Assembly (NCBI GenBank): GCA_019309565.1
Contig: JAFDFZ010000006.1
Span: forward strand, 1 to 64,000
From: Deltaproteobacteria bacterium
Lineage (GTDB): Bacteria; Desulfobacterota; Desulfobacteria; Desulfobacterales; SURF-15
Length of the DNA stretch: 64,000 nucleotides
Direction: 5' to 3'
The notes beneath the pieces are model-generated. The model was not told the origin of the DNA and made no database searches. It was given only the letters and a program-made list of their open reading frames with translations. Below are positions 1-64,000 of the stretch, piece by piece; position 1 is the stretch's first letter; each line of letters begins with the position of its first letter. Both the position numbers and the translations under genes were made by a program.

Positions 1-107
1 TTTAGTTCACTTTAGCTCACTTTAAACTTTAGTTCACTATTTTTCTCTATGAACACAGCATGTTATTCGATAACGACAACAAATTGTCGATATGATGTCG
101 TTAAGCG

Positions 108-153
108 CCTATTTACGATCTTACGGTAAAATAGGGTGCGAAACTTGAGTTAA
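108..153. repeat. Half-copy of the MITE-like terminal repeat
   Basis: cctatttacgatcttacggtaaaatagggtgcgaaacttgagtta vs cctatttacaactttacggtaaaatagggtgcgaaacctgagtta at 45686-45730. Confidence 0.8.
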
Positions 154-264
154 TTTTTATTTCAACTGTCCTTAAAGGAGCCATTTTTCCGGGTAAACTC
201 CTGGATAAAGCGCAGGAACTGAGGGTTCAATAGGCTTAAGAATTGAGTACGGGGGAGGCGCGGT

Positions 265-960
265 GTGATAATACAAAGCGATGTTCTGGTTGTATCGGCA
301 CATCCGGATGATGCGGAATTCGGGGCAGCCGGAACAGTGGCCCGATGGACGAGAGAAGGTAAAAAAGTGGTTTATGTGATATGTACCAACGGAGATAAAG
401 GAACCTCCGATCGCAGCATAAGCCCTGAACAGTTGTCTGAAATCCGAAAACAGGAACAAATGAACGCAGCCGGACTTATCGGGGTGAACGAAGTGGTTTT
501 CCTTGGTTACCCGGATCAGGAACTCGAGGACACACCTGCTTTTCGAAAGGAAATCGTTCGGCATATCCGGATATTCCGTCCGCGGCTCGTTGTCACTTCA
601 GATCCTTACAGGCGTTATATCTGGCATCGAGACCACCGAATCGTCGGTCAGGTTGTGCTGGATGCCGTATTTCCCTATGCAAGAGATCATCTGGCGTATC
701 CTGATTTGCTAGACGAGGGGCTGGAGCCGCATAAGGTTCAGGAAATGTTGTTCTGGGGCTCGGATGAACCCAATTATCGATCCGATATCACAGATACTTT
801 TGAGATAAAAATGGCCGCTTTGCGGTGTCATAAAAGCCAGATTGGCCATATGGACGACTTGCAGTTCGAAGACCGCATGAAACAACGGTACAGGGAGATG
901 GCTCAAGGGCAGGAATTTGAACTGGCTGAGGCGTTTCATCGTGTGCAGATTCCATGGTGA
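265..960 (+). CDS. PIG-L/LmbE family deacetylase
   Basis: N-terminal VVSAHPDDAEFGAAGT (HPDD motif) and later WHRDHR typical of PIG-L zinc deacetylases. Confidence 0.9.
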   Translation: MIIQSDVLVVSAHPDDAEFGAAGTVARWTREGKKVVYVICTNGDKGTSDRSISPEQLSEIRKQEQMNAAGLIGVNEVVFLGYPDQELEDTPAFRKEIVRHIRIFRPRLVVTSDPYRRYIWHRDHRIVGQVVLDAVFPYARDHLAYPDLLDEGLEPHKVQEMLFWGSDEPNYRSDITDTFEIKMAALRCHKSQIGHMDDLQFEDRMKQRYREMAQGQEFELAEAFHRVQIPW

Positions 961-1026
961 GTTGTCCGGGACAAAGTCATAAGAACCAACTTGACTTTTT
1001 AGATCGCCGGGGGAAGGGTTTTTGAG

Positions 1027-2280
1027 ATGACATCATCCCCAAAAGGTACCATTGCGCTGATGGGCTCTGGAGAGCTTACCTCCACAATGGTGGAAGTGCA
1101 CAAGGAATTGTTGGGTCGGGTATCCGGCATACCACGGCCTGTATTCCTCGATACCCCAGCTGGGTTTCAACTGAATGTAGATCAAATATCCCAGAAGGCT
1201 CTCGAATATTTTGAACGGCACGTGCAATGCACAATGACTGTAGCCTCTTTCAAATCAGCCGAGATCACCACGCCATATGAAGCCGAGCAAGCGTACCGAA
1301 CCCTGAGGGAAGCCAATTACGTGCTGATAGGCCCCGGCAGCCCAAGCTATGCCGTACGGCAGTGGCGAAAGACCCCCATCGGTGAAATTCTAATTCGCCT
1401 GATCGAATCCGGGGGGTGCCTTGTGGCGGCCAGTGCCGCAGCGCTTACGGTGGGTCGCTTCACTCTTCCCGTCTATGAGATATACAAGGTAGGTGAAGAG
1501 TTGCACTGGATTGAAGGAATGAACATTCTCGGACATTTTGGCTTGGATCTGGTTGTGGTTCCACACTGGAACAATGCAGAGGGCGGAACGCACGATACCC
1601 GTTTCTGTTATATGGGAGGTTCCCGTTTCGAAAGACTAAAAATGCTTCTGCCAGAGGATGTGAGAATCTTGGGGCTTGATGAACACACCGCCTGCATTCT
1701 TCATTTCGATACGGATGAAGTGGAGGTTAAGGGTATCGGGCACATTTTCCTTCATTATCAGGGCAAGGAGATGGTTTTTAAGAAAGGGGATCGATTTTCC
1801 ATTGAGGTACTCAGAGGTGGAGGTTTGGATGGGAAATGGAAAGCCGTTTCCAAACAGCCGACTCCATCGGATGTGGCTGCAGGAGATAGGGACACTTCAT
1901 TCTGGGATCGCATCCATGAAATTGAGAGGCTCTTTCACGGCAGCCTTGAGAAACATCGGCCCAGGGAAGCTACCAATGCACTTCTTGAGCTTGATCGCAT
2001 CATCTGGCAGGCAAGGCAGGATCTGGAGAGCGAAGAGTTCATTTCTCAGGCAAGGGATATTTTGCGCGAGATGATTGTTTCGCTGGGAACAAGACTTGAA
2101 ACCTCTCCGAAAGACAGAGCGGATTGCGTGGGGCCCGTTGTAAATGAGTTGTTAAAGCTGCGCAATGAATTACGAAATAAGAAGCAGTGGCAGCAGGCGG
2201 ATGCCATTCGTGAAAGCCTGGCCCGGGCTGATGTGATAGTTGAAGATACTAAAGAAGGGACCATATGGCGCCTGAAGTGA
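1027..2280 (+). CDS. Fusion protein: N-terminal peptidase S51/cyanophycinase-like (type 1 GATase-like) domain plus C-terminal cysteinyl-tRNA synthetase DALR/C-terminal-like domain
   Basis: N-term IALMGSGELTSTMVE...GPGSPSYAVRQW...AASAAALTVG; C-term ELLKLRNELRNKKQWQQADAIRESLARADVIVEDTKEGTIWRLK resembles the CysRS C-terminus. Confidence 0.75.
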   Translation: MTSSPKGTIALMGSGELTSTMVEVHKELLGRVSGIPRPVFLDTPAGFQLNVDQISQKALEYFERHVQCTMTVASFKSAEITTPYEAEQAYRTLREANYVLIGPGSPSYAVRQWRKTPIGEILIRLIESGGCLVAASAAALTVGRFTLPVYEIYKVGEELHWIEGMNILGHFGLDLVVVPHWNNAEGGTHDTRFCYMGGSRFERLKMLLPEDVRILGLDEHTACILHFDTDEVEVKGIGHIFLHYQGKEMVFKKGDRFSIEVLRGGGLDGKWKAVSKQPTPSDVAAGDRDTSFWDRIHEIERLFHGSLEKHRPREATNALLELDRIIWQARQDLESEEFISQARDILREMIVSLGTRLETSPKDRADCVGPVVNELLKLRNELRNKKQWQQADAIRESLARADVIVEDTKEGTIWRLK

Positions 2281-2290
2281 TTACAAAAAA

Positions 2291-4171
2291 CTAAAAATCT
2301 TTAAAATCGTCATCCTCCAGCGGGATGACCTGGTCAGGCTTCTGTCTTTGGGGCTGGGGGGATTTGGTATTGTCGCTGTCCTTGGCCTCTTCGAGTGTGC
2401 GTGGGGGATCATTCACAACCCATTTTTCACCTTGCTTTGTTTCTTTTTCCTTCATAGTTTTCATTTTTTTCTCGTTCTTTCCTCCGATGATCATTGCCAG
2501 TTCTTCAACAACATGCCTCATCTGCTCGGCCTGAGCGTTCATTTCTTCTGAGGCTGAAGCTGATTCCTCGGCACTGGCCGCACTTTGTAAGGTTACTTTG
2601 TCGATTTCCAGAACAGCCTGATTTATTTGGTCGATACCACGGGATTGTTCTTTTGATGCCTCCGATATCTCTGCTATCAGTTTGCTGATATTTTCAGTTT
2701 CTTTTGAAACCGTAGAGAAGGCTTCATTTGTGTTGGATAAGACCCTGGAGCTTTCTTTTACCTTGGTTACAGTATTTTCGATAAGCATTGTTGTATTTTT
2801 TGCTGCGTCTGCAGACCGTATGGCTAGATTCCTGACTTCGTCGGCCACCACGGCAAAACCCGCACCCGCCTCCCCGGCCCGCGCGGCTTCAACTGCTGCG
2901 TTCAGTGCCAGCAGGTTGGTTTGGAATGCGATTTCATCAATGGTTTTCACGATCTTTTGCGTTTCTTCGTTGGATTTTGAAACTTCCTCCATTGCCTGAA
3001 CCAGGTCGTTCATGGATTTGGTTGCTTCATTTACCACCTTCACTGTATGTTCCATAAGTGTATTGGACTGGTCTGCGTTTTGCGCGTTCTGTTTCGTCAT
3101 AGAGGCCATCTCTTCCAGTGATGCGGAGGTTTGTTGAATCGAGGCCGCCTGTTGGGCCGAACCTTCCGCCAGTTGCTGGCTGGCAGAAGAAACCTGTTCG
3201 GCCGCCGATACAACCTGGCCAGCGCCGTCAGACAGGGTTTTGATGACAGCCCGGATATTATTAACGATGGAACGGGTTGAAAAAATGGAGAACAGTATAC
3301 CAATAAAGACTGAAATTGAAATAAACCCCAGAATAATGGAAGTTGAGAACTGTTCGATGTCTCTTGACATTTTAATTGTGCTGTCTCCAAGTTCTCTGAT
3401 AAGATTGGTTAAGTTTTTCTTGCGTTTCTGCATTTCAGAGCTGTATTTGAGCTGATTGACCACTTCGGCGTGGTGCTTTCCCAGCAAATGGCTGACACCT
3501 TCCATATTTTTTTTGATTTCATCTCCTATGGGCCGTAATTCATCGCTGGTTTTTATGTTTTCATACCAATCTTCGATTGCTACCTTCTGGTCTGTAAGCG
3601 CATCCTGTAGTCTTTCCCAGCGCATATCGGTGTTTCGGTCAAGATAGACAAGACCGGAAGCAACGGCGATTTCGGTCTTGGTGAGCATATTTTCCACCAA
3701 AAACTCTGCTTGCTTTATCAGGTCGTTTTGCCGAGAAAAAACCTTCTTGATTTCCGAATCAAGCCCGGCTTTCTTTTCCTCTGAATCGGTATATTTGTAA
3801 AATGCTGTTTTGTATGCTCGGATTTCTTTTGTCGCCTGTTTCAGTTTTTGTTTGAATTCAGCACTTACAGCTGGGTGGCTCAAGATCCGATCGATTGATT
3901 TAACGGTATTGTCCAGATAACTTGATACCAATTTCTTCGCTTTTCTTTGCTGATGCCGGCTCTCTTCATAAGAGTTCAGCAGATAGTAATCAGTATTCTC
4001 TTTAGCGGATGCAAAGTGTCGCTGAATATGGTCTAGCTCCTTGAACAGATCCGCGCCGTCCAAAACTTTTTGGAGTGCGAAGTAACCGGCTCCTCCCACA
4101 ACGGCCGTCAAGCATATGATGATAAAAAAACCCAAACCGATTTTCTTGCCCAACGAAGTGTTTCGAAACAT
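2291..4171 (-). CDS. Methyl-accepting chemotaxis protein (two TM segments plus MCP signalling domain)
   Basis: Hairpin-tip motif [40 protein letters not shown]-terminal TM; start chosen at [15 protein letters not shown]. Confidence 0.95.
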
Positions 4172-4322
4172 GATGCGCTTCTCCCTGATTGTATCTATAC
4201 GTAACATGTGTGATATTTTGATGTAAGATCGGCACAAAAAGGTATGGACTTTAGGCGGGGTTCTTGGTTAAAAAGCTTTATTGACAGGTATAAATTTGAT
4301 AGATACAGATCGGTGAACTTTC

Positions 4323-5072
4323 TTAGAAGGCAATCTGGCCCGCCTTCTTTCGAACCTCTTGCTGGCGGCTTTTTTCTTTTTCTTCGGTCGATATTAATTC
4401 TTCTATATTTTCAACATAATATATCATAATATGGAATTCAGGAGCTCCGAAACGGTCTTTTGTCATGTTCACCACTAGGTAGTCTTTATTGTCTTTCCAG
4501 TACAGAGTGGTATCTTCAGTATCAGCCTGATCGATTCTCATTGATTTTCCATATTTCTTTTTAAACTTATCAACAATAATCGCTCCTTCCTTTTTTGACT
4601 TGATCCGGAAAAACAAAGGCTTTTTCGAAAAATTAGAAAAAATCAATTCCACATAGAAAAACGGCGTGTTTTTACGTTGAGCATAACGGAAGGTCAATTT
4701 AATAATATTGTGTTCGACTCTTGCTCCGGTTTCATCGTTGAGCCGCATATGGAGGCGAAAAAGATCCGGAAAATTGCGCTCGAAAAAGCTGCGGTATTTA
4801 ATGGTAAGATCGATAAGACCATTGGTTTCAAGCACGCTTGGTCCCAGTTGTTTTTCCAGCACCTCACGAATCTTACCGGAGAAGATGCTGGTTGGGCCGA
4901 TATCGAAAAACGTAAACCCCCCAGATGGGCGGGATTCAGAAGTTTGCTTAACGGGTTGATCGGTGCCATCACTGTCATTGTTTCCAAATAGAAAAAAGCC
5001 GATGGCCGTAACGACGACAAGCAGAATCGCGCCTATAAAAAAGTAAAATTTCCTTGATTGAAAAAACCTCAT
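4323..5072 (-). CDS. Hypothetical protein with one N-terminal transmembrane anchor
   Basis: Long ORF; MRFFQSRKFYFFIGAILLVVVTAIGFFLFG anchor; no family recognised. Confidence 0.7.
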   Translation of the reverse strand: MRFFQSRKFYFFIGAILLVVVTAIGFFLFGNNDSDGTDQPVKQTSESRPSGGFTFFDIGPTSIFSGKIREVLEKQLGPSVLETNGLIDLTIKYRSFFERNFPDLFRLHMRLNDETGARVEHNIIKLTFRYAQRKNTPFFYVELIFSNFSKKPLFFRIKSKKEGAIIVDKFKKKYGKSMRIDQADTEDTTLYWKDNKDYLVVNMTKDRFGAPEFHIMIYYVENIEELISTEEKEKSRQQEVRKKAGQIAF

Positions 5073-5191
5073 AGAAAAACCCTTCAAAGGGTCTGATTGT
5101 GTGCTTGGAGTTAGTGAATATTCATCTTTCAAATTGTTTTGTAACAAAATAAGAAATTCTGAGCACCGGCGCAACCTAAAAATGTATTTCC

Positions 5192-5220
5192 TTGACAGTA
5201 TTATGTATTGAGACTAATTT
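5192..5220 (+). promoter_or_regulatory. Candidate sigma70-like promoter upstream of ileS
   Basis: TTGACA (5192-5197), 17-bp spacer, TAATTT (5215-5220), about 80 bp before ileS. Confidence 0.35.
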
Positions 5221-5302
5221 ATAAACTTTAAATGGAATTCCCTGGTTATGTACCTGCAGGAGCTGATGGCTCTTAGAAAATGTATCACCTCTGGAGGATA
5301 GA

Positions 5303-8116
5303 ATGGATTATAAAAAGACCCTGAACCTGCCGGTAACAGATTTTCCGATGAAGGCGAATCTGGCAAAAAAAGAGCCGGAACAACTTAAAAGATGGGAAGA
5401 AATGGACTTGTGGAATGAGATGCGGAAAACATCAAAGGGACGGCAACTTTATATATTACATGACGGGCCTCCCTATGCAAACGGCCATATCCACATAGGA
5501 ACGGCGCTAAACAAGATCCTGAAGGACATCATCGTCCGATCACGTCAAATGTCCGGTTTCGACGCGGTTTATGTACCGGGTTGGGATTGTCACGGGCTTC
5601 CCATCGAGCATAACGTGGATAAGGAAATCGGGCAAAAAAAAATGTCCATGTCTCAGCTTGAAATCCGGCGACTGTGCCGTGCCTATGCTGAAAAGTACAT
5701 CGATATACAGCGCGAGGAGTTCAAGCGCCTGGGTGTGATGGGAGATTGGCAGAATCCGTATCTTACGATGAATCATGAGTATGAGGCGATCATCGCTAAA
5801 GAGTGCGGAAAATTTGCACTGGATGGAAGCCTGTTTCGGAGCAAAAAACCCATTTACTGGTGTTGTACCTGCCATACAGCTCTTGCCGAGGCGGAGATTG
5901 AATATCATGACGAATCCACCCCTTCGATTTATGTGAAGTTTGCCTTAAAAGACGACCTTTCCGGGGAAAACCCCCAACTTGAAGGAAAAAGGGTTTTTGT
6001 TGTCATCTGGACCACCACCCCGTGGACCATACCGGCGAATCTTGCAATTGCACTTCACCCGGAGATTCTATATGTTGCGGTGGATACGGGTCAGGGGGAA
6101 GTGTTTATCCTGGCGAAAGATCTGGTTGAGCACTGTATGGACACTTTCGGGCTTGCTGATTATAAGATTATCCTCGAGATGAACGCAAGGTCCCTGGAAC
6201 ACAAGCGGTGCTCTCATCCGCTTTATGACCGGGAATCCATAATCATACTGGGACCGCATGTGACCCTGGATGCGGGAACAGGTTGTGTCCACACAGCCCC
6301 CGGCCATGGTAGAGAGGATTATGAGGTTGCATTGCAATATGGATTGGATGTTTATTCTCCTGTGGACGACCGGGGGTGCTTCACCGGGGAGGTTGGGTTT
6401 TTTAAGGGGCAATTTGTTTTCGATGCCAATGACAGCATTAACTCAAAGCTTAATGAAGTCGGGGCATTGCTTGCTTCAGGAAAAATGGAGCACTCGTACC
6501 CTCATTGCTGGCGGTGCAAAGAGCCTGTCATATTCCGCGCCACCCCACAGTGGTTTATCTCCATGGACAAGACCTCTTTAAGAAAGAAAGCACTTGAGGA
6601 GATCGACAGGGTTCAGTGGGTTCCACACTGGGGGCGGGATCGTATCTATGGAATGATTGAAAACCGACCGGACTGGTGTGTTTCAAGACAACGCGCCTGG
6701 GGAGTTCCCATCATCGCCTTTTACTGTGAGCGTTGCAACGCTTTGTTATTTAATCAGGAAACGATCGACCATGTTTTTGAGCTGTTTAAAGCCCACAGTG
6801 CCGATATATGGTATGAAAAGGAAGCTTCCGAACTGCTTCCATCTGGAATAAAGTGCGCGGAATGTGAGGGGACGTCATTCAAAAAGGAGACGGATATTCT
6901 CGATGTGTGGTTTGATTCCGGCGTCAGCCATGCCGCGGTGCTGGAAGCTCGCTCCGACTTGAAATGGCCGGCAGATCTTTACCTGGAGGGCAGCGATCAA
7001 CACAGGGGGTGGTTTCATAGTTCATTGCTTACCGCAGTGGCAACTCGAAACCGGGCACCTTACCTTTCGGTATTGACGCATGGATTTGTGGTGGACGAAG
7101 AGGGCAAAAAAATGTCCAAGTCTCTGGGCAACATTATCGCCCCAAAGGAGGTCATTGACAAGTATGGAGCCGAAATTTTAAGACTTTGGGTGGCGGCATC
7201 CGATTATCGGGACGATATTCGGATATCTGAAAATATCCTGAAACAACTGAGCGATGCATACCGTCGTATCCGTAATACATGCCGGTTTATGCTGGGCAAT
7301 CTATTCGATTTTGATCCCGAAACACATACTGTGCCGTATGAGGCGATGCCTGAGCTGGATCGATATGTTTTGCATACCTTACAGGAGCTTATCCAAAAAA
7401 CCTTAAAAGCATATGAAACATATGAACTGCATATCATCTATCATGCGCTGCAAGGTTACTGCACCATTGAGCTGTCAGCGTTTTATCTGGATATACTTAA
7501 AGATCGCCTCTACACTTCATCCAGTGATTCTGAAGGAAGAAGAAGTGCACAGACGGTGCTTCACATCCTGCTTGATGCGATCGTAAAGCTTATGGCGCCG
7601 CTGCTGCCGTTTACAGCAGAAGAAATCTGGCAGCATATGCCTCGACAAACCAACAAAGAACGAAGCGTTCATTTGGCGATGCTGCCGAAGACCAATGAAA
7701 ACTGGAAGGATGATAATCTGGCGAAACGATGGGAGACGATATTGCAGATAAGAGGCGAGGTAACCAAAGCGCTTGAAATGGCAAGGAGTCAAAGAAAAAT
7801 CGGCCACTCATTGGATGCGGCCGTGACCCTATCTGCACGAGATTCCCTGTATGAACAATTGCGGGCATATGAAAAGGATCTTCGGTTTATCCTGATCGTA
7901 TCGAGTGCCGTACTGTTGAAAAACCAGAAGCTTGAAGGTGCTTTTGAAAGCAGTACACTTGACGGCTTGTCCGTACTTGTAGAAAAAGCTGAAGGGAGAA
8001 AATGTGAGCGGTGCTGGGTCTATGACCTATCGGTAGGTAGCAACACAGAGAAGCCGACCATCTGCAAGCGGTGTGCGGCAGCGATTGAACAGATGAAGGC
8101 GCAGAGGACAAAGTGA
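5303..8116 (+). CDS. ileS: Isoleucyl-tRNA synthetase
   Basis: [32 protein letters not shown]-terminal CERCWVY...CKRCAAAI zinc site; 937 aa. Confidence 0.99.
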
Positions 8117-8625
8117 CCCATCGTTTCATGTCTCAACCATCGAGTGTCAAAAAGTACAGACTGCTGGTCTTGATTGCAGGGGTTGTGGTAGTGTTTGACC
8201 AGATTAGCAAATTCATTATTGTGAAGAGCGTTCCGCTGTTTCATTCCATAACCGTGATACCTGGTTTCTTCAATATTACGCATATCCGCAACCCGGGGGG
8301 AGCCTTTGGTTTTTTGGCAGGCAGCCATTCGAGTTTACAACACCTGATTTTTTTGTTTGTCTCATCGGCGGCAATCGGCTTGATTTTTTATTTCTTTAAA
8401 AAAACACCGTATTCTTATCGATTTTTGTCCTCAGCACTGGCGCTTGTGTTTGGAGGAGCCATCGGAAATATGATCGATAGAATCCGAATGGGCAGTGTTG
8501 TTGATTTTCTCGACTTTTACGTTGGAAATCTTCACTGGCCGGCTTTTAACATTGCAGATAGCGCTGTATCCATAGGAATGATTATCTTCCTGTTTTATCT
8601 TGTCTTTAAAAAATTGCCCGAGTAA
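8113..8625 (+). CDS. lspA: Lipoprotein signal peptidase (signal peptidase II)
   Basis: [54 protein letters not shown] overlap with the ileS stop. Confidence 0.97.
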
Positions 8626-8637
8626 TTTCAATAGAAA

Positions 8638-10113
8638 ATGCCGGAGATTTCTCATAAAGAGTTAAACGATTACTTGAAGAAAATGGACGTAAGGACTTCT
8701 TATTCCGTTTGCCTTTTGCACGGGGAGGAAATGCTTTACAAGGCCGCCCTCAACGAGCTTCTAAAAAGCTTATTGCCTGATTCGAATCGATACCTCAATT
8801 GCGATACCATCGATGGCAGTGATGAAAATATATATGATGTGATCGAACGAATGAACACCTATTCCCTTCTATCGGGTCCCAAGGTGATCACGTTGTTGGA
8901 TTCCAAGGTTTTTTACTCAAAGAACGAAACCTCAAAACTTATAGAGAAGGCAAGGGAAGCGTATGATAAGAACGATTTGAAAAAGGCGGCAAGGTTTTTC
9001 GCCAGTCTGCTTTCCGTGTTGAGGCTCACTTATGAAGAATTTAAAAAGCCAAATGTAAAAAGAAACCTGAAAATTGAAGGTCCGGCAGATGCACAGTGGA
9101 TGGACTCTCTCAATGTCTATTGTATAGAGCAGGGCGTGTCCATCCCAAAGATTGAAAATGTTCAGGATGCTTTGGGTGTAGCGGTAGAAAAGGGGTTTCC
9201 GAAGGGAAACCATCTGATTATCACTACTGATCTGATAAACAGGCGAATGCCTCTGTTTAAAACCATTATGAGCAAAGGGCTTGTTATCGATTGCTCGGTG
9301 CCAAAGGGGGAACGTCGAGAAGATAAATTGGCTCAAGAAGCTGTGCTTTTGGAGCAGGCAAAGAAGATCCTTGCACAAAACAATAAGACAATGAATCGAG
9401 ATGCATTTGAAGCAGCAAAGGAGATGACCGGTTTTGATCTTCGTGCCTTTACTCAAAATTTGGAAAAACTTGTTGATTATGCCGGTAGCAGAAAAACGAT
9501 TACCCTTGAAGACATTGAAGCCGTTCTATCCCGTACGAAAAAAGATCCCATCTATGAACTGACCAATGCCATTGCGGAAAGGGATCTGAACCGCTCGTTG
9601 CATTTATTGGACTCTCTGCTTTCGGACGATATTCACCCACTTCAAATCCTTGCCGCGGTTACAAACCAAATTAGAAAATTGATCATGGCAAAAGGCTTTC
9701 TGGAAAGTGAACATGGCAGTGTCTGGCATCCGGGATTGACCTACCCTCGATTCAAGACTGCCGTGATGCCTGCTCTGCGCATGTATGACAAGGGTGTCGT
9801 TGAGCAAATCAAAGCGTGGAGCGATGCGCTTTCACCAACAGAAGCTCTTGAAAGTGAAAAAAATGGAAAGCGGCAAAAGAAAGCGAACACTGATCTTTGC
9901 ATTGTAAAGAGTGGCCAGAATCCCTATCCCGTGTTTTTGCTGTTGAAAAGAGCCTATCATTACTCTAAGGAGGAGCTTTTTACAGCGCTGGAAAAGCTTT
10001 CTGTTGCCGACATTCAGCTCAAGTCAACCGGGCAAAATCCAAGGTTTATACTGGAGCGCAGCGTTTTTGATCTTTGTTCAGAAGGCTGGCGGCCCAGCGG
10101 TCAGCTTAAGTAA
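8638..10113 (+). CDS. holA: DNA polymerase III delta subunit-like protein (enlarged)
   Basis: HGEEMLYKAALNELL, GFDLRAFTQNLEKLVDYAG, DPIYELTNAIAERDLNRSLHLLDSLL...HPLQILAAVTNQIRKL typical of HolA; 491 aa with insertions. Confidence 0.85.
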   Translation: MPEISHKELNDYLKKMDVRTSYSVCLLHGEEMLYKAALNELLKSLLPDSNRYLNCDTIDGSDENIYDVIERMNTYSLLSGPKVITLLDSKVFYSKNETSKLIEKAREAYDKNDLKKAARFFASLLSVLRLTYEEFKKPNVKRNLKIEGPADAQWMDSLNVYCIEQGVSIPKIENVQDALGVAVEKGFPKGNHLIITTDLINRRMPLFKTIMSKGLVIDCSVPKGERREDKLAQEAVLLEQAKKILAQNNKTMNRDAFEAAKEMTGFDLRAFTQNLEKLVDYAGSRKTITLEDIEAVLSRTKKDPIYELTNAIAERDLNRSLHLLDSLLSDDIHPLQILAAVTNQIRKLIMAKGFLESEHGSVWHPGLTYPRFKTAVMPALRMYDKGVVEQIKAWSDALSPTEALESEKNGKRQKKANTDLCIVKSGQNPYPVFLLLKRAYHYSKEELFTALEKLSVADIQLKSTGQNPRFILERSVFDLCSEGWRPSGQLK

Positions 10114-10230
10114 TACTCTGATTTAGCCAAAACTCAATCAGGCGCTATCGGTTGTGCCGGCGATTGTCGGTGCTGCAATTAGTAGCATGGGTCGAATGAC
10201 TGCATTTTGAACAGTAAGGAGTCAAGCACC

Positions 10231-10458
10231 ATGGGATTTATTCGATTCCAGGAAGAACGCCTTGCAATGCGTTATTTGGTGTGGCAATATCAAAAATTGA
10301 ACCTGCCTGTACCGCCTCCTTCAGAGCTTCAAAAGCAGGCTGCGAAAATAGTTAACGATGCCCACAGGATCGCAAAGAAAAGGGGCAAGAACATATTTTC
10401 CATTATGAAGGAACTGGTAGAAGAGTTGAAGGCTGAAAAGAAGAAAAACGGCGCCTGA
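10231..10458 (+). CDS. Small hypothetical protein
   Basis: ORF with AGGAG upstream of ATG 10231; MGFIRFQEERLAMRYLVWQYQK... Confidence 0.6.
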   Translation: MGFIRFQEERLAMRYLVWQYQKLNLPVPPPSELQKQAAKIVNDAHRIAKKRGKNIFSIMKELVEELKAEKKKNGA

Positions 10459-10565
10459 TTTGAAGAACCGAAATATTTTATCCCTTTGAAAAATAGGGTT
10501 GCGGGAAATCTTTTCAAACAGCTAGTACACAAAGCCTTGTTGTTGCCTCTTAATATGAACAAGAA

Positions 10566-11726
10566 TTACCTTAGATAAACTCGGGGTACGCGATTGGTGA
10601 TGGAGCAGACGATCTCGTAGTTAATGGTATTCAGCTCTGAGGCCATCTCCTCTATGGAGATGCAGTCATTTCCCTGTTCGCCGAACACCACAACCTCCTG
10701 ATCAAGCTGAACATCAGGAATGTGGCCTACATCGAGCATAGTTTGATCCATGCAGACACGGCCGATAATCGGTGCTCTCAGCCCGTATACCAGCATTTTG
10801 CCGCGGGAAGACAGCAACCGATTCAATCCATCCGCATAACCGATCGGAACCGTTGCGACAGTGGTCGGGGTTTTTGTCTCATAGGTGATCCCATAGCTGA
10901 TTTTAAACCCCGAGGGTACCTTCTTTAAATGGGCGATCCTTGTTTTTAACGCCATGGCGGGTTTAAGCTCGATTCGGGATTTGTTCACTTCCCCGGACGG
11001 ATAGAGTCCGTATAAGGAGATGCCTGCACGCACCAGGTCCAAGTGTGTTTCAGGCATATCAATGATTGCGGCACTGTTTGCCGTATGGCGTACGGCAGGT
11101 TCGATGCCGATTTGTCGCAGTTTTTCCAAAAAATCGAGAAAGATCTCAAATTGTTTTATGGCATAGGATTTGTTCGCGCTGTCGGCAGTGGCAAAATGCG
11201 TGTAAACACCCTCTAATTCGACTCCTGGCAATGAAGCAATTGCGGCCACTTCCTCTAAGGCAGATGTGGTACTTTTTTTGCCTGTCGGGATATATCTTCG
11301 GCTGTCCGGCAAAATTCCAAGCCGTCCCATTCCCGTATCTACTTTAAGATGGATTCTGATTTTTTTTCCGATTCCGCACACCGCATCAGAAAGTGCTTTT
11401 GCTTGTAGATAAGAGCTTATCGTTGGAGTCAAGTCAAAGTGAACCATCGATTCGGCATAACACGAGGGGGTATAGCCCAGTATCAGTACGGGGGCGTCGA
11501 AGCCTGCCTCCCGCAGCTGGATTCCTTCATGGATACGGGCAACCCCAAGTAGCTCCGCACCGTGTTTTAACGCCGTCTTTGTAACCTCCATCACACCGTG
11601 ACCATATGCGTTTGCCTTTACCACCGCCATCAACCGGGCTTTTGAATCGGTAATCTGACGCAACGCCCTTACATTATGCGCAATGGCTCTTAAATCAATC
11701 TCTGCCCAGGTAAGTGGCAATCCCAT
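10566..11726 (-). CDS. alr: Alanine racemase
   Basis: WAEIDLRAIAHNVRALR, AVVKANAYGHG, IGYADGLNR, RVCMDQTMLDVG. Confidence 0.97.
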   Translation of the reverse strand: MGLPLTWAEIDLRAIAHNVRALRQITDSKARLMAVVKANAYGHGVMEVTKTALKHGAELLGVARIHEGIQLREAGFDAPVLILGYTPSCYAESMVHFDLTPTISSYLQAKALSDAVCGIGKKIRIHLKVDTGMGRLGILPDSRRYIPTGKKSTTSALEEVAAIASLPGVELEGVYTHFATADSANKSYAIKQFEIFLDFLEKLRQIGIEPAVRHTANSAAIIDMPETHLDLVRAGISLYGLYPSGEVNKSRIELKPAMALKTRIAHLKKVPSGFKISYGITYETKTPTTVATVPIGYADGLNRLLSSRGKMLVYGLRAPIIGRVCMDQTMLDVGHIPDVQLDQEVVVFGEQGNDCISIEEMASELNTINYEIVCSITNRVPRVYLR

Positions 11727-11776
11727 ATCAATCCACCTCCATGTACCGGAAATAAAGAGTGAACTTAAGCGCAAGA

Positions 11777-12661
11777 TCAGGTTTCTGTTCCCTGAAAGAA
11801 TTCCCTAGCATGATAAGAGCTGCGAACGAACGGCCCGCTGGCAACCTGTTTAAACCCCATTTTCAGCGCCGATTGTTTCCAGTCGTCAAATTCTTCGGGT
11901 GGAATAAAGCGGCTGACCGGAAGATGGTTTGCGGTCGGCTGAAGGTATTGGCCCAGGGTGAGCATATCACAGCCTGCGGATAACAAATCCTGGAGCGTTC
12001 TATGTATTTCGGTTCTTGATTCTCCAAGACCGAGCATAAGCCCCGACTTTATTTGAAGCCCTTTACGCCATTTCCTGGCTCTTTGTAGAAGCTCCATAGA
12101 GCGTCGATAGACAGCCTGGGGCCTGACCCTGGGATAGAGGCGGGGTACGGTTTCAAGGTTGTGATTCAATACATCCGGGGATGCGTCGATAACCGTTTGA
12201 AGAGCGTCCGGGCTGCCTTTGAAGTCGGGAATCAGAACTTCTATCTTAGTGTCGGGCATTCTTTTCCGGATGGCATCGATCGTGGCGGCAAAATACCCGG
12301 CTCCTCCATCTGAAAGATCATCCCGGGTAACGGAGGTCACAACAACATAGTCTAATTGCATCTCTTTGACAGCCATTGCAACGGCCTCAGGTTCGGCGGG
12401 GTCTTCAGCGGCAGGAGGGCCGTTTGAAACCGCGCAAAACCGGCAGTTGCGGGTGCAGTTTGAGCCCAGTATAAGGAAAGTGGCGGTGCGACGCGAGAAA
12501 CATTCCCAGATATTGGGGCATCTGGCTTCCTGGCAGACAGTATGAAGGTTTTTTTGATAAATGAGCTTTCTTACCCCTTCATAGGCGGCTGCTGTCGGCA
12601 ATCGCCGTTTAAGCCAGTAAGGTTTCCGGGCGGTGTTTTCTTCTATGTTGTGGTGGACCAT
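11777..12661 (-). CDS. lipA: Lipoyl synthase (radical SAM)
   Basis: CQEARCPNIWECFSRRTATFLILGSNCTRNCRFCAV, LGLGE, TLGQYLQPT. Confidence 0.98.
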   Translation of the reverse strand: MVHHNIEENTARKPYWLKRRLPTAAAYEGVRKLIYQKNLHTVCQEARCPNIWECFSRRTATFLILGSNCTRNCRFCAVSNGPPAAEDPAEPEAVAMAVKEMQLDYVVVTSVTRDDLSDGGAGYFAATIDAIRKRMPDTKIEVLIPDFKGSPDALQTVIDASPDVLNHNLETVPRLYPRVRPQAVYRRSMELLQRARKWRKGLQIKSGLMLGLGESRTEIHRTLQDLLSAGCDMLTLGQYLQPTANHLPVSRFIPPEEFDDWKQSALKMGFKQVASGPFVRSSYHAREFFQGTET

Positions 12662-12698
12662 TTAACGGAGCCTTAAGCAATCGTAGCAGTTTTGACAT

Positions 12699-13508
12699 TT
12701 AATTATCATTTAAGATCAAGGTAATATTGGGGGCCTGAGGGGATATCAGCCTGACATTGAAAACCTGCTCGACACATCCCTTTACGGTCTCAAGCACCTG
12801 GGGTACCGATACGGGGCGGGAGAGCTCTTTTTCAAAAGAGGTCATTCCAATGCTGTTCAGACCACAGGGATGAATCCAGCAGAAAGGTTCCAGTGACACA
12901 TTAATGTTCAGGGCAAATCCATGAAAACTGACTCCCCGCCGCACGGCCACTCCGATGCTGCCAAGCTTGTTGTTGCCGACCCAGATTCCCCTGTTTTTTG
13001 AATTCCGTTCCGCTGTGATACCCCATGTCGAGGCAGCTCTTATCATCACTTCTTCAAGTTTCCAGACAAAATCGACAACCCTTAACCTGAACCGATTCAG
13101 ATCGATGATCGGGTATCCTATGAGCTGACCGGGGCCATGGTACGTAATGCTGCCCCCACGCTCAACCTGTATCAATGGTGTACCGATACGTTCCAGAAAC
13201 GCTTCTGAAACCCTGAGGTTTTCTCTGCCGCCGTTTCGACCCACCGTAAAGACCGACGGATGCTCCAGGAGCAATAAGATGTCTTGATTAATGCTTCCGT
13301 ATTTTCTTGCCTGAACAAGTCGCCTTTGAAGATCCCAGGCTTTAAGATAATCCGTAAGCGGCAGTTGAACGCAGTACCACTTATTGCTCAAATGATTATC
13401 TGATCTATAGTTTGCGGCGTTCTCCAACCTGGATGTCTCTTTGATGATTATTGTCTCATTCTGTTTCACTCTAATCCTTGAACCAAAATGCTGATTAAAC
13501 CGCATCAT
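12699..13508 (-). CDS. lipB: Octanoyltransferase
   Basis: EHPSVFTVGRNGG, VERGGSITYHGPGQLIGYPIIDLNRF, GVAVRRGVSFHGFALNIN. Confidence 0.97.
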   Translation of the reverse strand: MMRFNQHFGSRIRVKQNETIIIKETSRLENAANYRSDNHLSNKWYCVQLPLTDYLKAWDLQRRLVQARKYGSINQDILLLLEHPSVFTVGRNGGRENLRVSEAFLERIGTPLIQVERGGSITYHGPGQLIGYPIIDLNRFRLRVVDFVWKLEEVMIRAASTWGITAERNSKNRGIWVGNNKLGSIGVAVRRGVSFHGFALNINVSLEPFCWIHPCGLNSIGMTSFEKELSRPVSVPQVLETVKGCVEQVFNVRLISPQAPNITLILNDN

Positions 13509-14962
13509 CCTGTCAGCCGCGGATTTCTTGCTGCAGCCGCCTCATCTAAACGTTTTACCTTACATCGAAATGGTGCGTTGCGCAATAGATCCGGGTCATG
13601 GTTTGCCTCTTCCACGATGGCTTTAAACGCCTCGATGAGCCCATCGATATCTTCTTTTGATTCCGTCTCTGTGGGTTCGATCATGATCGCCCCGTTTACG
13701 ACAAGCGGGAAGTAAATGGTGGGTGGATGATACCCGTAGTCCATCAATCGTTTCACCATGTCCAGCGTGGTAACCTTGGCGGCCTTCTGCCGCTTGTCTG
13801 AAAACACGCATTCATGCATGCACGGTCTATCATACGGAAGGTGTAGAAACTCTTTCAACCTTTCCTTGATGTAATTTGCATTGAGCACCGCAAGCTGGCT
13901 TGCTTTTTTCAAACCTTCTGCGCCAAGGGTTCGGATGTAGCTGTATGCCTTTATCATGACTCCAAAATTACCGAAAAAAGCATGCAGTTTTCCAATGGTG
14001 TCCGGGTACGCTTCGGAAAGATAATACCGCCCCTGCTTTTCTATTACACGAGGAATCGGAAGAAAAGGTTCCAGGTCTTTTCTTACGCATACCGGCCCTG
14101 AACCCGGGCCTCCGCCTCCATGGGGAGTTGAAAAGGTCTTGTGCAGGTTGAGGTGCATCACGTCTATACCGAGAGCTCCCATATCAACCATTCCCATAAG
14201 CGCGTTCATGTTTGCACCATCGCAGTAAACCAGGCCGCCCTTTGAATGAACGATATCGGCGATTGATCTAATATTTTCCTCAAAAAGCCCAAGAGTGTTA
14301 GGATTGGTAACCATGAGTCCTGCTGTGTCTTCATCCATGGCCGATTCAATGCTTTCCTTGCTGAGAATGCCGAATTCACTGGATTTAACAGGTATCGAGC
14401 GGTATCTGCAAAGAGAGGCGCTTGCCGGATTTGTGCCATGGGCCGTATCCGGGACAAGTATTTTTGATCGGCGCTGTCCCTTTTTTTTATGATAGGCATG
14501 GATGATCAACATCCCGGCCAGCTCACCGTGTGCGCCTGCTGCCGGTTGAACCGAAGCCGCACCCATTCCCGTAATCTCGGCAAGATACTTTTCCAGTTCA
14601 TAAATCAGCCTAAGAGCACCCTGGCAGAGCTGTTCGGGAAGCAACGGGTAAGCGTGGGTAAAACCGGCAAACTGTGCTAATTTTTCATTGATCTTCGGGT
14701 TGTATTTCATGGTACAGGAACCCAGAGGGTACATGCCGGTATCCACACCAAAATTCCACTGGGAAAGCCTCGTATAGTGACGCACCACATCGACTTCGCT
14801 TAAATCCGGAAAGTCCGGTCCATCGGTGATCATCGAAGCATCTATCTCAGCGCTGGGAACATCGCGGCGGGAGATCGAAATCCCGCATCTTCCTTTTTTC
14901 CCTTTCTCCCACAGCAGGGGCTCATTAAGTATCAGGCCGCTTTCACCTAACGGTCTTTTCAT
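13505..14962 (-). CDS. gcvPB: Glycine dehydrogenase (decarboxylating) subunit 2
   Basis: YPLGSCTMKYNPKINE, DGANMNALMGMVDMGALGIDVMHLNLHKTFSTPHGGGGPGSGPV. Confidence 0.98.
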   Translation of the reverse strand: MKRPLGESGLILNEPLLWEKGKKGRCGISISRRDVPSAEIDASMITDGPDFPDLSEVDVVRHYTRLSQWNFGVDTGMYPLGSCTMKYNPKINEKLAQFAGFTHAYPLLPEQLCQGALRLIYELEKYLAEITGMGAASVQPAAGAHGELAGMLIIHAYHKKKGQRRSKILVPDTAHGTNPASASLCRYRSIPVKSSEFGILSKESIESAMDEDTAGLMVTNPNTLGLFEENIRSIADIVHSKGGLVYCDGANMNALMGMVDMGALGIDVMHLNLHKTFSTPHGGGGPGSGPVCVRKDLEPFLPIPRVIEKQGRYYLSEAYPDTIGKLHAFFGNFGVMIKAYSYIRTLGAEGLKKASQLAVLNANYIKERLKEFLHLPYDRPCMHECVFSDKRQKAAKVTTLDMVKRLMDYGYHPPTIYFPLVVNGAIMIEPTETESKEDIDGLIEAFKAIVEEANHDPDLLRNAPFRCKVKRLDEAAAARNPRLTG

Positions 14963-16281
14963 GCCGTAACCTCCTGTATAAGAATGTCCATAGCTTCTTT
15001 GGTGGCGGTCTCTGTGACACAGAGAACATAGTGGTTCGAAAGATCAGGGTAAAAGCGATCCAGCGGTATGCCGGCTATGATTTTTTTCTTGAGCAGCCTC
15101 TGGTAAGCTCCTTGAGGGAAGATCACAACGAACTCATTAAATGTTCGGCTCTTAAAGGGAAGCTTACAGCCGGCTTTTCGAAGCCCGTTTTTCAGATACT
15201 CTGATTTATCGAAATTCAGCTTTGCAAATGTATTCATGCCGCTTTTCCCGGCCGATGCCATATACATTGCGGCTGCAAGGGCGCACAGGCTATTGTTGGT
15301 GCAGATGTTGGAAGTGGCTTTTTCCCTTCGGATATGCTGCTCTCGGGTCGCAAGGGTCAGCACATATGCGCGCCTGCCGTCTTTATCGACGGTTTCACCC
15401 ACAAGCCGCCCCGGCATATGCCTAACATACTTAAGCCGGCTGGCAAACAAACCAAGACCCGGGCCGCCAAACGATCGGGGGATACCAAGACTTTGCCCCT
15501 CACCGCAAACGATATCGGCCCCCTGACTTCCAGGGCTTTTAAGAAGCCCGTATGCAATGGGCTCCGTAAAGCAGGTCACCAGCAACGCATTTTTTTCTTT
15601 TGCTTCTTTTCCAATTTCAGGTAGATCTTCGATACTTCCGAAAAAATTGGGAGACTGAACCGCAACGGCCGCCAGCTCCTGTACTTTTTGGAGCGAAGTC
15701 AAATCCGTTGTTCCGTCTTCCAGGTAAGGAAGCTCGATTATTTCATAGTCCGTGGCACTAAAATAAGTATTCACTACACGCCGATACAGAGGATGAACCA
15801 GACTGGATACTGCTACCTTTTTGTTGCCGGTAATCCGAATGCTCATAAGCAAGGCTTCAGCCAAAGAAGATGCGCCGTCATAAAGCGAAGCGTTGGCCAC
15901 TTCCATCCCTAAAAGGCGCGAGACCAGCGTTTGGAATTCAAAGATCGCCTGCAGAGTTCCCTGGGACATCTCAGGTTGGTACGGTGTATATGAGGTGACA
16001 AACTCAGAGCGACTTATCAGGTATGAGACAGATGAAGGAATGAAATGGTCATAGCTTCCGGCACCGGTAAACAATCGATATTCTGGTGATACGGCCACTT
16101 CTGCGGACAGTCTTCCAAGCAGCTCGGTCAATTCCCATTCCGTTAAAGGGGCGGGCAGATCCAGGGGGTCGAATCTGCGGCATTCTTTCGGAATATGTGA
16201 AAACAATGCATCGAGACTGTCCGCTCCTATGGCTTTGAGCATCTGATGAATATCGACGTCGGTATGAGGAAAGTATCGCAT
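14959..16281 (-). CDS. gcvPA: Glycine dehydrogenase (decarboxylating) subunit 1
   Basis: MRYFPHTDVDIHQML, FTGAGSYDHFIPSSV, TSYTPYQPEMSQGTLQAIFEFQT; overlaps gcvPB start. Confidence 0.98.
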   Translation of the reverse strand: MRYFPHTDVDIHQMLKAIGADSLDALFSHIPKECRRFDPLDLPAPLTEWELTELLGRLSAEVAVSPEYRLFTGAGSYDHFIPSSVSYLISRSEFVTSYTPYQPEMSQGTLQAIFEFQTLVSRLLGMEVANASLYDGASSLAEALLMSIRITGNKKVAVSSLVHPLYRRVVNTYFSATDYEIIELPYLEDGTTDLTSLQKVQELAAVAVQSPNFFGSIEDLPEIGKEAKEKNALLVTCFTEPIAYGLLKSPGSQGADIVCGEGQSLGIPRSFGGPGLGLFASRLKYVRHMPGRLVGETVDKDGRRAYVLTLATREQHIRREKATSNICTNNSLCALAAAMYMASAGKSGMNTFAKLNFDKSEYLKNGLRKAGCKLPFKSRTFNEFVVIFPQGAYQRLLKKKIIAGIPLDRFYPDLSNHYVLCVTETATKEAMDILIQEVTA

Positions 16282-16315
16282 ATCGATCTCCTTTCCGGAA
16301 CAGAAGAAAGGGCGT

Positions 16316-16720
16316 TCATTCCAGGGATCTTAGATGATTGAGGTAATCGGCATTGGTCATAAGACTTTCGATTTCATCGGGCCTGCTCGATTTGACCTCT
16401 ATCATCCACCCCTCTCCATAGGGCTGAGTGTTTACCAGTTCGGGTGAATCCTCAAGCGCATTGTTTACGCCGATCACCTCTCCACTTACCGGCATAAAAA
16501 GCTCCGAGACAGCCTTTACCGATTCCACGGTGCCGAATTCATCCCCTTTTTTAAAAGCAGCACCGATAGCGGGCAATTCAACAAAAACAATATCCCCTAA
16601 CTGATCCTGGGCATAGTCGCTGATGCCGATCCTTACCATGTCCTTCTCGATCCTGACCCATTCATGATCCTCTGTGTATCTAAGGTCTTCAGGCAAATTG
16701 AGCTCATCGATTTCTTTCAT
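16316..16720 (-). CDS. gcvH: Glycine cleavage system H protein
   Basis: RYTEDHEWV, GISDYAQDQLGDIVFVELP, GTVESVKAVSELFMPVSGEV lipoyl site. Confidence 0.98.
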   Translation of the reverse strand: MKEIDELNLPEDLRYTEDHEWVRIEKDMVRIGISDYAQDQLGDIVFVELPAIGAAFKKGDEFGTVESVKAVSELFMPVSGEVIGVNNALEDSPELVNTQPYGEGWMIEVKSSRPDEIESLMTNADYLNHLRSLE

Positions 16721-16880
16721 AATCCCTCCTCAAGATTGGTGTTTCAATATTGATTTGGCCTGTTGTATATTATTCTCAAGTTTAAGCCCCTTAATCTTTC
16801 GATCGTCCTTATATGCTACTGTCGAATGAAATTTTATTCGGCTTGGATGTATTCGCTGTTTTACGGTTGCCGAAATCCCT

Positions 16881-17324
16881 TCATAGAATATACGGAACCT
16901 TCATGTTATAGCCTTTATATACCACAAAAGTTTCAACCGATTGAACATCTTTAAGCTTGGCCACCTCCTCTGTATAGAACTCCAGAAGGCCAAAGCCTTC
17001 TTTAAGAAGTACAATGAGAATCAGATCGAATCGCCCCGTCACCACACTTACCGATACCACCCCTTTCAGTATGCTAAACTCCTTGCCCTTTTTTACCAAA
17101 TCCATGGTGTTCAGCTTAACACCGACAATGGCGACACGATGCCCCGGTATTGCTTCGGGGTCGACAAGTCCTGCCACATCAAGCACGCCCTTTTCAATGA
17201 GCCGGGCAACACGGCTGCGTACGGTGTTTTCTGAAAGGTCCAGCTCTTCGGCGATCTTCCGAAACGATTTTCTTCCCTGGCGAAGTTGCTTGATAATTTC
17301 GATGTTCGTTTCGTCTATTTTCAT
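16881..17324 (-). CDS. Lrp/AsnC family transcriptional regulator
   Basis: DETNIEIIKQLRQGRKSFRKIAEELDLSENTVRSRVARLIEKGVL HTH plus RAM-type domain. Confidence 0.92.
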   Translation of the reverse strand: MKIDETNIEIIKQLRQGRKSFRKIAEELDLSENTVRSRVARLIEKGVLDVAGLVDPEAIPGHRVAIVGVKLNTMDLVKKGKEFSILKGVVSVSVVTGRFDLILIVLLKEGFGLLEFYTEEVAKLKDVQSVETFVVYKGYNMKVPYIL

Positions 17325-17408
17325 CCTGCGAAAGGCTTTACAGCCTTGCGATCAAAAGTAGAAATTTCGTCTTACAGAGTCACATCCTTTAATTATATTA
17401 GAAGATTA

Positions 17409-17455
17409 TTGAAGAAGTTGTCAAAATAATTTTTTATTTTTGAAGAATTCCTCAA
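17409..17455. promoter_or_regulatory. Two tandem TTGA-N8-TCAA near-palindromes (candidate Lrp/AsnC operators)
   Basis: ttgaagaagttgtcaa (17409-17424) and ttgaagaattcctcaa (17440-17455), 31 bp apart, between divergent asnC-type gene and lpdA. Confidence 0.55.
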
Positions 17456-17589
17456 AATTTTATTAAATATAGTTGATTCCGCTTATCTGTAAACTTTATC
17501 GGTTCTGTTAAAAATGAGGTTGCCCGCCGCCATGATTCGGTGTAAGCAATGAGCATCTGCACGCCATATCCATGTGGAGGAGGATGAAT

Positions 17590-19005
17590 ATGACGCAAAG
17601 AATTGTGGTGATCGGAGCCGGGCCTGGCGGGTACGTGGCGGCCGTCCGAGCCGGGCAGCTTGGGGCTGAAGTAACAGTCATCGAAAAAGACAATGTCGGC
17701 GGTACATGTCTGAACCGTGGATGTATACCGTCGAAAGTATTGAAAGCCACTGCAGATATGTTTGACCATTTTAGAAGGGCCGCTGAATTCGGAATTCAGA
17801 TTCCCAATCCTTTTCGCCTCGACATGAAACGTTTGGCAATAAGAAAAGAGACGGTCATAAAAAACCAGGCTCAGGGAATCCTTAAACTATTCAAAAAGCA
17901 TGGAATTCGTTATGTAAAGGGAGATGCTCTGCGATTCAAGCCGGGGGAGGTTATTGTTTCCTCTGAACATGGAGAATCAATGGAAGTATCATGGAACAAG
18001 CTGATCCTTGCAACGGGCTCGGCCCCTGCGGAGCTTGCCCATCTGCCTTTTGACGGAAAGCGGATCCTATCAAGCAATGAGGCCTTGTTTTTAGATGAGC
18101 TTCCTGATTCCATTCTAATCATTGGCGGTGGAGCGGTGGGATGTGAGTTCGCCTCCATTTTTTCGGCCTTCGGCTCTCGGGTGACCCTGGTGGAAGCCAT
18201 GCCACGCCTGCTTCCTCTTCCCTCTGTAGATGGCGACTGCTCCAAGGTGCTTCAACGAGAAATGAAGAAACGAAAAGTCAAGGTTCTGTTGGGTGCTACG
18301 GTCGGTTCGGTTGAACAGGATTCCGGTAAACTTCGAGTCATTATTGACACCACGGCTCAGCAAGGAGGTGAATCCTGGAGGATTGAGCCGGATTGTGTGC
18401 TGGTATGTATCGGACGTAAACCAAATATTCTGCCTGAGGGGCTTGAGGAGATGGGGGTTACAACGGATGACAGGGGATGGGTGATCGCAAATGAACGAAT
18501 GGAGACAGCCGCAGAAGATGTTTATGCAATCGGCGACATGCTGGGGCCTTCTAGGATAATGCTTGCACATGTTGCATCTGTTGAAGGTATGATTGCAGCG
18601 GAAAATGCGATGGGAAAAGACCGCAAAATGGATTATCGGGCAGCACCCTCTGTTGTTTTTACCTCTCCGGAGGTGGCAAATGTGGGATTAACCGAATCCC
18701 AGGCCTTACAAAATGGCCGCAGGGCTCGTTCCGATACCGTTTTGTTTCGTACTGTGGGAAAGGCACAAGTAACGGGAGATATCGCCGGGGAGGCGAAAAT
18801 TGTTTCATCGGCAGATTCAGGCGAGATACTGGGTGTTCATATTATCGGTGCGCGGGCATCGGAGCTTATTGCAGAAGCAACCCTTGCCATGAGGATGAAC
18901 GCGACCGTGGCAGAGCTGGCGGAGACCATCCACGCTCATCCGACGCTTTCAGAGGTGATGCTGGAGACATCCCTGGCGGCCATCGATAGACCCCTTCATG
19001 CTTAG
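17590..19005 (+). CDS. lpdA: Dihydrolipoyl dehydrogenase
   Basis: IVVIGAGPGGYVAAVRAGQLGA...GGTCLNRGCIPSK redox motif; HAHPTLSE C-terminus; GGAGGAGG upstream. Confidence 0.97.
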   Translation: MTQRIVVIGAGPGGYVAAVRAGQLGAEVTVIEKDNVGGTCLNRGCIPSKVLKATADMFDHFRRAAEFGIQIPNPFRLDMKRLAIRKETVIKNQAQGILKLFKKHGIRYVKGDALRFKPGEVIVSSEHGESMEVSWNKLILATGSAPAELAHLPFDGKRILSSNEALFLDELPDSILIIGGGAVGCEFASIFSAFGSRVTLVEAMPRLLPLPSVDGDCSKVLQREMKKRKVKVLLGATVGSVEQDSGKLRVIIDTTAQQGGESWRIEPDCVLVCIGRKPNILPEGLEEMGVTTDDRGWVIANERMETAAEDVYAIGDMLGPSRIMLAHVASVEGMIAAENAMGKDRKMDYRAAPSVVFTSPEVANVGLTESQALQNGRRARSDTVLFRTVGKAQVTGDIAGEAKIVSSADSGEILGVHIIGARASELIAEATLAMRMNATVAELAETIHAHPTLSEVMLETSLAAIDRPLHA

Positions 19006-19236
19006 TTAGTTTCCATCCATAAACAGTCTTTGTTTCGTGATGCGGCGTTCTTTGCAAACCATCTTGCAAAAGCCAAAAACCTCTGTTAGGGTGAGCCTGT
19101 TTCCAGGACAAAGAAGTCTGTTGAAAGCCATTGAGGCAATATCGGCTTCAAGTGTGAACATCGCAACAGAAGGTTTTTTGAGCAATAAAGATGCATGGAG
19201 AAAATGGAATATCATTTTTGAAAGGAGGCCTAGAGG

Positions 19237-20151
19237 ATGACAGCAAAGTTGATCAAGGGAACTGAAATTCGTGACGAAATTCTTGGAGAGATCAAGCAAG
19301 AAGTTGAAAACATCAAAACAAAATATGGCGTGGTTCCCGGCCTTGTAACCATTCTTGTCGGCGAGAATCCTGCTTCAATATCATATGTAACGGCGAAGAT
19401 AAAAGCGGCACAGAGTCTCGGTTTCAAAGAAATACAGGACAATCAACCCGAGGATATAACAGAACAGCAACTTCTGGCTCTTATCGATCGGTACAATAAA
19501 GATGATTCCATCCACGGCATACTTGTGCAATTGCCTTTACCGAAAGGGATCGATGAAAAAAAAGTGTTGAATGCCATCGATCCGGACAAAGATGTGGACG
19601 GTTTCCATCCTGTCAATGTGGGGCGTTTGATGATAGGGGGCGCTGAGGTTAAATTCCCTCCCTGCACTCCCGCAGGAATCCAAGAATTGATTGTTCGATC
19701 CGGCTTTGAAACAAAAGGCGCTGAAGTGGTTGTCGTGGGAAGGTCGAACATCGTTGGAAAACCCATCGCCATTATGATGCTTCAGAAGGCAGCCAATGCC
19801 AACGCAACGGTCACCGTAGTGCATACGGCAACAAAGGATCTTGCCTATCATTGCAAGCGGGCTGAGATTCTCATTGTTGCAGCCGGTGTGCCGGGTTTGG
19901 TCAAACCCGAATGGATAAAACCGGGGGCCTGTGTAATCGATGTCGGGGTGAACCGTGTTGGCGAGAAAATCAGCGAAAAAACCGGCCGAAAAGTTGCAAT
20001 TTTAAAAGGAGATGTAGACTTTGACGCTGCAAAAGAAATTGCAGGAGCCATCACTCCGGTACCAGGCGGGGTCGGGCCGATGACCATTACAATGCTTATG
20101 AGAAACACGCTAAATTCCCTGAAATTCAAACTGGGAATTGCAGGTACCTAA
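19237..20151 (+). CDS. folD: Bifunctional methylene-THF dehydrogenase/cyclohydrolase
   Basis: VGENPASISYVTAKIKAAQSLGF, VQLPLPKGIDEKKVLNAIDPDKDVDGFHPVNVGRL, PVPGGVGPMTITMLM. Confidence 0.98.
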   Translation: MTAKLIKGTEIRDEILGEIKQEVENIKTKYGVVPGLVTILVGENPASISYVTAKIKAAQSLGFKEIQDNQPEDITEQQLLALIDRYNKDDSIHGILVQLPLPKGIDEKKVLNAIDPDKDVDGFHPVNVGRLMIGGAEVKFPPCTPAGIQELIVRSGFETKGAEVVVVGRSNIVGKPIAIMMLQKAANANATVTVVHTATKDLAYHCKRAEILIVAAGVPGLVKPEWIKPGACVIDVGVNRVGEKISEKTGRKVAILKGDVDFDAAKEIAGAITPVPGGVGPMTITMLMRNTLNSLKFKLGIAGT

Positions 20152-20221
20152 GGCAGATGCGGTTATGCGCTTCCTATAACCGTGAAGTTCTGTAAAATGG
20201 GGATTTCGCGGGTTTCTTTCC

Positions 20222-20251
20222 TTGACAGTTTCGCAATAGATATGATAAGAT
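20222..20251 (+). promoter_or_regulatory. Candidate sigma70-like promoter for the M23 peptidase gene
   Basis: TTGACA (20222-20227), 18-bp spacer, TAAGAT (20246-20251). Confidence 0.35.
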
Positions 20252-20324
20252 GATTTAAATGTTTTGCCGCAAGGCTTATTTATATTAACCCTTGTACTGA
20301 AAATATCCGATAGGCCCTTGGGAT

Positions 20325-21251
20325 ATGCATAGAAAATTATCTGTTTGCATAATACCCAATAGCGGTGGTCCCATCAAGCAAATCAATGCCTCCAGAACGT
20401 TATTGTATGCTTTAAGTTTTGCTATAGCAGGGTTTTTCATTGTTTTAGGGTTTGTTTTATATGATTACGCGAGGCTGAGAAAAATATCTTTCAATACGTG
20501 GAGATTGAAATCCCGTATCCAAAACAATCTGGAAGAGATAACCGCACAACGAAAACAGATTCAAAAGTTTGCAAAAGAGATCAATTCACTGAAATCGAAA
20601 CTTCTCGTATTAAGGAATTCTGAGGAAAAAATTAGAATCATAGCCAATATCGAGCAGCAGGACAGCCGGGAAACCCTTTTCGGGGTGGGAGGATCACTTC
20701 CTGAAGATTTAAACGCCCAAATTGATCTATCCCAAAAACACAACAGTCTGATTCGTGAAATGCACCGCCAGGTGGAACAACTGCATGTTGCCATAAAACA
20801 TCAATACAATCGATTCGATTCCCTCTTAAAGCATCTTGAAAGGAAACAAAACATTCTTGCCTGTACACCGTCCATCAGACCTGTAGACGGCTGGATCACG
20901 TCGCGGTTTGGGAATCGCATTTCCCCTTTTACCGGTCTGCGGGAGTTCCATAAGGGATTGGATATTGCAGCAAGAAGGGGAACCCCGGTGGCGGCAACCG
21001 CCGATGGGATTGTAACATATGTCGGTTACAAAGGTCAATTGGGCAAGGTGATCGTGATCGATCACGGTTATGGTATGGTGACCCGGTATGGCCACATTCA
21101 AAAAGCCTTGAAAAAACGAGGCGATAGGGTAAAGAGAGGTGAGAAAATCGCCTTGGTTGGCGACTCTGGAAGAACTACCGGACCTCACGTTCATTATGAG
21201 GTCCTATTGAACGGACTGCCTGTTAATCCGGAAAAATATATTTTTGATTAA
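20325..21251 (+). CDS. Membrane-anchored M23 family (LytM-like) metallopeptidase with coiled coil
   Basis: TSRFGNRISPFTGLREFHKGLDIAARRGTPVAATADGIVTYVG...VIDHGYGMVTRYGH...GPHVHYEV; N-terminal TM and coiled coil. Confidence 0.95.
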   Translation: MHRKLSVCIIPNSGGPIKQINASRTLLYALSFAIAGFFIVLGFVLYDYARLRKISFNTWRLKSRIQNNLEEITAQRKQIQKFAKEINSLKSKLLVLRNSEEKIRIIANIEQQDSRETLFGVGGSLPEDLNAQIDLSQKHNSLIREMHRQVEQLHVAIKHQYNRFDSLLKHLERKQNILACTPSIRPVDGWITSRFGNRISPFTGLREFHKGLDIAARRGTPVAATADGIVTYVGYKGQLGKVIVIDHGYGMVTRYGHIQKALKKRGDRVKRGEKIALVGDSGRTTGPHVHYEVLLNGLPVNPEKYIFD

Positions 21252-21265
21252 AGTATAGGGAAAAA

Positions 21266-21432
21266 CGGCGAAGCCCAATTGCTTTGACAAGCTTAAGAGG
21301 TGCGCGCTCGCCCTTTTGAATCCCCTTAGGGGTGCGCAAAGCGCAATTCAGCAGGGCTCGCTGTCTCGGTTCAACCGCCCTTAAAATGGGCTGCTTTTTT
21401 CGAGTAGACTATTGGAAAAAGCGTAGTTTCTT
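21266..21432. repeat. Mosaic of three dispersed intergenic repeat modules
   Basis: GCGAAGCCCAATTGCT shared with 51121- and 61146-; 21304-21371 is an inverted copy of 32633-32700; 21370-21432 matches 34977-35040 and, more weakly, 161-212. Confidence 0.75.
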
Positions 21433-21648
21433 AAAACCCACCTTTGCATTATTGAATAGATTATCTTACCTCGTCCATCTTACGTGAAACATATTAATAA
21501 AGCTCAAGTTTTATGACCCAAACAGCGAAGTTTTATCTTGTGTGATGCAACCAATAGCATGTATAATATTTATTAAACCGAGTCGGTTCCAGGTTCAGTG
21601 GGTTCGGGGCCAGAGGAGATTAAACCACAAAGCATAGGCATACTTTCA

Positions 21649-24171
21649 ATGATACTTAATTTTTTAACCAAAGTTTTTGGCAGCAAAAACGAGCGGGAAC
21701 TCAGGAAGCTTCAGCCTTACGTTGAAAAGGTCAATGCGCTTGAGCCTGAAATGCAGGCTAAAAGCGATGAACAATTAAGAGCCCAGACAGGTAAATTCAA
21801 GGAACGCTTAGCACAGGGGGCTTCGATGGAAGATATACTTCCCGAGGCCTTTGCCGCGGTTCGAGAAGCTTCTGTTCGAACGCTTCACATGCGACACTTT
21901 GATTGTCAGATTATCGGTGGCATTGTTCTTCACCAGGGTAAAATCGCCGAGATGAAGACTGGTGAGGGAAAAACTTTGGCCGCCACCCTTCCCGCTTATC
22001 TAAATGCTTTAACGGGCAAGGGGGTACATATCGTTACCGTAAACGATTATCTTGCAAAGCGTGATACCGAATGGATGGGACACATATATAAGTTTCTTGG
22101 TCTCACGGTTGGAACCGTCGTTCACGGAATGGATGACGCGCAACGCCAGGTTGCGTATCGGTCGGACATCACTTACGGTACCAACAACGAATTCGGCTTT
22201 GACTACCTCAGGGACAATATGAAATTTGATCGAAGCTCCCTTGTTCAGAAAGAGTTAAACTATGCCATCGTGGATGAGGTGGACAGCATTTTGATTGACG
22301 AGGCAAGAACGCCGCTGATCATCTCGGGTCCTGCGGAAAAATCCACTCACCTCTACTACCAGGTCAACAGCATCATCCCGCGACTGGTTCGAGACAGGGA
22401 TTACAGCATCGACGAAAAGGCCCGAACAGCCGTGCTGACTGAGGAGGGAGTTGCTCATGCGGAAAGACTGCTTAAGGTGGAGAACTTATACGATCCGAAA
22501 AACATCGAACTGTTGCATCATATCAATCAGGCGCTCAAGGCGCATACCCTGTTTAAACGCGATGTGGATTATATCGTAAAGGATGGAGAGGTTGTTATCG
22601 TTGATGAATTTACGGGCAGGCTGATGCCGGGTAGGCGATACAGCGAAGGGTTGCATCAGGCGCTTGAGGCAAAGGAAAACGTAAGCATCGAAAACGAGAA
22701 CCAAACCCTGGCATCCATCACATTTCAGAACTACTTTCGTATGTACAACAAACTGGCCGGAATGACGGGAACCGCGGACACGGAAGCGGCTGAATTCAAA
22801 AAAATATATGATCTGGATGTCATTGTTATCCCAACTAACGAACCCATGATCCGGATCGATCATTCGGATGTCATCTATAAGAGCAAGCGAGAAAAATACA
22901 ATGCTGTGCTGGACGAAATAGAGGATCTGTATGAAAAGGGACAGCCCGTGCTGGTGGGTACCATTTCCATCGATGTATCCGAACATCTCAGTAAGATGCT
23001 GAAAAAGCGAGGAATACCTCATTCTGTGCTCAATGCTAAGAATCATGAAAAAGAGGCAGAAATTGTCGCCATGGCAGGGCAGAAACATGCGGTAACCATT
23101 TCAACCAACATGGCAGGCCGTGGCACCGATATCGTTCTGGGTGATGGGGTTGTTGAGCTTGGAGGATTACATATTCTCGGCACGGAAAGACATGAGAGCC
23201 GAAGAATCGACAACCAGCTAAGAGGGCGATCCGGAAGGCAGGGAGATCCAGGGTCATCGAGGTTTTATTTGTCGCTGGAAGACGATCTTTTGAGGATTTT
23301 TGGCGGAGAACGAATTACAGGGATCATGGAAAAACTGGGAATGCAGGAAGGCGAACCTATCGAACACAACCTTATAAGCAAAGCCATTGAAAATGCCCAA
23401 CGAAAAGTTGAGGGTCACAATTTTGACATAAGAAAGCATTTGCTGGAATACGATGATGTAATGAACCAGCAGCGAGAGGTGATTTATCGGCAGCGAAGGG
23501 AGATTCTGGATGGAAAGGATTTGAAAGAATCCATAGAAGAGATGATTCGTGAAAAGGCGGATGAGATTGTCGATATTTTTGCAAACGAAAACACTCTGCC
23601 CGAAGAGTGGGATATCAAAGGCCTTAAGAAGGCGGTTTTTAAGCAATACAATATCCGGTTGAACATGGAACGGACATCTATGGATGGTATGTCCAAGGAA
23701 GATCTGTCTCAAATGATTGTTGATAAGGCTTTGAAGGTTTACAGAGAGAAAGAATCAGCCGTGGGGGAAGAGGAGTTTCGACATTTAGAACGAATGGTCA
23801 TGCTTCAGACAATTGACAGTCTGTGGAAAGATCACCTGTTGAGCATGGATCATCTAAAAGAGGGCATTGGGCTCAGAGGGTATGCCCAGCAAAACCCCTT
23901 GATTGTTTATAAAAAAGAAGGTTATGAGATGTTTCAAGACATGATTGCCAGGGTTAAAGAAGAGACCCTGGCAATTCTTTTTAGAATTCAGCTTGAACAG
24001 CCGGATATGGTCGATGATTTTCGGCTGACAAAAGAACAGGATCTTGTGTTTTCTCATGGAGAAGAGGCGCCGAAAAAGCAACCGGTAAAACGAGCTGAGA
24101 AAAAGATTGGCCGCAATGCTCCGTGTCCCTGCGGAAGCGGAAAAAAATATAAAAAGTGCTGTGGAAGATAG
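21649..24171 (+). CDS. secA: Preprotein translocase ATPase subunit
   Basis: [55 protein letters not shown]-terminal zinc motif [16 protein letters not shown]. Confidence 0.99.
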
Positions 24172-24511
24172 AAACTGAAAAGGCTTTACAAGCCAGGCTG
24201 CCAATGATTATAATTTAGCAAACGAGCCAAAGTTCACCCTGTTGGTTGCAAAACGAATCAAAGGGCACGGTTATTATGATGCTGATAAATCATGTATGCA
24301 GACCGTTTGGCTATGTGGTTTATGCAGCTACAGAGTTTATCCGCACCGGCTAAAGTCAAGGATAATTTCCATTCGCAAGTGTGCTGTTCATCTATTATAA
24401 TATTGAATTTGTACCGGGTGGAAGATAGGGTAAAAGTTTGTGGTTGGATCGAACTCCGCTTTAATGAAAGCCGGCACTCAAGACGCTATGGGCTATGGTA
24501 AAGTTTGTATC

Positions 24512-24540
24512 TTGACTACGGCTTTTCTTCAGGTTAAAAA
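24512..24540 (+). promoter_or_regulatory. Candidate promoter for clpS
   Basis: TTGACT (24512-24517), 17-bp spacer, TAAAAA (24535-24540). Confidence 0.3.
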
Positions 24541-24594
24541 TATATATCGAAAAAATGTTGTACCGAAAGAGGATATGGGCATGGGGGAGTAAGC

Positions 24595-24909
24595 ATGAGC
24601 GAGGATCGACCCGATTTGGAAGAATTGGTGACATCCGATTCGGAAACGGATCTAAAAGAGCCGCCCATGTACAGAGTTCTTCTGCACAATGATGACTACA
24701 CAACGATGGAGTTTGTGGTTGAAATTCTGATGTACGTTTTTCAAAAACCCATTGAAGAAGCCACCCGGATCATGTTGAATGTGCACAGAAATGGTATCGG
24801 CATCTGTGGCTCTTACACCTATGAAGTGGCCGAAACAAAAGTCGACACCGTCCATACTCTGGCAAGAGAAAACGGCTTTCCCTTGAAGTGTTCTATGGAA
24901 GAGGAATGA
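24595..24909 (+). CDS. clpS: ATP-dependent Clp protease adaptor
   Basis: [23 protein letters not shown]...[21 protein letters not shown]. Confidence 0.97.
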
Positions 24910-24912
24910 GCT

Positions 24913-27168
24913 ATGATTAACAAGGAATTGAGCATCACCCTTGGTTTTGCGGTAAGAGAAGCAAAAAAAAGGCGTCATGAATATGTGTGCATCGAGCATG
25001 TGTTGTACGCTATCTTACACGACAGTACTGGAATTGATATCGTCGAGAGCTGTTCGGGAAACGTTGAAAACTTGAAACATAAGTTAGAGATCTTTTTCGA
25101 GGATCACTTGGAACAGATTCCCGAAGGCAAGGAGTATGTTCTTCAACAGACGGTGGGGTTTCAAAGAGTGATCCAAAGAGCGGTAAACCATGCTCGTTCT
25201 GCCGAAAAACAGGAGGTGACCATAGGCGATATTCTGGTATCGATATTCCAGGAAAAGGATTCCCACGCCGCATACTTCATGAGCCAGGAAGGAATTACAC
25301 GGTTGGATGTTCTGAATTATATTTCCCACGGCATCTCTGACGCATCTTATCGTCAACTGCCGGGTGGATTTTTCAAAACAGAGAAAAGCGAAAAAAAGAA
25401 AAAGTCTGATCCTCTTGAGATGTTCACCGTGGACCTTGTGGAACGGGCGGCTTTAGGAAAATTAGACCCCCTTATCGGAAGAAAGACCGAGATTGAGAGA
25501 ACCATTCAGGTGCTTTGCAGACGCCGCAAGAACAATCCGGTGTTCGTGGGAGATCCGGGGGTTGGAAAGACTGCCATGGCAGAGGGATTGGCACAAAAGA
25601 TTTGTAAAAAAGAAGTTCCCGATTTGCTTAAAAATTTCCGGATCTATTCCCTTGATCTCGGTGGCATGCTGGCCGGGACCAAATTCCGTGGAGATTTTGA
25701 ACAACGCTTAAAGGGGGTTATCACTGCACTGCAGAAGAAAAAGGATGTCATACTGTTTATTGATGAAATCCACACCGTAGTGGGAGCCGGAGCTACCAGC
25801 GGTGGCTCCATGGACGCTTCAAATATACTCAAACCAGCACTTGCTACAGGCGATTTGCGGTGCATCGGCTCCACGACCTATGAAGAGTACAAGAACCATT
25901 TTGAAAAGGACCGGGCGCTGTCCCGGCGTTTTGAGAAAATCGAAATCCCTGAACCTCCCATCTCCGAGTCCATAAAGATACTCAAGGGGCTTCGGTCCTA
26001 CTACGAGGATTACCATGGGATTGCATATACGGATGCCGCATTGAAAGCGGCGGTTGAATTGTCGGCAAAATATATCAACGACCGGTATCTTCCCGACAAG
26101 GCCATAGATGTCATTGACGAAGCCGGGGCCTTTATACGGCTAAACGGGGGGCCTAACAGAAAGAAGATACATCCTTCGGATATTGAAAAGATAGTCGCTA
26201 AAATCGCAAAAATCCCCAATCGAAGTGTATCCAGTTCGGATCGATTGCAACTGGAAACTCTTGCGGATAGACTCAAGCAGGTGGTGTTTGGTCAGGATGA
26301 CGCAATTGAAGCGCTGGTTACCGCGATAAAGCGTTCTCGTGCAGGGCTTGGGTCTCCTGAAAGGCCCATCGGCTCCTTTCTGTTCACAGGTCCCACCGGG
26401 GTGGGAAAGACCGAGGTCGCCCGACAGGTGGCAAGACTGCTGGGGGTTGAATTCATTCGGTTCGATATGAGCGAATACATGGAAAAACATGCAGTTGCAC
26501 GCCTGATCGGAGCCCCACCCGGTTATATCGGATTCGATCAGGGTGGGCTGCTGACCGATTCGATACGAAAACACCCGTACAGTGTGTTGCTGCTGGATGA
26601 GATCGAAAAGGCTCACATTGATCTGTATAGCATTTTGCTTCAGGTTCTGGATCATGCCACCTTGACCGATAATACCGGAAAGAAGGCGGATTTTCGAAAT
26701 GTCATCGTTATGATGACCTCCAATGCTGGAGCAAGAGAAATGAGCAGCCACACAATCGGCTTCAGGGAAGCATCGGATGAAACCGCCTCCAAAGGGAAAA
26801 AAGCCGTTGAGCGCTTTTTCAGTCCGGAGTTCAGAAATCGTCTGGATGGCATCATCACTTTTAATTCTCTTACAGTGGAAATCATGGAAAGGGTGGTCGA
26901 GAAGTTCATGGCTGAATTGAAGTCACAGCTTTCCATCAAGAAGGTAACCCTTTCCCTTTCACCTGCAGCGCGAACCTGGCTGGCTAAAAGAGGGCACGAT
27001 CCCAAGATGGGAGCTCGACCCCTTGGCAGACTTATTCAAAGAGAAATCAAAGATGTTCTTTCAGAGGAGTTGCTGTTTGGGCGTCTTGAAAATGGTGGCC
27101 ATGTTTTCATAGGCGTCGAGAATGAAAAACTCACCTTCGATATACAAAGTTCAAAACCCACAGAGTGA
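24913..27168 (+). CDS. clpA: ATP-dependent Clp protease ATP-binding subunit
   Basis: Two AAA modules ([33 protein letters not shown]), ClpN domain, adjacent to clpS. Confidence 0.98.
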
Positions 27169-27375
27169 TGTTTGATTGTTGACCCGAAACGACAGGTGCA
27201 TACTCTTTTCTTGCTTGGCGGGTTTAAAAGGTCTTCAAAATAAACCTACACCCTTCAGGCTGCTCGATTAAAGGCACACTAATTCGCTGAAAACAGCCAC
27301 CCGTTTCAAAATACGACTATTATGCGTATGCCAGAATTTCACCGAGAATTGCTGTAAGGCCCGCTTTCAGATCTA

Positions 27376-28074
27376 ATGCCTGTCTATCTGCTATCGGATG
27401 AACTCGTTTTTCCCCCACCGGCCCTGGCTCGAAAAGACGGCTTGCTGGCTGTTGGTGGCGATCTGAATCCGGATCGGCTTCTTCTGGCATACCGGCTGGG
27501 AATCTTTCCGTGGTATTCAGAGGGTGAGCCAATTCTTTGGTGGTCTCCGGATCCTCGCCTTGTACTTTACCCAGGGGAGTTGAGGATTTCAAAAAGTCTT
27601 AAGAAAGTAATCAGAAGAGGAGTTTTCCGCTTGAGTATGGATACAGCCTTTGAGCCTGTCATTCGGGAATGCGCGGTGGTTCGATCTGAAAGGGGCGAAA
27701 GGACCTGGATCACTGAGGAGATGATCGAATCATACTGCAAACTGCACCAGTCAGGTTTTGCACACTCTGTTGAAGTCTGGCAGGGCAGACTACTTGCTGG
27801 CGGCCTTTACGGTGTTTCGCTCGGGAAATGCTTTTTCGGTGAATCCATGTTTACTCGAATCAACAACGCATCAAAGGTGGCCCTGGTGGGCTTAACAGCA
27901 TACCTTAAGGCAAATGCCTTTGATTTCATCGACTGCCAGGTTACCACCGGACACCTTTTACGTATCGGTGCAAGAGAAATTCCCCGACATGAATTTTTAA
28001 AGCAGTTAAGAAGAGCATTGAATGCGCCAACCAAAAGGGGCAGGTGGCACTTTGACCAGGAACCGATCATTTGA
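27376..28074 (+). CDS. aat: Leucyl/phenylalanyl-tRNA--protein transferase
   Basis: FPPPALARKDGLLAVGGDLNPDRLLLAYRLGIFPWYSEGEPILWWSPDPR; GVSLGKCFFGESMF. Confidence 0.98.
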   Translation: MPVYLLSDELVFPPPALARKDGLLAVGGDLNPDRLLLAYRLGIFPWYSEGEPILWWSPDPRLVLYPGELRISKSLKKVIRRGVFRLSMDTAFEPVIRECAVVRSERGERTWITEEMIESYCKLHQSGFAHSVEVWQGRLLAGGLYGVSLGKCFFGESMFTRINNASKVALVGLTAYLKANAFDFIDCQVTTGHLLRIGAREIPRHEFLKQLRRALNAPTKRGRWHFDQEPII

Positions 28075-28227
28075 TATTTGGCACCTTCCCAATGTTGTTA
28101 TTGTGGAGGGAGATGCGTGTGAGAGAATAGGGGGCGCAGTTTTTTGTTTTATTATTATACAGTGGCCTGTGGCATGTTTTCTGCTGGAACCGAAACATGG
28201 CATAAAATCTAAAATTGGATACTATTA

Positions 28228-28953
28228 ATGAAAGCAGTTATACTCAGCGACTTACATCTGGGGTCTCGATACTTTTTTTATGAGCAGTTTGAGGGGCTTA
28301 TCAAAAATATCCCTGAAACCTATGAACTCATTCTTAATGGAGATATCCTTGACCATCCTCATCAGAGAATAGATTTTCCTCACCTGCAGGTTTTGAATCT
28401 AATTCAGCAGCAGTCCCGGCGGAGAAAGGTGGTCTGGATTACGGGAAACCATGATAACGGCTACATTCCGGAGAAATTCGGGAATGTACACTTCAAATCG
28501 GTATACGCTCTTGAAAAAAGGTTGCTAATCGTCCACGGGCATGATTTTGATGAGATAATGCCTAGAAATCAGGCCTTTATGCGAGTGTTTACCATGCTTC
28601 ACAAATTGAGGGTTCGATTGGGCGCAAAGCCGGTTCATGTTGCGAAATACGCAAAGAGGTGGAAGATTTTTTACAAAATCCTTCGGGAAAATGTAATGAA
28701 AAATGCGATAGAATGTGCCAGACGGAATGGATATCAGGCGGTTGTGTGCGGGCACACCCATTTTCCGGAGGATATTGTGTATCATGGCATCCGGTATATC
28801 AATACCGGCGCATGGACAGAGCTCCCGTTGTATTTTCTTCTGGTTACAGACCATGAAATGACACTTAAGAGGATAGGCGAGTGTGCTGACGATCGGAGTG
28901 GGCGGCTCTGTCTTGTTGGTTCGGAGCGAAGATTGGCTACATATTCGAGGTAG
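28228..28953 (+). CDS. Metallophosphoesterase, UDP-2,3-diacylglucosamine diphosphatase-like
   Basis: LSDLHLGSRYFF, NGDILDH, GNHDNGY, VHGHDFDE, VCGHTHFPE. Confidence 0.85.
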   Translation: MKAVILSDLHLGSRYFFYEQFEGLIKNIPETYELILNGDILDHPHQRIDFPHLQVLNLIQQQSRRRKVVWITGNHDNGYIPEKFGNVHFKSVYALEKRLLIVHGHDFDEIMPRNQAFMRVFTMLHKLRVRLGAKPVHVAKYAKRWKIFYKILRENVMKNAIECARRNGYQAVVCGHTHFPEDIVYHGIRYINTGAWTELPLYFLLVTDHEMTLKRIGECADDRSGRLCLVGSERRLATYSR

Positions 28954-29155
28954 AAAATTGAATGACAATGGATGGCCTTACATCGTGGTTACTCCGCCAA
29001 GAGTGTATGTAGTGACGGCTTCGGTTACAATTTCCTGTCGTTGGGTTTCAGGGTCCTTTTTATCCTGACTTGTTTCCCCCCAGTGTACAAGGAATCGACC
29101 TCATCTGTCATCTGACCTTACCGTTTCCCCTGAATACAGAAATCGAAACATACCG

Positions 29156-29190
29156 CCAACTGCCCACTGCTAACTGCTCACTGCTCACTC
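29156..29190. repeat. Five tandem 7-bp units (consensus CYNACTG)
   Basis: ccaactg|cccactg|ctaactg|ctcactg|ctcactc. Confidence 0.7.
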
Positions 29191-29226
29191 AATAGTCGAT
29201 CCCCGAATGCGCGGGGGCGGTAGGCA

Positions 29227-29937
29227 TTAAGTTAACTGGAAATACACCCGTTTTACATCTTCGTTATCCATAAGTTCTTTGCTTTTTCCTTCAAGCCCTA
29301 TTTTGCCATGTTCCATGATATACACACGCTCTGTCAGCTCAAGCGCCAGGCTGGCGTCCTGCTCGACAACCATAACCGTAATTCCCGATTTCCAGATATC
29401 GAGAATGCTCTGGGCCAATTGGTTTTTCACAAGAGGTGAGAGGCCCATCGATGGTTCGTCCATCATCAATAATCTGGGTTTGCTCATAAGTGAGCGTCCT
29501 ATGGCCAGCATCTGTTGTTCGCCCCCGCTTAAGGTTCCGGCCGTTTGTTTTTTTCTGTCTTTGAGAACAGGAAACAGATTGTATACATATGAAAGATCAT
29601 CTTCAATTCCATCTCTGTCCTTTCGAAGAAATGCGCCCATTTCAAGATTTTCCTCAACTGTAAAATCAGTAAAAATCTGTCTTCTTTCCGGACAATGAAT
29701 AATTCCCTTGCTGATGATTTCGTGCGGTTGAAGTTTATCGATTCTCTCGCCCCGGTAATAAATTTCACCTTCAACCGGCACCACACCGGAGATGGCACGC
29801 AGAAGCGTGGACTTTCCTGCTCCGTTCGGCCCTACAACACCGACCAGCTCCCCTGAATTCAGGTAAATGTTCATACCATTCAACGCGATGGCCTTGCCAT
29901 AAAGAACCCTTAGGTTTTTTACTTCCAGCAGATACAA
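29227..29937 (-). CDS. livF: Branched-chain amino acid-type ABC transporter ATP-binding protein
   Basis: GPNGAGKSTLLRAISG, LSGGEQQMLAIGRSLMSKPRLLMMDEPSMGLSP; TTG start at 29937 with AGGAG upstream preferred. Confidence 0.93.
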   Translation of the reverse strand: MYLLEVKNLRVLYGKAIALNGMNIYLNSGELVGVVGPNGAGKSTLLRAISGVVPVEGEIYYRGERIDKLQPHEIISKGIIHCPERRQIFTDFTVEENLEMGAFLRKDRDGIEDDLSYVYNLFPVLKDRKKQTAGTLSGGEQQMLAIGRSLMSKPRLLMMDEPSMGLSPLVKNQLAQSILDIWKSGITVMVVEQDASLALELTERVYIMEHGKIGLEGKSKELMDNEDVKRVYFQLT

Positions 29938-29938
29938 C

Positions 29939-30676
29939 TCATTGTCTCCTTTCCCCCAGATAGGCTTCAATTACTTTCTGGTCATTCATGATTTCTTTAG
30001 GGGTTCCTTCTGCGATCTTTTCTCCGAACACAATGGCCACCACCCGTTCAACCAGTTTGAGAAGGTCCCTGAGGCGATGTTCTATAATGACGATGGTCTG
30101 GCCATTGCGGTGCATGCGCTTAATACATGAAGCTAAAACCTTCGCATCTGCCAAATCCAGTCCGGAAAAGGGCTCATCCAGCAGCAGAAGATCCGGTTCT
30201 GTTGCCATTGCACGCGCAATGTCCAGAAGACGCAATTCCCCGAAAGCCAGATTCTTTACCTGTTCGTTGAATCGATTCTCCAGGCCCATTTCCGCCAGAA
30301 ATTCAATGGCAACTTTCCACGGCTTCTTTCCATGGCTTCGTTGATGCCTTGCCCGGTGAGAGTAACAGGGTATCATCACGTTTTCCAGCACTTTCATCTC
30401 TTTGAAAAGATCCACTAATTGAAAGGTACGAGACATTCCATGATTGACGATCTCAAAGGATTTTAGATGGGTTATATTTTTATTTTTAAACCAGACTTCG
30501 CCCGCATCCGGTCGAATAAACCCGGTGATCAGGTTAAAAATGGTTGTCTTCCCAGCCCCGTTGGGCCCTATTATACCCACAAGTTCACCCCGTTTCACCG
30601 TAAGATCAAACCCGGTCAGTGCCTGCAGCCCCCCGAACGCTTTGCTTAGCCCTTTAATCTCAAGTATGGTTTCCAT
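29939..30676 (-). CDS. livG: Branched-chain amino acid-type ABC transporter ATP-binding protein
   Basis: GPNGAGKTTIFNLITGFIRPDAGEV, MSRTFQLVDLF, LLLDEPFSGLD. Confidence 0.95.
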   Translation of the reverse strand: METILEIKGLSKAFGGLQALTGFDLTVKRGELVGIIGPNGAGKTTIFNLITGFIRPDAGEVWFKNKNITHLKSFEIVNHGMSRTFQLVDLFKEMKVLENVMIPCYSHRARHQRSHGKKPWKVAIEFLAEMGLENRFNEQVKNLAFGELRLLDIARAMATEPDLLLLDEPFSGLDLADAKVLASCIKRMHRNGQTIVIIEHRLRDLLKLVERVVAIVFGEKIAEGTPKEIMNDQKVIEAYLGERRQ

Positions 30677-30704
30677 TCATTTTGCCTTTCCGAAGGATGC
30701 TTTT

Positions 30705-31667
30705 TTAGCTTCGCTGCTGGCCTGAAACACGGTGCAGACCGCGCGTGATGATGTCAAGCAATCCCTTTGGAGCAAATAAGACAATAAGCACCACCGCACT
30801 GCTATATATCAAAAGGCGAAACTCCCCCATGAATCTGAGCGATTCGTTTGCCAGTGTGAGCAGGTAAGCCCCGATGATAGGTCCAATAATGCTTCCCATC
30901 CCTCCAACCACCGCCATCATGAGTACCAGGATGGAAAGCGAATCGTGGGCCATCTCCGGGCCCACGTGCATTTGGGCATGACCATACATGGCGCCTGCCA
31001 TTCCGGCAATACAGGCGCTGATAACAAATGCCACAATTTTATAAAAAGTTGTATTTATACCGGAGCCTTCACTGGTGGTCTCATTCTCGCCGATGGAGCG
31101 CAAAATGAGACCGAATGGTGATTTGGAGAAAAAGTATAAGAAAAACACAACGGCAAGCATGAAAATTCCTGAAAAATAATAATTACCAAGAGCCGTCTCC
31201 ATAAGCCAGTCGATGCCGGGAAGTCCTTCTTCACCGCCGAAGATGTCAAAACGAATCATGATCCATTTATAGAGCAATGTGGCAAAGCAGAATGTGACCG
31301 CAGCAAAGTAAGGCCCTTTTAGTCTTAACGTAAAAGAGCCGACAACAAGCCCGCAAAAGGCAGCCACCAGTCCACCGATGGGTATTGTTAACCAGTAGGT
31401 CCATCCCAGATGAATGTTCAGCAATGCACCGGTAAAACCCGCTCCTCCAATGAAAAATGCGTGGCCAAAGTTGACATTTCCGGTAAATCCGGTAAGAAGA
31501 TCCCAGCTGCAGGCCAGTATCACATAGTAATGACATAGGAAAAGAAGCTCAAGGTGATAGTCGTGCTGAAACACAAGCGGCAGCAACAGAACAACAACGC
31601 TAAATATACCCAACCCCAACAGTCTTCTGTAAATTATTTTCGGGCCAAATAAATCCTCAGGATTCAT
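30705..31667 (-). CDS. livM: Branched-chain amino acid-type ABC transporter permease
   Basis: DLLTGFTGNVNFGHAFFIGGAGF, GGMGSIIGPIIGAYLL. Confidence 0.95.
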   Translation of the reverse strand: MNPEDLFGPKIIYRRLLGLGIFSVVVLLLPLVFQHDYHLELLFLCHYYVILACSWDLLTGFTGNVNFGHAFFIGGAGFTGALLNIHLGWTYWLTIPIGGLVAAFCGLVVGSFTLRLKGPYFAAVTFCFATLLYKWIMIRFDIFGGEEGLPGIDWLMETALGNYYFSGIFMLAVVFFLYFFSKSPFGLILRSIGENETTSEGSGINTTFYKIVAFVISACIAGMAGAMYGHAQMHVGPEMAHDSLSILVLMMAVVGGMGSIIGPIIGAYLLTLANESLRFMGEFRLLIYSSAVVLIVLFAPKGLLDIITRGLHRVSGQQRS

Positions 31668-31688
31668 CTTGTCTTTCCTTTATTTCTT

Positions 31689-32549
31689 CTAATGCGCTCT
31701 TTTGCCCATCAATCCTCTAGGCCGAAGTACCAAAATAAGGATAATCGCAACCAGATAGACCATGTCCGGATAATTTGCTGAAATCAGCACACTCACAAGG
31801 GTCTCTGAATACCCGAGCAGCATTCCTGCTAAAATGGCACCCTCGATGCTGCCCAACCCTCCGATTATCACTGCTGCAAATGCCTTAAACAGGGGAAACA
31901 CCCACATGGTCGGTACGGCTTCCAGTATCGGAGCAATGAAAACCCCCGCCACCGCTGCCAGGGCTGCTGAAATACCCATTGTAATCAGATAAACTCTTTC
32001 GGGCTGTATACCCATGTATACGGCTGCATCCCTGTTTTGAGCCACAGCGGAGATGGATTTTCCGGCTCGTGTCTTCTTGATGAAAAGCCACAACAGGGTT
32101 ACCAAAGCGCCAGACACAAAGAATGTTAATATTTTCTGATAGCTCACGTGCACATCGCCCAGGATTATATCACCAGAAACAAAGCTTTTAACCGGTTTTC
32201 CGTGTGGGCCATAAATCGCGTACATAAGCTCCTGGAAAAACATGGCAAAAGCCAGGGTAATAATGAGCACATAAACATGGCGTTCACGGGTTGGTCTGAT
32301 CCCGAAACGATCGATAAGCATAGCGATTATGGCAGTGCCTCCTGCGGCCATCAGTGCTGATAGCCAGACATTGATTTTGAAAATGGTCATGAAGGTATAC
32401 GCTAAATAGGCACCCAGCATATAAAAGGCGCCGTGAGACAGATTGATAATTCCGGCCACACCGAAAATGAGGGTAAAACCGACAGCTATGAGGCTGTATA
32501 TCGCACCCCAAATTGCACCGAGCACCAAGATATTGATCAAAGTTGCCAT
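31689..32549 (-). CDS. livH: Branched-chain amino acid-type ABC transporter permease
   Basis: YSLIAVGFTLIFGVAGIINLSHGAFYMLGAY, IGGLGSIEGAILAGMLLG. Confidence 0.95.
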   Translation of the reverse strand: MATLINILVLGAIWGAIYSLIAVGFTLIFGVAGIINLSHGAFYMLGAYLAYTFMTIFKINVWLSALMAAGGTAIIAMLIDRFGIRPTRERHVYVLIITLAFAMFFQELMYAIYGPHGKPVKSFVSGDIILGDVHVSYQKILTFFVSGALVTLLWLFIKKTRAGKSISAVAQNRDAAVYMGIQPERVYLITMGISAALAAVAGVFIAPILEAVPTMWVFPLFKAFAAVIIGGLGSIEGAILAGMLLGYSETLVSVLISANYPDMVYLVAIILILVLRPRGLMGKRAH

Positions 32550-32632
32550 GATTCCATCCTAATATAATATTGGCTACCGTTTGTCGTACACTTCGGTTAT
32601 TTCCGTCCCAAGCCTCCCCCCGGGGGTGATCG

Positions 32633-32722
32633 AACCGAAACAGCGAGCCCTATTGAATTGCGCTTTGCACACCCCTAAGGGAATTCAAAAGGGCGAGCGC
32701 ATTTCCCGCAGCTTGTCGAAGC
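32633..32722. repeat. Dispersed intergenic repeat, inverted copy of the 21.28-21.37 kb module
   Basis: aaccgaaacagcgagccctattgaattgcgctttgcacacccctaagggaattcaaaagggcgagcgc aligns with the reverse complement of 21304-21371; flanking agcttgtcgaagc also shared. Confidence 0.8.
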
Positions 32723-32766
32723 GTAGCGAAGATCCTGCTCAAGCGGGGCTGCAGGCTCTTCAATGA

Positions 32767-32791
32767 CCCGCAACATCTAAACCGTTGCGGG
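32767..32791 (-). promoter_or_regulatory. Hairpin downstream of livK
   Basis: cccgcaac / gttgcggg perfect 8-bp stem, 9-nt loop, between livK stop and livH. Confidence 0.5.
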
Positions 32792-32825
32792 CCATTGCGA
32801 TGAGTTATTTTCACAAGCGATAGAT

Positions 32826-34052
32826 TTAAAATGGTACAACATAATCACCGGTTTTGAACTGATCCGGCCAAATCACCACCTGTCTGCCGCCTTCCTGCCA
32901 CTGTACCATGGGCATGACGTATCTTCCTTCCAGAAGGTCGTGGGTCTTTTTGTCAAAACCGATTTGTGGATGCAGCACTCCCTTGTAAGAGATATTTTCG
33001 AGGCCGCTGATGATATCCTCGGATTTTAAGGATTTTTTCTGTTTGATCACCTCTGTGAGCATATAAATTGTATCGTAAGTAAAACCTGTAGTATACACAG
33101 GGTTGGTTCCGAATTTTTTTACATATTTATCCCACATGGGAATTGTTTTGTCTGTCAGAGGTGCGCGAGCGATGAAGTTGTAGGTGATCTCCCCCAGGCA
33201 TTTGCCGCCGGTCATTTCCCAGAACTTTGAGTCCATGGCGGCAACGTTGCACAATCCCATGGGAGCGGGTTTGGTATCATACCATGCCTTGGTCAGCGGG
33301 ATGCTGGCTGCATGGCTAACGATTTGGGCTATCCACTGGGCACCCGCAGACTTGATTTTTACAAAAGTGGGCGAGAAATCTTTGATATCGATGTCGAACA
33401 TCTCATAAAAAACCACTTTCAGTCCTGCATCTTCAAGATCTTTTCTTAAATTCGGGGCATAATTCTGAACCCACTTTGTATTCTCAGCCAGGATAGCGAT
33501 TTTCGTGAATCCCAGCTTTCCGTTCACAAATTCCTTTACGAACTTTGCAGCCCATTTCTGCTGGCGGATATCGGAGTTGATCATGTTTCTGAAAAAATAT
33601 TTGTATTTTTTATAGTTTTTCTTAACATTGTTGGTCAATGTAATCGAGGCAGTGCCTGTAGCGATATGCACGATTTTGTATCGGGGCAGATACGGTTGAA
33701 GAGCCAGTGCGACACCGCTTGAAAAACATCCCACAAGCACATCCACCTTGTCTTCAAGAACGAGTTTTTTTAAAGCGGTAATACCCTTTTCCGGCTTTCC
33801 TTCTGTGTCTCCGATAAAAAGCTCTATTTTCTTTCCGTGGATACCACCTGCTGCATTAATTTCTTCAATCGCCATCCTTGCGGCATTATGGATTCCGATA
33901 CCAGGTACCAGTTGCACGGGCCCAAGAGAACCGATCCGGATGGTTTCAGCTTTGTTGAAATCACGGTTTGCAGCGAAAACCACCGATGTAACCAGCATCA
34001 CCACTATGGCAGCAAAAATAACCGTCCAGCTACGCTTGTCTTTGAAAATCAT
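32826..34052 (-). CDS. livK: Branched-chain amino acid-type ABC transporter substrate-binding protein
   Basis: Signal peptide; IRIGSLGPVQLVPGIGIHNAARMAIEEINAAGGIHGKKIELFIGDTEG. Confidence 0.93.
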   Translation of the reverse strand: MIFKDKRSWTVIFAAIVVMLVTSVVFAANRDFNKAETIRIGSLGPVQLVPGIGIHNAARMAIEEINAAGGIHGKKIELFIGDTEGKPEKGITALKKLVLEDKVDVLVGCFSSGVALALQPYLPRYKIVHIATGTASITLTNNVKKNYKKYKYFFRNMINSDIRQQKWAAKFVKEFVNGKLGFTKIAILAENTKWVQNYAPNLRKDLEDAGLKVVFYEMFDIDIKDFSPTFVKIKSAGAQWIAQIVSHAASIPLTKAWYDTKPAPMGLCNVAAMDSKFWEMTGGKCLGEITYNFIARAPLTDKTIPMWDKYVKKFGTNPVYTTGFTYDTIYMLTEVIKQKKSLKSEDIISGLENISYKGVLHPQIGFDKKTHDLLEGRYVMPMVQWQEGGRQVVIWPDQFKTGDYVVPF

Positions 34053-34329
34053 CTGTGCCTCCTTTGTTAACGTGTTATCCAGGCGCTCTAATCAGCTCTA
34101 ATCATTATTCGGTGTTTAGGTTTTCCTTGTTCACCCCCTTTCTAATCGATTATTTGAAGGATCTTAGAGTCATTCTTAACGGCTCTTATAAATGAGTTTA
34201 AATCATGCAATAAAGTAGGGCTGATGATTCATGGAGCAATGAAATTTGGAACTTTGGCCTTTCCCAAAAAATTTGCTTTGCTTTTTCTTTCTCCCACAGT
34301 CACAGTCAAGTGTCAAGGGCTGTATCGTA

Positions 34330-34743
34330 TCAGAAATCCACGTAATCAAGATCGTCTTCAGGATCGTATGTAGTGTCGTAGTACTCTATGACCTGTGCGT
34401 CTTCATCTGCAATGAACCGGTGAGCGCATCTTGGATGGATCTCGACCCGATGGCCTGCCTGAAGCCAAACGTTTGATTTTTTCCCTGTGTCAAGGTCCAC
34501 GAGCTGAATCCGAAGCTTTCCGCTTATAATGTAGAAATGCTCTGTTTTTTTCAAATGGTAGTGATTTCCACGGGTATATCCACTGCCTTTTTTCAGGCTG
34601 AAGTAGCCCAGATGCCGGAAGGATTTCCCGTCCTCAATGAGCGCCAGTTCACCGCGATCCTGAAGCAGGCGTTTTTGCCGCATGAATTTGTCGGTGATCA
34701 TAAGCTTCTGGATGGTTATTTTTTCTTTCACGGGAGGTTTCAC
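34330..34743 (-). CDS. Cupin domain protein
   Basis: RGNHYHLKKTEHFYIISGKLRIQLVDLDTG...VEIHPRCAHRFIADEDAQVIEYYD. Confidence 0.8.
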   Translation of the reverse strand: MKPPVKEKITIQKLMITDKFMRQKRLLQDRGELALIEDGKSFRHLGYFSLKKGSGYTRGNHYHLKKTEHFYIISGKLRIQLVDLDTGKKSNVWLQAGHRVEIHPRCAHRFIADEDAQVIEYYDTTYDPEDDLDYVDF

Positions 34744-34925
34744 TCCTTTTCAATGACCCAAAAATTCTGTAAGAACACATTGTGAAATGATTAAAGATTA
34801 ATAAAAACTATTTACAGCAAGCGTCAATACCTGAAGAGCCTTAATGAAAAGTTAATTTTCTTTGTATAAGGGTAATGTTAAGGAATTTAATCTATTTTTA
34901 CAATGAAAGAGCGAAGCGATACCTT

Positions 34926-35040
34926 AACTTTAGGCACTTTAGATCACTTTAGATCACTTACAACTTTAGCTTTTATTTCAACTGCCCTTAAAAGGGGTCA
35001 CTTTTTCACATATTTAGTCTTGGAAAAAGCATAGACTTCT
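34926..35040. repeat. Dispersed intergenic repeat (cactttagat tandem units plus TTCAACTGCCCTTAAAA module)
   Basis: cactttagat at 34935 and 34945; 34977-35040 aligns with 21370-21432; also similar to 1-37 and 161-212. Confidence 0.7.
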
Positions 35041-35180
35041 TATATTGAACGGTGCCTTGACAGATTGTTCGTGTTTCTTATAGGGTTGTATTTCAAGTAA
35101 GGCTGGAGAGCAATCAGAGTATTTTTCAGGCTTAAAATGCGAGGCCTTCCTAAAGAGTAAAAATTAATGAGAAGAATCCG

Positions 35181-35468
35181 ATGAAGGCGAAAGCAGCGGT
35201 GCTATTTGAGGTGGGGAAGGGGTTGAAGCTATGTGAGATCGATGTTGAAGATCCCAGAGAAGGCCAAATACTTGTTCGAATGGCCGCAGGGGGAATCTGT
35301 CACAGCGATCTACACATAATGACCGGACACCTGGTGGCACCCTTGCCCTCTGTGCTGGGTCATGAAGGGGCAGGGGTGGTTGAGAAAGTTGGGCCCGCTG
35401 TGACGACGTTGAGACCGGGGGATCATATCATTCCGCTATTCAGATTTGCTGAAGGTCTTAGTAGTTGA
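35181..35468 (+). pseudogene. Truncated zinc-dependent alcohol dehydrogenase N-terminus
   Basis: GGICHSDLHIMTGHLVAPLPSVLGHEGAGVVEKVGPAVTTLRPGDHIIPLF then stops after a non-homologous tail; catalytic and Rossmann parts absent. Confidence 0.75.
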
Positions 35469-35480
35469 AAGGATAAATAA

Positions 35481-36548
35481 ATGGTAGATACAAGAGTGGT
35501 TTACCTGGAACCTGGCAAGATAACAGTGAAGAAAATAACGCTTCCTGAACTAAAGCCCACACAGGTGCTGATAAAGACCTACCAGGCCTCGGTGTGCGGC
35601 TCGGAGCGGTATTTCTACCGGGGCATCTCTGTAAGACCCAAGGACGAGGCAAGAGGTGGGCCGGAAACACAGCTTGGTGCACCCCGGTTAGATGGTCGCC
35701 CGCGCCACGCATACCCCATAGGCCCTTTGGGACATGAAGGAGGAGGAACCATCGTTGAAAAAGGGATCGCTGTGGATGAGTACCTTGGCGGGGGAAAAGT
35801 ATCTGTCGGGGACAGGGTGGGCAGCCTTGTCTACCCAACCTATACCGATTACTGGGTCACCGATATCGGACATGTTCAACCGATAACCGAGGGGGTCTCC
35901 TTTGAAGTGGGCTGCCTTTACGAAGCGCTTGGATGCGCTGCCTGGGCAGCACGGCATATGGGGGTAAAATTGGGAGATACGGTGGCAATAAATGGAGTTG
36001 GTTTTGCGGGCAACATCATGCTGCAGGGGGCAATAAAGGCAGGTGCTTCAAAAGTCATTGCCGTTGATGTGGTCCAATCAAAACTTAAGGTTGCAAAGAA
36101 GCTGGGAGCTCATCATGTTATCAACGCCAGTGAGATGAAACCGGCATCGGTTGTTGATGAAATCACAAACGGCGAAGGTGTGGACGTGGCGGTGGAAGCC
36201 GTTGGAGGCACAGGTATAGGAATCGTTCAAGCGCTGGACATGGTGCGACATAACGGGATTTTGGCTATTTATGGGGATAACTATGCACCTGTCAAAGAGT
36301 TTTGCTTTAATCGGTTTCACGAAGATGGGCTGGAGATTCGCAACTTAAATGCGGTTCATTACACCAGGCTTCGATCTGTTGAGAACATGCGAGAAGCCTA
36401 TCGCGCGGTACAGAGAGGGGTGTTTAACCTGGATGTCATCTTTGAAAATTCTGCAACCTACAGGCTTGATGAGATTGCAGAAGTTTTTGAAAAGGAGTCC
36501 AGGGAACTTGAACGACAGAGTTCGCTTAAAACATTAATTGTGCCCTGA
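35481..36548 (+). CDS. Zinc-binding/medium-chain dehydrogenase
   Basis: GROES-like N-term with GPLGHEGGGTIVEKG; VAINGVGFAGNIMLQGAIKAGASKVIAVDVVQSKLKVAKKLGAHHVI. Confidence 0.9.
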   Translation: MVDTRVVYLEPGKITVKKITLPELKPTQVLIKTYQASVCGSERYFYRGISVRPKDEARGGPETQLGAPRLDGRPRHAYPIGPLGHEGGGTIVEKGIAVDEYLGGGKVSVGDRVGSLVYPTYTDYWVTDIGHVQPITEGVSFEVGCLYEALGCAAWAARHMGVKLGDTVAINGVGFAGNIMLQGAIKAGASKVIAVDVVQSKLKVAKKLGAHHVINASEMKPASVVDEITNGEGVDVAVEAVGGTGIGIVQALDMVRHNGILAIYGDNYAPVKEFCFNRFHEDGLEIRNLNAVHYTRLRSVENMREAYRAVQRGVFNLDVIFENSATYRLDEIAEVFEKESRELERQSSLKTLIVP

Positions 36549-36588
36549 AGGCGTATTTTTAAAATCTATGACAAGAAAGGCAAACATT

Positions 36589-37638
36589 ATGCTAATTGAG
36601 GCTGAAAAGCTGGAGAAAGTCGTTTCCAAAATTTTCAATGCAGCAGGCTGCAGCAACGACGAAGCGGCGTGCATAGCCCGCCATCTGGTGGATTCAAACC
36701 TGTGCGGTCATGATTCCCATGGTGTGATACGGGTTTTACGGTACATTGATTTTCTCAAAGAGGGGCTGGTTAAACCCGGGCAGAGTATTCGCATGGTTTT
36801 TGAAAACGAAACCGTGGCTGTGGTGGACGGAAATTTTGGATTCGGACAGGTGATCGGGGAGCAGACCATCACGTTGCTGGCTTCAAAGGCAAAAAAGACG
36901 GGTCTTGCAATGACCGCTCTTAGAAACAGCGCGCACCTGGGTCGCCTGGGTGACTGGGCAGAACAGCTTGCAAGAGAGCAACTGGTTTCTCTTCATTTTA
37001 TGAACACAACCGGAAGGGGAATGCTGGCGGTTCCCTACGGGGGTACTGATCGCCGTCAATCCCTGTGCCCGATTTGCGTGTGCGTTCCGGTGGAAGGCAG
37101 ACATCCCGTTTTGCTGGATATTACCACAAGCGTGATCGCCGAAGGAAAGCTTGCTGTTGCACGAAACAAGAAAGAGTCGGTTCCTCCTGGTATCATTGTT
37201 GATAAAGACGGCAACCCCACTACAGATCCCAATGATTTTTATGCTGGAGGTGCACTGCTTCCCATGGGTGGGCACAAAGGTTATGGCCTTAATGTAATAG
37301 CCGACATTTTGGCTGGTGCATTCTCGGGGGGAGGGTGTACGAAACCAGGTGTGACTCAACTGATCAATTGTCTGACAAGTATTGCCATCGACCCTGCTCC
37401 ATTTACCGACCATGATGCTTATGTTGCAGAGATCAAACGCTATGCGCAGTGGGTAACCGGATCGCCCCCCAAAGATCCGGACGGCAAGGTGCTGCTGCCC
37501 GGTGATATAGAGCACCAGACGCGGGAACAAAGAAGACGCGAGGGGATTCCTCTGGATCAGTCCACCTGGGATCAGATCCTTGAAGCCGGGGAATCGGTGG
37601 GAATCTCTCGAAGTGAAATCGAGGCGCTTAGAGTCTGA
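36589..37638 (+). CDS. Ldh family (malate/L-lactate dehydrogenase type 2) oxidoreductase
   Basis: DSNLCGHDSHGVIRVLRYIDFLK, NSAHLGRLGDWAEQLA, GHKGYGLNVIADILAGAFSG. Confidence 0.93.
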   Translation: MLIEAEKLEKVVSKIFNAAGCSNDEAACIARHLVDSNLCGHDSHGVIRVLRYIDFLKEGLVKPGQSIRMVFENETVAVVDGNFGFGQVIGEQTITLLASKAKKTGLAMTALRNSAHLGRLGDWAEQLAREQLVSLHFMNTTGRGMLAVPYGGTDRRQSLCPICVCVPVEGRHPVLLDITTSVIAEGKLAVARNKKESVPPGIIVDKDGNPTTDPNDFYAGGALLPMGGHKGYGLNVIADILAGAFSGGGCTKPGVTQLINCLTSIAIDPAPFTDHDAYVAEIKRYAQWVTGSPPKDPDGKVLLPGDIEHQTREQRRREGIPLDQSTWDQILEAGESVGISRSEIEALRV

Positions 37639-37901
37639 CAGAATCTTGTTGACATTGTGTGCAATTTATATTTTATATAACTACATTATAGCGATCTATT
37701 GGCTTATTTTTGAAGCAGCCTTTTCCGGAAACGGAAATTTGCCTAGCCCATCACAACCAAAGCTTTTTACCATCGAAGGCACGAAAGCCGTCAAAAACCA
37801 AATACAGTCAAAAGGAGGTGATATCTAGGTATCTTATAAGCGAGATATCAAGACAAGCAAACGGCGTTATTCAATTTTCAAAAAATGAAAGGAGGCTCAA
37901 A

Positions 37902-39179
37902 ATGTTAAAAAAGGTTTTTTTCGCAATGCTGGTTTTCATCATGGCAATGGGCAGTTTCATCGTGATTCCCGATGAGGTGGCAGCGCAGAAGAAGATTACC
38001 ATCGCCAACTTTGGCGCCCTGAGGTTTGATCCGGCTGTGATGATTACAAATGCTCGTTTTTTCAGGAAATATAGAATCGAGGTGGATGTGATCGAGGTGC
38101 CGGACACCAAGATCTATGAGGAGATAAGCAAATCACTTGCTCTTGGTGAAAGCACGTTTGATGTGGTAAATGTCAACCATTACTGGATGGCCGACTTTAT
38201 CCGGGCAGGCTTTTTTGTTCCGATTCCCAATTATCCAAAAGATCAGTGGGAGAGCTTCAGTCCGGCGGTTAAAGGAGCATTTGCAGTTGGCGATAAGATT
38301 TATGCCTCGCCCCAGTGGGGGAACAGCCGGATGTTGATATATCGCAAGGACTATTTCAAGGCGGCAGGGCTTGATCCGAACAAACCCCCAAAGACCTGGG
38401 ATGAGCTGGTGGAGTATGCTAAGAAACTTACCATTGATAAGAACAAAGACGGGGTCATCGATCAATGGGGTTTCTATTACGCGGGCGGACGACCTGAGTA
38501 CGGGCTGGAGACGTTTCTGCAGTACCTTTATGCATCAGGCGGCAGAATGTACGATGACAAGGGTAAGTGCATCGTCAACAGCAAGGAGGGCGTTGCCGCG
38601 CTGCAGTTTCTTGCTGATTTAAGAAACAAATACAAAGTGGTCCCCAAGGGTGTGGCAGACTATACAGAGGGAGATAACTGGGATGCCATCATCAACGGAA
38701 TTGCTGCCATGACCGTGGAAGAGCCGATGATTCTGTTCAATACGGTTAAGAAAAATGGCGTTGAGAATGTCGGTGCAGCCATGTACCCGGTAAGAGACTT
38801 GAACCATCCCAAATGGGGAGGAATTGCAGTGTTATGCGGGTTTGCGGTCAATGCCAAATCAAAAAACAAAGAGGCGGCATATAAATATTGCATAAATTAC
38901 GGAACCTACCAGGCCCAGAAAACAGAAATCGTCGATGAGGGCAATATTGCGACCGTGCCAGCGGTGTTTGATGATCCGGATGTTAGAAAGGCGGAAATCA
39001 TCGGGCCCTATGTGGATGTGTTGAAGGGAAGCGTTTCCAGAAGCGTTGCCGAAAGATGGCCAAGGTATAAAGAGACCGAAGATATTATGGCCAAGGCGAT
39101 TCTCAGTGCAATCATTGGACAGCAAACGCCTCAAAAGGCTCTTGATAAGGCTGCCAAACAGATAAATGCTCTGCAGTAG
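37902..39179 (+). CDS. Carbohydrate-type ABC transporter substrate-binding protein (family 1)
   Basis: Signal peptide from MLKKVFFAML (RBS AGGAGG upstream); PKTWDELVEYAKKLT, family 1 SBP pattern. Confidence 0.9.
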   Translation: MLKKVFFAMLVFIMAMGSFIVIPDEVAAQKKITIANFGALRFDPAVMITNARFFRKYRIEVDVIEVPDTKIYEEISKSLALGESTFDVVNVNHYWMADFIRAGFFVPIPNYPKDQWESFSPAVKGAFAVGDKIYASPQWGNSRMLIYRKDYFKAAGLDPNKPPKTWDELVEYAKKLTIDKNKDGVIDQWGFYYAGGRPEYGLETFLQYLYASGGRMYDDKGKCIVNSKEGVAALQFLADLRNKYKVVPKGVADYTEGDNWDAIINGIAAMTVEEPMILFNTVKKNGVENVGAAMYPVRDLNHPKWGGIAVLCGFAVNAKSKNKEAAYKYCINYGTYQAQKTEIVDEGNIATVPAVFDDPDVRKAEIIGPYVDVLKGSVSRSVAERWPRYKETEDIMAKAILSAIIGQQTPQKALDKAAKQINALQ

Positions 39180-39245
39180 CTTGAATGAACCGCTTGTTTT
39201 GGTAGCAAACAGATAAAAAAGAAATCAACGTTAAAAAGAAAGGGC

Positions 39246-39263
39246 GGGGGGGTTTAACCCCCC
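39246..39263 (+). promoter_or_regulatory. G/C hairpin between SBP and permease genes
   Basis: ggggggg tttaa cccccc, 66 bp after SBP stop, just before permease. Confidence 0.55.
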
Positions 39264-39293
39264 TGTTCTTTAAAGAAGCACGAAAGGTGTCAT

Positions 39294-40235
39294 ATGGCCA
39301 CCCCTTATATGGAAGTTGCGGAGATTGAAAAAAAGCCCTTTTTTGCGCGTATCAGAGAATATATCGACAATCGTTTCGAAATTGTATCGGTTATTCCCAC
39401 TCTGATCATTGTTGCGCTTGTAGTTCTGGTCCCCACCATTCTAGTCATCCATCAGAGCTTTTATAAAAAAGATGTTATCTTAAGAATATTAAAATTTGTG
39501 GGGATTGCAAACTATATAAGAGCCTTTTCGGGGATGGATGAAAATTTCTACCGCTACCTTGGGCACACAATGATTTACGTGGTTTTTGCCACCGTCATTG
39601 GTCTTTCACTCTGTATTCTTATCTCAGTTCTTTTAAACAGCAGAATAAAATACCGGGCAGTTTTCGTAGCCTGTTTTCTGCTTCCCTGGATGGTTCCCCC
39701 TGTTACAGCAGCCATCATGTGGAAGTGGATGTTGAACGATTCCTATGGAGTGCTGAACTATCTGCTTGTTGTTACTGGAGTTCTTGACCATATGTTCTCT
39801 TTCTTCAGCAATGTGACAACCGCATGGATATGGCTAATCTGGGTGGACATCTGGTATAACTCTCCGTTTTTTATCATTATTCTTTTTGCCGGACTTCAGC
39901 GTATTCCCGATGACATCATCGATGCGGCAACCATCGATGGAGCCGGGAGATGGAAATTTTTTACCAATATTACCATTCCATATATCATGCCCGAGATTCA
40001 GATTTGCCTTATCCTTCGGACCATATTTGTTCTACGCAACTTTGACTTTATCTATGTATTTACAAGAGGAGGACCGGTGGACGCCACCGAGACCCTGGCA
40101 ACATATATCTACAAAGTTTCCATGCATTTTCTCAAACAGGGTTATGGGTCTGCCCTGTCTGTTATCATGTTGATGTTATGCGTACTTGTCACTGTTTCTT
40201 ATTTTAAAACTATTAAAGCCGAGGTTGAGGTCTAA
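39294..40235 (+). CDS. Carbohydrate ABC transporter permease (MalF/UgpA type)
   Basis: EAA-like loop DAATIDGAGRWKFFTNITIPYIMPEI; six TM segments. Confidence 0.93.
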   Translation: MATPYMEVAEIEKKPFFARIREYIDNRFEIVSVIPTLIIVALVVLVPTILVIHQSFYKKDVILRILKFVGIANYIRAFSGMDENFYRYLGHTMIYVVFATVIGLSLCILISVLLNSRIKYRAVFVACFLLPWMVPPVTAAIMWKWMLNDSYGVLNYLLVVTGVLDHMFSFFSNVTTAWIWLIWVDIWYNSPFFIIILFAGLQRIPDDIIDAATIDGAGRWKFFTNITIPYIMPEIQICLILRTIFVLRNFDFIYVFTRGGPVDATETLATYIYKVSMHFLKQGYGSALSVIMLMLCVLVTVSYFKTIKAEVEV

Positions 40236-40249
40236 ATTAAGGAGAGAAT

Positions 40250-41113
40250 ATGAGCCAGCAGAACGCCAGATTGTCGACATCCAGACGCAGGCAGCAAATA
40301 AAAAAGGGAAGGGTGGTTCTTTACACATTTTTAACCATCTATCTGATTATTTCTCTTTTCCCTGTGCTCTGGATGGGGATCACTTCTTTTAAAGAGCACA
40401 AGGAGATATATACGATTCCGCCCACCTGGATTCCTGAGAAGCCAACCTTAAGGAACTACATCGAATCGCTTCGGGATCGGCCTTTCGGCCGATATGTCGT
40501 AAACAGCCTGTATGTGGCGCTTTCGGTTGTTGGCCTGTCAGTTGCCTGCGGGGTTCTTGGAGGCTATGGCCTTGCACGCTTTAGCTTCAGGGGGAGCAAG
40601 GTGGTTTTCGGTGCGATTCTTTCAAGCCGGCTGATACCGCCCATCGCTCTGGTGGTACCATTTAACTTGATTATGATTACCTTTGATTTAATCGATCGAT
40701 TGGAATCGCTGATCGTTACATATACATTTTTCATTCTTCCATTTATCGTCTGGATCATGAAGGGGTTTTTCGAGAGTATTCCACAGGATCTCTACGATTC
40801 GGCAAAGGTGGATGGGGCTTCGAAATTTAAGACTTTCCTTTTCATACTGTTGCCTATTACCAGGCCGGGGATTTTTGCAGGAGCCATTCTGGCTTTCCTC
40901 TTTTCATGGAACGAGTTTCTTTTTGCACTCACACTGACCCGAAAAAATGCTATGACCGTCCCCATAGGTATAGTTCGCTATTTTGACGAATATATCGATT
41001 GGGGATTGATTGCCGGAAGCACGGTTATTGCCATTATTCCGGCCATTATTTTTATCGTGTTCTTTCAACGCTACATTGTAAGCGGAATTACCGCTGGGGC
41101 TGTAAAGTACTGA
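40250..41113 (+). CDS. Carbohydrate ABC transporter permease (MalG/UgpE type)
   Basis: DSAKVDGASKFKTFLFILLPITRPGIFAGAILAFLFSWNEFLFALTLT. Confidence 0.94.
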   Translation: MSQQNARLSTSRRRQQIKKGRVVLYTFLTIYLIISLFPVLWMGITSFKEHKEIYTIPPTWIPEKPTLRNYIESLRDRPFGRYVVNSLYVALSVVGLSVACGVLGGYGLARFSFRGSKVVFGAILSSRLIPPIALVVPFNLIMITFDLIDRLESLIVTYTFFILPFIVWIMKGFFESIPQDLYDSAKVDGASKFKTFLFILLPITRPGIFAGAILAFLFSWNEFLFALTLTRKNAMTVPIGIVRYFDEYIDWGLIAGSTVIAIIPAIIFIVFFQRYIVSGITAGAVKY

Positions 41114-41136
41114 AGCGATCGGTTAATAATTCCCCA

Positions 41137-42147
41137 CTACTGACGGTTTACCTTTTTTACGGCCAACTGTGCGGCAAGTACAATCGCCTTGTACAGGTTA
41201 GTATGATCGGCGATATTCTTCCCTGCAATGTCAAAAGCAGTGCCATGACCGGTTGAGGTTCGAATAATCGGTATCCCGGCAAGCAGGGTCACCGCATGAC
41301 CGAATCCCAGCAGCTTGACTGCCATCAGGCCCTGGTCATGATAAAGCGCCAGGACAAGATCAAATTCCCCCTGATTTGCACGGTGAAACACCGTGTCTGC
41401 CGGAAGAGGCCCCACAACATTGATACCGTTGGATCGGCATTCTTCAATCGCAGGGACAATTTCGTCAATTTCCTCTCGGCCGAACAGACCCCCCTCCCCG
41501 GCATGTGGATTTAGCCCGGAGACGGCAATCACCGGATCTGGCACACCGATGAAGGTTAGTAATTCCCAGGCCAATTCCAGCATCGTCTTTACTCGATCCT
41601 TCTTAACCCGGGCTATGGCCTCTGCTAATGCCATGTGCGTGGTGAGAAGCATAATACGCAAATCACCCAAAATCAGCGCCATACCGTGGCGCCGAGCGTT
41701 GCACAGCTCGGCAAGAATTTGTGTTTGTCCTTCATAATTATAACCGGCTTCACGCATGGATTCTTTGTTCAACGGAGCCGAAACCATGGCATCCAGCCGG
41801 CCATCCAGGCACATTCTACCGGCTTCTTTGGTGTAATGAACCGCCGCATCCCCGTTTTTCGGATTCACTGCACCCATTTCATAAGTGGCTGGATCCACAT
41901 TGTGATAATCGATTACATGGATCAATCCCGGTGTTGCCTCCGGCAATTCCTGAGTGTTTATGGATCGAACATCGAGCCGGGTATTGGTTAATTTCACGGC
42001 AGCCTCAATCACGCGCGTATCTCCCAGCACCACCGGATTGCATAGTCTGTACAATTCCGGATTGGCCAAACTTTTAACCGCAATTTCAGGACCAATACCC
42101 GCTGCATCTCCCATGGTAATTCCCACTCGGGGAAGTCTGTTTGCCAT
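41137..42147 (-). CDS. pdxA: 4-hydroxythreonine-4-phosphate dehydrogenase family protein (PdxA/PdxA2)
   Basis: RVGITMGDAAGIGPEIAVKSL, VSGLNPHAGEGGLFGREE, LYHDQGLMAVKLLGF, IIRTSTGHGTAFDIAGKN. Confidence 0.95.
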   Translation of the reverse strand: MANRLPRVGITMGDAAGIGPEIAVKSLANPELYRLCNPVVLGDTRVIEAAVKLTNTRLDVRSINTQELPEATPGLIHVIDYHNVDPATYEMGAVNPKNGDAAVHYTKEAGRMCLDGRLDAMVSAPLNKESMREAGYNYEGQTQILAELCNARRHGMALILGDLRIMLLTTHMALAEAIARVKKDRVKTMLELAWELLTFIGVPDPVIAVSGLNPHAGEGGLFGREEIDEIVPAIEECRSNGINVVGPLPADTVFHRANQGEFDLVLALYHDQGLMAVKLLGFGHAVTLLAGIPIIRTSTGHGTAFDIAGKNIADHTNLYKAIVLAAQLAVKKVNRQ

Positions 42148-42186
42148 TATATGATTCCTCCTGCTGTTGATTGCACGAACACGCTT

Positions 42187-43449
42187 TCAAATAAGAGCCT
42201 TTATTCTATCTGCAACCTTCACCAGAGCATCCGGCTCTCCCAGAGACCCTCCTTTGTTGCATACGGCCATGCCGCTTAAGCTCGGCACCTGAGCCAGAAT
42301 CGTGCCTGAAGCAATACGTTCTCGCAACTCGATGCTCGCTATACCAATGCGCCGACATACCTTGTAGGCCGTCGTTCCCCCGGTTAGAATCAACCCGGAG
42401 AGCGAGGTGTGCTCAAATATTTTTTCAACAGTGATGGCCAGGGCATTTTCCACAAAATTTGGATCAAGTTTGACATCTGCCGGCGATGCTAAAAGACCAA
42501 TTCCAAAATTTTCAAATTGGTTAAACAAGTTGACTAAAGCTCTGTCAACAATCCCTTTAATGTTTCCGGAACTGTTTTCCGTATAAGCTTCGATCCATAC
42601 GGGATCAATGCCACTGGCTTCGGAAAGTACACTCATCTGCTCCTGGCTTCTTGGATGCAATGTGCCACAAACTACCATGATAGGCTCTTTAGGGATTCTG
42701 GACCAGTTTTTCTTTTCAGATCGCTTCGAGCAGTGCCTGGCCACGGCCTGTCCCAGAGCCTGACCACCCACAAACATCAATGGACCGGCCTGTTTTAAGA
42801 AAATATCCACTGTACGGTTAAGATCTTCCTGAAATTCCCCGTCCACAACTATAACTTCAACCCCTGAATCGAGCAATCCCTTAAGAGTCCCATTATTTTC
42901 CTCACCTCTCAATGTCTCTAAGGTTAGTAAACCAACAGGCCTGCTGTTGCCTTTTGCTGCAACTTTTAAAACGTTTGATTCTGTTACGGGGTGTCTGGGG
43001 TCTTTGCTGTAAAACGACTCTGAGATAGGCTTTCCATCAAGATATTGCACGCCGTTTCGCGTGACCCTGCCAAAGTCAGGAATTGCAGGGGCAATACAAC
43101 ATATTTTGATATGTAGTTCATCCATCACCGCTGCAATTTCATATCCGAAATTGCCACGAAAGGCACTATCGGTTTTTTTAAACAGGATTCTTTTATCTTC
43201 AGTGAAAGCGGCTCTTGAGGCTCTTTTCACTTTTTCGTACGCCTCTGTTGCAGTCAGGTCACGGCTTTCCGTATTCCAGACATTCAATGCTTCCTGTGAT
43301 GCCGGTTTTTTTCCAGGCGCATCCGAATCGACGATAACCGTAACCTGTCCGAGAATATCCAAAAACTCAATCCCTGTATCGCATGCACCGGCAAGGTCAT
43401 CTGCAAGCATACAAATGTCACTATCCGAAATTTCCATATCTATATACAT
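42187..43449 (-). CDS. Four-carbon acid sugar kinase family protein (DUF1537)
   Basis: MLADDLAGACDTG, FKKTDSAFRGNFGYEIAAVMD, PAIPDFGRVTRNGVQYLDG, LILTGGTTAYKVC. Confidence 0.93.
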   Translation of the reverse strand: MYIDMEISDSDICMLADDLAGACDTGIEFLDILGQVTVIVDSDAPGKKPASQEALNVWNTESRDLTATEAYEKVKRASRAAFTEDKRILFKKTDSAFRGNFGYEIAAVMDELHIKICCIAPAIPDFGRVTRNGVQYLDGKPISESFYSKDPRHPVTESNVLKVAAKGNSRPVGLLTLETLRGEENNGTLKGLLDSGVEVIVVDGEFQEDLNRTVDIFLKQAGPLMFVGGQALGQAVARHCSKRSEKKNWSRIPKEPIMVVCGTLHPRSQEQMSVLSEASGIDPVWIEAYTENSSGNIKGIVDRALVNLFNQFENFGIGLLASPADVKLDPNFVENALAITVEKIFEHTSLSGLILTGGTTAYKVCRRIGIASIELRERIASGTILAQVPSLSGMAVCNKGGSLGEPDALVKVADRIKALI

Positions 43450-43518
43450 ATCTATATAAGTATAGGCGGCGGTTATTAGCTTATAGCCTTGCCAGGCGCA
43501 TGCTGTTTTGGTTTTGAC

Positions 43519-44370
43519 TTACCCTTGCAGTCTGGGATCCAGTGCATCCCGCAATCCGTCTCCCACCATGTTAAAAGACATGACTGCCAGCATTATCGCT
43601 ATGCCAGGGAAGACCGCCAGCCAGGGAGATATGATGATATTGTTTACACCGGATTTTAACATGAGCCCCCAGCTTGAATTTGGTGGTTGCGTACCCAGGC
43701 CCAGAAAACTGAGGCTTGCTTCGATTCTAATGGCCGTGGCCACCCAAAGTGTTGCCATCACCGCTATGGGGCCGATTATGTTCGGCAAGATATGTTGAAG
43801 CATGATTCGAAACCCACCACTGCCGCTTGCTCGGGCTGCTTCCACATAACCGATTTCTCTTAGCGACAGAGTGGGCCCGTGAGCCAGTCGGATAAATCTT
43901 GGAGTCAGGGCAACAGATATGGCGATTATCACCTTTGAGGTGCCGGAACCCAGTGCAACTATGACGATAAGCCCCATTAATAATGAGGGCAAAGACAGGA
44001 ATGCGTCTGTCATCCGCATAATCATGTTTTCCATGAACCCTCCGTTATACCCGGCGATAATACCAAGACACGTGCCTAATATTCCGCTGAAAACAACAGA
44101 TAAGATTCCCACCGTCAGAGAGGTTCGAGAGCCCCATATTACGCGAGATAAGATATCCCTTCCGAATTCATCTGTTCCAAAAAGATGGGGCATCTGCGGA
44201 GAGGCAAAGCGATTCAAAATACTCTGCTCCCGGGGATCATAGGGGGAAAGCCAGGGGGCAAATACGGCTACAAGGCTGACCGCTATAATGAGTATCGATC
44301 CGGCTATGGCCACTTTGCTTTCTTTAAATACTGAAAATGCGGTGCGTCTTCTTTCCATAATACTGGTCAA
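43519..44370 (-). CDS. Dipeptide/oligopeptide-type ABC transporter permease (DppC-like)
   Basis: FGTDEFGRDILSRVIWGSRTSL, EAARASGSGGFRIMLQHILPNIIGPI, RIEASLSFLGLGTQPPNSSWG. Confidence 0.96.
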   Translation of the reverse strand: MTSIMERRRTAFSVFKESKVAIAGSILIIAVSLVAVFAPWLSPYDPREQSILNRFASPQMPHLFGTDEFGRDILSRVIWGSRTSLTVGILSVVFSGILGTCLGIIAGYNGGFMENMIMRMTDAFLSLPSLLMGLIVIVALGSGTSKVIIAISVALTPRFIRLAHGPTLSLREIGYVEAARASGSGGFRIMLQHILPNIIGPIAVMATLWVATAIRIEASLSFLGLGTQPPNSSWGLMLKSGVNNIIISPWLAVFPGIAIMLAVMSFNMVGDGLRDALDPRLQG

Positions 44371-44492
44371 TCATATCTGGAATTTGCTTCAAATTTGAAC
44401 CACGTTTCTTCTTATTGTATCAAGGCCTCAGCTTATACGAGCGTTCGGGGGTTCAGTGTATGGAAAACCTTGCCCTTTTTGGGTCGGGGCTG

Positions 44493-44610
44493 TTTACCCC
44501 GTTAGAGAAAGCCACCGACTCTTGGCGGTGGTATAGGTAATTCCTTATAGATGGTGGTTTAATGCTACCATCTATAGTCGTTAGAGAACATCGTTCTCTA
44601 ACGGGGTTTA
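44493..44610. repeat. Multi-hairpin palindromic element between dppC- and dppB-like genes
   Basis: accccgttagagaa ... ttctctaacggggt outer arms; tatagatggt/accatctata; ccaccg/cggtgg; cgttagagaac-atc-gttctctaacg (44579-44603). Confidence 0.8.
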
Positions 44611-45549
44611 CTCGTATCGTATTCTTGGATCGGTAATGCCATATGATAAATCTGTGAGAAGGTTTACCACCGCTATGAACGCTGCAAATACCACCAACGT
44701 TCCCTGGATGGTGGGATAGTCTCGGTTGTACACAGCGCCAACCAGCAATTTTCCGATGCCGGGCCTGTTGAATACGATTTCCGTCAACACTGCCGTCCCC
44801 ATCGTGACCCCGATATAAACACCGATAACAGCGATGACCGGGATCAGCGCGTTTCTGAGTGCGTGTTTGTAGATCACTTTCATCTCGCGCAGCCCCTTGC
44901 TGCGTGCGGTCTGGATATAGTCTTCATTTAAGGTCTCAAGCAGGGCCGATCTTGTCATCCGCATGACCATGGATGCATTGACAAGCCCTAAGCTGAGTGC
45001 AGGTAGTATCAAATGATATAATCTGCTTCCAAGATTACCTGTTTCACCTACACCGATCATGGGAAACAAGTCCAGCTTCAAGGAAAACAGAAGCAAAAGC
45101 AATATCCCCAGATAAAACGAAGGAGTTGAAAACCCCATAAGCGCCAGCGTTCGTCCCACATAATCAATTAACCGGTTGCGCTTTAAAGCCGAAAGGATAC
45201 CTATTGGAATACCAATACAGATGCTGATAAGAATTGCACTTAAAGAAAGCTCGATGGAATATGGAAGCATCCGCAGGATTAGCTGTGATACAGGTTTGTT
45301 ATTGCTCAAAGAGGTGCCGAGATCTCCTTTGATCAAATTCTCCAGAAACGATATGTACTGTAATATCAGGGGACGATCTAAGCCCAACTGCTCTCTTAGC
45401 TTTGCAAGCGCTTCGGCTGTTGCATGTTCTCCAAGTATGGCGATGGCGGGGTCCCCCGGCAGTAAATGCATGGCAAAAAAGACGATGGTGACAATGAACC
45501 ACAGTGTTGGAATCATCCAAAGAAATCTTCTTATGATATACTTAAGCAA
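44608..45549 (-). CDS. Dipeptide/oligopeptide-type ABC transporter permease (DppB-like)
   Basis: FFAMHLLPGDPAIAILGEHAT, DYIQTARSKGLREMKVIYKHALRNALIPVI. Confidence 0.96.
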   Translation of the reverse strand: MLKYIIRRFLWMIPTLWFIVTIVFFAMHLLPGDPAIAILGEHATAEALAKLREQLGLDRPLILQYISFLENLIKGDLGTSLSNNKPVSQLILRMLPYSIELSLSAILISICIGIPIGILSALKRNRLIDYVGRTLALMGFSTPSFYLGILLLLLFSLKLDLFPMIGVGETGNLGSRLYHLILPALSLGLVNASMVMRMTRSALLETLNEDYIQTARSKGLREMKVIYKHALRNALIPVIAVIGVYIGVTMGTAVLTEIVFNRPGIGKLLVGAVYNRDYPTIQGTLVVFAAFIAVVNLLTDLSYGITDPRIRYE

Positions 45550-45623
45550 CTGAACGCTCCCGATAATCCTATTAGTTGAGAAATCAGGCGATTAAAATGG
45601 GTGCAGGTTTAGCATGCATGGCT

Positions 45624-45732
45624 TATAACTCAAGTTTCGCACCCTTAAATGCGTTGTAAAGCCTTATAATGATGGCGACTTAAGACCTATTTACAACTTT
45701 ACGGTAAAATAGGGTGCGAAACCTGAGTTATA
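45624..45732. repeat. MITE-like element with 22-bp terminal inverted repeats
   Basis: tataactcaagtttcgcaccct (45624-45645) vs reverse complement of agggtgcgaaacctgagttata (45711-45732), 21/22 identical; half-copies at 108-153 and 52722-52740. Confidence 0.75.
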
Positions 45733-45809
45733 ACCGAAACAACAAGCTCATTTCCCTCTCTTCTCAGCAGAGCAGCATGGAATGGGAAATTTTGTAAATG
45801 CATTTTGCC

Positions 45810-45845
45810 ATTACGGGAAGAGAATACCGCTTCTCTTCCCGTAAT
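45810..45845 (-). promoter_or_regulatory. Perfect 15-bp hairpin just 3' of the dppA-like gene
   Basis: attacgggaagagaa-taccgc-ttctcttcccgtaat; no clear U-run on the minus strand. Confidence 0.7.
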
Positions 45846-45877
45846 GAAAGTTAAACAAATAGTTTAGATAATAGTTG

Positions 45878-47506
45878 TTAATGTTTTAAGATCCTTGTTT
45901 TCTCCGTAAGATGGTATCCATAGATCATACAATTCTCAGGTTCATATCCAAGATCAATATAGGGTTGTCTTGCAAAAACGTAGTGTTGATTTCTTACGGG
46001 AATTGCCGGCAGATCTCTTAGCAATCGCAGTTGGGCTTCTGCATATAACTTTTTTTGAACCTCCCGATCCATTTCATAACGGGCTTTATCCACGTATGCG
46101 TCTATGGAATTGTCGGAAATGTCGCCATCTCCATCCGCATCCACTTCTCCGTAATGGGAAAAATTGGTAATGGCTGTCTTTTTGCCAACAATGGAGGCGG
46201 AATGGAAGAACTGGGTCAGATAGACACCGGCGATGGGGGTTCGAGTAGCATTGTACCATATCAAAGGATTGGCATCTTTGCGGATCTTGGAATGGTAGGT
46301 GGGATGATCTATGGTTTCAAGTTCGATGATGACTCCAACCTTTCGCCATTGCTCCTGCAACACAGTCATGGGAGTCATATAGCTGCCTTTTTCGCTTACC
46401 AGCATCTTGGTTTTAAACCCGTTGGGGAAACCAGCTTCAGCAAGCAACTGCCGTGCTTTATTGAGATCGTACTCGTATCGCAGCTCTACCGGAATGTCGC
46501 TTTTTTTCAGCGCCCCAAATGCACCCGGAGGCACATGGCTATAGAGGGGTTTCGTTATGGAAAGGCCAAAGAACTTGGCGAATTCATCCCGGTTGGTGGC
46601 ATATGCAAGGGCTTTTCTTACCCTTAAGTCATCAAAAGGCTTGCGTGTCATGTTAAAATGGATCCAGCTGGCAACTCCCATTTGAAAGTCAACATCAACA
46701 ATCAAACCCGCCTTTCTTGCCATAGCAACCCACTTCTCATCCAGCTTGCCCGGTGCCATATGGATCTCGCCCTTTTGCAAGGCCATGGTCCTGCTGGCAA
46801 TATCCGGCATAAACGGGACGATGATCTTTTCCAAAACCGGTTTTCCACGCCAATAATCCTCATTTCGCAACAGAATGTATCTGTCTTTGGGACGATATTC
46901 CCCAACCTGAAAGGGCCCCGTTCCAACGGGTTCTGATTTGAATTGTTTGCCAAGTTTTTCCCGGGCCTTCTTGCTAACGATGAATCCGCCATGGAAGTTG
47001 GTCAACTTTGAAAGAAAGAAAGGATCTATTTTGTTCAGGTGAAATCTCACCGTATACGGGTCAACAACCAGGATATCTTTGATGTTTTTATAATCCTTTG
47101 CCCACGGGGCGCCTTCTGTTTTAAGTCTTTCGAAAGTGAATTTTACATCTTCTGCAGTAAGCTCTCCGTATCCTTTATGGAACTTGATCCCTTTCCTCAA
47201 ATAAAAGGTCCATGTTTTTCCGTCACCAGAAACATCCCACTTCTCGGCCAGATCAGGCTCGATGGCCTCCATATCTCCTTCATTTCCTGGGGGGTATCGC
47301 ACCAGTCCATTAAACATGGAATAGACCATAAACAGCTCAACGGACGATGTGGCAAAGGCCGGATCCATGGATCGGATATCTCGCCCTGCACTCGCATAAT
47401 AGAGCACTTGATTTTCTACCGGCTCTGCTGCGGCCAGAGCCCAATTGCTTGCAGTAGTTGCTGCCAGCAAGATCGCAAAAACACAGACTGAGAATTTCTT
47501 TATCAT
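45878..47506 (-). CDS. Peptide-type ABC transporter substrate-binding protein (SBP family 5)
   Basis: Signal peptide; ASAGRDIRSMDPAFATSSVELFMVYSMFNGLVRYPP, LRKGIKFHKGYGELTAEDVKFTFERL. Confidence 0.95.
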   Translation of the reverse strand: MIKKFSVCVFAILLAATTASNWALAAAEPVENQVLYYASAGRDIRSMDPAFATSSVELFMVYSMFNGLVRYPPGNEGDMEAIEPDLAEKWDVSGDGKTWTFYLRKGIKFHKGYGELTAEDVKFTFERLKTEGAPWAKDYKNIKDILVVDPYTVRFHLNKIDPFFLSKLTNFHGGFIVSKKAREKLGKQFKSEPVGTGPFQVGEYRPKDRYILLRNEDYWRGKPVLEKIIVPFMPDIASRTMALQKGEIHMAPGKLDEKWVAMARKAGLIVDVDFQMGVASWIHFNMTRKPFDDLRVRKALAYATNRDEFAKFFGLSITKPLYSHVPPGAFGALKKSDIPVELRYEYDLNKARQLLAEAGFPNGFKTKMLVSEKGSYMTPMTVLQEQWRKVGVIIELETIDHPTYHSKIRKDANPLIWYNATRTPIAGVYLTQFFHSASIVGKKTAITNFSHYGEVDADGDGDISDNSIDAYVDKARYEMDREVQKKLYAEAQLRLLRDLPAIPVRNQHYVFARQPYIDLGYEPENCMIYGYHLTEKTRILKH

Positions 47507-47692
47507 TTTGCCTCCTTTCCTTTTTGGTGATTAAACCCTTAAAAATGTTTCTCAGGCCACAACCCTAACCCTTTATCACCTCCTTGTTAATCTTTGTTTT
47601 AAATAGATTGGTCTATATTTTAGATTTTCATATATCCGGGTTTTTGTCAATGCATTAAGCGGCTTCCGGCAATTGTTGGTGAACTTTGTTGA

Positions 47693-47803
47693 GTTGGTTT
47701 CCAAACAGCAATCGAGAAGGCCCAAGCAGCATTTGATGCAGCCAGGGAGGCTGCCGAGAAAGCTGCGGCACAATCAAAGAAGGTCATCAGGGTTGTACAG
47801 TAA
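47693..47803 (+). pseudogene. Possible 3' remnant of a degraded gene
   Basis: Frame after TGA reads VGFQTAIEKAQAAFDAAREAAEKAAAQSKKVIRVVQ*, helical and protein-like but without start or RBS. Confidence 0.25.
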
Positions 47804-47918
47804 GCAGTGGTTTTAAACGATAGGTTGACAAATCAAAAGGAAGCCGGTTAGGATGAAAAAAACTTTTCGGCAGCCTGCTTTTTGGAGGTCGAGATTATTA
47901 AAAACAGGGCTTTAACTG

Positions 47919-48245
47919 ATGGAACTATCCTGTCAATTTTGCAGAATCGTAAATGGAGAGACATCCACTAAATTTTTGCATGAAGACAACAATCTTGTCG
48001 TGTTTAAAGATATTCACCCCCAGGCGCCGGTCCATCTTTTAATCGTTTCGAAAAAACATATCCGAAGTATCAACGATCTTGAGGATGATGACCGGGAGAT
48101 TGTAGCTGAAATTATTATGGCTGCAAAGCTCATGGCACAGCGGCATGGAATTTCAAAATCCGGATATCGCCTGTTTTTCAATGTGGAACGGGGAGGGGGG
48201 CAGGTGATCTTTCATCTCCATTTGCATCTTATAGGAGGCTGGTAA
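47919..48245 (+). CDS. HIT family protein
   Basis: CQFCRIVNGETSTKFLHEDNNLVVFKDIHPQAPVHLLIVSKKHI; QVIFHLHLHLIGGW (HxHxHxx). Confidence 0.95.
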   Translation: MELSCQFCRIVNGETSTKFLHEDNNLVVFKDIHPQAPVHLLIVSKKHIRSINDLEDDDREIVAEIIMAAKLMAQRHGISKSGYRLFFNVERGGGQVIFHLHLHLIGGW

Positions 48246-48345
48246 ACGCATCAAGGTCCAGGTTTGCCACCGGAGAGGAGGATCGATCGCCAGAAAAAAA
48301 CGGTTTTTATGAACCTGCATGTAATAGTCCAATCCGTGCAGTGAA

Positions 48346-49095
48346 TCAATCCCGATTTATTATCGAGGCTATATATCCGGCACCGAATCCATTATCTATA
48401 TTTACCACCGCTACGTTTGAGCTACAGCTATTGAGCATGGAAAACAATGCGGTCATCCCACCGAAACTCACTCCGTAACCAATGCTTGTGGGTACAGCGA
48501 TAACCGGACGGCTGACCATTCCAGCCACCACACTTGGAAGAGCGCCTTCCATTCCTGCAACTACAATCAACACCGATGCTTCATCGATCAATTGTTTGTG
48601 CCTGAACAGCCGGTGAATACCGGATACTCCCACGTCAAACACGGATTTTACCACGTTGCCCATGACTTCTGCTGTAATCAAGGCTTCCTTGGCAACGGGA
48701 ATGTCCGAGGTCCCGGCGGAAACCACCAGTATGATGCCTCTTCCCTGAACCGGGATGTCATGTTTTTTCCAGACAACCATCTTCGCATCTTCATGAAAGA
48801 CCGCATCAGGAAATCGGCGCAGCACCTGCTGTCCCTTGTGGGGATCAATTCTTGTAACCAGAACCACATTCTCCTGAACCATGATTTTTTCCATTATGCC
48901 GACGATTTGATCCGTACTCTTCCCTTGCCCAAAGATCACTTCGGGAAACCCCTTGCGCAGCGATCGGTGATGATCTATATGTGCATATTCAATGTCCTCT
49001 GAGGACAGATTAACGAGACGCTTTGTTGCCGTTTCAACGGATGTTTTTCCACTGGCTACCGATTGAAGCAATGCGCGCAGCGATTCAATATCCAT
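48346..49095 (-). CDS. larB: Nickel pincer cofactor biosynthesis protein LarB
   Basis: DHHRSLRKGFPEVIFGQGKSTDQI; VVAGMEGALPSVVAGMVSRPVIAVPTSIGYGVSFGGMTALFSMLNSCSSNVAVVNIDNGFGA. Confidence 0.93.
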   Translation of the reverse strand: MDIESLRALLQSVASGKTSVETATKRLVNLSSEDIEYAHIDHHRSLRKGFPEVIFGQGKSTDQIVGIMEKIMVQENVVLVTRIDPHKGQQVLRRFPDAVFHEDAKMVVWKKHDIPVQGRGIILVVSAGTSDIPVAKEALITAEVMGNVVKSVFDVGVSGIHRLFRHKQLIDEASVLIVVAGMEGALPSVVAGMVSRPVIAVPTSIGYGVSFGGMTALFSMLNSCSSNVAVVNIDNGFGAGYIASIINRD

Positions 49096-49334
49096 GTTTT
49101 GCGACTCCTTTTGATACGGCTGTTTAATATTCGGATCATTTCCATGTACATCGAAGTGATCCTTAACCTTCAAGGGGCCAAATAAACCAGGGGCCAGGTG
49201 AAATATATCTTATTGGAAAATAGACGAAAATTCGATAATGGTCAACAGTTCAACGTGTCTTGGCCAGTTGTTGATCAATGTGAAATATACCTTCATTCGA
49301 CGGTTTATGGCGTATTGAAGCGTGGAGAGTTGAA

Positions 49335-50087
49335 ATGAAAATTGTCGTCATCATACCGGCACGGTACGCATCGACACGGTTTGACGGAAAAGCACTTGTG
49401 TCAATCGCCGGCAAATCCATGATCCAGCGTGTTTATGAGAGATCCGTTAAGGCACAACGTGTTTCAAAAGTTGTTGTTGCAACGGACGATTTGCGCATCA
49501 TCGAAGCAGTCGAAAAGTTTGGGGGCAAGGCCATCATGACCTCAGACAAGAATCGAACCGGTACAGACAGGGTTGCAGAGGCTGCTGAGAAACTGGGTCT
49601 TGAGCTCAATGACATTGTTATCAATGTACAGGGCGACCAGCCATTGCTTGATCCTCGATGCCTTGACCAGGTGGTCGATCCACTGTTAACGGAATCGAAT
49701 ATCGACATAAGCACCCTTGCGGTGAAGATCTTCAATGAAAGGGAAAAAACCGATCCCAAGGACATCAAGGTTACATTCGATAATAAAGGCTTTGCGCTTT
49801 ACTTTTCAAGATCCACTATACCCTTTGGCCGTGATGGTTCCTTTAAATACGATGTCTTCAAACACCTGGGGGTCTATGCCTATACAAGAAGATTTCTTGA
49901 AGTATTTCGGCATCTTCCTTCTGGCAGACTGGAGGAAATCGAAAAGCTTGAGCAACTTCGGGCGCTTGAACATGGATATCGCATTCGGGTCGTACAAACA
50001 CCGTATGATTCCCCCGAAGTGGATCTGCCGATCGATATCGAAAGGATTGAAAAGATATTGGAAAACATGCCGGATGCCCTCAAATAG
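49335..50087 (+). CDS. kdsB: 3-deoxy-manno-octulosonate cytidylyltransferase
   Basis: IIPARYASTRFDGKAL, VATDDLRI, NVQGDQPLLDP, FSRSTIPF, LEQLRALEHGYRI. Confidence 0.97.
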   Translation: MKIVVIIPARYASTRFDGKALVSIAGKSMIQRVYERSVKAQRVSKVVVATDDLRIIEAVEKFGGKAIMTSDKNRTGTDRVAEAAEKLGLELNDIVINVQGDQPLLDPRCLDQVVDPLLTESNIDISTLAVKIFNEREKTDPKDIKVTFDNKGFALYFSRSTIPFGRDGSFKYDVFKHLGVYAYTRRFLEVFRHLPSGRLEEIEKLEQLRALEHGYRIRVVQTPYDSPEVDLPIDIERIEKILENMPDALK

Positions 50088-50110
50088 CCAGCAGTGCAAT
50101 CAGAACTTTC

Positions 50111-50971
50111 CTATTCGTTCAGCACCACCGTAGCCCGGCGAGGTTCCATGCAACAGCAAGGCCTGACGCTTACGATCCGAACACCGCTTGCTCGAAGTGC
50201 CCCTGTGTTGATAAAGGTTCCCAGGGCGGTTGTGTCGCCGCCCAGAGCCAGGGGGCCGACACCTTTGTTATTTATCCATTCAGTGACTTTTTTTTCCCAG
50301 TAGTTCTGTCGATTCAAGGTTCCATTTTTCATTGCCTCAAGCATAAGAGCAGAGGCCTCCGCGTGGGTTCTGCCGATTCCGATTGCTAAAACACAGGGAG
50401 TGCACCCAAGCTGTTTCACCTGTGACGCCATCCAGCCTGCGGCTTCTCTTAGGACGATTTCAATGCTTCTTTTGTGAAAGATGCGGTGAGTCATGGCTCG
50501 GATCTCCGGGCCGCCGCCAAGCAACAATATAGTAATTCGCAAACAATTTCCGGCTATGGGTTTGATAATTAAAGGCGCAGGCGCAACCCTGCCCGGATCA
50601 TCAAACAGCCCCTTAGACTGCTGCACCCTCTCAACGTCATCTCCCTTTACCGCCATGGGCCTTCCAGGCATCGCCCTAAGCCCACTGATAATTCCCTCAT
50701 GAACAGCCTTAAGCCAACCGGGCGCAAGTTTTGCATTTTTCCCAACCTCCAGCAACACATGGGGTATGCCGGTATCATCACAAAGCGGAAGTCCCTTTTT
50801 CTTTGCCATGTAAGCATTTTCTAAAATCCTTTCCAATACCCATTTAGCATGGGGATTCTGTTCGGTCTCGATGGCATCTTTATATGCCTGAAATTGATCT
50901 TCCCGAAACACGGTCCCCGCCTTTATCAGACAGCGGGCAGTGGCGGTTTCTATTCTTTTTTCATCTATCAT
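50111..50971 (-). CDS. Class I fumarase/tartrate dehydratase-type alpha subunit
   Basis: GLPLCDDTGIPHVLLEVG, FDDPGRVAPAPLIIKPIAGNCLRI, LGCTPCVLAIGIGRTHAEA, LGGDTTALG. Confidence 0.95.
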   Translation of the reverse strand: MIDEKRIETATARCLIKAGTVFREDQFQAYKDAIETEQNPHAKWVLERILENAYMAKKKGLPLCDDTGIPHVLLEVGKNAKLAPGWLKAVHEGIISGLRAMPGRPMAVKGDDVERVQQSKGLFDDPGRVAPAPLIIKPIAGNCLRITILLLGGGPEIRAMTHRIFHKRSIEIVLREAAGWMASQVKQLGCTPCVLAIGIGRTHAEASALMLEAMKNGTLNRQNYWEKKVTEWINNKGVGPLALGGDTTALGTFINTGALRASGVRIVSVRPCCCMEPRRATVVLNE

Positions 50972-51090
50972 TTTTAACCTCATTGCTCTTATGCGCTTGG
51001 TTGTAATTTTTTTGCATTATTCCAAAGTATTGCATGCAGTCACGTTATGTAGAATGTAATGATTAACTGTTTTGTTCCCCTAAAGATCGG

Positions 51091-51160
51091 GATTTACCCC
51101 TTGTTAGGTCGTAGCCTATGGCGAAACCCAATTGCTCCAACCGGCCTTGTCCGGGTTAAG
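51091..51160. repeat. Dispersed intergenic repeat, inverted copy of 61111-61179
   Basis: gatttaccccttgttaggtcgtagcctatggcgaaacccaattgctccaaccggccttgtccgggttaag aligns (about 85%, one indel, by eye) with the reverse complement of 61111-61179. Confidence 0.85.
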
Positions 51161-51236
51161 AACTGAAGACATCATCAGGTTTACGAGTTCTGCCGATTAC
51201 AGCAATTCTCGATGAATTTTAAAATGCCCCCATCTC

Positions 51237-51707
51237 TTATCCCACCAGATAGGTCCCGGTTCCAACTGCAACCAGCAACCCCTCATCGTTGACCAATTCC
51301 ATTCTGGTGACCGTAACTCTTCTTCCTGCACGCATGATCGAGCTGGTGGATTCAAAATACTTTCCAGCCCCCGGACGCAGATAATCAACCCTGAGATCTA
51401 TGGTTCCGATCTTCGACAGCCGCCTTTCGATTTCCTCAAACGGCTCCCCCACCATTTTCAGCAACACCCCAAAGGATGCGGTAATTCCACCTGCCACATC
51501 CAGAACTGCGGATATCACCCCTCCATGCAAAACCTCTTTTACATAGTTTCCAATCAATTTCTTCTTCATTTGAAACCGTATCCGGGTATTATCTGCGCTT
51601 AAAGAGTCTATGCGAATTCCTATGATCTTATTAAACGGTATTCTTTGCTCGTAAACTTCACATAGAGTCTTTTTGATCACATCAAGTTCAAGCTGCTTAT
51701 CCATCAT
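51237..51707 (-). CDS. PaaI-like hotdog-fold thioesterase
   Basis: LHGGVISAVLDVAGGITASFG, RVDYLRPGAGKYFESTSSIMRAGRRVTVTRMEL. Confidence 0.88.
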   Translation of the reverse strand: MMDKQLELDVIKKTLCEVYEQRIPFNKIIGIRIDSLSADNTRIRFQMKKKLIGNYVKEVLHGGVISAVLDVAGGITASFGVLLKMVGEPFEEIERRLSKIGTIDLRVDYLRPGAGKYFESTSSIMRAGRRVTVTRMELVNDEGLLVAVGTGTYLVG

Positions 51708-51765
51708 AACGAAACACTCAGGCGATTCGGGGGATTATTATGCTCCAGGAAAGATTTTGGGCCGA

Positions 51766-52668
51766 TCACCAGGCTATGAACCGGTCATCTTTCCAGTACC
51801 CTTCATACCGTTTACCATCCGGATAGATATAGACACCATATCCATGACGTTTCCCGTTGCGAAATTCACCAACGTATGTTGCGCCATCGTTATAGGTCAA
51901 CGTGCCGTATCCGTGTCGTTTTCCATTTCTAAACTCTCCGATGTACTTGTCGCCTTCAGGCCAAATATAGGTGCCACGGCCATGAGGCTTTCCATCCATC
52001 CATTGGCCCACATATGTTTCGCCGTACAAGAATGTGGCTGTTCCACAACCCTGCTGTTTTCCATTAACAAATTCGCCAACGTACCTTTCTCCTGTGGGCC
52101 AAATATAAGTACCTTTACCATTTATTTCTCCATCTTTCCATTCACCGATATAGGATCCACCATCAGCATACGTGATGGTGCCCTGTCCGTGGCGTTTCCC
52201 ATCCTTAAATTGACCGACATATTTTTCTCCACTGGCCAGCAGATATGTGCCTTCTCCGTGGGGTCGGTCTTCCTTCCACTGGCCGACATACTTCCCGCCA
52301 TCGGGCCAGAAATAAGTGCCATACCCGTTGCGCCTTCCATTTTGCCACTCTCCCACATACCGGCTGCCGTCCGGCCAAAGCAGGGTGCCTTTCCCGTGAC
52401 GTTTGCCCTCTTTCCACTGACCGGTGTACTGTGAACCATCCGGCCATCGGTAGGTTCCGCTGCCATGTCGCTGTCCGTTTTTCCACTCTCCCCAGTACGC
52501 AGCGCCACTTTCCCATTGATAAGTACCGATTCCGTTCATACAACTTCCCTCTGTACACCCTCTGGATACTCTGGCATGCTTTTTTGCGGTTGAAAGCTCT
52601 TTAGAGATGCAAGATGAAAACAAGCCGACGACTATCGCCATATGTAAAACAAACCGGTAAGCCATCAT
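51766..52668 (-). CDS. MORN repeat protein with N-terminal signal/lipoprotein-like segment (11 MORN units)
   Basis: Tandem 23-aa units such as YRWPDGSQYTGQWKEGKRHGKGT; ATGATG start with AGGAG. Confidence 0.95.
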   Translation of the reverse strand: MMAYRFVLHMAIVVGLFSSCISKELSTAKKHARVSRGCTEGSCMNGIGTYQWESGAAYWGEWKNGQRHGSGTYRWPDGSQYTGQWKEGKRHGKGTLLWPDGSRYVGEWQNGRRNGYGTYFWPDGGKYVGQWKEDRPHGEGTYLLASGEKYVGQFKDGKRHGQGTITYADGGSYIGEWKDGEINGKGTYIWPTGERYVGEFVNGKQQGCGTATFLYGETYVGQWMDGKPHGRGTYIWPEGDKYIGEFRNGKRHGYGTLTYNDGATYVGEFRNGKRHGYGVYIYPDGKRYEGYWKDDRFIAW

Positions 52669-52780
52669 TTCGCTTCTCCTTAGCGAAAAAGATTCCATGC
52701 AGCCTGTCGGAACGAATTGGGGGGTGCGAAACTTGAGTATATAGTTTATGCAACTACGGGGGCTTAAACAAATTCGGATT

Positions 52781-53269
52781 TTACAAGAACAGTTCAAATA
52801 CCTGCTCGGTAACAGTCACTCCCCATTGGTCACCCTTGTATTCTTCGCAAATCTTAAAGCCATGTTTCTCATACAGGTGTCGAGCAGCATCCAGTCCTGC
52901 AAAAGTGCTCAAATAGACCCTCTTGAACTTGGCGTTTCTGCAAAACTCTACTGCTATCCCGATGAGTCTGCTCCCGATACCTTTTCCCTGGAAATCCGGA
53001 TCCACAATAAACCATCTTAGATGTGCTCCCAGATGTCTGGCATTGATGCCATCAATGGCAATGGAACCTATGATTTTATTCTTTATTAAAGCCGTCCAGA
53101 AACCATCGTGCGCTTTATCGAAACGGTTTAAGAATTCACACATCTCAGAGGCCACTTTGGATTCAAAAAAAAGACCGAACCCCCAGTGCTGACCATAGTA
53201 AGTTGCGTGCAATTCAGTGATTCTGCCGATAGCCCCAGGCAGATATCCGTCAATTCGAAAGTCGGTCAT
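52781..53269 (-). CDS. GNAT family N-acetyltransferase
   Basis: LRWFIVDPDFQGKGIGSRLIGIAVEFCRNAKFKRVYLSTFAGLDAARHLYEKHGF. Confidence 0.93.
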   Translation of the reverse strand: MTDFRIDGYLPGAIGRITELHATYYGQHWGFGLFFESKVASEMCEFLNRFDKAHDGFWTALIKNKIIGSIAIDGINARHLGAHLRWFIVDPDFQGKGIGSRLIGIAVEFCRNAKFKRVYLSTFAGLDAARHLYEKHGFKICEEYKGDQWGVTVTEQVFELFL

Positions 53270-53451
53270 ACGATCCATCTTGCCACAAACCCAACTATGC
53301 CCCTTTGTTTCTATCACCGTGATAATCCACGGGAAATGTTAAGAAATCGATTGCGTACTTTTTCCTTTTTGTAAGCCGGTCGTGATTGTTGACAGCACTG
53401 GATATATTATCTATCATACCTCACAAAAAAAATCACCGAAAGGATATATCC

Positions 53452-54144
53452 ATGCAAAGATTCGACCAGCGATTTCTTCAGGATATGAAGCAGAGACTTG
53501 AGCTTGAACTTTTAGGTGTGGCGCAACTAGGCGAATCTACAGCAGTGAAAGTGAAACAGGATGCTGAGACGCTTCTTCCCGGTGCCACCGCTGTGATTGT
53601 ACTTGGCAAGGAAATATACCAGGAGGTGGTCTCGCTGTTGAAACCATCGAAAGAAGCGGGTGAAGCGGAGGCAGGCGCACTTCTCAACCCGCATTACACG
53701 TATTTAAACGGTCGATTAACCAAAGCCATCTATGATATGGCTAAGCTTTTTCGAAACCAGGGGTTTCGTGCACTGCCGCTGCCGCCTTCGGGTATTCCCA
53801 CCGACCAGCGAACATTGGTTTCCATCTTTTCTTATAAACATGCAGCCGTTTCAGCAGGGCTTGGAACGATCGGTCGAAGCGGGTTGTTGATCACCCGTAA
53901 GTTCGGCCCGAGGGTGAGGCTCTGTGCGCTTCTGACCGATGCGCCTTTGGAACAGAGTCCGGTTCCGCAAGAAAGTTATTGTAAAGACTGTCATGCATGC
54001 ATTCGCGTCTGTCCTGCACATGCACTTGAAACCCCCAATGACGGCGAGTTTTATTCGATCAACAAATTTGCCTGCCGCTCTTACCGGGGTGTCGGATTTA
54101 CCTGCAGCATGTGCATGAAGGTATGCCAAAGCGGACAAAATTAG
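53452..54144 (+). CDS. 4Fe-4S double-cluster protein, epoxyqueuosine reductase (QueG)-like
   Basis: YKHAAVSAGLGTIGRSGLLITRKFGPRVRLCALLTDAPLE...CKDCHACIRVCPAHALE...CSMCMKVC. Confidence 0.85.
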   Translation: MQRFDQRFLQDMKQRLELELLGVAQLGESTAVKVKQDAETLLPGATAVIVLGKEIYQEVVSLLKPSKEAGEAEAGALLNPHYTYLNGRLTKAIYDMAKLFRNQGFRALPLPPSGIPTDQRTLVSIFSYKHAAVSAGLGTIGRSGLLITRKFGPRVRLCALLTDAPLEQSPVPQESYCKDCHACIRVCPAHALETPNDGEFYSINKFACRSYRGVGFTCSMCMKVCQSGQN

Positions 54145-54221
54145 GGCTAAAATGTTACGAAGTTTTGATTGCCCCTGTTGTTGCAAAACGATTAAAAAGA
54201 AATAGTCGCAAAGGAGGTAAA

Positions 54222-55847
54222 TTGCCAAAAGCAGTCGATGTCATCGCGGAGGTGTTAAAACAAGAAGGCATTGATAGAATATTTGGAATTCCAGGTTCCG
54301 GTGCCACCACGGATCTTATCCGCGCAGCCGGCCGTGTGGGGATCGAGACAATCCTTGTGGGTCATGAAAGTGCTGCTGCTTTGATTGCATCCGTATATGG
54401 GGAAATAAAGGAGGTTCCCGGGGTTTGTTTTGCCATCACCGGACCTGGAGCTACAAACCTTGTCAGCGGCGTTGCCTATGCTCATTTGGAAAGAGCCGCC
54501 CTTCTGGCAATCGTTGAAAAACATATATTCAAAAATTACGAAAGCATCTATAGCCAGAGAATAGATCAGGCACCGCTCTTTGCTCCGATCACCAAGGGGC
54601 AATTTCTTCTTTCTGCAAACAGTGCCCAGCAAATTACGGAAAAGGCCCTTCGGCTTGCAAAAGAAGAAAAACCCGGACCGGTTCTTTTAGAGCTTGCCAA
54701 AGATGAGGCCAATGAAACTGCAACCTATCAGACGAGGCATTTCAGGAAAACCATTCGGTTTTCAAATCTAACACCAAAATACTCGCCGTCTGTAGAGGAA
54801 GCAGAAAAACGGATTCGGACCGCCAAATTTCCCGTTTTGGTTGCCGGAATCGGTGCAAAACGAGACAAGGCCACACCGGAGCTTGCGCTGCTGGCCGAAA
54901 AACTCAAAGCACCTGTGATGATCACGCCAAAGGGCAGAGGAGTGTTTGATGAGACCAATCGGCTTTACGGAGGTATTTTTCTGGGTACTTTTTCCAAAGG
55001 CACATTTGAAGATGCGATCATCGGAAAAGCCGATCTTCTTATAATGATCGGGGTTGACCCCATCGAACTTCTGCCAAAGCCTTGGAAACTGAAACTGCCG
55101 GTGATACATATCGGCCGGCTTCCCAACATGGAAAACGTCTATTGCACAGATATGGAGATCGTAGGTGAAATAACGACAGTTCTTAAATCCTTATGCGAAG
55201 GAACGTTACAGACAACCGCCTGGAACACCGGCTTTATTGATGATTTTCACAACCAGGTAATGACAGCACTTTCATTTTCCCGGGATCCTCTTCCCTTACA
55301 CCGCATCATCGAGATAACCCGCGACAAACTGCCGCCAGATGGCATATTAACAACTGATATCGGTGCCTTTAATTCTATGGTGAACTATTTATGGAAGGTG
55401 TCCTGTCCCGGCACCTATTTTGGCACGAAGGGATTGAGCACCATGGGATTTGCACTTCCCGCAGCCATAGCAGCGCAATTAGCGCTTCCGGATAAAAGAG
55501 TTGTTTGTTTTATCGGAGATGGCAGTTTTTTGATGTGTATGCACGAACTTGCTCTTTGCTCCCGGCTGAATCTACCAATTATAGTGGTTGTTTTCTCTGA
55601 CGGTGAGCTGGGGCTTATAAAGATAAAACAGCAAAATGCTGGCCTTGATCCGGTGGGGGTGACGCTTAGCAATCCGCATTTTCCATTGATAGCCCGAGCC
55701 TTCGAAGGTGTTGGGTTGCGTACTGAAACCGAAGAAGAATTCGCCCATGCCATGAATCAGGCTTTAGAGGATAATCAACTGTATCTAATTGAGGCTGTTT
55801 TGAACCCGCAAACATACGGAGAGCATATCAGATTGATGCGGGGATAG
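54222..55847 (+). CDS. Thiamine pyrophosphate-dependent enzyme (acetolactate synthase-like)
   Basis: IFGIPGSGATTDLIRAAGRVGIETILVGHESAAALIASVYGEI; CFIGDGSFLMCMHELALCSRLNLPIIVVVFSDGELGLIKIKQQN; AAAGGAGGT then TTG at 54222. Confidence 0.93.
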   Translation: MPKAVDVIAEVLKQEGIDRIFGIPGSGATTDLIRAAGRVGIETILVGHESAAALIASVYGEIKEVPGVCFAITGPGATNLVSGVAYAHLERAALLAIVEKHIFKNYESIYSQRIDQAPLFAPITKGQFLLSANSAQQITEKALRLAKEEKPGPVLLELAKDEANETATYQTRHFRKTIRFSNLTPKYSPSVEEAEKRIRTAKFPVLVAGIGAKRDKATPELALLAEKLKAPVMITPKGRGVFDETNRLYGGIFLGTFSKGTFEDAIIGKADLLIMIGVDPIELLPKPWKLKLPVIHIGRLPNMENVYCTDMEIVGEITTVLKSLCEGTLQTTAWNTGFIDDFHNQVMTALSFSRDPLPLHRIIEITRDKLPPDGILTTDIGAFNSMVNYLWKVSCPGTYFGTKGLSTMGFALPAAIAAQLALPDKRVVCFIGDGSFLMCMHELALCSRLNLPIIVVVFSDGELGLIKIKQQNAGLDPVGVTLSNPHFPLIARAFEGVGLRTETEEEFAHAMNQALEDNQLYLIEAVLNPQTYGEHIRLMRG

Positions 55848-55851
55848 CGTA

Positions 55852-57216
55852 TCAGGTTGCACCTGAAACAGTAATTCTTTTTCTCTCTATTTCGGCTTTC
55901 ACCGCCATCCCGATTCCTGCCAGGGTGTAAGGTTTTCGCACATAGCCCCCTGCCCCCAGGCTTAGAGCTTCCCGAACACGATCTGTTTCCGCAAACCCGC
56001 TTACAATGATCGCTTTTTGATTCGGACGTTTTTCAAGAATTTTCCTGTAGGTGTCGAGTCCATCCATGCCCGGGTCCATTATCATATCCAGTACCACCAG
56101 ATCCACATGGTTATCCTTAATGTATTCAACGGCCTCTTCACCGCTTCCAACCGTTTCTACCGTGTAACCCAGGGTGTTGAGCATGGAAGAGGCAATCTCT
56201 CTTTGCTCTTTGACGTCGTCTACCACCAATATGGTTTGGCCGCCTCCCATATAATCTTTAACATTCAGCTGCATCGTCTCTCTGAGAACTTCCTGGCGGG
56301 CTGCAGGGAAAAATAATGTGTCGGAAAAATTCAACCCGATGGTAGATTCGCCCTTCCTGTTGACGGGGGGATAGAAAGCGATGGTTGTTGCCCGCAAATC
56401 GGCGACGTGCATATTGTGAAAGTCGGGAAATCCCCGTTTGACCGCCTCTACATTTCTCTGAAGCTCTTCAGAAGGGACCATTGACGTTTGGCCGGCAAGC
56501 CGGGCCAGCTCCTTGACCGCGTGCAAATGCTGTGAATACCAGTAACCAAGATGTTTTCTGAGATCTGTTGATAAAGACGTCATGCTGCTGATAACGGTAT
56601 TCTCTATTCTTTTTATCTCCTCTCTGCCGTCTAATACTGTGATCACAAGGGCAGGGATGAGCACAACGGCAACCAGCAAATTAAACAATAATTCATTGAG
56701 GGAAATTTTTCCCTCCTTGACGATCCGCATTGACATCAGTTTATGGATGCGAAGATATTCGACAGCAAAACTGGCGACCAGGGCATTGAAGATGCCGTTT
56801 ATGCTCTGTTTGAGCATGATAAGCGTTGTCGCAACGGTATCCATCTGCATTACTGTATGATAAAACAGATATATCATTGGTATGCCTGCCACAAGCCAGA
56901 ATATGCCATCTACAAGAAGCAGGTTTTTTTGTTTTTGGTGTACCAGATAACCAACGAAACCTATCTCCGATATGAAAATGAGGGCCGCATAGGGATGGCC
57001 CCATAGAAAATAGGTATAAATACTGCCTGCAATGACCGTGAGAAGCCCCCAACCGATCCCGTATATGCAGAGCACGATTAGAGCCGCTATGCTGCCGAAA
57101 AGAAAATCTACTCCATAAAAAAGTGGAATGGAATAATAATTTCCCAAAAAACCCAGCCCGATAAACAGGATGAGGGCCCCTGTTGCCTTTTTGTTCAGAT
57201 TTTTTATTTGAAACAT
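55852..57216 (-). CDS. Membrane protein with partial sensor region fused directly to a C-terminal receiver domain
   Basis: Multiple TMs at N-term; VLIPALVITVLDGREEIKR...; C-terminal REC TILVVDDVKEQREIASSMLNTLGY...DLVVLDMIMDPGMDGLDTYRKIL; HisKA/HATPase core missing. Confidence 0.85.
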   Translation of the reverse strand: MFQIKNLNKKATGALILFIGLGFLGNYYSIPLFYGVDFLFGSIAALIVLCIYGIGWGLLTVIAGSIYTYFLWGHPYAALIFISEIGFVGYLVHQKQKNLLLVDGIFWLVAGIPMIYLFYHTVMQMDTVATTLIMLKQSINGIFNALVASFAVEYLRIHKLMSMRIVKEGKISLNELLFNLLVAVVLIPALVITVLDGREEIKRIENTVISSMTSLSTDLRKHLGYWYSQHLHAVKELARLAGQTSMVPSEELQRNVEAVKRGFPDFHNMHVADLRATTIAFYPPVNRKGESTIGLNFSDTLFFPAARQEVLRETMQLNVKDYMGGGQTILVVDDVKEQREIASSMLNTLGYTVETVGSGEEAVEYIKDNHVDLVVLDMIMDPGMDGLDTYRKILEKRPNQKAIIVSGFAETDRVREALSLGAGGYVRKPYTLAGIGMAVKAEIERKRITVSGAT

Positions 57217-57395
57217 AACCCCTTCTTGGTTGACATGATCATAGAGCTTATCGCCCCCATGGGGGAATGGGAGAAAAACCCTTGCCTTTAGGCGAAGACT
57301 TCAGTTTGATTTTTTCCATTGACCCCTAAAGCTACCAGCTTCATCCGGTACGTAGTTTACTTTTATCAACCAGTCATTACCCAATTAAATCTAGC

Positions 57396-57434
57396 TTGAC
57401 AAGGTTTTTTGCATTAATGTATATATAGCTATAC
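57396..57434 (+). promoter_or_regulatory. Candidate promoter with overlapping palindromic operator upstream of gntR-type gene
   Basis: TTGACA (57396-57401), 18-bp spacer, TATATA (57420-57425) inside GTATATATAGCTATAC (57419-57434). Confidence 0.5.
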
Positions 57435-57623
57435 AAATTCCGTCGAGCAAGAGAATCGCTGGTTACACACGTTTCAGAATGCAATTATTGCGGCGAATTG
57501 AGATGGTTTTTACGTCCACCGAGAATTGTGGGTTTACTCCATGACCGTATGATTCCGGGCCAAAATTTTTTATTATAGTAGACCGAACATGCCTATCACG
57601 GCAGTGATCAGGGGATAGCCATA

Positions 57624-58397
57624 ATGACAGCCGATCTTTTGCCTCGCTATTACCAAATAAAGCAAGCCATAAAGAAATGGATCATCGATGACGATGTGGG
57701 GAAGGGCAAAAAAATCCCATCTGAAAATGAGCTTGCCGCCCGGTTCAATGTAAGCCGGTTAACGGTTCGCCAGGCGCTGTCACAACTTGTTCAGGAAGGA
57801 TTTTTGATCCGCAAAAGAGGTGACGGCACCTATGTGACCGACAACGAAAGGCTGTTAAACAGTTACAGTCTGGAGTTCACCGGTTTTATGGATGATCTTT
57901 TCTATCAGATTTCAAGATCAAAAACCAAAACCGTTGATATTGAGCGCATTGAACTTACAAAATCGGTTAAAGACAAACTGGAACTTGCGAACAACGAAAG
58001 AGAAATTATCCGGATCAAACGTGTTCGGTTTATCGAAGAGAATCCCTTTGCCCACACCGTCAATTATCTTCCGATACATATCGGGGAGAAGATCTCCAAA
58101 AAAGAATTGCTCAGAAAGCCCCTTTTGCAGGTCATGGAAGAGGATCTCGGGGTTCGATTCTCCGAGGCGTTTCAAACCATTGAGGCTTCCTTTGCGGACC
58201 GGGAGCTTGCAGAAAAATTGAAAGTACCGCCGGGTTTACCCATCCTGTTTGTGGAAAGGATCATGTATGACAGAGGTGGGAAACCCGTCGAGCTTGTTCA
58301 ATCCTCTTACCGCGGAGATCTGTACAAGTACATTGTTCGGTTAAAGACGATAGACGGCAGACAAGGCAGTATTTGGGTTCATAAAGGACAGTACTGA
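57624..58397 (+). CDS. GntR family transcriptional regulator with UTRA domain
   Basis: KIPSENELAARFNVSRLTVRQALSQLVQEGFLIRKRGDGTYV; UTRA-type C-terminus. Confidence 0.96.
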   Translation: MTADLLPRYYQIKQAIKKWIIDDDVGKGKKIPSENELAARFNVSRLTVRQALSQLVQEGFLIRKRGDGTYVTDNERLLNSYSLEFTGFMDDLFYQISRSKTKTVDIERIELTKSVKDKLELANNEREIIRIKRVRFIEENPFAHTVNYLPIHIGEKISKKELLRKPLLQVMEEDLGVRFSEAFQTIEASFADRELAEKLKVPPGLPILFVERIMYDRGGKPVELVQSSYRGDLYKYIVRLKTIDGRQGSIWVHKGQY

Positions 58398-58406
58398 GAG
58401 GTGGAT

Positions 58407-59360
58407 ATGCAGGACCAGCAGTTTGATACTCGAATGATCGTAAGACGATCCAAACTCTATGTGCCGGTTAACCGTGAAAAGTACGTGGTAAAAGCATGGA
58501 CACGCGGAGCGGATTGCATCATCCTGGACCTGGAAGATTCCATTGCACCTGCGGATAAAGCTCCTGCTCGCAAACTGGTAAAGGATGTGATACCGGTTGT
58601 AAAAAAGGGAGGAGCAGATGTGCTGGTGCGCATCAACCGGGAATTTGAAGAACAAGACCTGGATGCCGTCATCGAAGAGGGCTTGAGCGGCATCATGATT
58701 CCCAAGTGCGAATTTTCGGAAGACATAGAACGCATCGATGATCTGGTCACTCAACTTGAGAAAGAAAGGGCGCTTCCTGCAGGAAAGATCCAGTTTGATC
58801 TTATTTTCGAAACTGCACAGGGAATCATTAACGTAGAGCAGGTTGCCCGGGCAAGCTCTCGAATCGTATCCATTACAACCGGACAGGCGGATCTAAGCGT
58901 GGACCTTGGATTTACACGGTTCAGTGAGCTTAACTTCGAACAGTACTTCTATGCTGAAAACAAATTACTTTATGCCGCCCGTGCTGCAAAGATCCAACCC
59001 CATGGAATCGGAGCACAGAGCAATGTGGATTTTACCAGCATTTCCATGGGGCAAGAAGCGATGCTAAAGGCGTGTCGTCACGCCTTCTGGATGGGGTATA
59101 TGGGTACAAGTGTAATTCATCCAGACTGGATACAGGCCGCAAATGAGGGGTTCACACCACCAAGAGAAGAAGTGGAGCTGGCGCGAAAGGTAAAAGCCGC
59201 CCTTAAAGAGGCCTATGCCAGGGGTCGGGGATCCGTATCGGTCGAGGGCCGGATGTACGATGTGGCCAACATGAAACATGTCGATTATCTGCTTGCACGC
59301 GCAGAGGCCATAGAGAAGCGGGAAGCGGAAAAAGCCGCTGCTCTGGAGGCGGTAAAATAA
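58407..59360 (+). CDS. HpcH/HpaI aldolase / CitE-like CoA-ester lyase
   Basis: RSKLYVPVNREKYVVKAWTRGADCIILDLEDSIAPADKAPARKLV, IMIPKCE, HPDWIQAANEGFTP. Confidence 0.93.
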   Translation: MQDQQFDTRMIVRRSKLYVPVNREKYVVKAWTRGADCIILDLEDSIAPADKAPARKLVKDVIPVVKKGGADVLVRINREFEEQDLDAVIEEGLSGIMIPKCEFSEDIERIDDLVTQLEKERALPAGKIQFDLIFETAQGIINVEQVARASSRIVSITTGQADLSVDLGFTRFSELNFEQYFYAENKLLYAARAAKIQPHGIGAQSNVDFTSISMGQEAMLKACRHAFWMGYMGTSVIHPDWIQAANEGFTPPREEVELARKVKAALKEAYARGRGSVSVEGRMYDVANMKHVDYLLARAEAIEKREAEKAAALEAVK

Positions 59361-59372
59361 ACAGGAGGGAAA

Positions 59373-60587
59373 ATGGAAAAAGCACTTGATGGAATCAAAG
59401 TGGTTGAAGTCGGTGCGGCGGTGGCCATGCCCATCGTCGGCATGCTCATGGGCAGTTGGGGGGCGGAGGTTATCCACGTGGAACCACCCGGCAGGGGGGA
59501 TATGCAGCGTTTAATGAGCCACAGGCTAAGCGCATGGACGCAGTACAGCGAAATCAATTATCTATGGGAGCATGTGGACCGCAACAAAAAGAGTATCTGT
59601 GTAAATCTTGCCACCCCCGAGGGGCAAACCATAATTCACCAATTGTGTGAGGATGCCGATGTTTTTCTCAACAACTTAAGGCCCTATGAGATGGAAAAGT
59701 TCAATCTTGCCTATGAGATACTCTCAGAGAAGAACCCGAGACTTATCTATGCGAATCTTACGGGATACGGACTGCGCGGCCCTGAGAAGAATGCCGGTGG
59801 ATACGACTCTGTTGCCTTCTGGGCCCGAAGCGGAGTGATGGACCTGATGCATGACATGGACAGTGCTCCAAACATTTCACGCTCTGCTTACGGGGACAGC
59901 ATTACCGCCTTAAGTCTGCTTGCAGGTGTCATGGCGGCTCTTTTCATCCGGGAACGAACCGGGGTGGCCCAGCAGGTGGAAGTTTCTCTTTACAACACGG
60001 CGGTCTGGGTGCTTGGAGTCGATATATCGGGATGTCTTATTACCGGCAAAGATGCCATGAGACCCCAGCGAAAAACCATGTCCAATCCCATACGCAATGT
60101 TTATCCTACCAAAGATAAACGATGGATCATGCTGGGGATGACAAATGCTCAACACTACTGGCCTACCTTCTGCAAGGCAATAGGCCGCCCGGAACTGGAA
60201 AATGATCCAAAGTTCGCCACGTTCGAATCCAGACAGGAACATGCGGAAGAACTAGTAAAAATAATTGAAGATATTTTCCTTACCAAAACTTATGATCAGT
60301 GGATTGAAATACTCAGCAAGTATAAACTGGTGTGGTCCCCCGTTAGAACACCCCTTGAGGTGATTCAAGACAAGCAAGCCATTGCCAATGATTTTTTTGT
60401 GGAATGGGACCATCCCGATTACGGTACCATAAAGGTTCTCAACAATCCTATTAGGTTGTCCAAGACCCCTGCTGAAATCAAATGCAAGGCTCCGGAGCTT
60501 GGAGAGCATACGGATGAATTACTGAAAAACCTTGGATATACGACAGATGAGATCTCAAGGTTGAAATCAGCAGGCGTGGTTGGATGA
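59373..60587 (+). CDS. CaiB/BaiF family (class III) CoA-transferase
   Basis: LDGIKVVEVGAAVAMPIVGMLMGSWGAEVIHVEPPGRGD, NLRPYEMEKFNLAYEILSEKNPRLIYANLTGYG. Confidence 0.97.
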   Translation: MEKALDGIKVVEVGAAVAMPIVGMLMGSWGAEVIHVEPPGRGDMQRLMSHRLSAWTQYSEINYLWEHVDRNKKSICVNLATPEGQTIIHQLCEDADVFLNNLRPYEMEKFNLAYEILSEKNPRLIYANLTGYGLRGPEKNAGGYDSVAFWARSGVMDLMHDMDSAPNISRSAYGDSITALSLLAGVMAALFIRERTGVAQQVEVSLYNTAVWVLGVDISGCLITGKDAMRPQRKTMSNPIRNVYPTKDKRWIMLGMTNAQHYWPTFCKAIGRPELENDPKFATFESRQEHAEELVKIIEDIFLTKTYDQWIEILSKYKLVWSPVRTPLEVIQDKQAIANDFFVEWDHPDYGTIKVLNNPIRLSKTPAEIKCKAPELGEHTDELLKNLGYTTDEISRLKSAGVVG

Positions 60588-60594
60588 TTTTATC

Positions 60595-61110
60595 ATGAGG
60601 ACAATCAAACTTCAAACCCCTTTGGGCGACAGAGAGATAGAAGCTCTTCAAATCGGCGATCGGATAGAAATCAACGGCAGGATATATTGCGGAAGAGATG
60701 CGGTGTTGCCCAAGATCGCCGAGTTATTGCTGAAAGATTCACTTGATGGCTTGGGTCTTGATTTAAAGGGATCGGTGATTTTTCATACCGCTGTAAGTAT
60801 TGCCGGCATTGGTCCCACAACCAGCAACAAGGTTGAAATCGAGGGAAGCATTCCTGTGCTTTCAAAGGCGGGTGTAAAAGTTCATATAGGAAAGGGATCC
60901 ATTGGACCTGAAACGATCAAGGCGCTTGATACCAACAGAGCCGTGTTTGCCGTCACCCCGCCGGTCAGTGCCTTGTTTTCCGATAAAATAATCTCCCAGA
61001 GAATCGTGGCCTTTCCGGAGGAAGGCATGGAGGCGTTTTATGAAATAGAGGTAAACGGGTTGCCGGCGATTGTCGCGTGTGCCAGAGGGAAGAGTCTGTT
61101 TTCCGTCTGA
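60595..61110 (+). CDS. Class I fumarase/tartrate dehydratase-type beta subunit
   Basis: GDRIEINGRIYCGRDAVLPKI, GSVIFHTAVSIAGIGPTTSNKVEIEGSIPVLSKAGVKVHIGKGSI. Confidence 0.95.
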   Translation: MRTIKLQTPLGDREIEALQIGDRIEINGRIYCGRDAVLPKIAELLLKDSLDGLGLDLKGSVIFHTAVSIAGIGPTTSNKVEIEGSIPVLSKAGVKVHIGKGSIGPETIKALDTNRAVFAVTPPVSALFSDKIISQRIVAFPEEGMEAFYEIEVNGLPAIVACARGKSLFSV

Positions 61111-61179
61111 CTTGACCCGGGCAAGACGGTTGGGGCGATTGGGCTTCGCTATAGGCTACGACCCAACAAGGGGTAAATT
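61111..61179. repeat. Dispersed intergenic repeat, inverted copy of 51091-51160
   Basis: Fills the gap between the fumarase beta stop codon (61108-61110) and the MmgE/PrpD start (61183). Confidence 0.85.
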
Positions 61180-61182
61180 TCA

Positions 61183-62586
61183 ATGGATTTTGCATACGAA
61201 TATGCAGAGATGCTGGTAGGTGCGAAATTTGAAGATCTCTCACCTCAGGTTGTTGAAACCACAAAAAGGTTCATTCTCGATACACTTGGTGTGGCCTTTG
61301 CCGGATGCCGAACCAAAGAGGCGAAAAAAGCAATTCATTTCGTACAAGACATGAGAGGTAAGGAAGAAGCATCTCTTCTGTTTTCAGGAGATAAACTTCC
61401 CGCAGTAAATGCCGTGTTTGCAAACAGCGTTATGATACATGCGCTTGATTTCGACGACACTCACGACAGAGCTGTTGTTCACTGCTATTCTACCAACCTG
61501 CCGGCAGCGCTGGCCATATGCGAACATTTGGGAGGTGTCCGTGGAAAGGATTTTCTGCTTGCCTTGAATATTGGCATCGATTTGACATGCCGGCTCGGTT
61601 TGGCGATCGGCTCAGCATCTGGCTTCGGCGCCAAAGCGGTCAATTTTATTCGCTCGGCCGTATGTGGGGGGTTTGGTGCCTGTGCGGTGGCTGCTAAATT
61701 GCTGGATTTTACCGTTGATGAAGTTGTAAACGCGTTTGGAATCATGTTAAGCCAGGTTGCTGGAACGCGGCAGGCAGTGGTGGACAGTGCAATGACGAAA
61801 CGTTTTCAGCCCGCATTTGCAGCGAAAGCCGGGGTTTTGTCGGCGATGTTAGGTGGCCTGGGGATATCGGGCTGCCGGGATGTCTTTGAAGGCCCGTATG
61901 GGTTTTTCAATTCATATTGGAGCGGAGATTATTTACGCGAGGAATTGGTCAGAAATCTCGGGCGGCATTTTGAAGGGATCAATGTCAGTTTTAAACCGTA
62001 TCCCTGTTGCCGCTATAATCATGGCGCCATAGAGGCTGTGTTGCAGTGTATGAAAAGCCAGCGCATCACTGAATCCGAGGTGGCGCATGTAACCGTGCAC
62101 TTACCCCTGCAACCGTTTTATGATGTTGTCAGCCGGCCTTTTGAAATAAGAAATGATCCTGCTGTCGACGGTCAGTTCAATATGGCCTATACGGTTGCTT
62201 CTGCGATTATGGACGGTTTTGTATTTCTGGAAACATTTCATCCTGAAACCGTAAGACAGACGCAACGAAAAGAGCTTGCTGATCGGGTAAAGGTTCAAAT
62301 CGACCTGCCGGTGGTGGACAGGAGTTCCCTTGGGCCCGTTGTTGTGGAAATTCTTACAAAAAACGGCATCACACACTCATTTCAGGTGGAACATTTCAAA
62401 GGTAGCCCTCAAAATACGTTGAATCGTGAAGAGTGTATCGAAAAATTTGAGCGATGCATAAAGTATGAAGGGCAATCAATAAGAAAAACCGATATGAATG
62501 CAGTGATTGAAACCGTTTTCAATCTGGAGAACGTTGAAGATGTAACGGAAATCATACGGAAAACAGCCGTTTTCAATACAGGATGA
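61183..62586 (+). CDS. MmgE/PrpD family protein
   Basis: RFILDTLGVAFAGCRTKEAKK, ANSVMIHALDFDDTHDRAVVHCYSTNLPAALAI, FKPYPCCRYNHGAIEAVL. Confidence 0.96.
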   Translation: MDFAYEYAEMLVGAKFEDLSPQVVETTKRFILDTLGVAFAGCRTKEAKKAIHFVQDMRGKEEASLLFSGDKLPAVNAVFANSVMIHALDFDDTHDRAVVHCYSTNLPAALAICEHLGGVRGKDFLLALNIGIDLTCRLGLAIGSASGFGAKAVNFIRSAVCGGFGACAVAAKLLDFTVDEVVNAFGIMLSQVAGTRQAVVDSAMTKRFQPAFAAKAGVLSAMLGGLGISGCRDVFEGPYGFFNSYWSGDYLREELVRNLGRHFEGINVSFKPYPCCRYNHGAIEAVLQCMKSQRITESEVAHVTVHLPLQPFYDVVSRPFEIRNDPAVDGQFNMAYTVASAIMDGFVFLETFHPETVRQTQRKELADRVKVQIDLPVVDRSSLGPVVVEILTKNGITHSFQVEHFKGSPQNTLNREECIEKFERCIKYEGQSIRKTDMNAVIETVFNLENVEDVTEIIRKTAVFNTG

Positions 62587-62697
62587 CCCGAAATTAAGCT
62601 CGACGTGATAAACGAATTTGCACATGGTTCCACGTATGCTTTGTGGATAACCAAATCTTGTATCAATCCTTAAAAGCGGTAAAGAAAGGAAAGAGCG

Positions 62698-64000
62698 ATG
62701 ACGACACTGGCACGTGAATTTGCAAGGTTTTTTAATAGAATTCGGTTCGAAGACCTTCCCGCACCGGTGGTAATGCATGCAAAAAAATCCATTCTCGACC
62801 TGATCGGGGTTGCCATCGGTGGACTTGAGATGCCGTTTCCACAGATGGTGGTTGATTACCTTGTCTCCCTGGGGGGAAAACCAGAGGCCACCCTGCTGGG
62901 CACCCCTGCTGATTTAAAATTGCCAGCACTTCATACCGCACTTGGAAACGGCATTTGCGGCCATGCCTTGGACATGGACGATGGATATCGTTTCGGTGGC
63001 GTGCATCCCGGGGTATCCACAATACCTGCTGCTATCGCTGCAGGTGAGGTACATCGGGCAGACGGAAAGGCATTGATTCTCGGCACGGTGCTTGGCTCTG
63101 AAATCATCAATCGGCTGGCAAAAGCCATGAACCCTTCCCATCTAAACCGGGGATTTCACACTACCGGAACTCTGGGTCCGTTCGGGGCGGCGGCGGCGGC
63201 GGGTAAAATTTATAATCTAGATGAAACGCAGTTTGCAAGGGCCTTTGGATTGGCCGGATTGCAGGCAGCAGGGCTGCTTGAAATTTTACATGACGGTGCC
63301 ATGAGCAAACCGGTTCATCCCGGAAAAGCCGCCATGGCCGGAATTTTTTCCGTTGAACTGGCCCGCAGGGGAGCACGCGGTCCAGAGACGATTTTAGAGG
63401 GAAAAAAGGGATTTTTCACTGCCATGGCAGATGAAGTGGATCAGGAGGAATTGTTGCAAGATCTAGGTGAGCGATATTTTATTCTTGAACAATACACCAA
63501 GTTGCATGCAGCCTGCAGACATGTGCATCCTGCGATCGATGCCATGCTGCAGCTTAAAAAAGAGCATAAGATTGCATTCGATGCCATTGAATCGGTGCAT
63601 GTATCAACATATCCAATTGCGATCAGTTTCTGCGGCAGTGATCCGTGTCCGCAAACCGGTGAGGCGGCTAAATTCAGCCTGCCGTTTTCCATTGCCATGG
63701 CGGCATTTTTTGAAGATGCGGGAATGGACCGATTTGTTGAGGAAACTGTTCAAAATAAAGAAATTCAGGCCCTGGCAGCGCGGGTTACGGCATCTTCCGA
63801 AGAAAAATGGGAAAGAGAATACCCAGATAAACGAGGGGCCAGCGTGGAAATCACAACCAAAGATGGGAAGAAGTTTTGGATGGATGTGCCATTACCCAAA
63901 GGGGAGCCGGAAAATCCTCCAACGCAAGAAGAGTTAATAAGCAAGTTTTCCAGCAATGCAGCGAAAATGCCGGCTGAGGCTCGTGACAAACTAATTTCCG
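62698..64000 (+). CDS. MmgE/PrpD family protein, second paralogue, truncated by the window end
   Basis: Open frame from ATG 62698 (RBS aaagga) to the window end: MTTLAREFARFFNRIRFEDLPAPVVMHAKKSILDLIGVAIGG...ALDMDDGYRFGGVHPGVSTIPAAIAAGE...FHTTGTLGPFGAAAAAGKIY; absent from the ORF track because it has no stop in the window. Confidence 0.95.
   Translation, partial: MTTLAREFARFFNRIRFEDLPAPVVMHAKKSILDLIGVAIGGLEMPFPQMVVDYLVSLGGKPEATLLGTPADLKLPALHTALGNGICGHALDMDDGYRFGGVHPGVSTIPAAIAAGEVHRADGKALILGTVLGSEIINRLAKAMNPSHLNRGFHTTGTLGPFGAAAAAGKIYNLDETQFARAFGLAGLQAAGLLEILHDGAMSKPVHPGKAAMAGIFSVELARRGARGPETILEGKKGFFTAMADEVDQEELLQDLGERYFILEQYTKLHAACRHVHPAIDAMLQLKKEHKIAFDAIESVHVSTYPIAISFCGSDPCPQTGEAAKFSLPFSIAMAAFFEDAGMDRFVEETVQNKEIQALAARVTASSEEKWEREYPDKRGASVEITTKDGKKFWMDVPLPKGEPENPPTQEELISKFSSNAAKMPAEARDKLIS

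Follow-up and report, generated by a model that had tools for sequence, protein, structure and literature searches.

A TTTAC-tagged palindromic element at the dppB stop codon, probably a mobile element with copies inside genes of several bacterial phyla

Location and structure of the hairpin cluster

The window, by which we mean the whole 64,000-nucleotide stretch of DNA that was analyzed, contains a dpp-type permease cluster in which a group of hairpins lies between dppB (44608-45549, minus strand) and dppC (43519-44370, minus strand). The initial annotation placed these hairpins at 44493-44610, which is nearly exact: positions 44493-44611 (119 bases) are one copy of a TTTAC-tagged element with both TTTAC motifs included, and the mobile unit proper is 44498-44611 (114 bp). 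The dppB stop codon falls within the right TTTAC of the element. The parts of this copy are the following.

44493-44497, plus strand: target pentanucleotide TTTAC, on the host side of the left cut; constant on the left side in most of 40 copies, with unrelated flanks beyond it, and present once in the orthologous empty proB site
44498-44611, plus strand: mobile unit, 114 bp or 38 codons, CCCGTTAGAGAA...TTCTCTAACGGGGTTTAC, from the alignment of 40 host copies
44496-44509, plus strand: left inverted-repeat arm ACCCCGTTAGAGAA, pairing with the right arm TTCTCTAACGGGGT at 44594-44607
44512-44531, plus strand: hairpin 1 (CCACCGAC...GTCGGTGG type; CCACCG/CGGTGG), with 96.8% of cells paired and compensatory changes across phyla
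44546-44576, plus strand: hairpin 2 (TATAGATGGTGG...CTACCATCTATA; TATAGATGGT/ACCATCTATA), with compensatory changes in 8 of 11 pairs
44579-44603, plus strand: hairpin 3, CGTTAGAGAAC-ATC-GTTCTCTAACG, a perfect 11-bp hairpin that competes with the outer stem; 97.9% of cells paired, no compensatory changes
44594-44611, plus strand: right end TTCTCTAACGGGGTTTAC, whose terminal TTTAC is the element's own, from the host-copy alignment and cross-phylum end matches
44608-44610, minus strand: dppB stop codon TAA inside the right TTTAC (antisense GTAAA), from the ORF at 44608-45549; the frame is open for 327 codons upstream

All of the pairings first described for this region (outer arms, two inner stems, and an alternative 11-bp hairpin) are present in the sequence, and the folds are mutually exclusive as claimed, with hairpin 3 competing with the outer stem. 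The terminal inverted repeats at the element ends, CCCCGTTAGAGAA and TTCTCTAACGGGG, are perfect over 13-14 bp. As single-stranded DNA, 44493-44611 folds at -30.4 kcal/mol (z = -8.7), which none of 200 shuffled sequences equaled. Among 27 long cross-phylum copies, 46 cells in hairpins 1 and 2 had compensatory changes, compared with 15.5 in shuffles. Hairpin 3 stays paired with no such changes, and therefore its primary sequence is conserved as well. Most copies have AAAG 5' of hairpin 1, and a constant equivalent 5' of hairpin 3 is absent.

Copies and empty sites in the host genome

Searching the host assembly (5.47 Mb in 288 contigs), we found about 45 copies, so the sequence is not single-copy. 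About 40 long copies, including the one in the window, matched over ~120 bp with 89-100% identity and are dispersed through the genome. The right-end pattern occurs at 47 sites, and four minimal copies are 40-bp palindromes with the sequence TTTACCCCGTTAGAGAACNNNGTTCTCTAACGGGGTTTAC or close variants of it. Eight further right-end loci were inspected: seven proved to be decayed or short copies, and the eighth (C162) is a lone motif that has no left end. Mean pairwise identity among the host copies is 0.91, and they are young.

The consensus layout is flank-TTTAC|CCCGTTAGAGAA...TTCTCTAACGGGGTTTAC|flank, with the right end usually reading TTTACT; nearly all copies have a C directly after the right TTTA. 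In the host alignment the edges are sharp, with the sequence past either TTTAC unshared between copies, and the orientation relative to TTTAC is identical in every copy with two intact ends (one end is truncated or altered in L027, L028, L031, L032, L044, and L046). The unit is therefore directional, with the left TTTAC as the target and the right TTTAC as the element's own end. The target flanks have no similarity to the arms over 25 bases on either side.

Sites with and without the element could be compared in several cases. In the proB gene of genome G153, a 117-bp insert splits ..NGKF from T..SGGM, and its flanks, once joined, read NGKFTSGGMNTKLQAAEIA and hold only one TTTAC; the relative G560 has GQFTSGGMTTKLKAAEIA (..QFTSGGM..), with one TTTAC and no insert, and the insert is absent in the other relatives aligned at this site too. 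Within the host, several copies occupy exactly the TTTAC that terminates another repeat family, one that carries GTAG, or variants of that repeat (L016, L022, L038, and, via their left flanks, L033 and L037), and in other host copies of that repeat the TTTAC is followed by unrelated sequence, so they are empty. One such empty GTAG-tagged repeat, ..GACCCCTAAAGCTACCGGCTTGAAGCCGGTACGTAGTTTACT, lies in the window itself at 57310-57361; it also ends in TTTAC and has several copies in the host genome.

Read antisense, TTTAC is GTAAA, which supplies a TAA. In 6 of the 40 host copies the element closes a frame of at least 100 codons in the TAA register, compared with 1-2 in the other registers, and L038, with a variant right end, closes such a frame in addition to these six.

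Two unusual arrangements were seen among the copies. At L132 (3350-3480) there is a head-to-tail pair of elements with one common TTTAC, where the right end of one copy served as the target for another. In genome G152, the copies at L253 (4869-4910) and L257 (4514-4624) are bounded by inverted flanks, as they would be after insertion into a hairpin loop of the host DNA, an arrangement that would suit a single-strand target.

Distribution across phyla

At least 106 stretches from named genomes contain the exact 18-base right end, and a reversed-pattern control gave near zero matches. The matches listed come from at least seven phylum-level groups, with Omnitrophota foremost and the others including Elusimicrobia, Nitrospirae, Thermodesulfobacteriota/Deltaproteobacteria, Planctomycetota, Auribacterota, and several Patescibacteria. 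Among these same matches, 104 of 113 right ends had a left end within 260 bp. Its occurrence in the host's phylum is patchy (6 of 395 genomes). All or nearly all of the genomes with the element are MAGs, in which binning errors may confuse the list of phyla and repeats may be collapsed by assembly.

The end sequences are kept across phyla while the interiors diverge, a contrast due in part to the choice of matches by one end. Four Uhrbacteria copies have a mean pairwise identity of 0.68, and these copies are old. The element offers a horizontal-transfer marker common to Omnitrophota, Elusimicrobia, Nitrospirae, Planctomycetes, and Patescibacteria. In a separate group of loci, L258-L263 (G152, GWF2_42_12), we noted a sister subfamily with the ends TTTACCCCGTTAGAAAG and CTTTCTAACGGGGTTTAC, in which both arms changed together, as expected of paired ends. 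Viral contigs searched with the element gave no match, and in the open-access literature searched, neither the end sequence nor FTPLEKA appeared in any paper.

Insertions inside proteins and at the prepilin cleavage site

One sense frame (FTPLEKA...SLTGFT) and one antisense frame (VNPVRE...AFSNGV) of the element are open in many lineages, and its length is often a multiple of 3; these properties let it survive inside genes. We found frame-preserving insertions in ProB, GlyS, DapA, PriA, a histidine kinase, a multihaem cytochrome, and others. The DapA insertion comes directly after the start and ahead of the domain, and those in PriA and the histidine kinase use the antisense frame. When compared with solved structures, the extra stretch in each case is the element: in GlyS, residues 90-130 stand in place of 4 residues, in the histidine kinase 58 residues in place of 19, and in ProB 66 residues in place of 33. 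In the host, copy L023 is in frame, antisense, within a LysM/TPR protein. The host-lineage copies have a sense-frame TAA, and a protein-tolerant design is therefore not fully valid there. Element-derived peptide matches were also seen within long frames of 527, 574, and 622 aa in the Omnitrophota genomes G563, G550, and G156.

Among the matches listed, 18 right ends run straight into the N-terminus of a prepilin, reading ..SLTG|FT[LFM][ILV]E... Fifteen of these insertions are a multiple of 3 in length (range 54-150 bp); of the other three, L102 and L174 are composite yet open and L080 has a frame break. The native short leader remains ahead of the element (MIQKLTKG|FTPLE...SLTG|FTLIE), and pilin models begin exactly at the second, rebuilt G|FT (GspG E = 2e-39). 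Since the right end rebuilds G|FT, the inserted peptide lands in a leader that would be due for removal, and the prepilin peptidase would be predicted to remove it together with that leader. A class of odd long-leader pilin genes is explained by insertion of the element.

The fraction of prepilin TTTAC sites that are occupied is high in three genomes (5/12 in G146, 5/18 in G155, and 3/4 in G160, where about 0.2 or less was expected), with p from 5e-7 to 4e-10. This excess may come from tolerance alone, or from duplication of pilin genes, with the element itself having no site preference, an account to which we give about an even chance. If about 15% of TTTAC sites are assumed to be tolerated, the excess in G146 falls to p = 0.002, so that much of it can be put down to tolerance; the bases immediately ahead of TTTAC in prepilins show no clear preference; and the neighboring pilin genes at L074 and L100 have common interiors, as after duplication. 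Against this, the prepilin insertions differ in gene, length, and interior between genomes and also within G155 and G146. At L100 (Paceibacterota, 1689-3700) three neighboring pilin genes each have a copy at the same GFT position, which fits either recurrent insertion or gene duplication.

We tentatively propose, with somewhat less than even confidence, that the element represents a TTTAC-tagged palindromic trans-phylum superfamily with ends shaped to hide in proteins (FTPLE at the left, SLTG|FT at the right). By inserting at the prepilin cleavage site it would rebuild that site, and the parasite peptide would be cut off by the prepilin peptidase with no scar at the protein level, as a protein-level counterpart of an intron. 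The element makes such post-translational neutralization of selfish DNA testable.

Search for the mobilizing enzyme

The host genome has 12 Y1-type genes, and RAYT/TIRYT-like Y1 genes are present in most of the element-bearing genomes we examined. No element ends (≤3 mismatches) were found within 1.5 kb of 53 Y1 loci, and the readable terminal inverted repeats at Y1 genes were GGGGACG.., GGGGTCAG.., or others, never CCCCGTTAGAGAA. The host Y1 genes of the TIRYT kind at L051, L052, L053, and L054 have their own perfect or near-perfect terminal inverted repeats (GGGACGTTG.., GGGACGTATTAAAC, GGTGTCAAATCTCGAT). The initial proposal of a non-autonomous IS200/IS605-like or REP/BIME element was right about the kind of element, in that it is multi-copy, dispersed, and directional, encodes no enzyme, and has a fixed 5-nt target with no other duplication; it has no GTAG tag, and no Y1 gene with matching ends was found.

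Neither the host genome nor G146 yielded an autonomous TnpA (Y1) copy with the element ends, although collapsed MAG repeats could hide one. G146 is the densest genome, and its listed ends pair almost without exception into short elements; of the 20 seemingly lone-end loci inspected there, nearly all have a partner no more than 130 bp away, and one, L280, is truncated. Clustering of the neighborhoods around copies gave no recurrent enzyme gene; what recurs is genes for pilins, secretion, and transport, together with the element's own frames. Four element-bearing Patescibacteria genomes had zero Y1 matches, which fits old, immobile copies and also leaves room for another enzyme.

Directionality, a target with no duplication, and the hairpins indicate single-strand HUH chemistry, and the long inverted ends indicate the TIRYT branch. 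Movement would most likely be in trans by a single-strand HUH (Y1) transposase, probably TIRYT/RAYT-like, an assignment that we consider evenly balanced.

Origin of the dpp hairpin cluster

We conclude with good confidence that the hairpin cluster in the dpp genes is one insertion of a small, non-autonomous, TTTAC-tagged, REP/RPE-like palindromic mobile element. Copies insert 3' of TTTAC in a single orientation and terminate in their own TTTAC, so that the flanking sequence is left intact. The ends rather than the variable middle are conserved, the element folds as three hairpins or as one outer stem, and the antisense GTAAA restores stop codons by giving TAA, as in dppB. The dpp-operon hairpin is a passenger insertion at the dppB stop codon and not a dedicated regulator, and the inserted copy may have an incidental influence on the dpp mRNA.

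A functional RNA element of the dpp operon, such as the switch or processing site of the initial annotation or an attenuation site between dppB and dppC, is very improbable. The dpp-sense RNA of 44493-44611 does fold very stably (-46.2 kcal/mol, z = -7.1, equaled by 0 of 200 shuffles), its stems are mutually exclusive, and the minus strand has a single weak stem resembling a terminator; however, the number of such stems is at the chance level (1 compared with 0.5 +/- 0.8 in shuffles), Rfam models gave no match to the element at E ≤ 1, near-identical sequence occurs at about 40 unrelated genomic loci, and insertion at a stop codon accounts for the location.

Two other types of mobile element were also weighed against the preferred reading. 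A MITE of a DDE transposon, with inverted repeats CCCCGTTAGAGAA, a 4-bp target duplication TTTA, and an unseen DDE transposase, would explain the perfect 13-14 bp inverted ends and the TTTA on both sides, but we regard it as unlikely. The target duplications made by DDE transposases normally vary or are palindromic, whereas here a C follows the right TTTA in nearly all copies and the orientation relative to the non-palindromic TTTAC is constant despite near-symmetric ends; in addition, no DDE gene was found between paired ends or recurring near copies. Slightly less probable still is an element moved by a tyrosine recombinase, in which the joined ends TTCTCTAACGGG-GTTTAC-CCCGTTAGAGAA would resemble a dif-like core site and TTTAC would be the crossover region. 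The joined ends have perfect 12-6-12 symmetry, an asymmetric core would explain the fixed direction, and such an enzyme would suit the Patescibacteria lacking Y1 genes, but tyrosine recombinases usually need arm similarity at the target, which is absent from the 25 bases on each side, and there is no associated recombinase gene. An integron attC site, considered because of the GTTAG-type arms, was rejected, as the copies are dispersed and their edges appear to be at TTTAC rather than at a GTT core.

Comparison with known systems

Rickettsia provides the best-known cases of in-frame mobile DNA. The Rickettsia palindromic elements (RPEs) are about 100-150 bp, palindromic, and multi-copy, are found in frame in unrelated genes that are still functional, and have no known dedicated transposase (PMC10969869, PMC3733652); the classified families carry a CGTC tag and are in Rickettsia (PMC3733652), with the tag reported for RPE-4 and RPE-6. 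The TTTAC element is likewise in frame in full-length genes (ProB, GlyS, DapA, PriA, HisK, prepilins). It differs in having no CGTC, in having TTTAC at both ends with one end sequence over many phyla, and in being concentrated at the prepilin cleavage site, for which we know of no RPE report. The TTTAC element takes this behavior to deep-branching phyla of free-living bacteria, where a single end sequence is conserved and insertions occur in essential enzymes and, time and again, at one functional site in pilins.

Classical REPs are defined by a GTAG tag. Like REP, BIME, and REPIN sequences, the TTTAC element is small, dispersed, hairpin-forming, and often at gene ends, and just as the GTAG termini of REPs give ORFs their TAG stop codons (PMC3733652), TTTAC/GTAAA gives TAA. 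In contrast, GTAG is absent at the hairpin foot, where TTTAC/AAAG is found (40 host and 27 cross-phylum copies), the cleavage sites reported for RAYTs are CT/CA (PMC8266576), and no RAYT gene among the 53 Y1 loci is flanked by a TTTAC-element unit.

With IS200/IS605 elements of the IS608 type it shares insertion in one direction, 3' of a short constant target with no further duplication, and hairpins near both ends. In those elements each hairpin is preceded by a guide that pairs with the cleavage site; AAAG, 5' of the left hairpin here, is in the position of such a guide and may act as one. The TTTAC element differs from them in its long terminal inverted repeats and identical left and right cut sites (TTTAC), and no IS200 element with TTTAC-element ends was found. 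Long terminal inverted repeats up to the cut site are untypical of IS200/IS605. From DDE-type MITEs, which share terminal inverted repeats, it differs in its single orientation relative to TTTAC, compared with their insertion in either orientation and their duplication of the target.

TIR repeats or TIRtrons flank or derive from TIRYTs (Y1 subclass 2.1), enzymes with a C-terminal HTH (PMC6006769), and the TIRYT consensus is GGGGWSAS (PMC3733652). The TTTAC element has terminal inverted repeats as well, and such enzymes are present in most of the element-bearing genomes examined, but the repeats at Y1 genes read unlike those of the element. Because neither the GTAG and CGTC tags nor a RAYT, TIRYT, or IS200 owner was found, we class these sequences as new TTTAC-tagged palindromic miniature elements.
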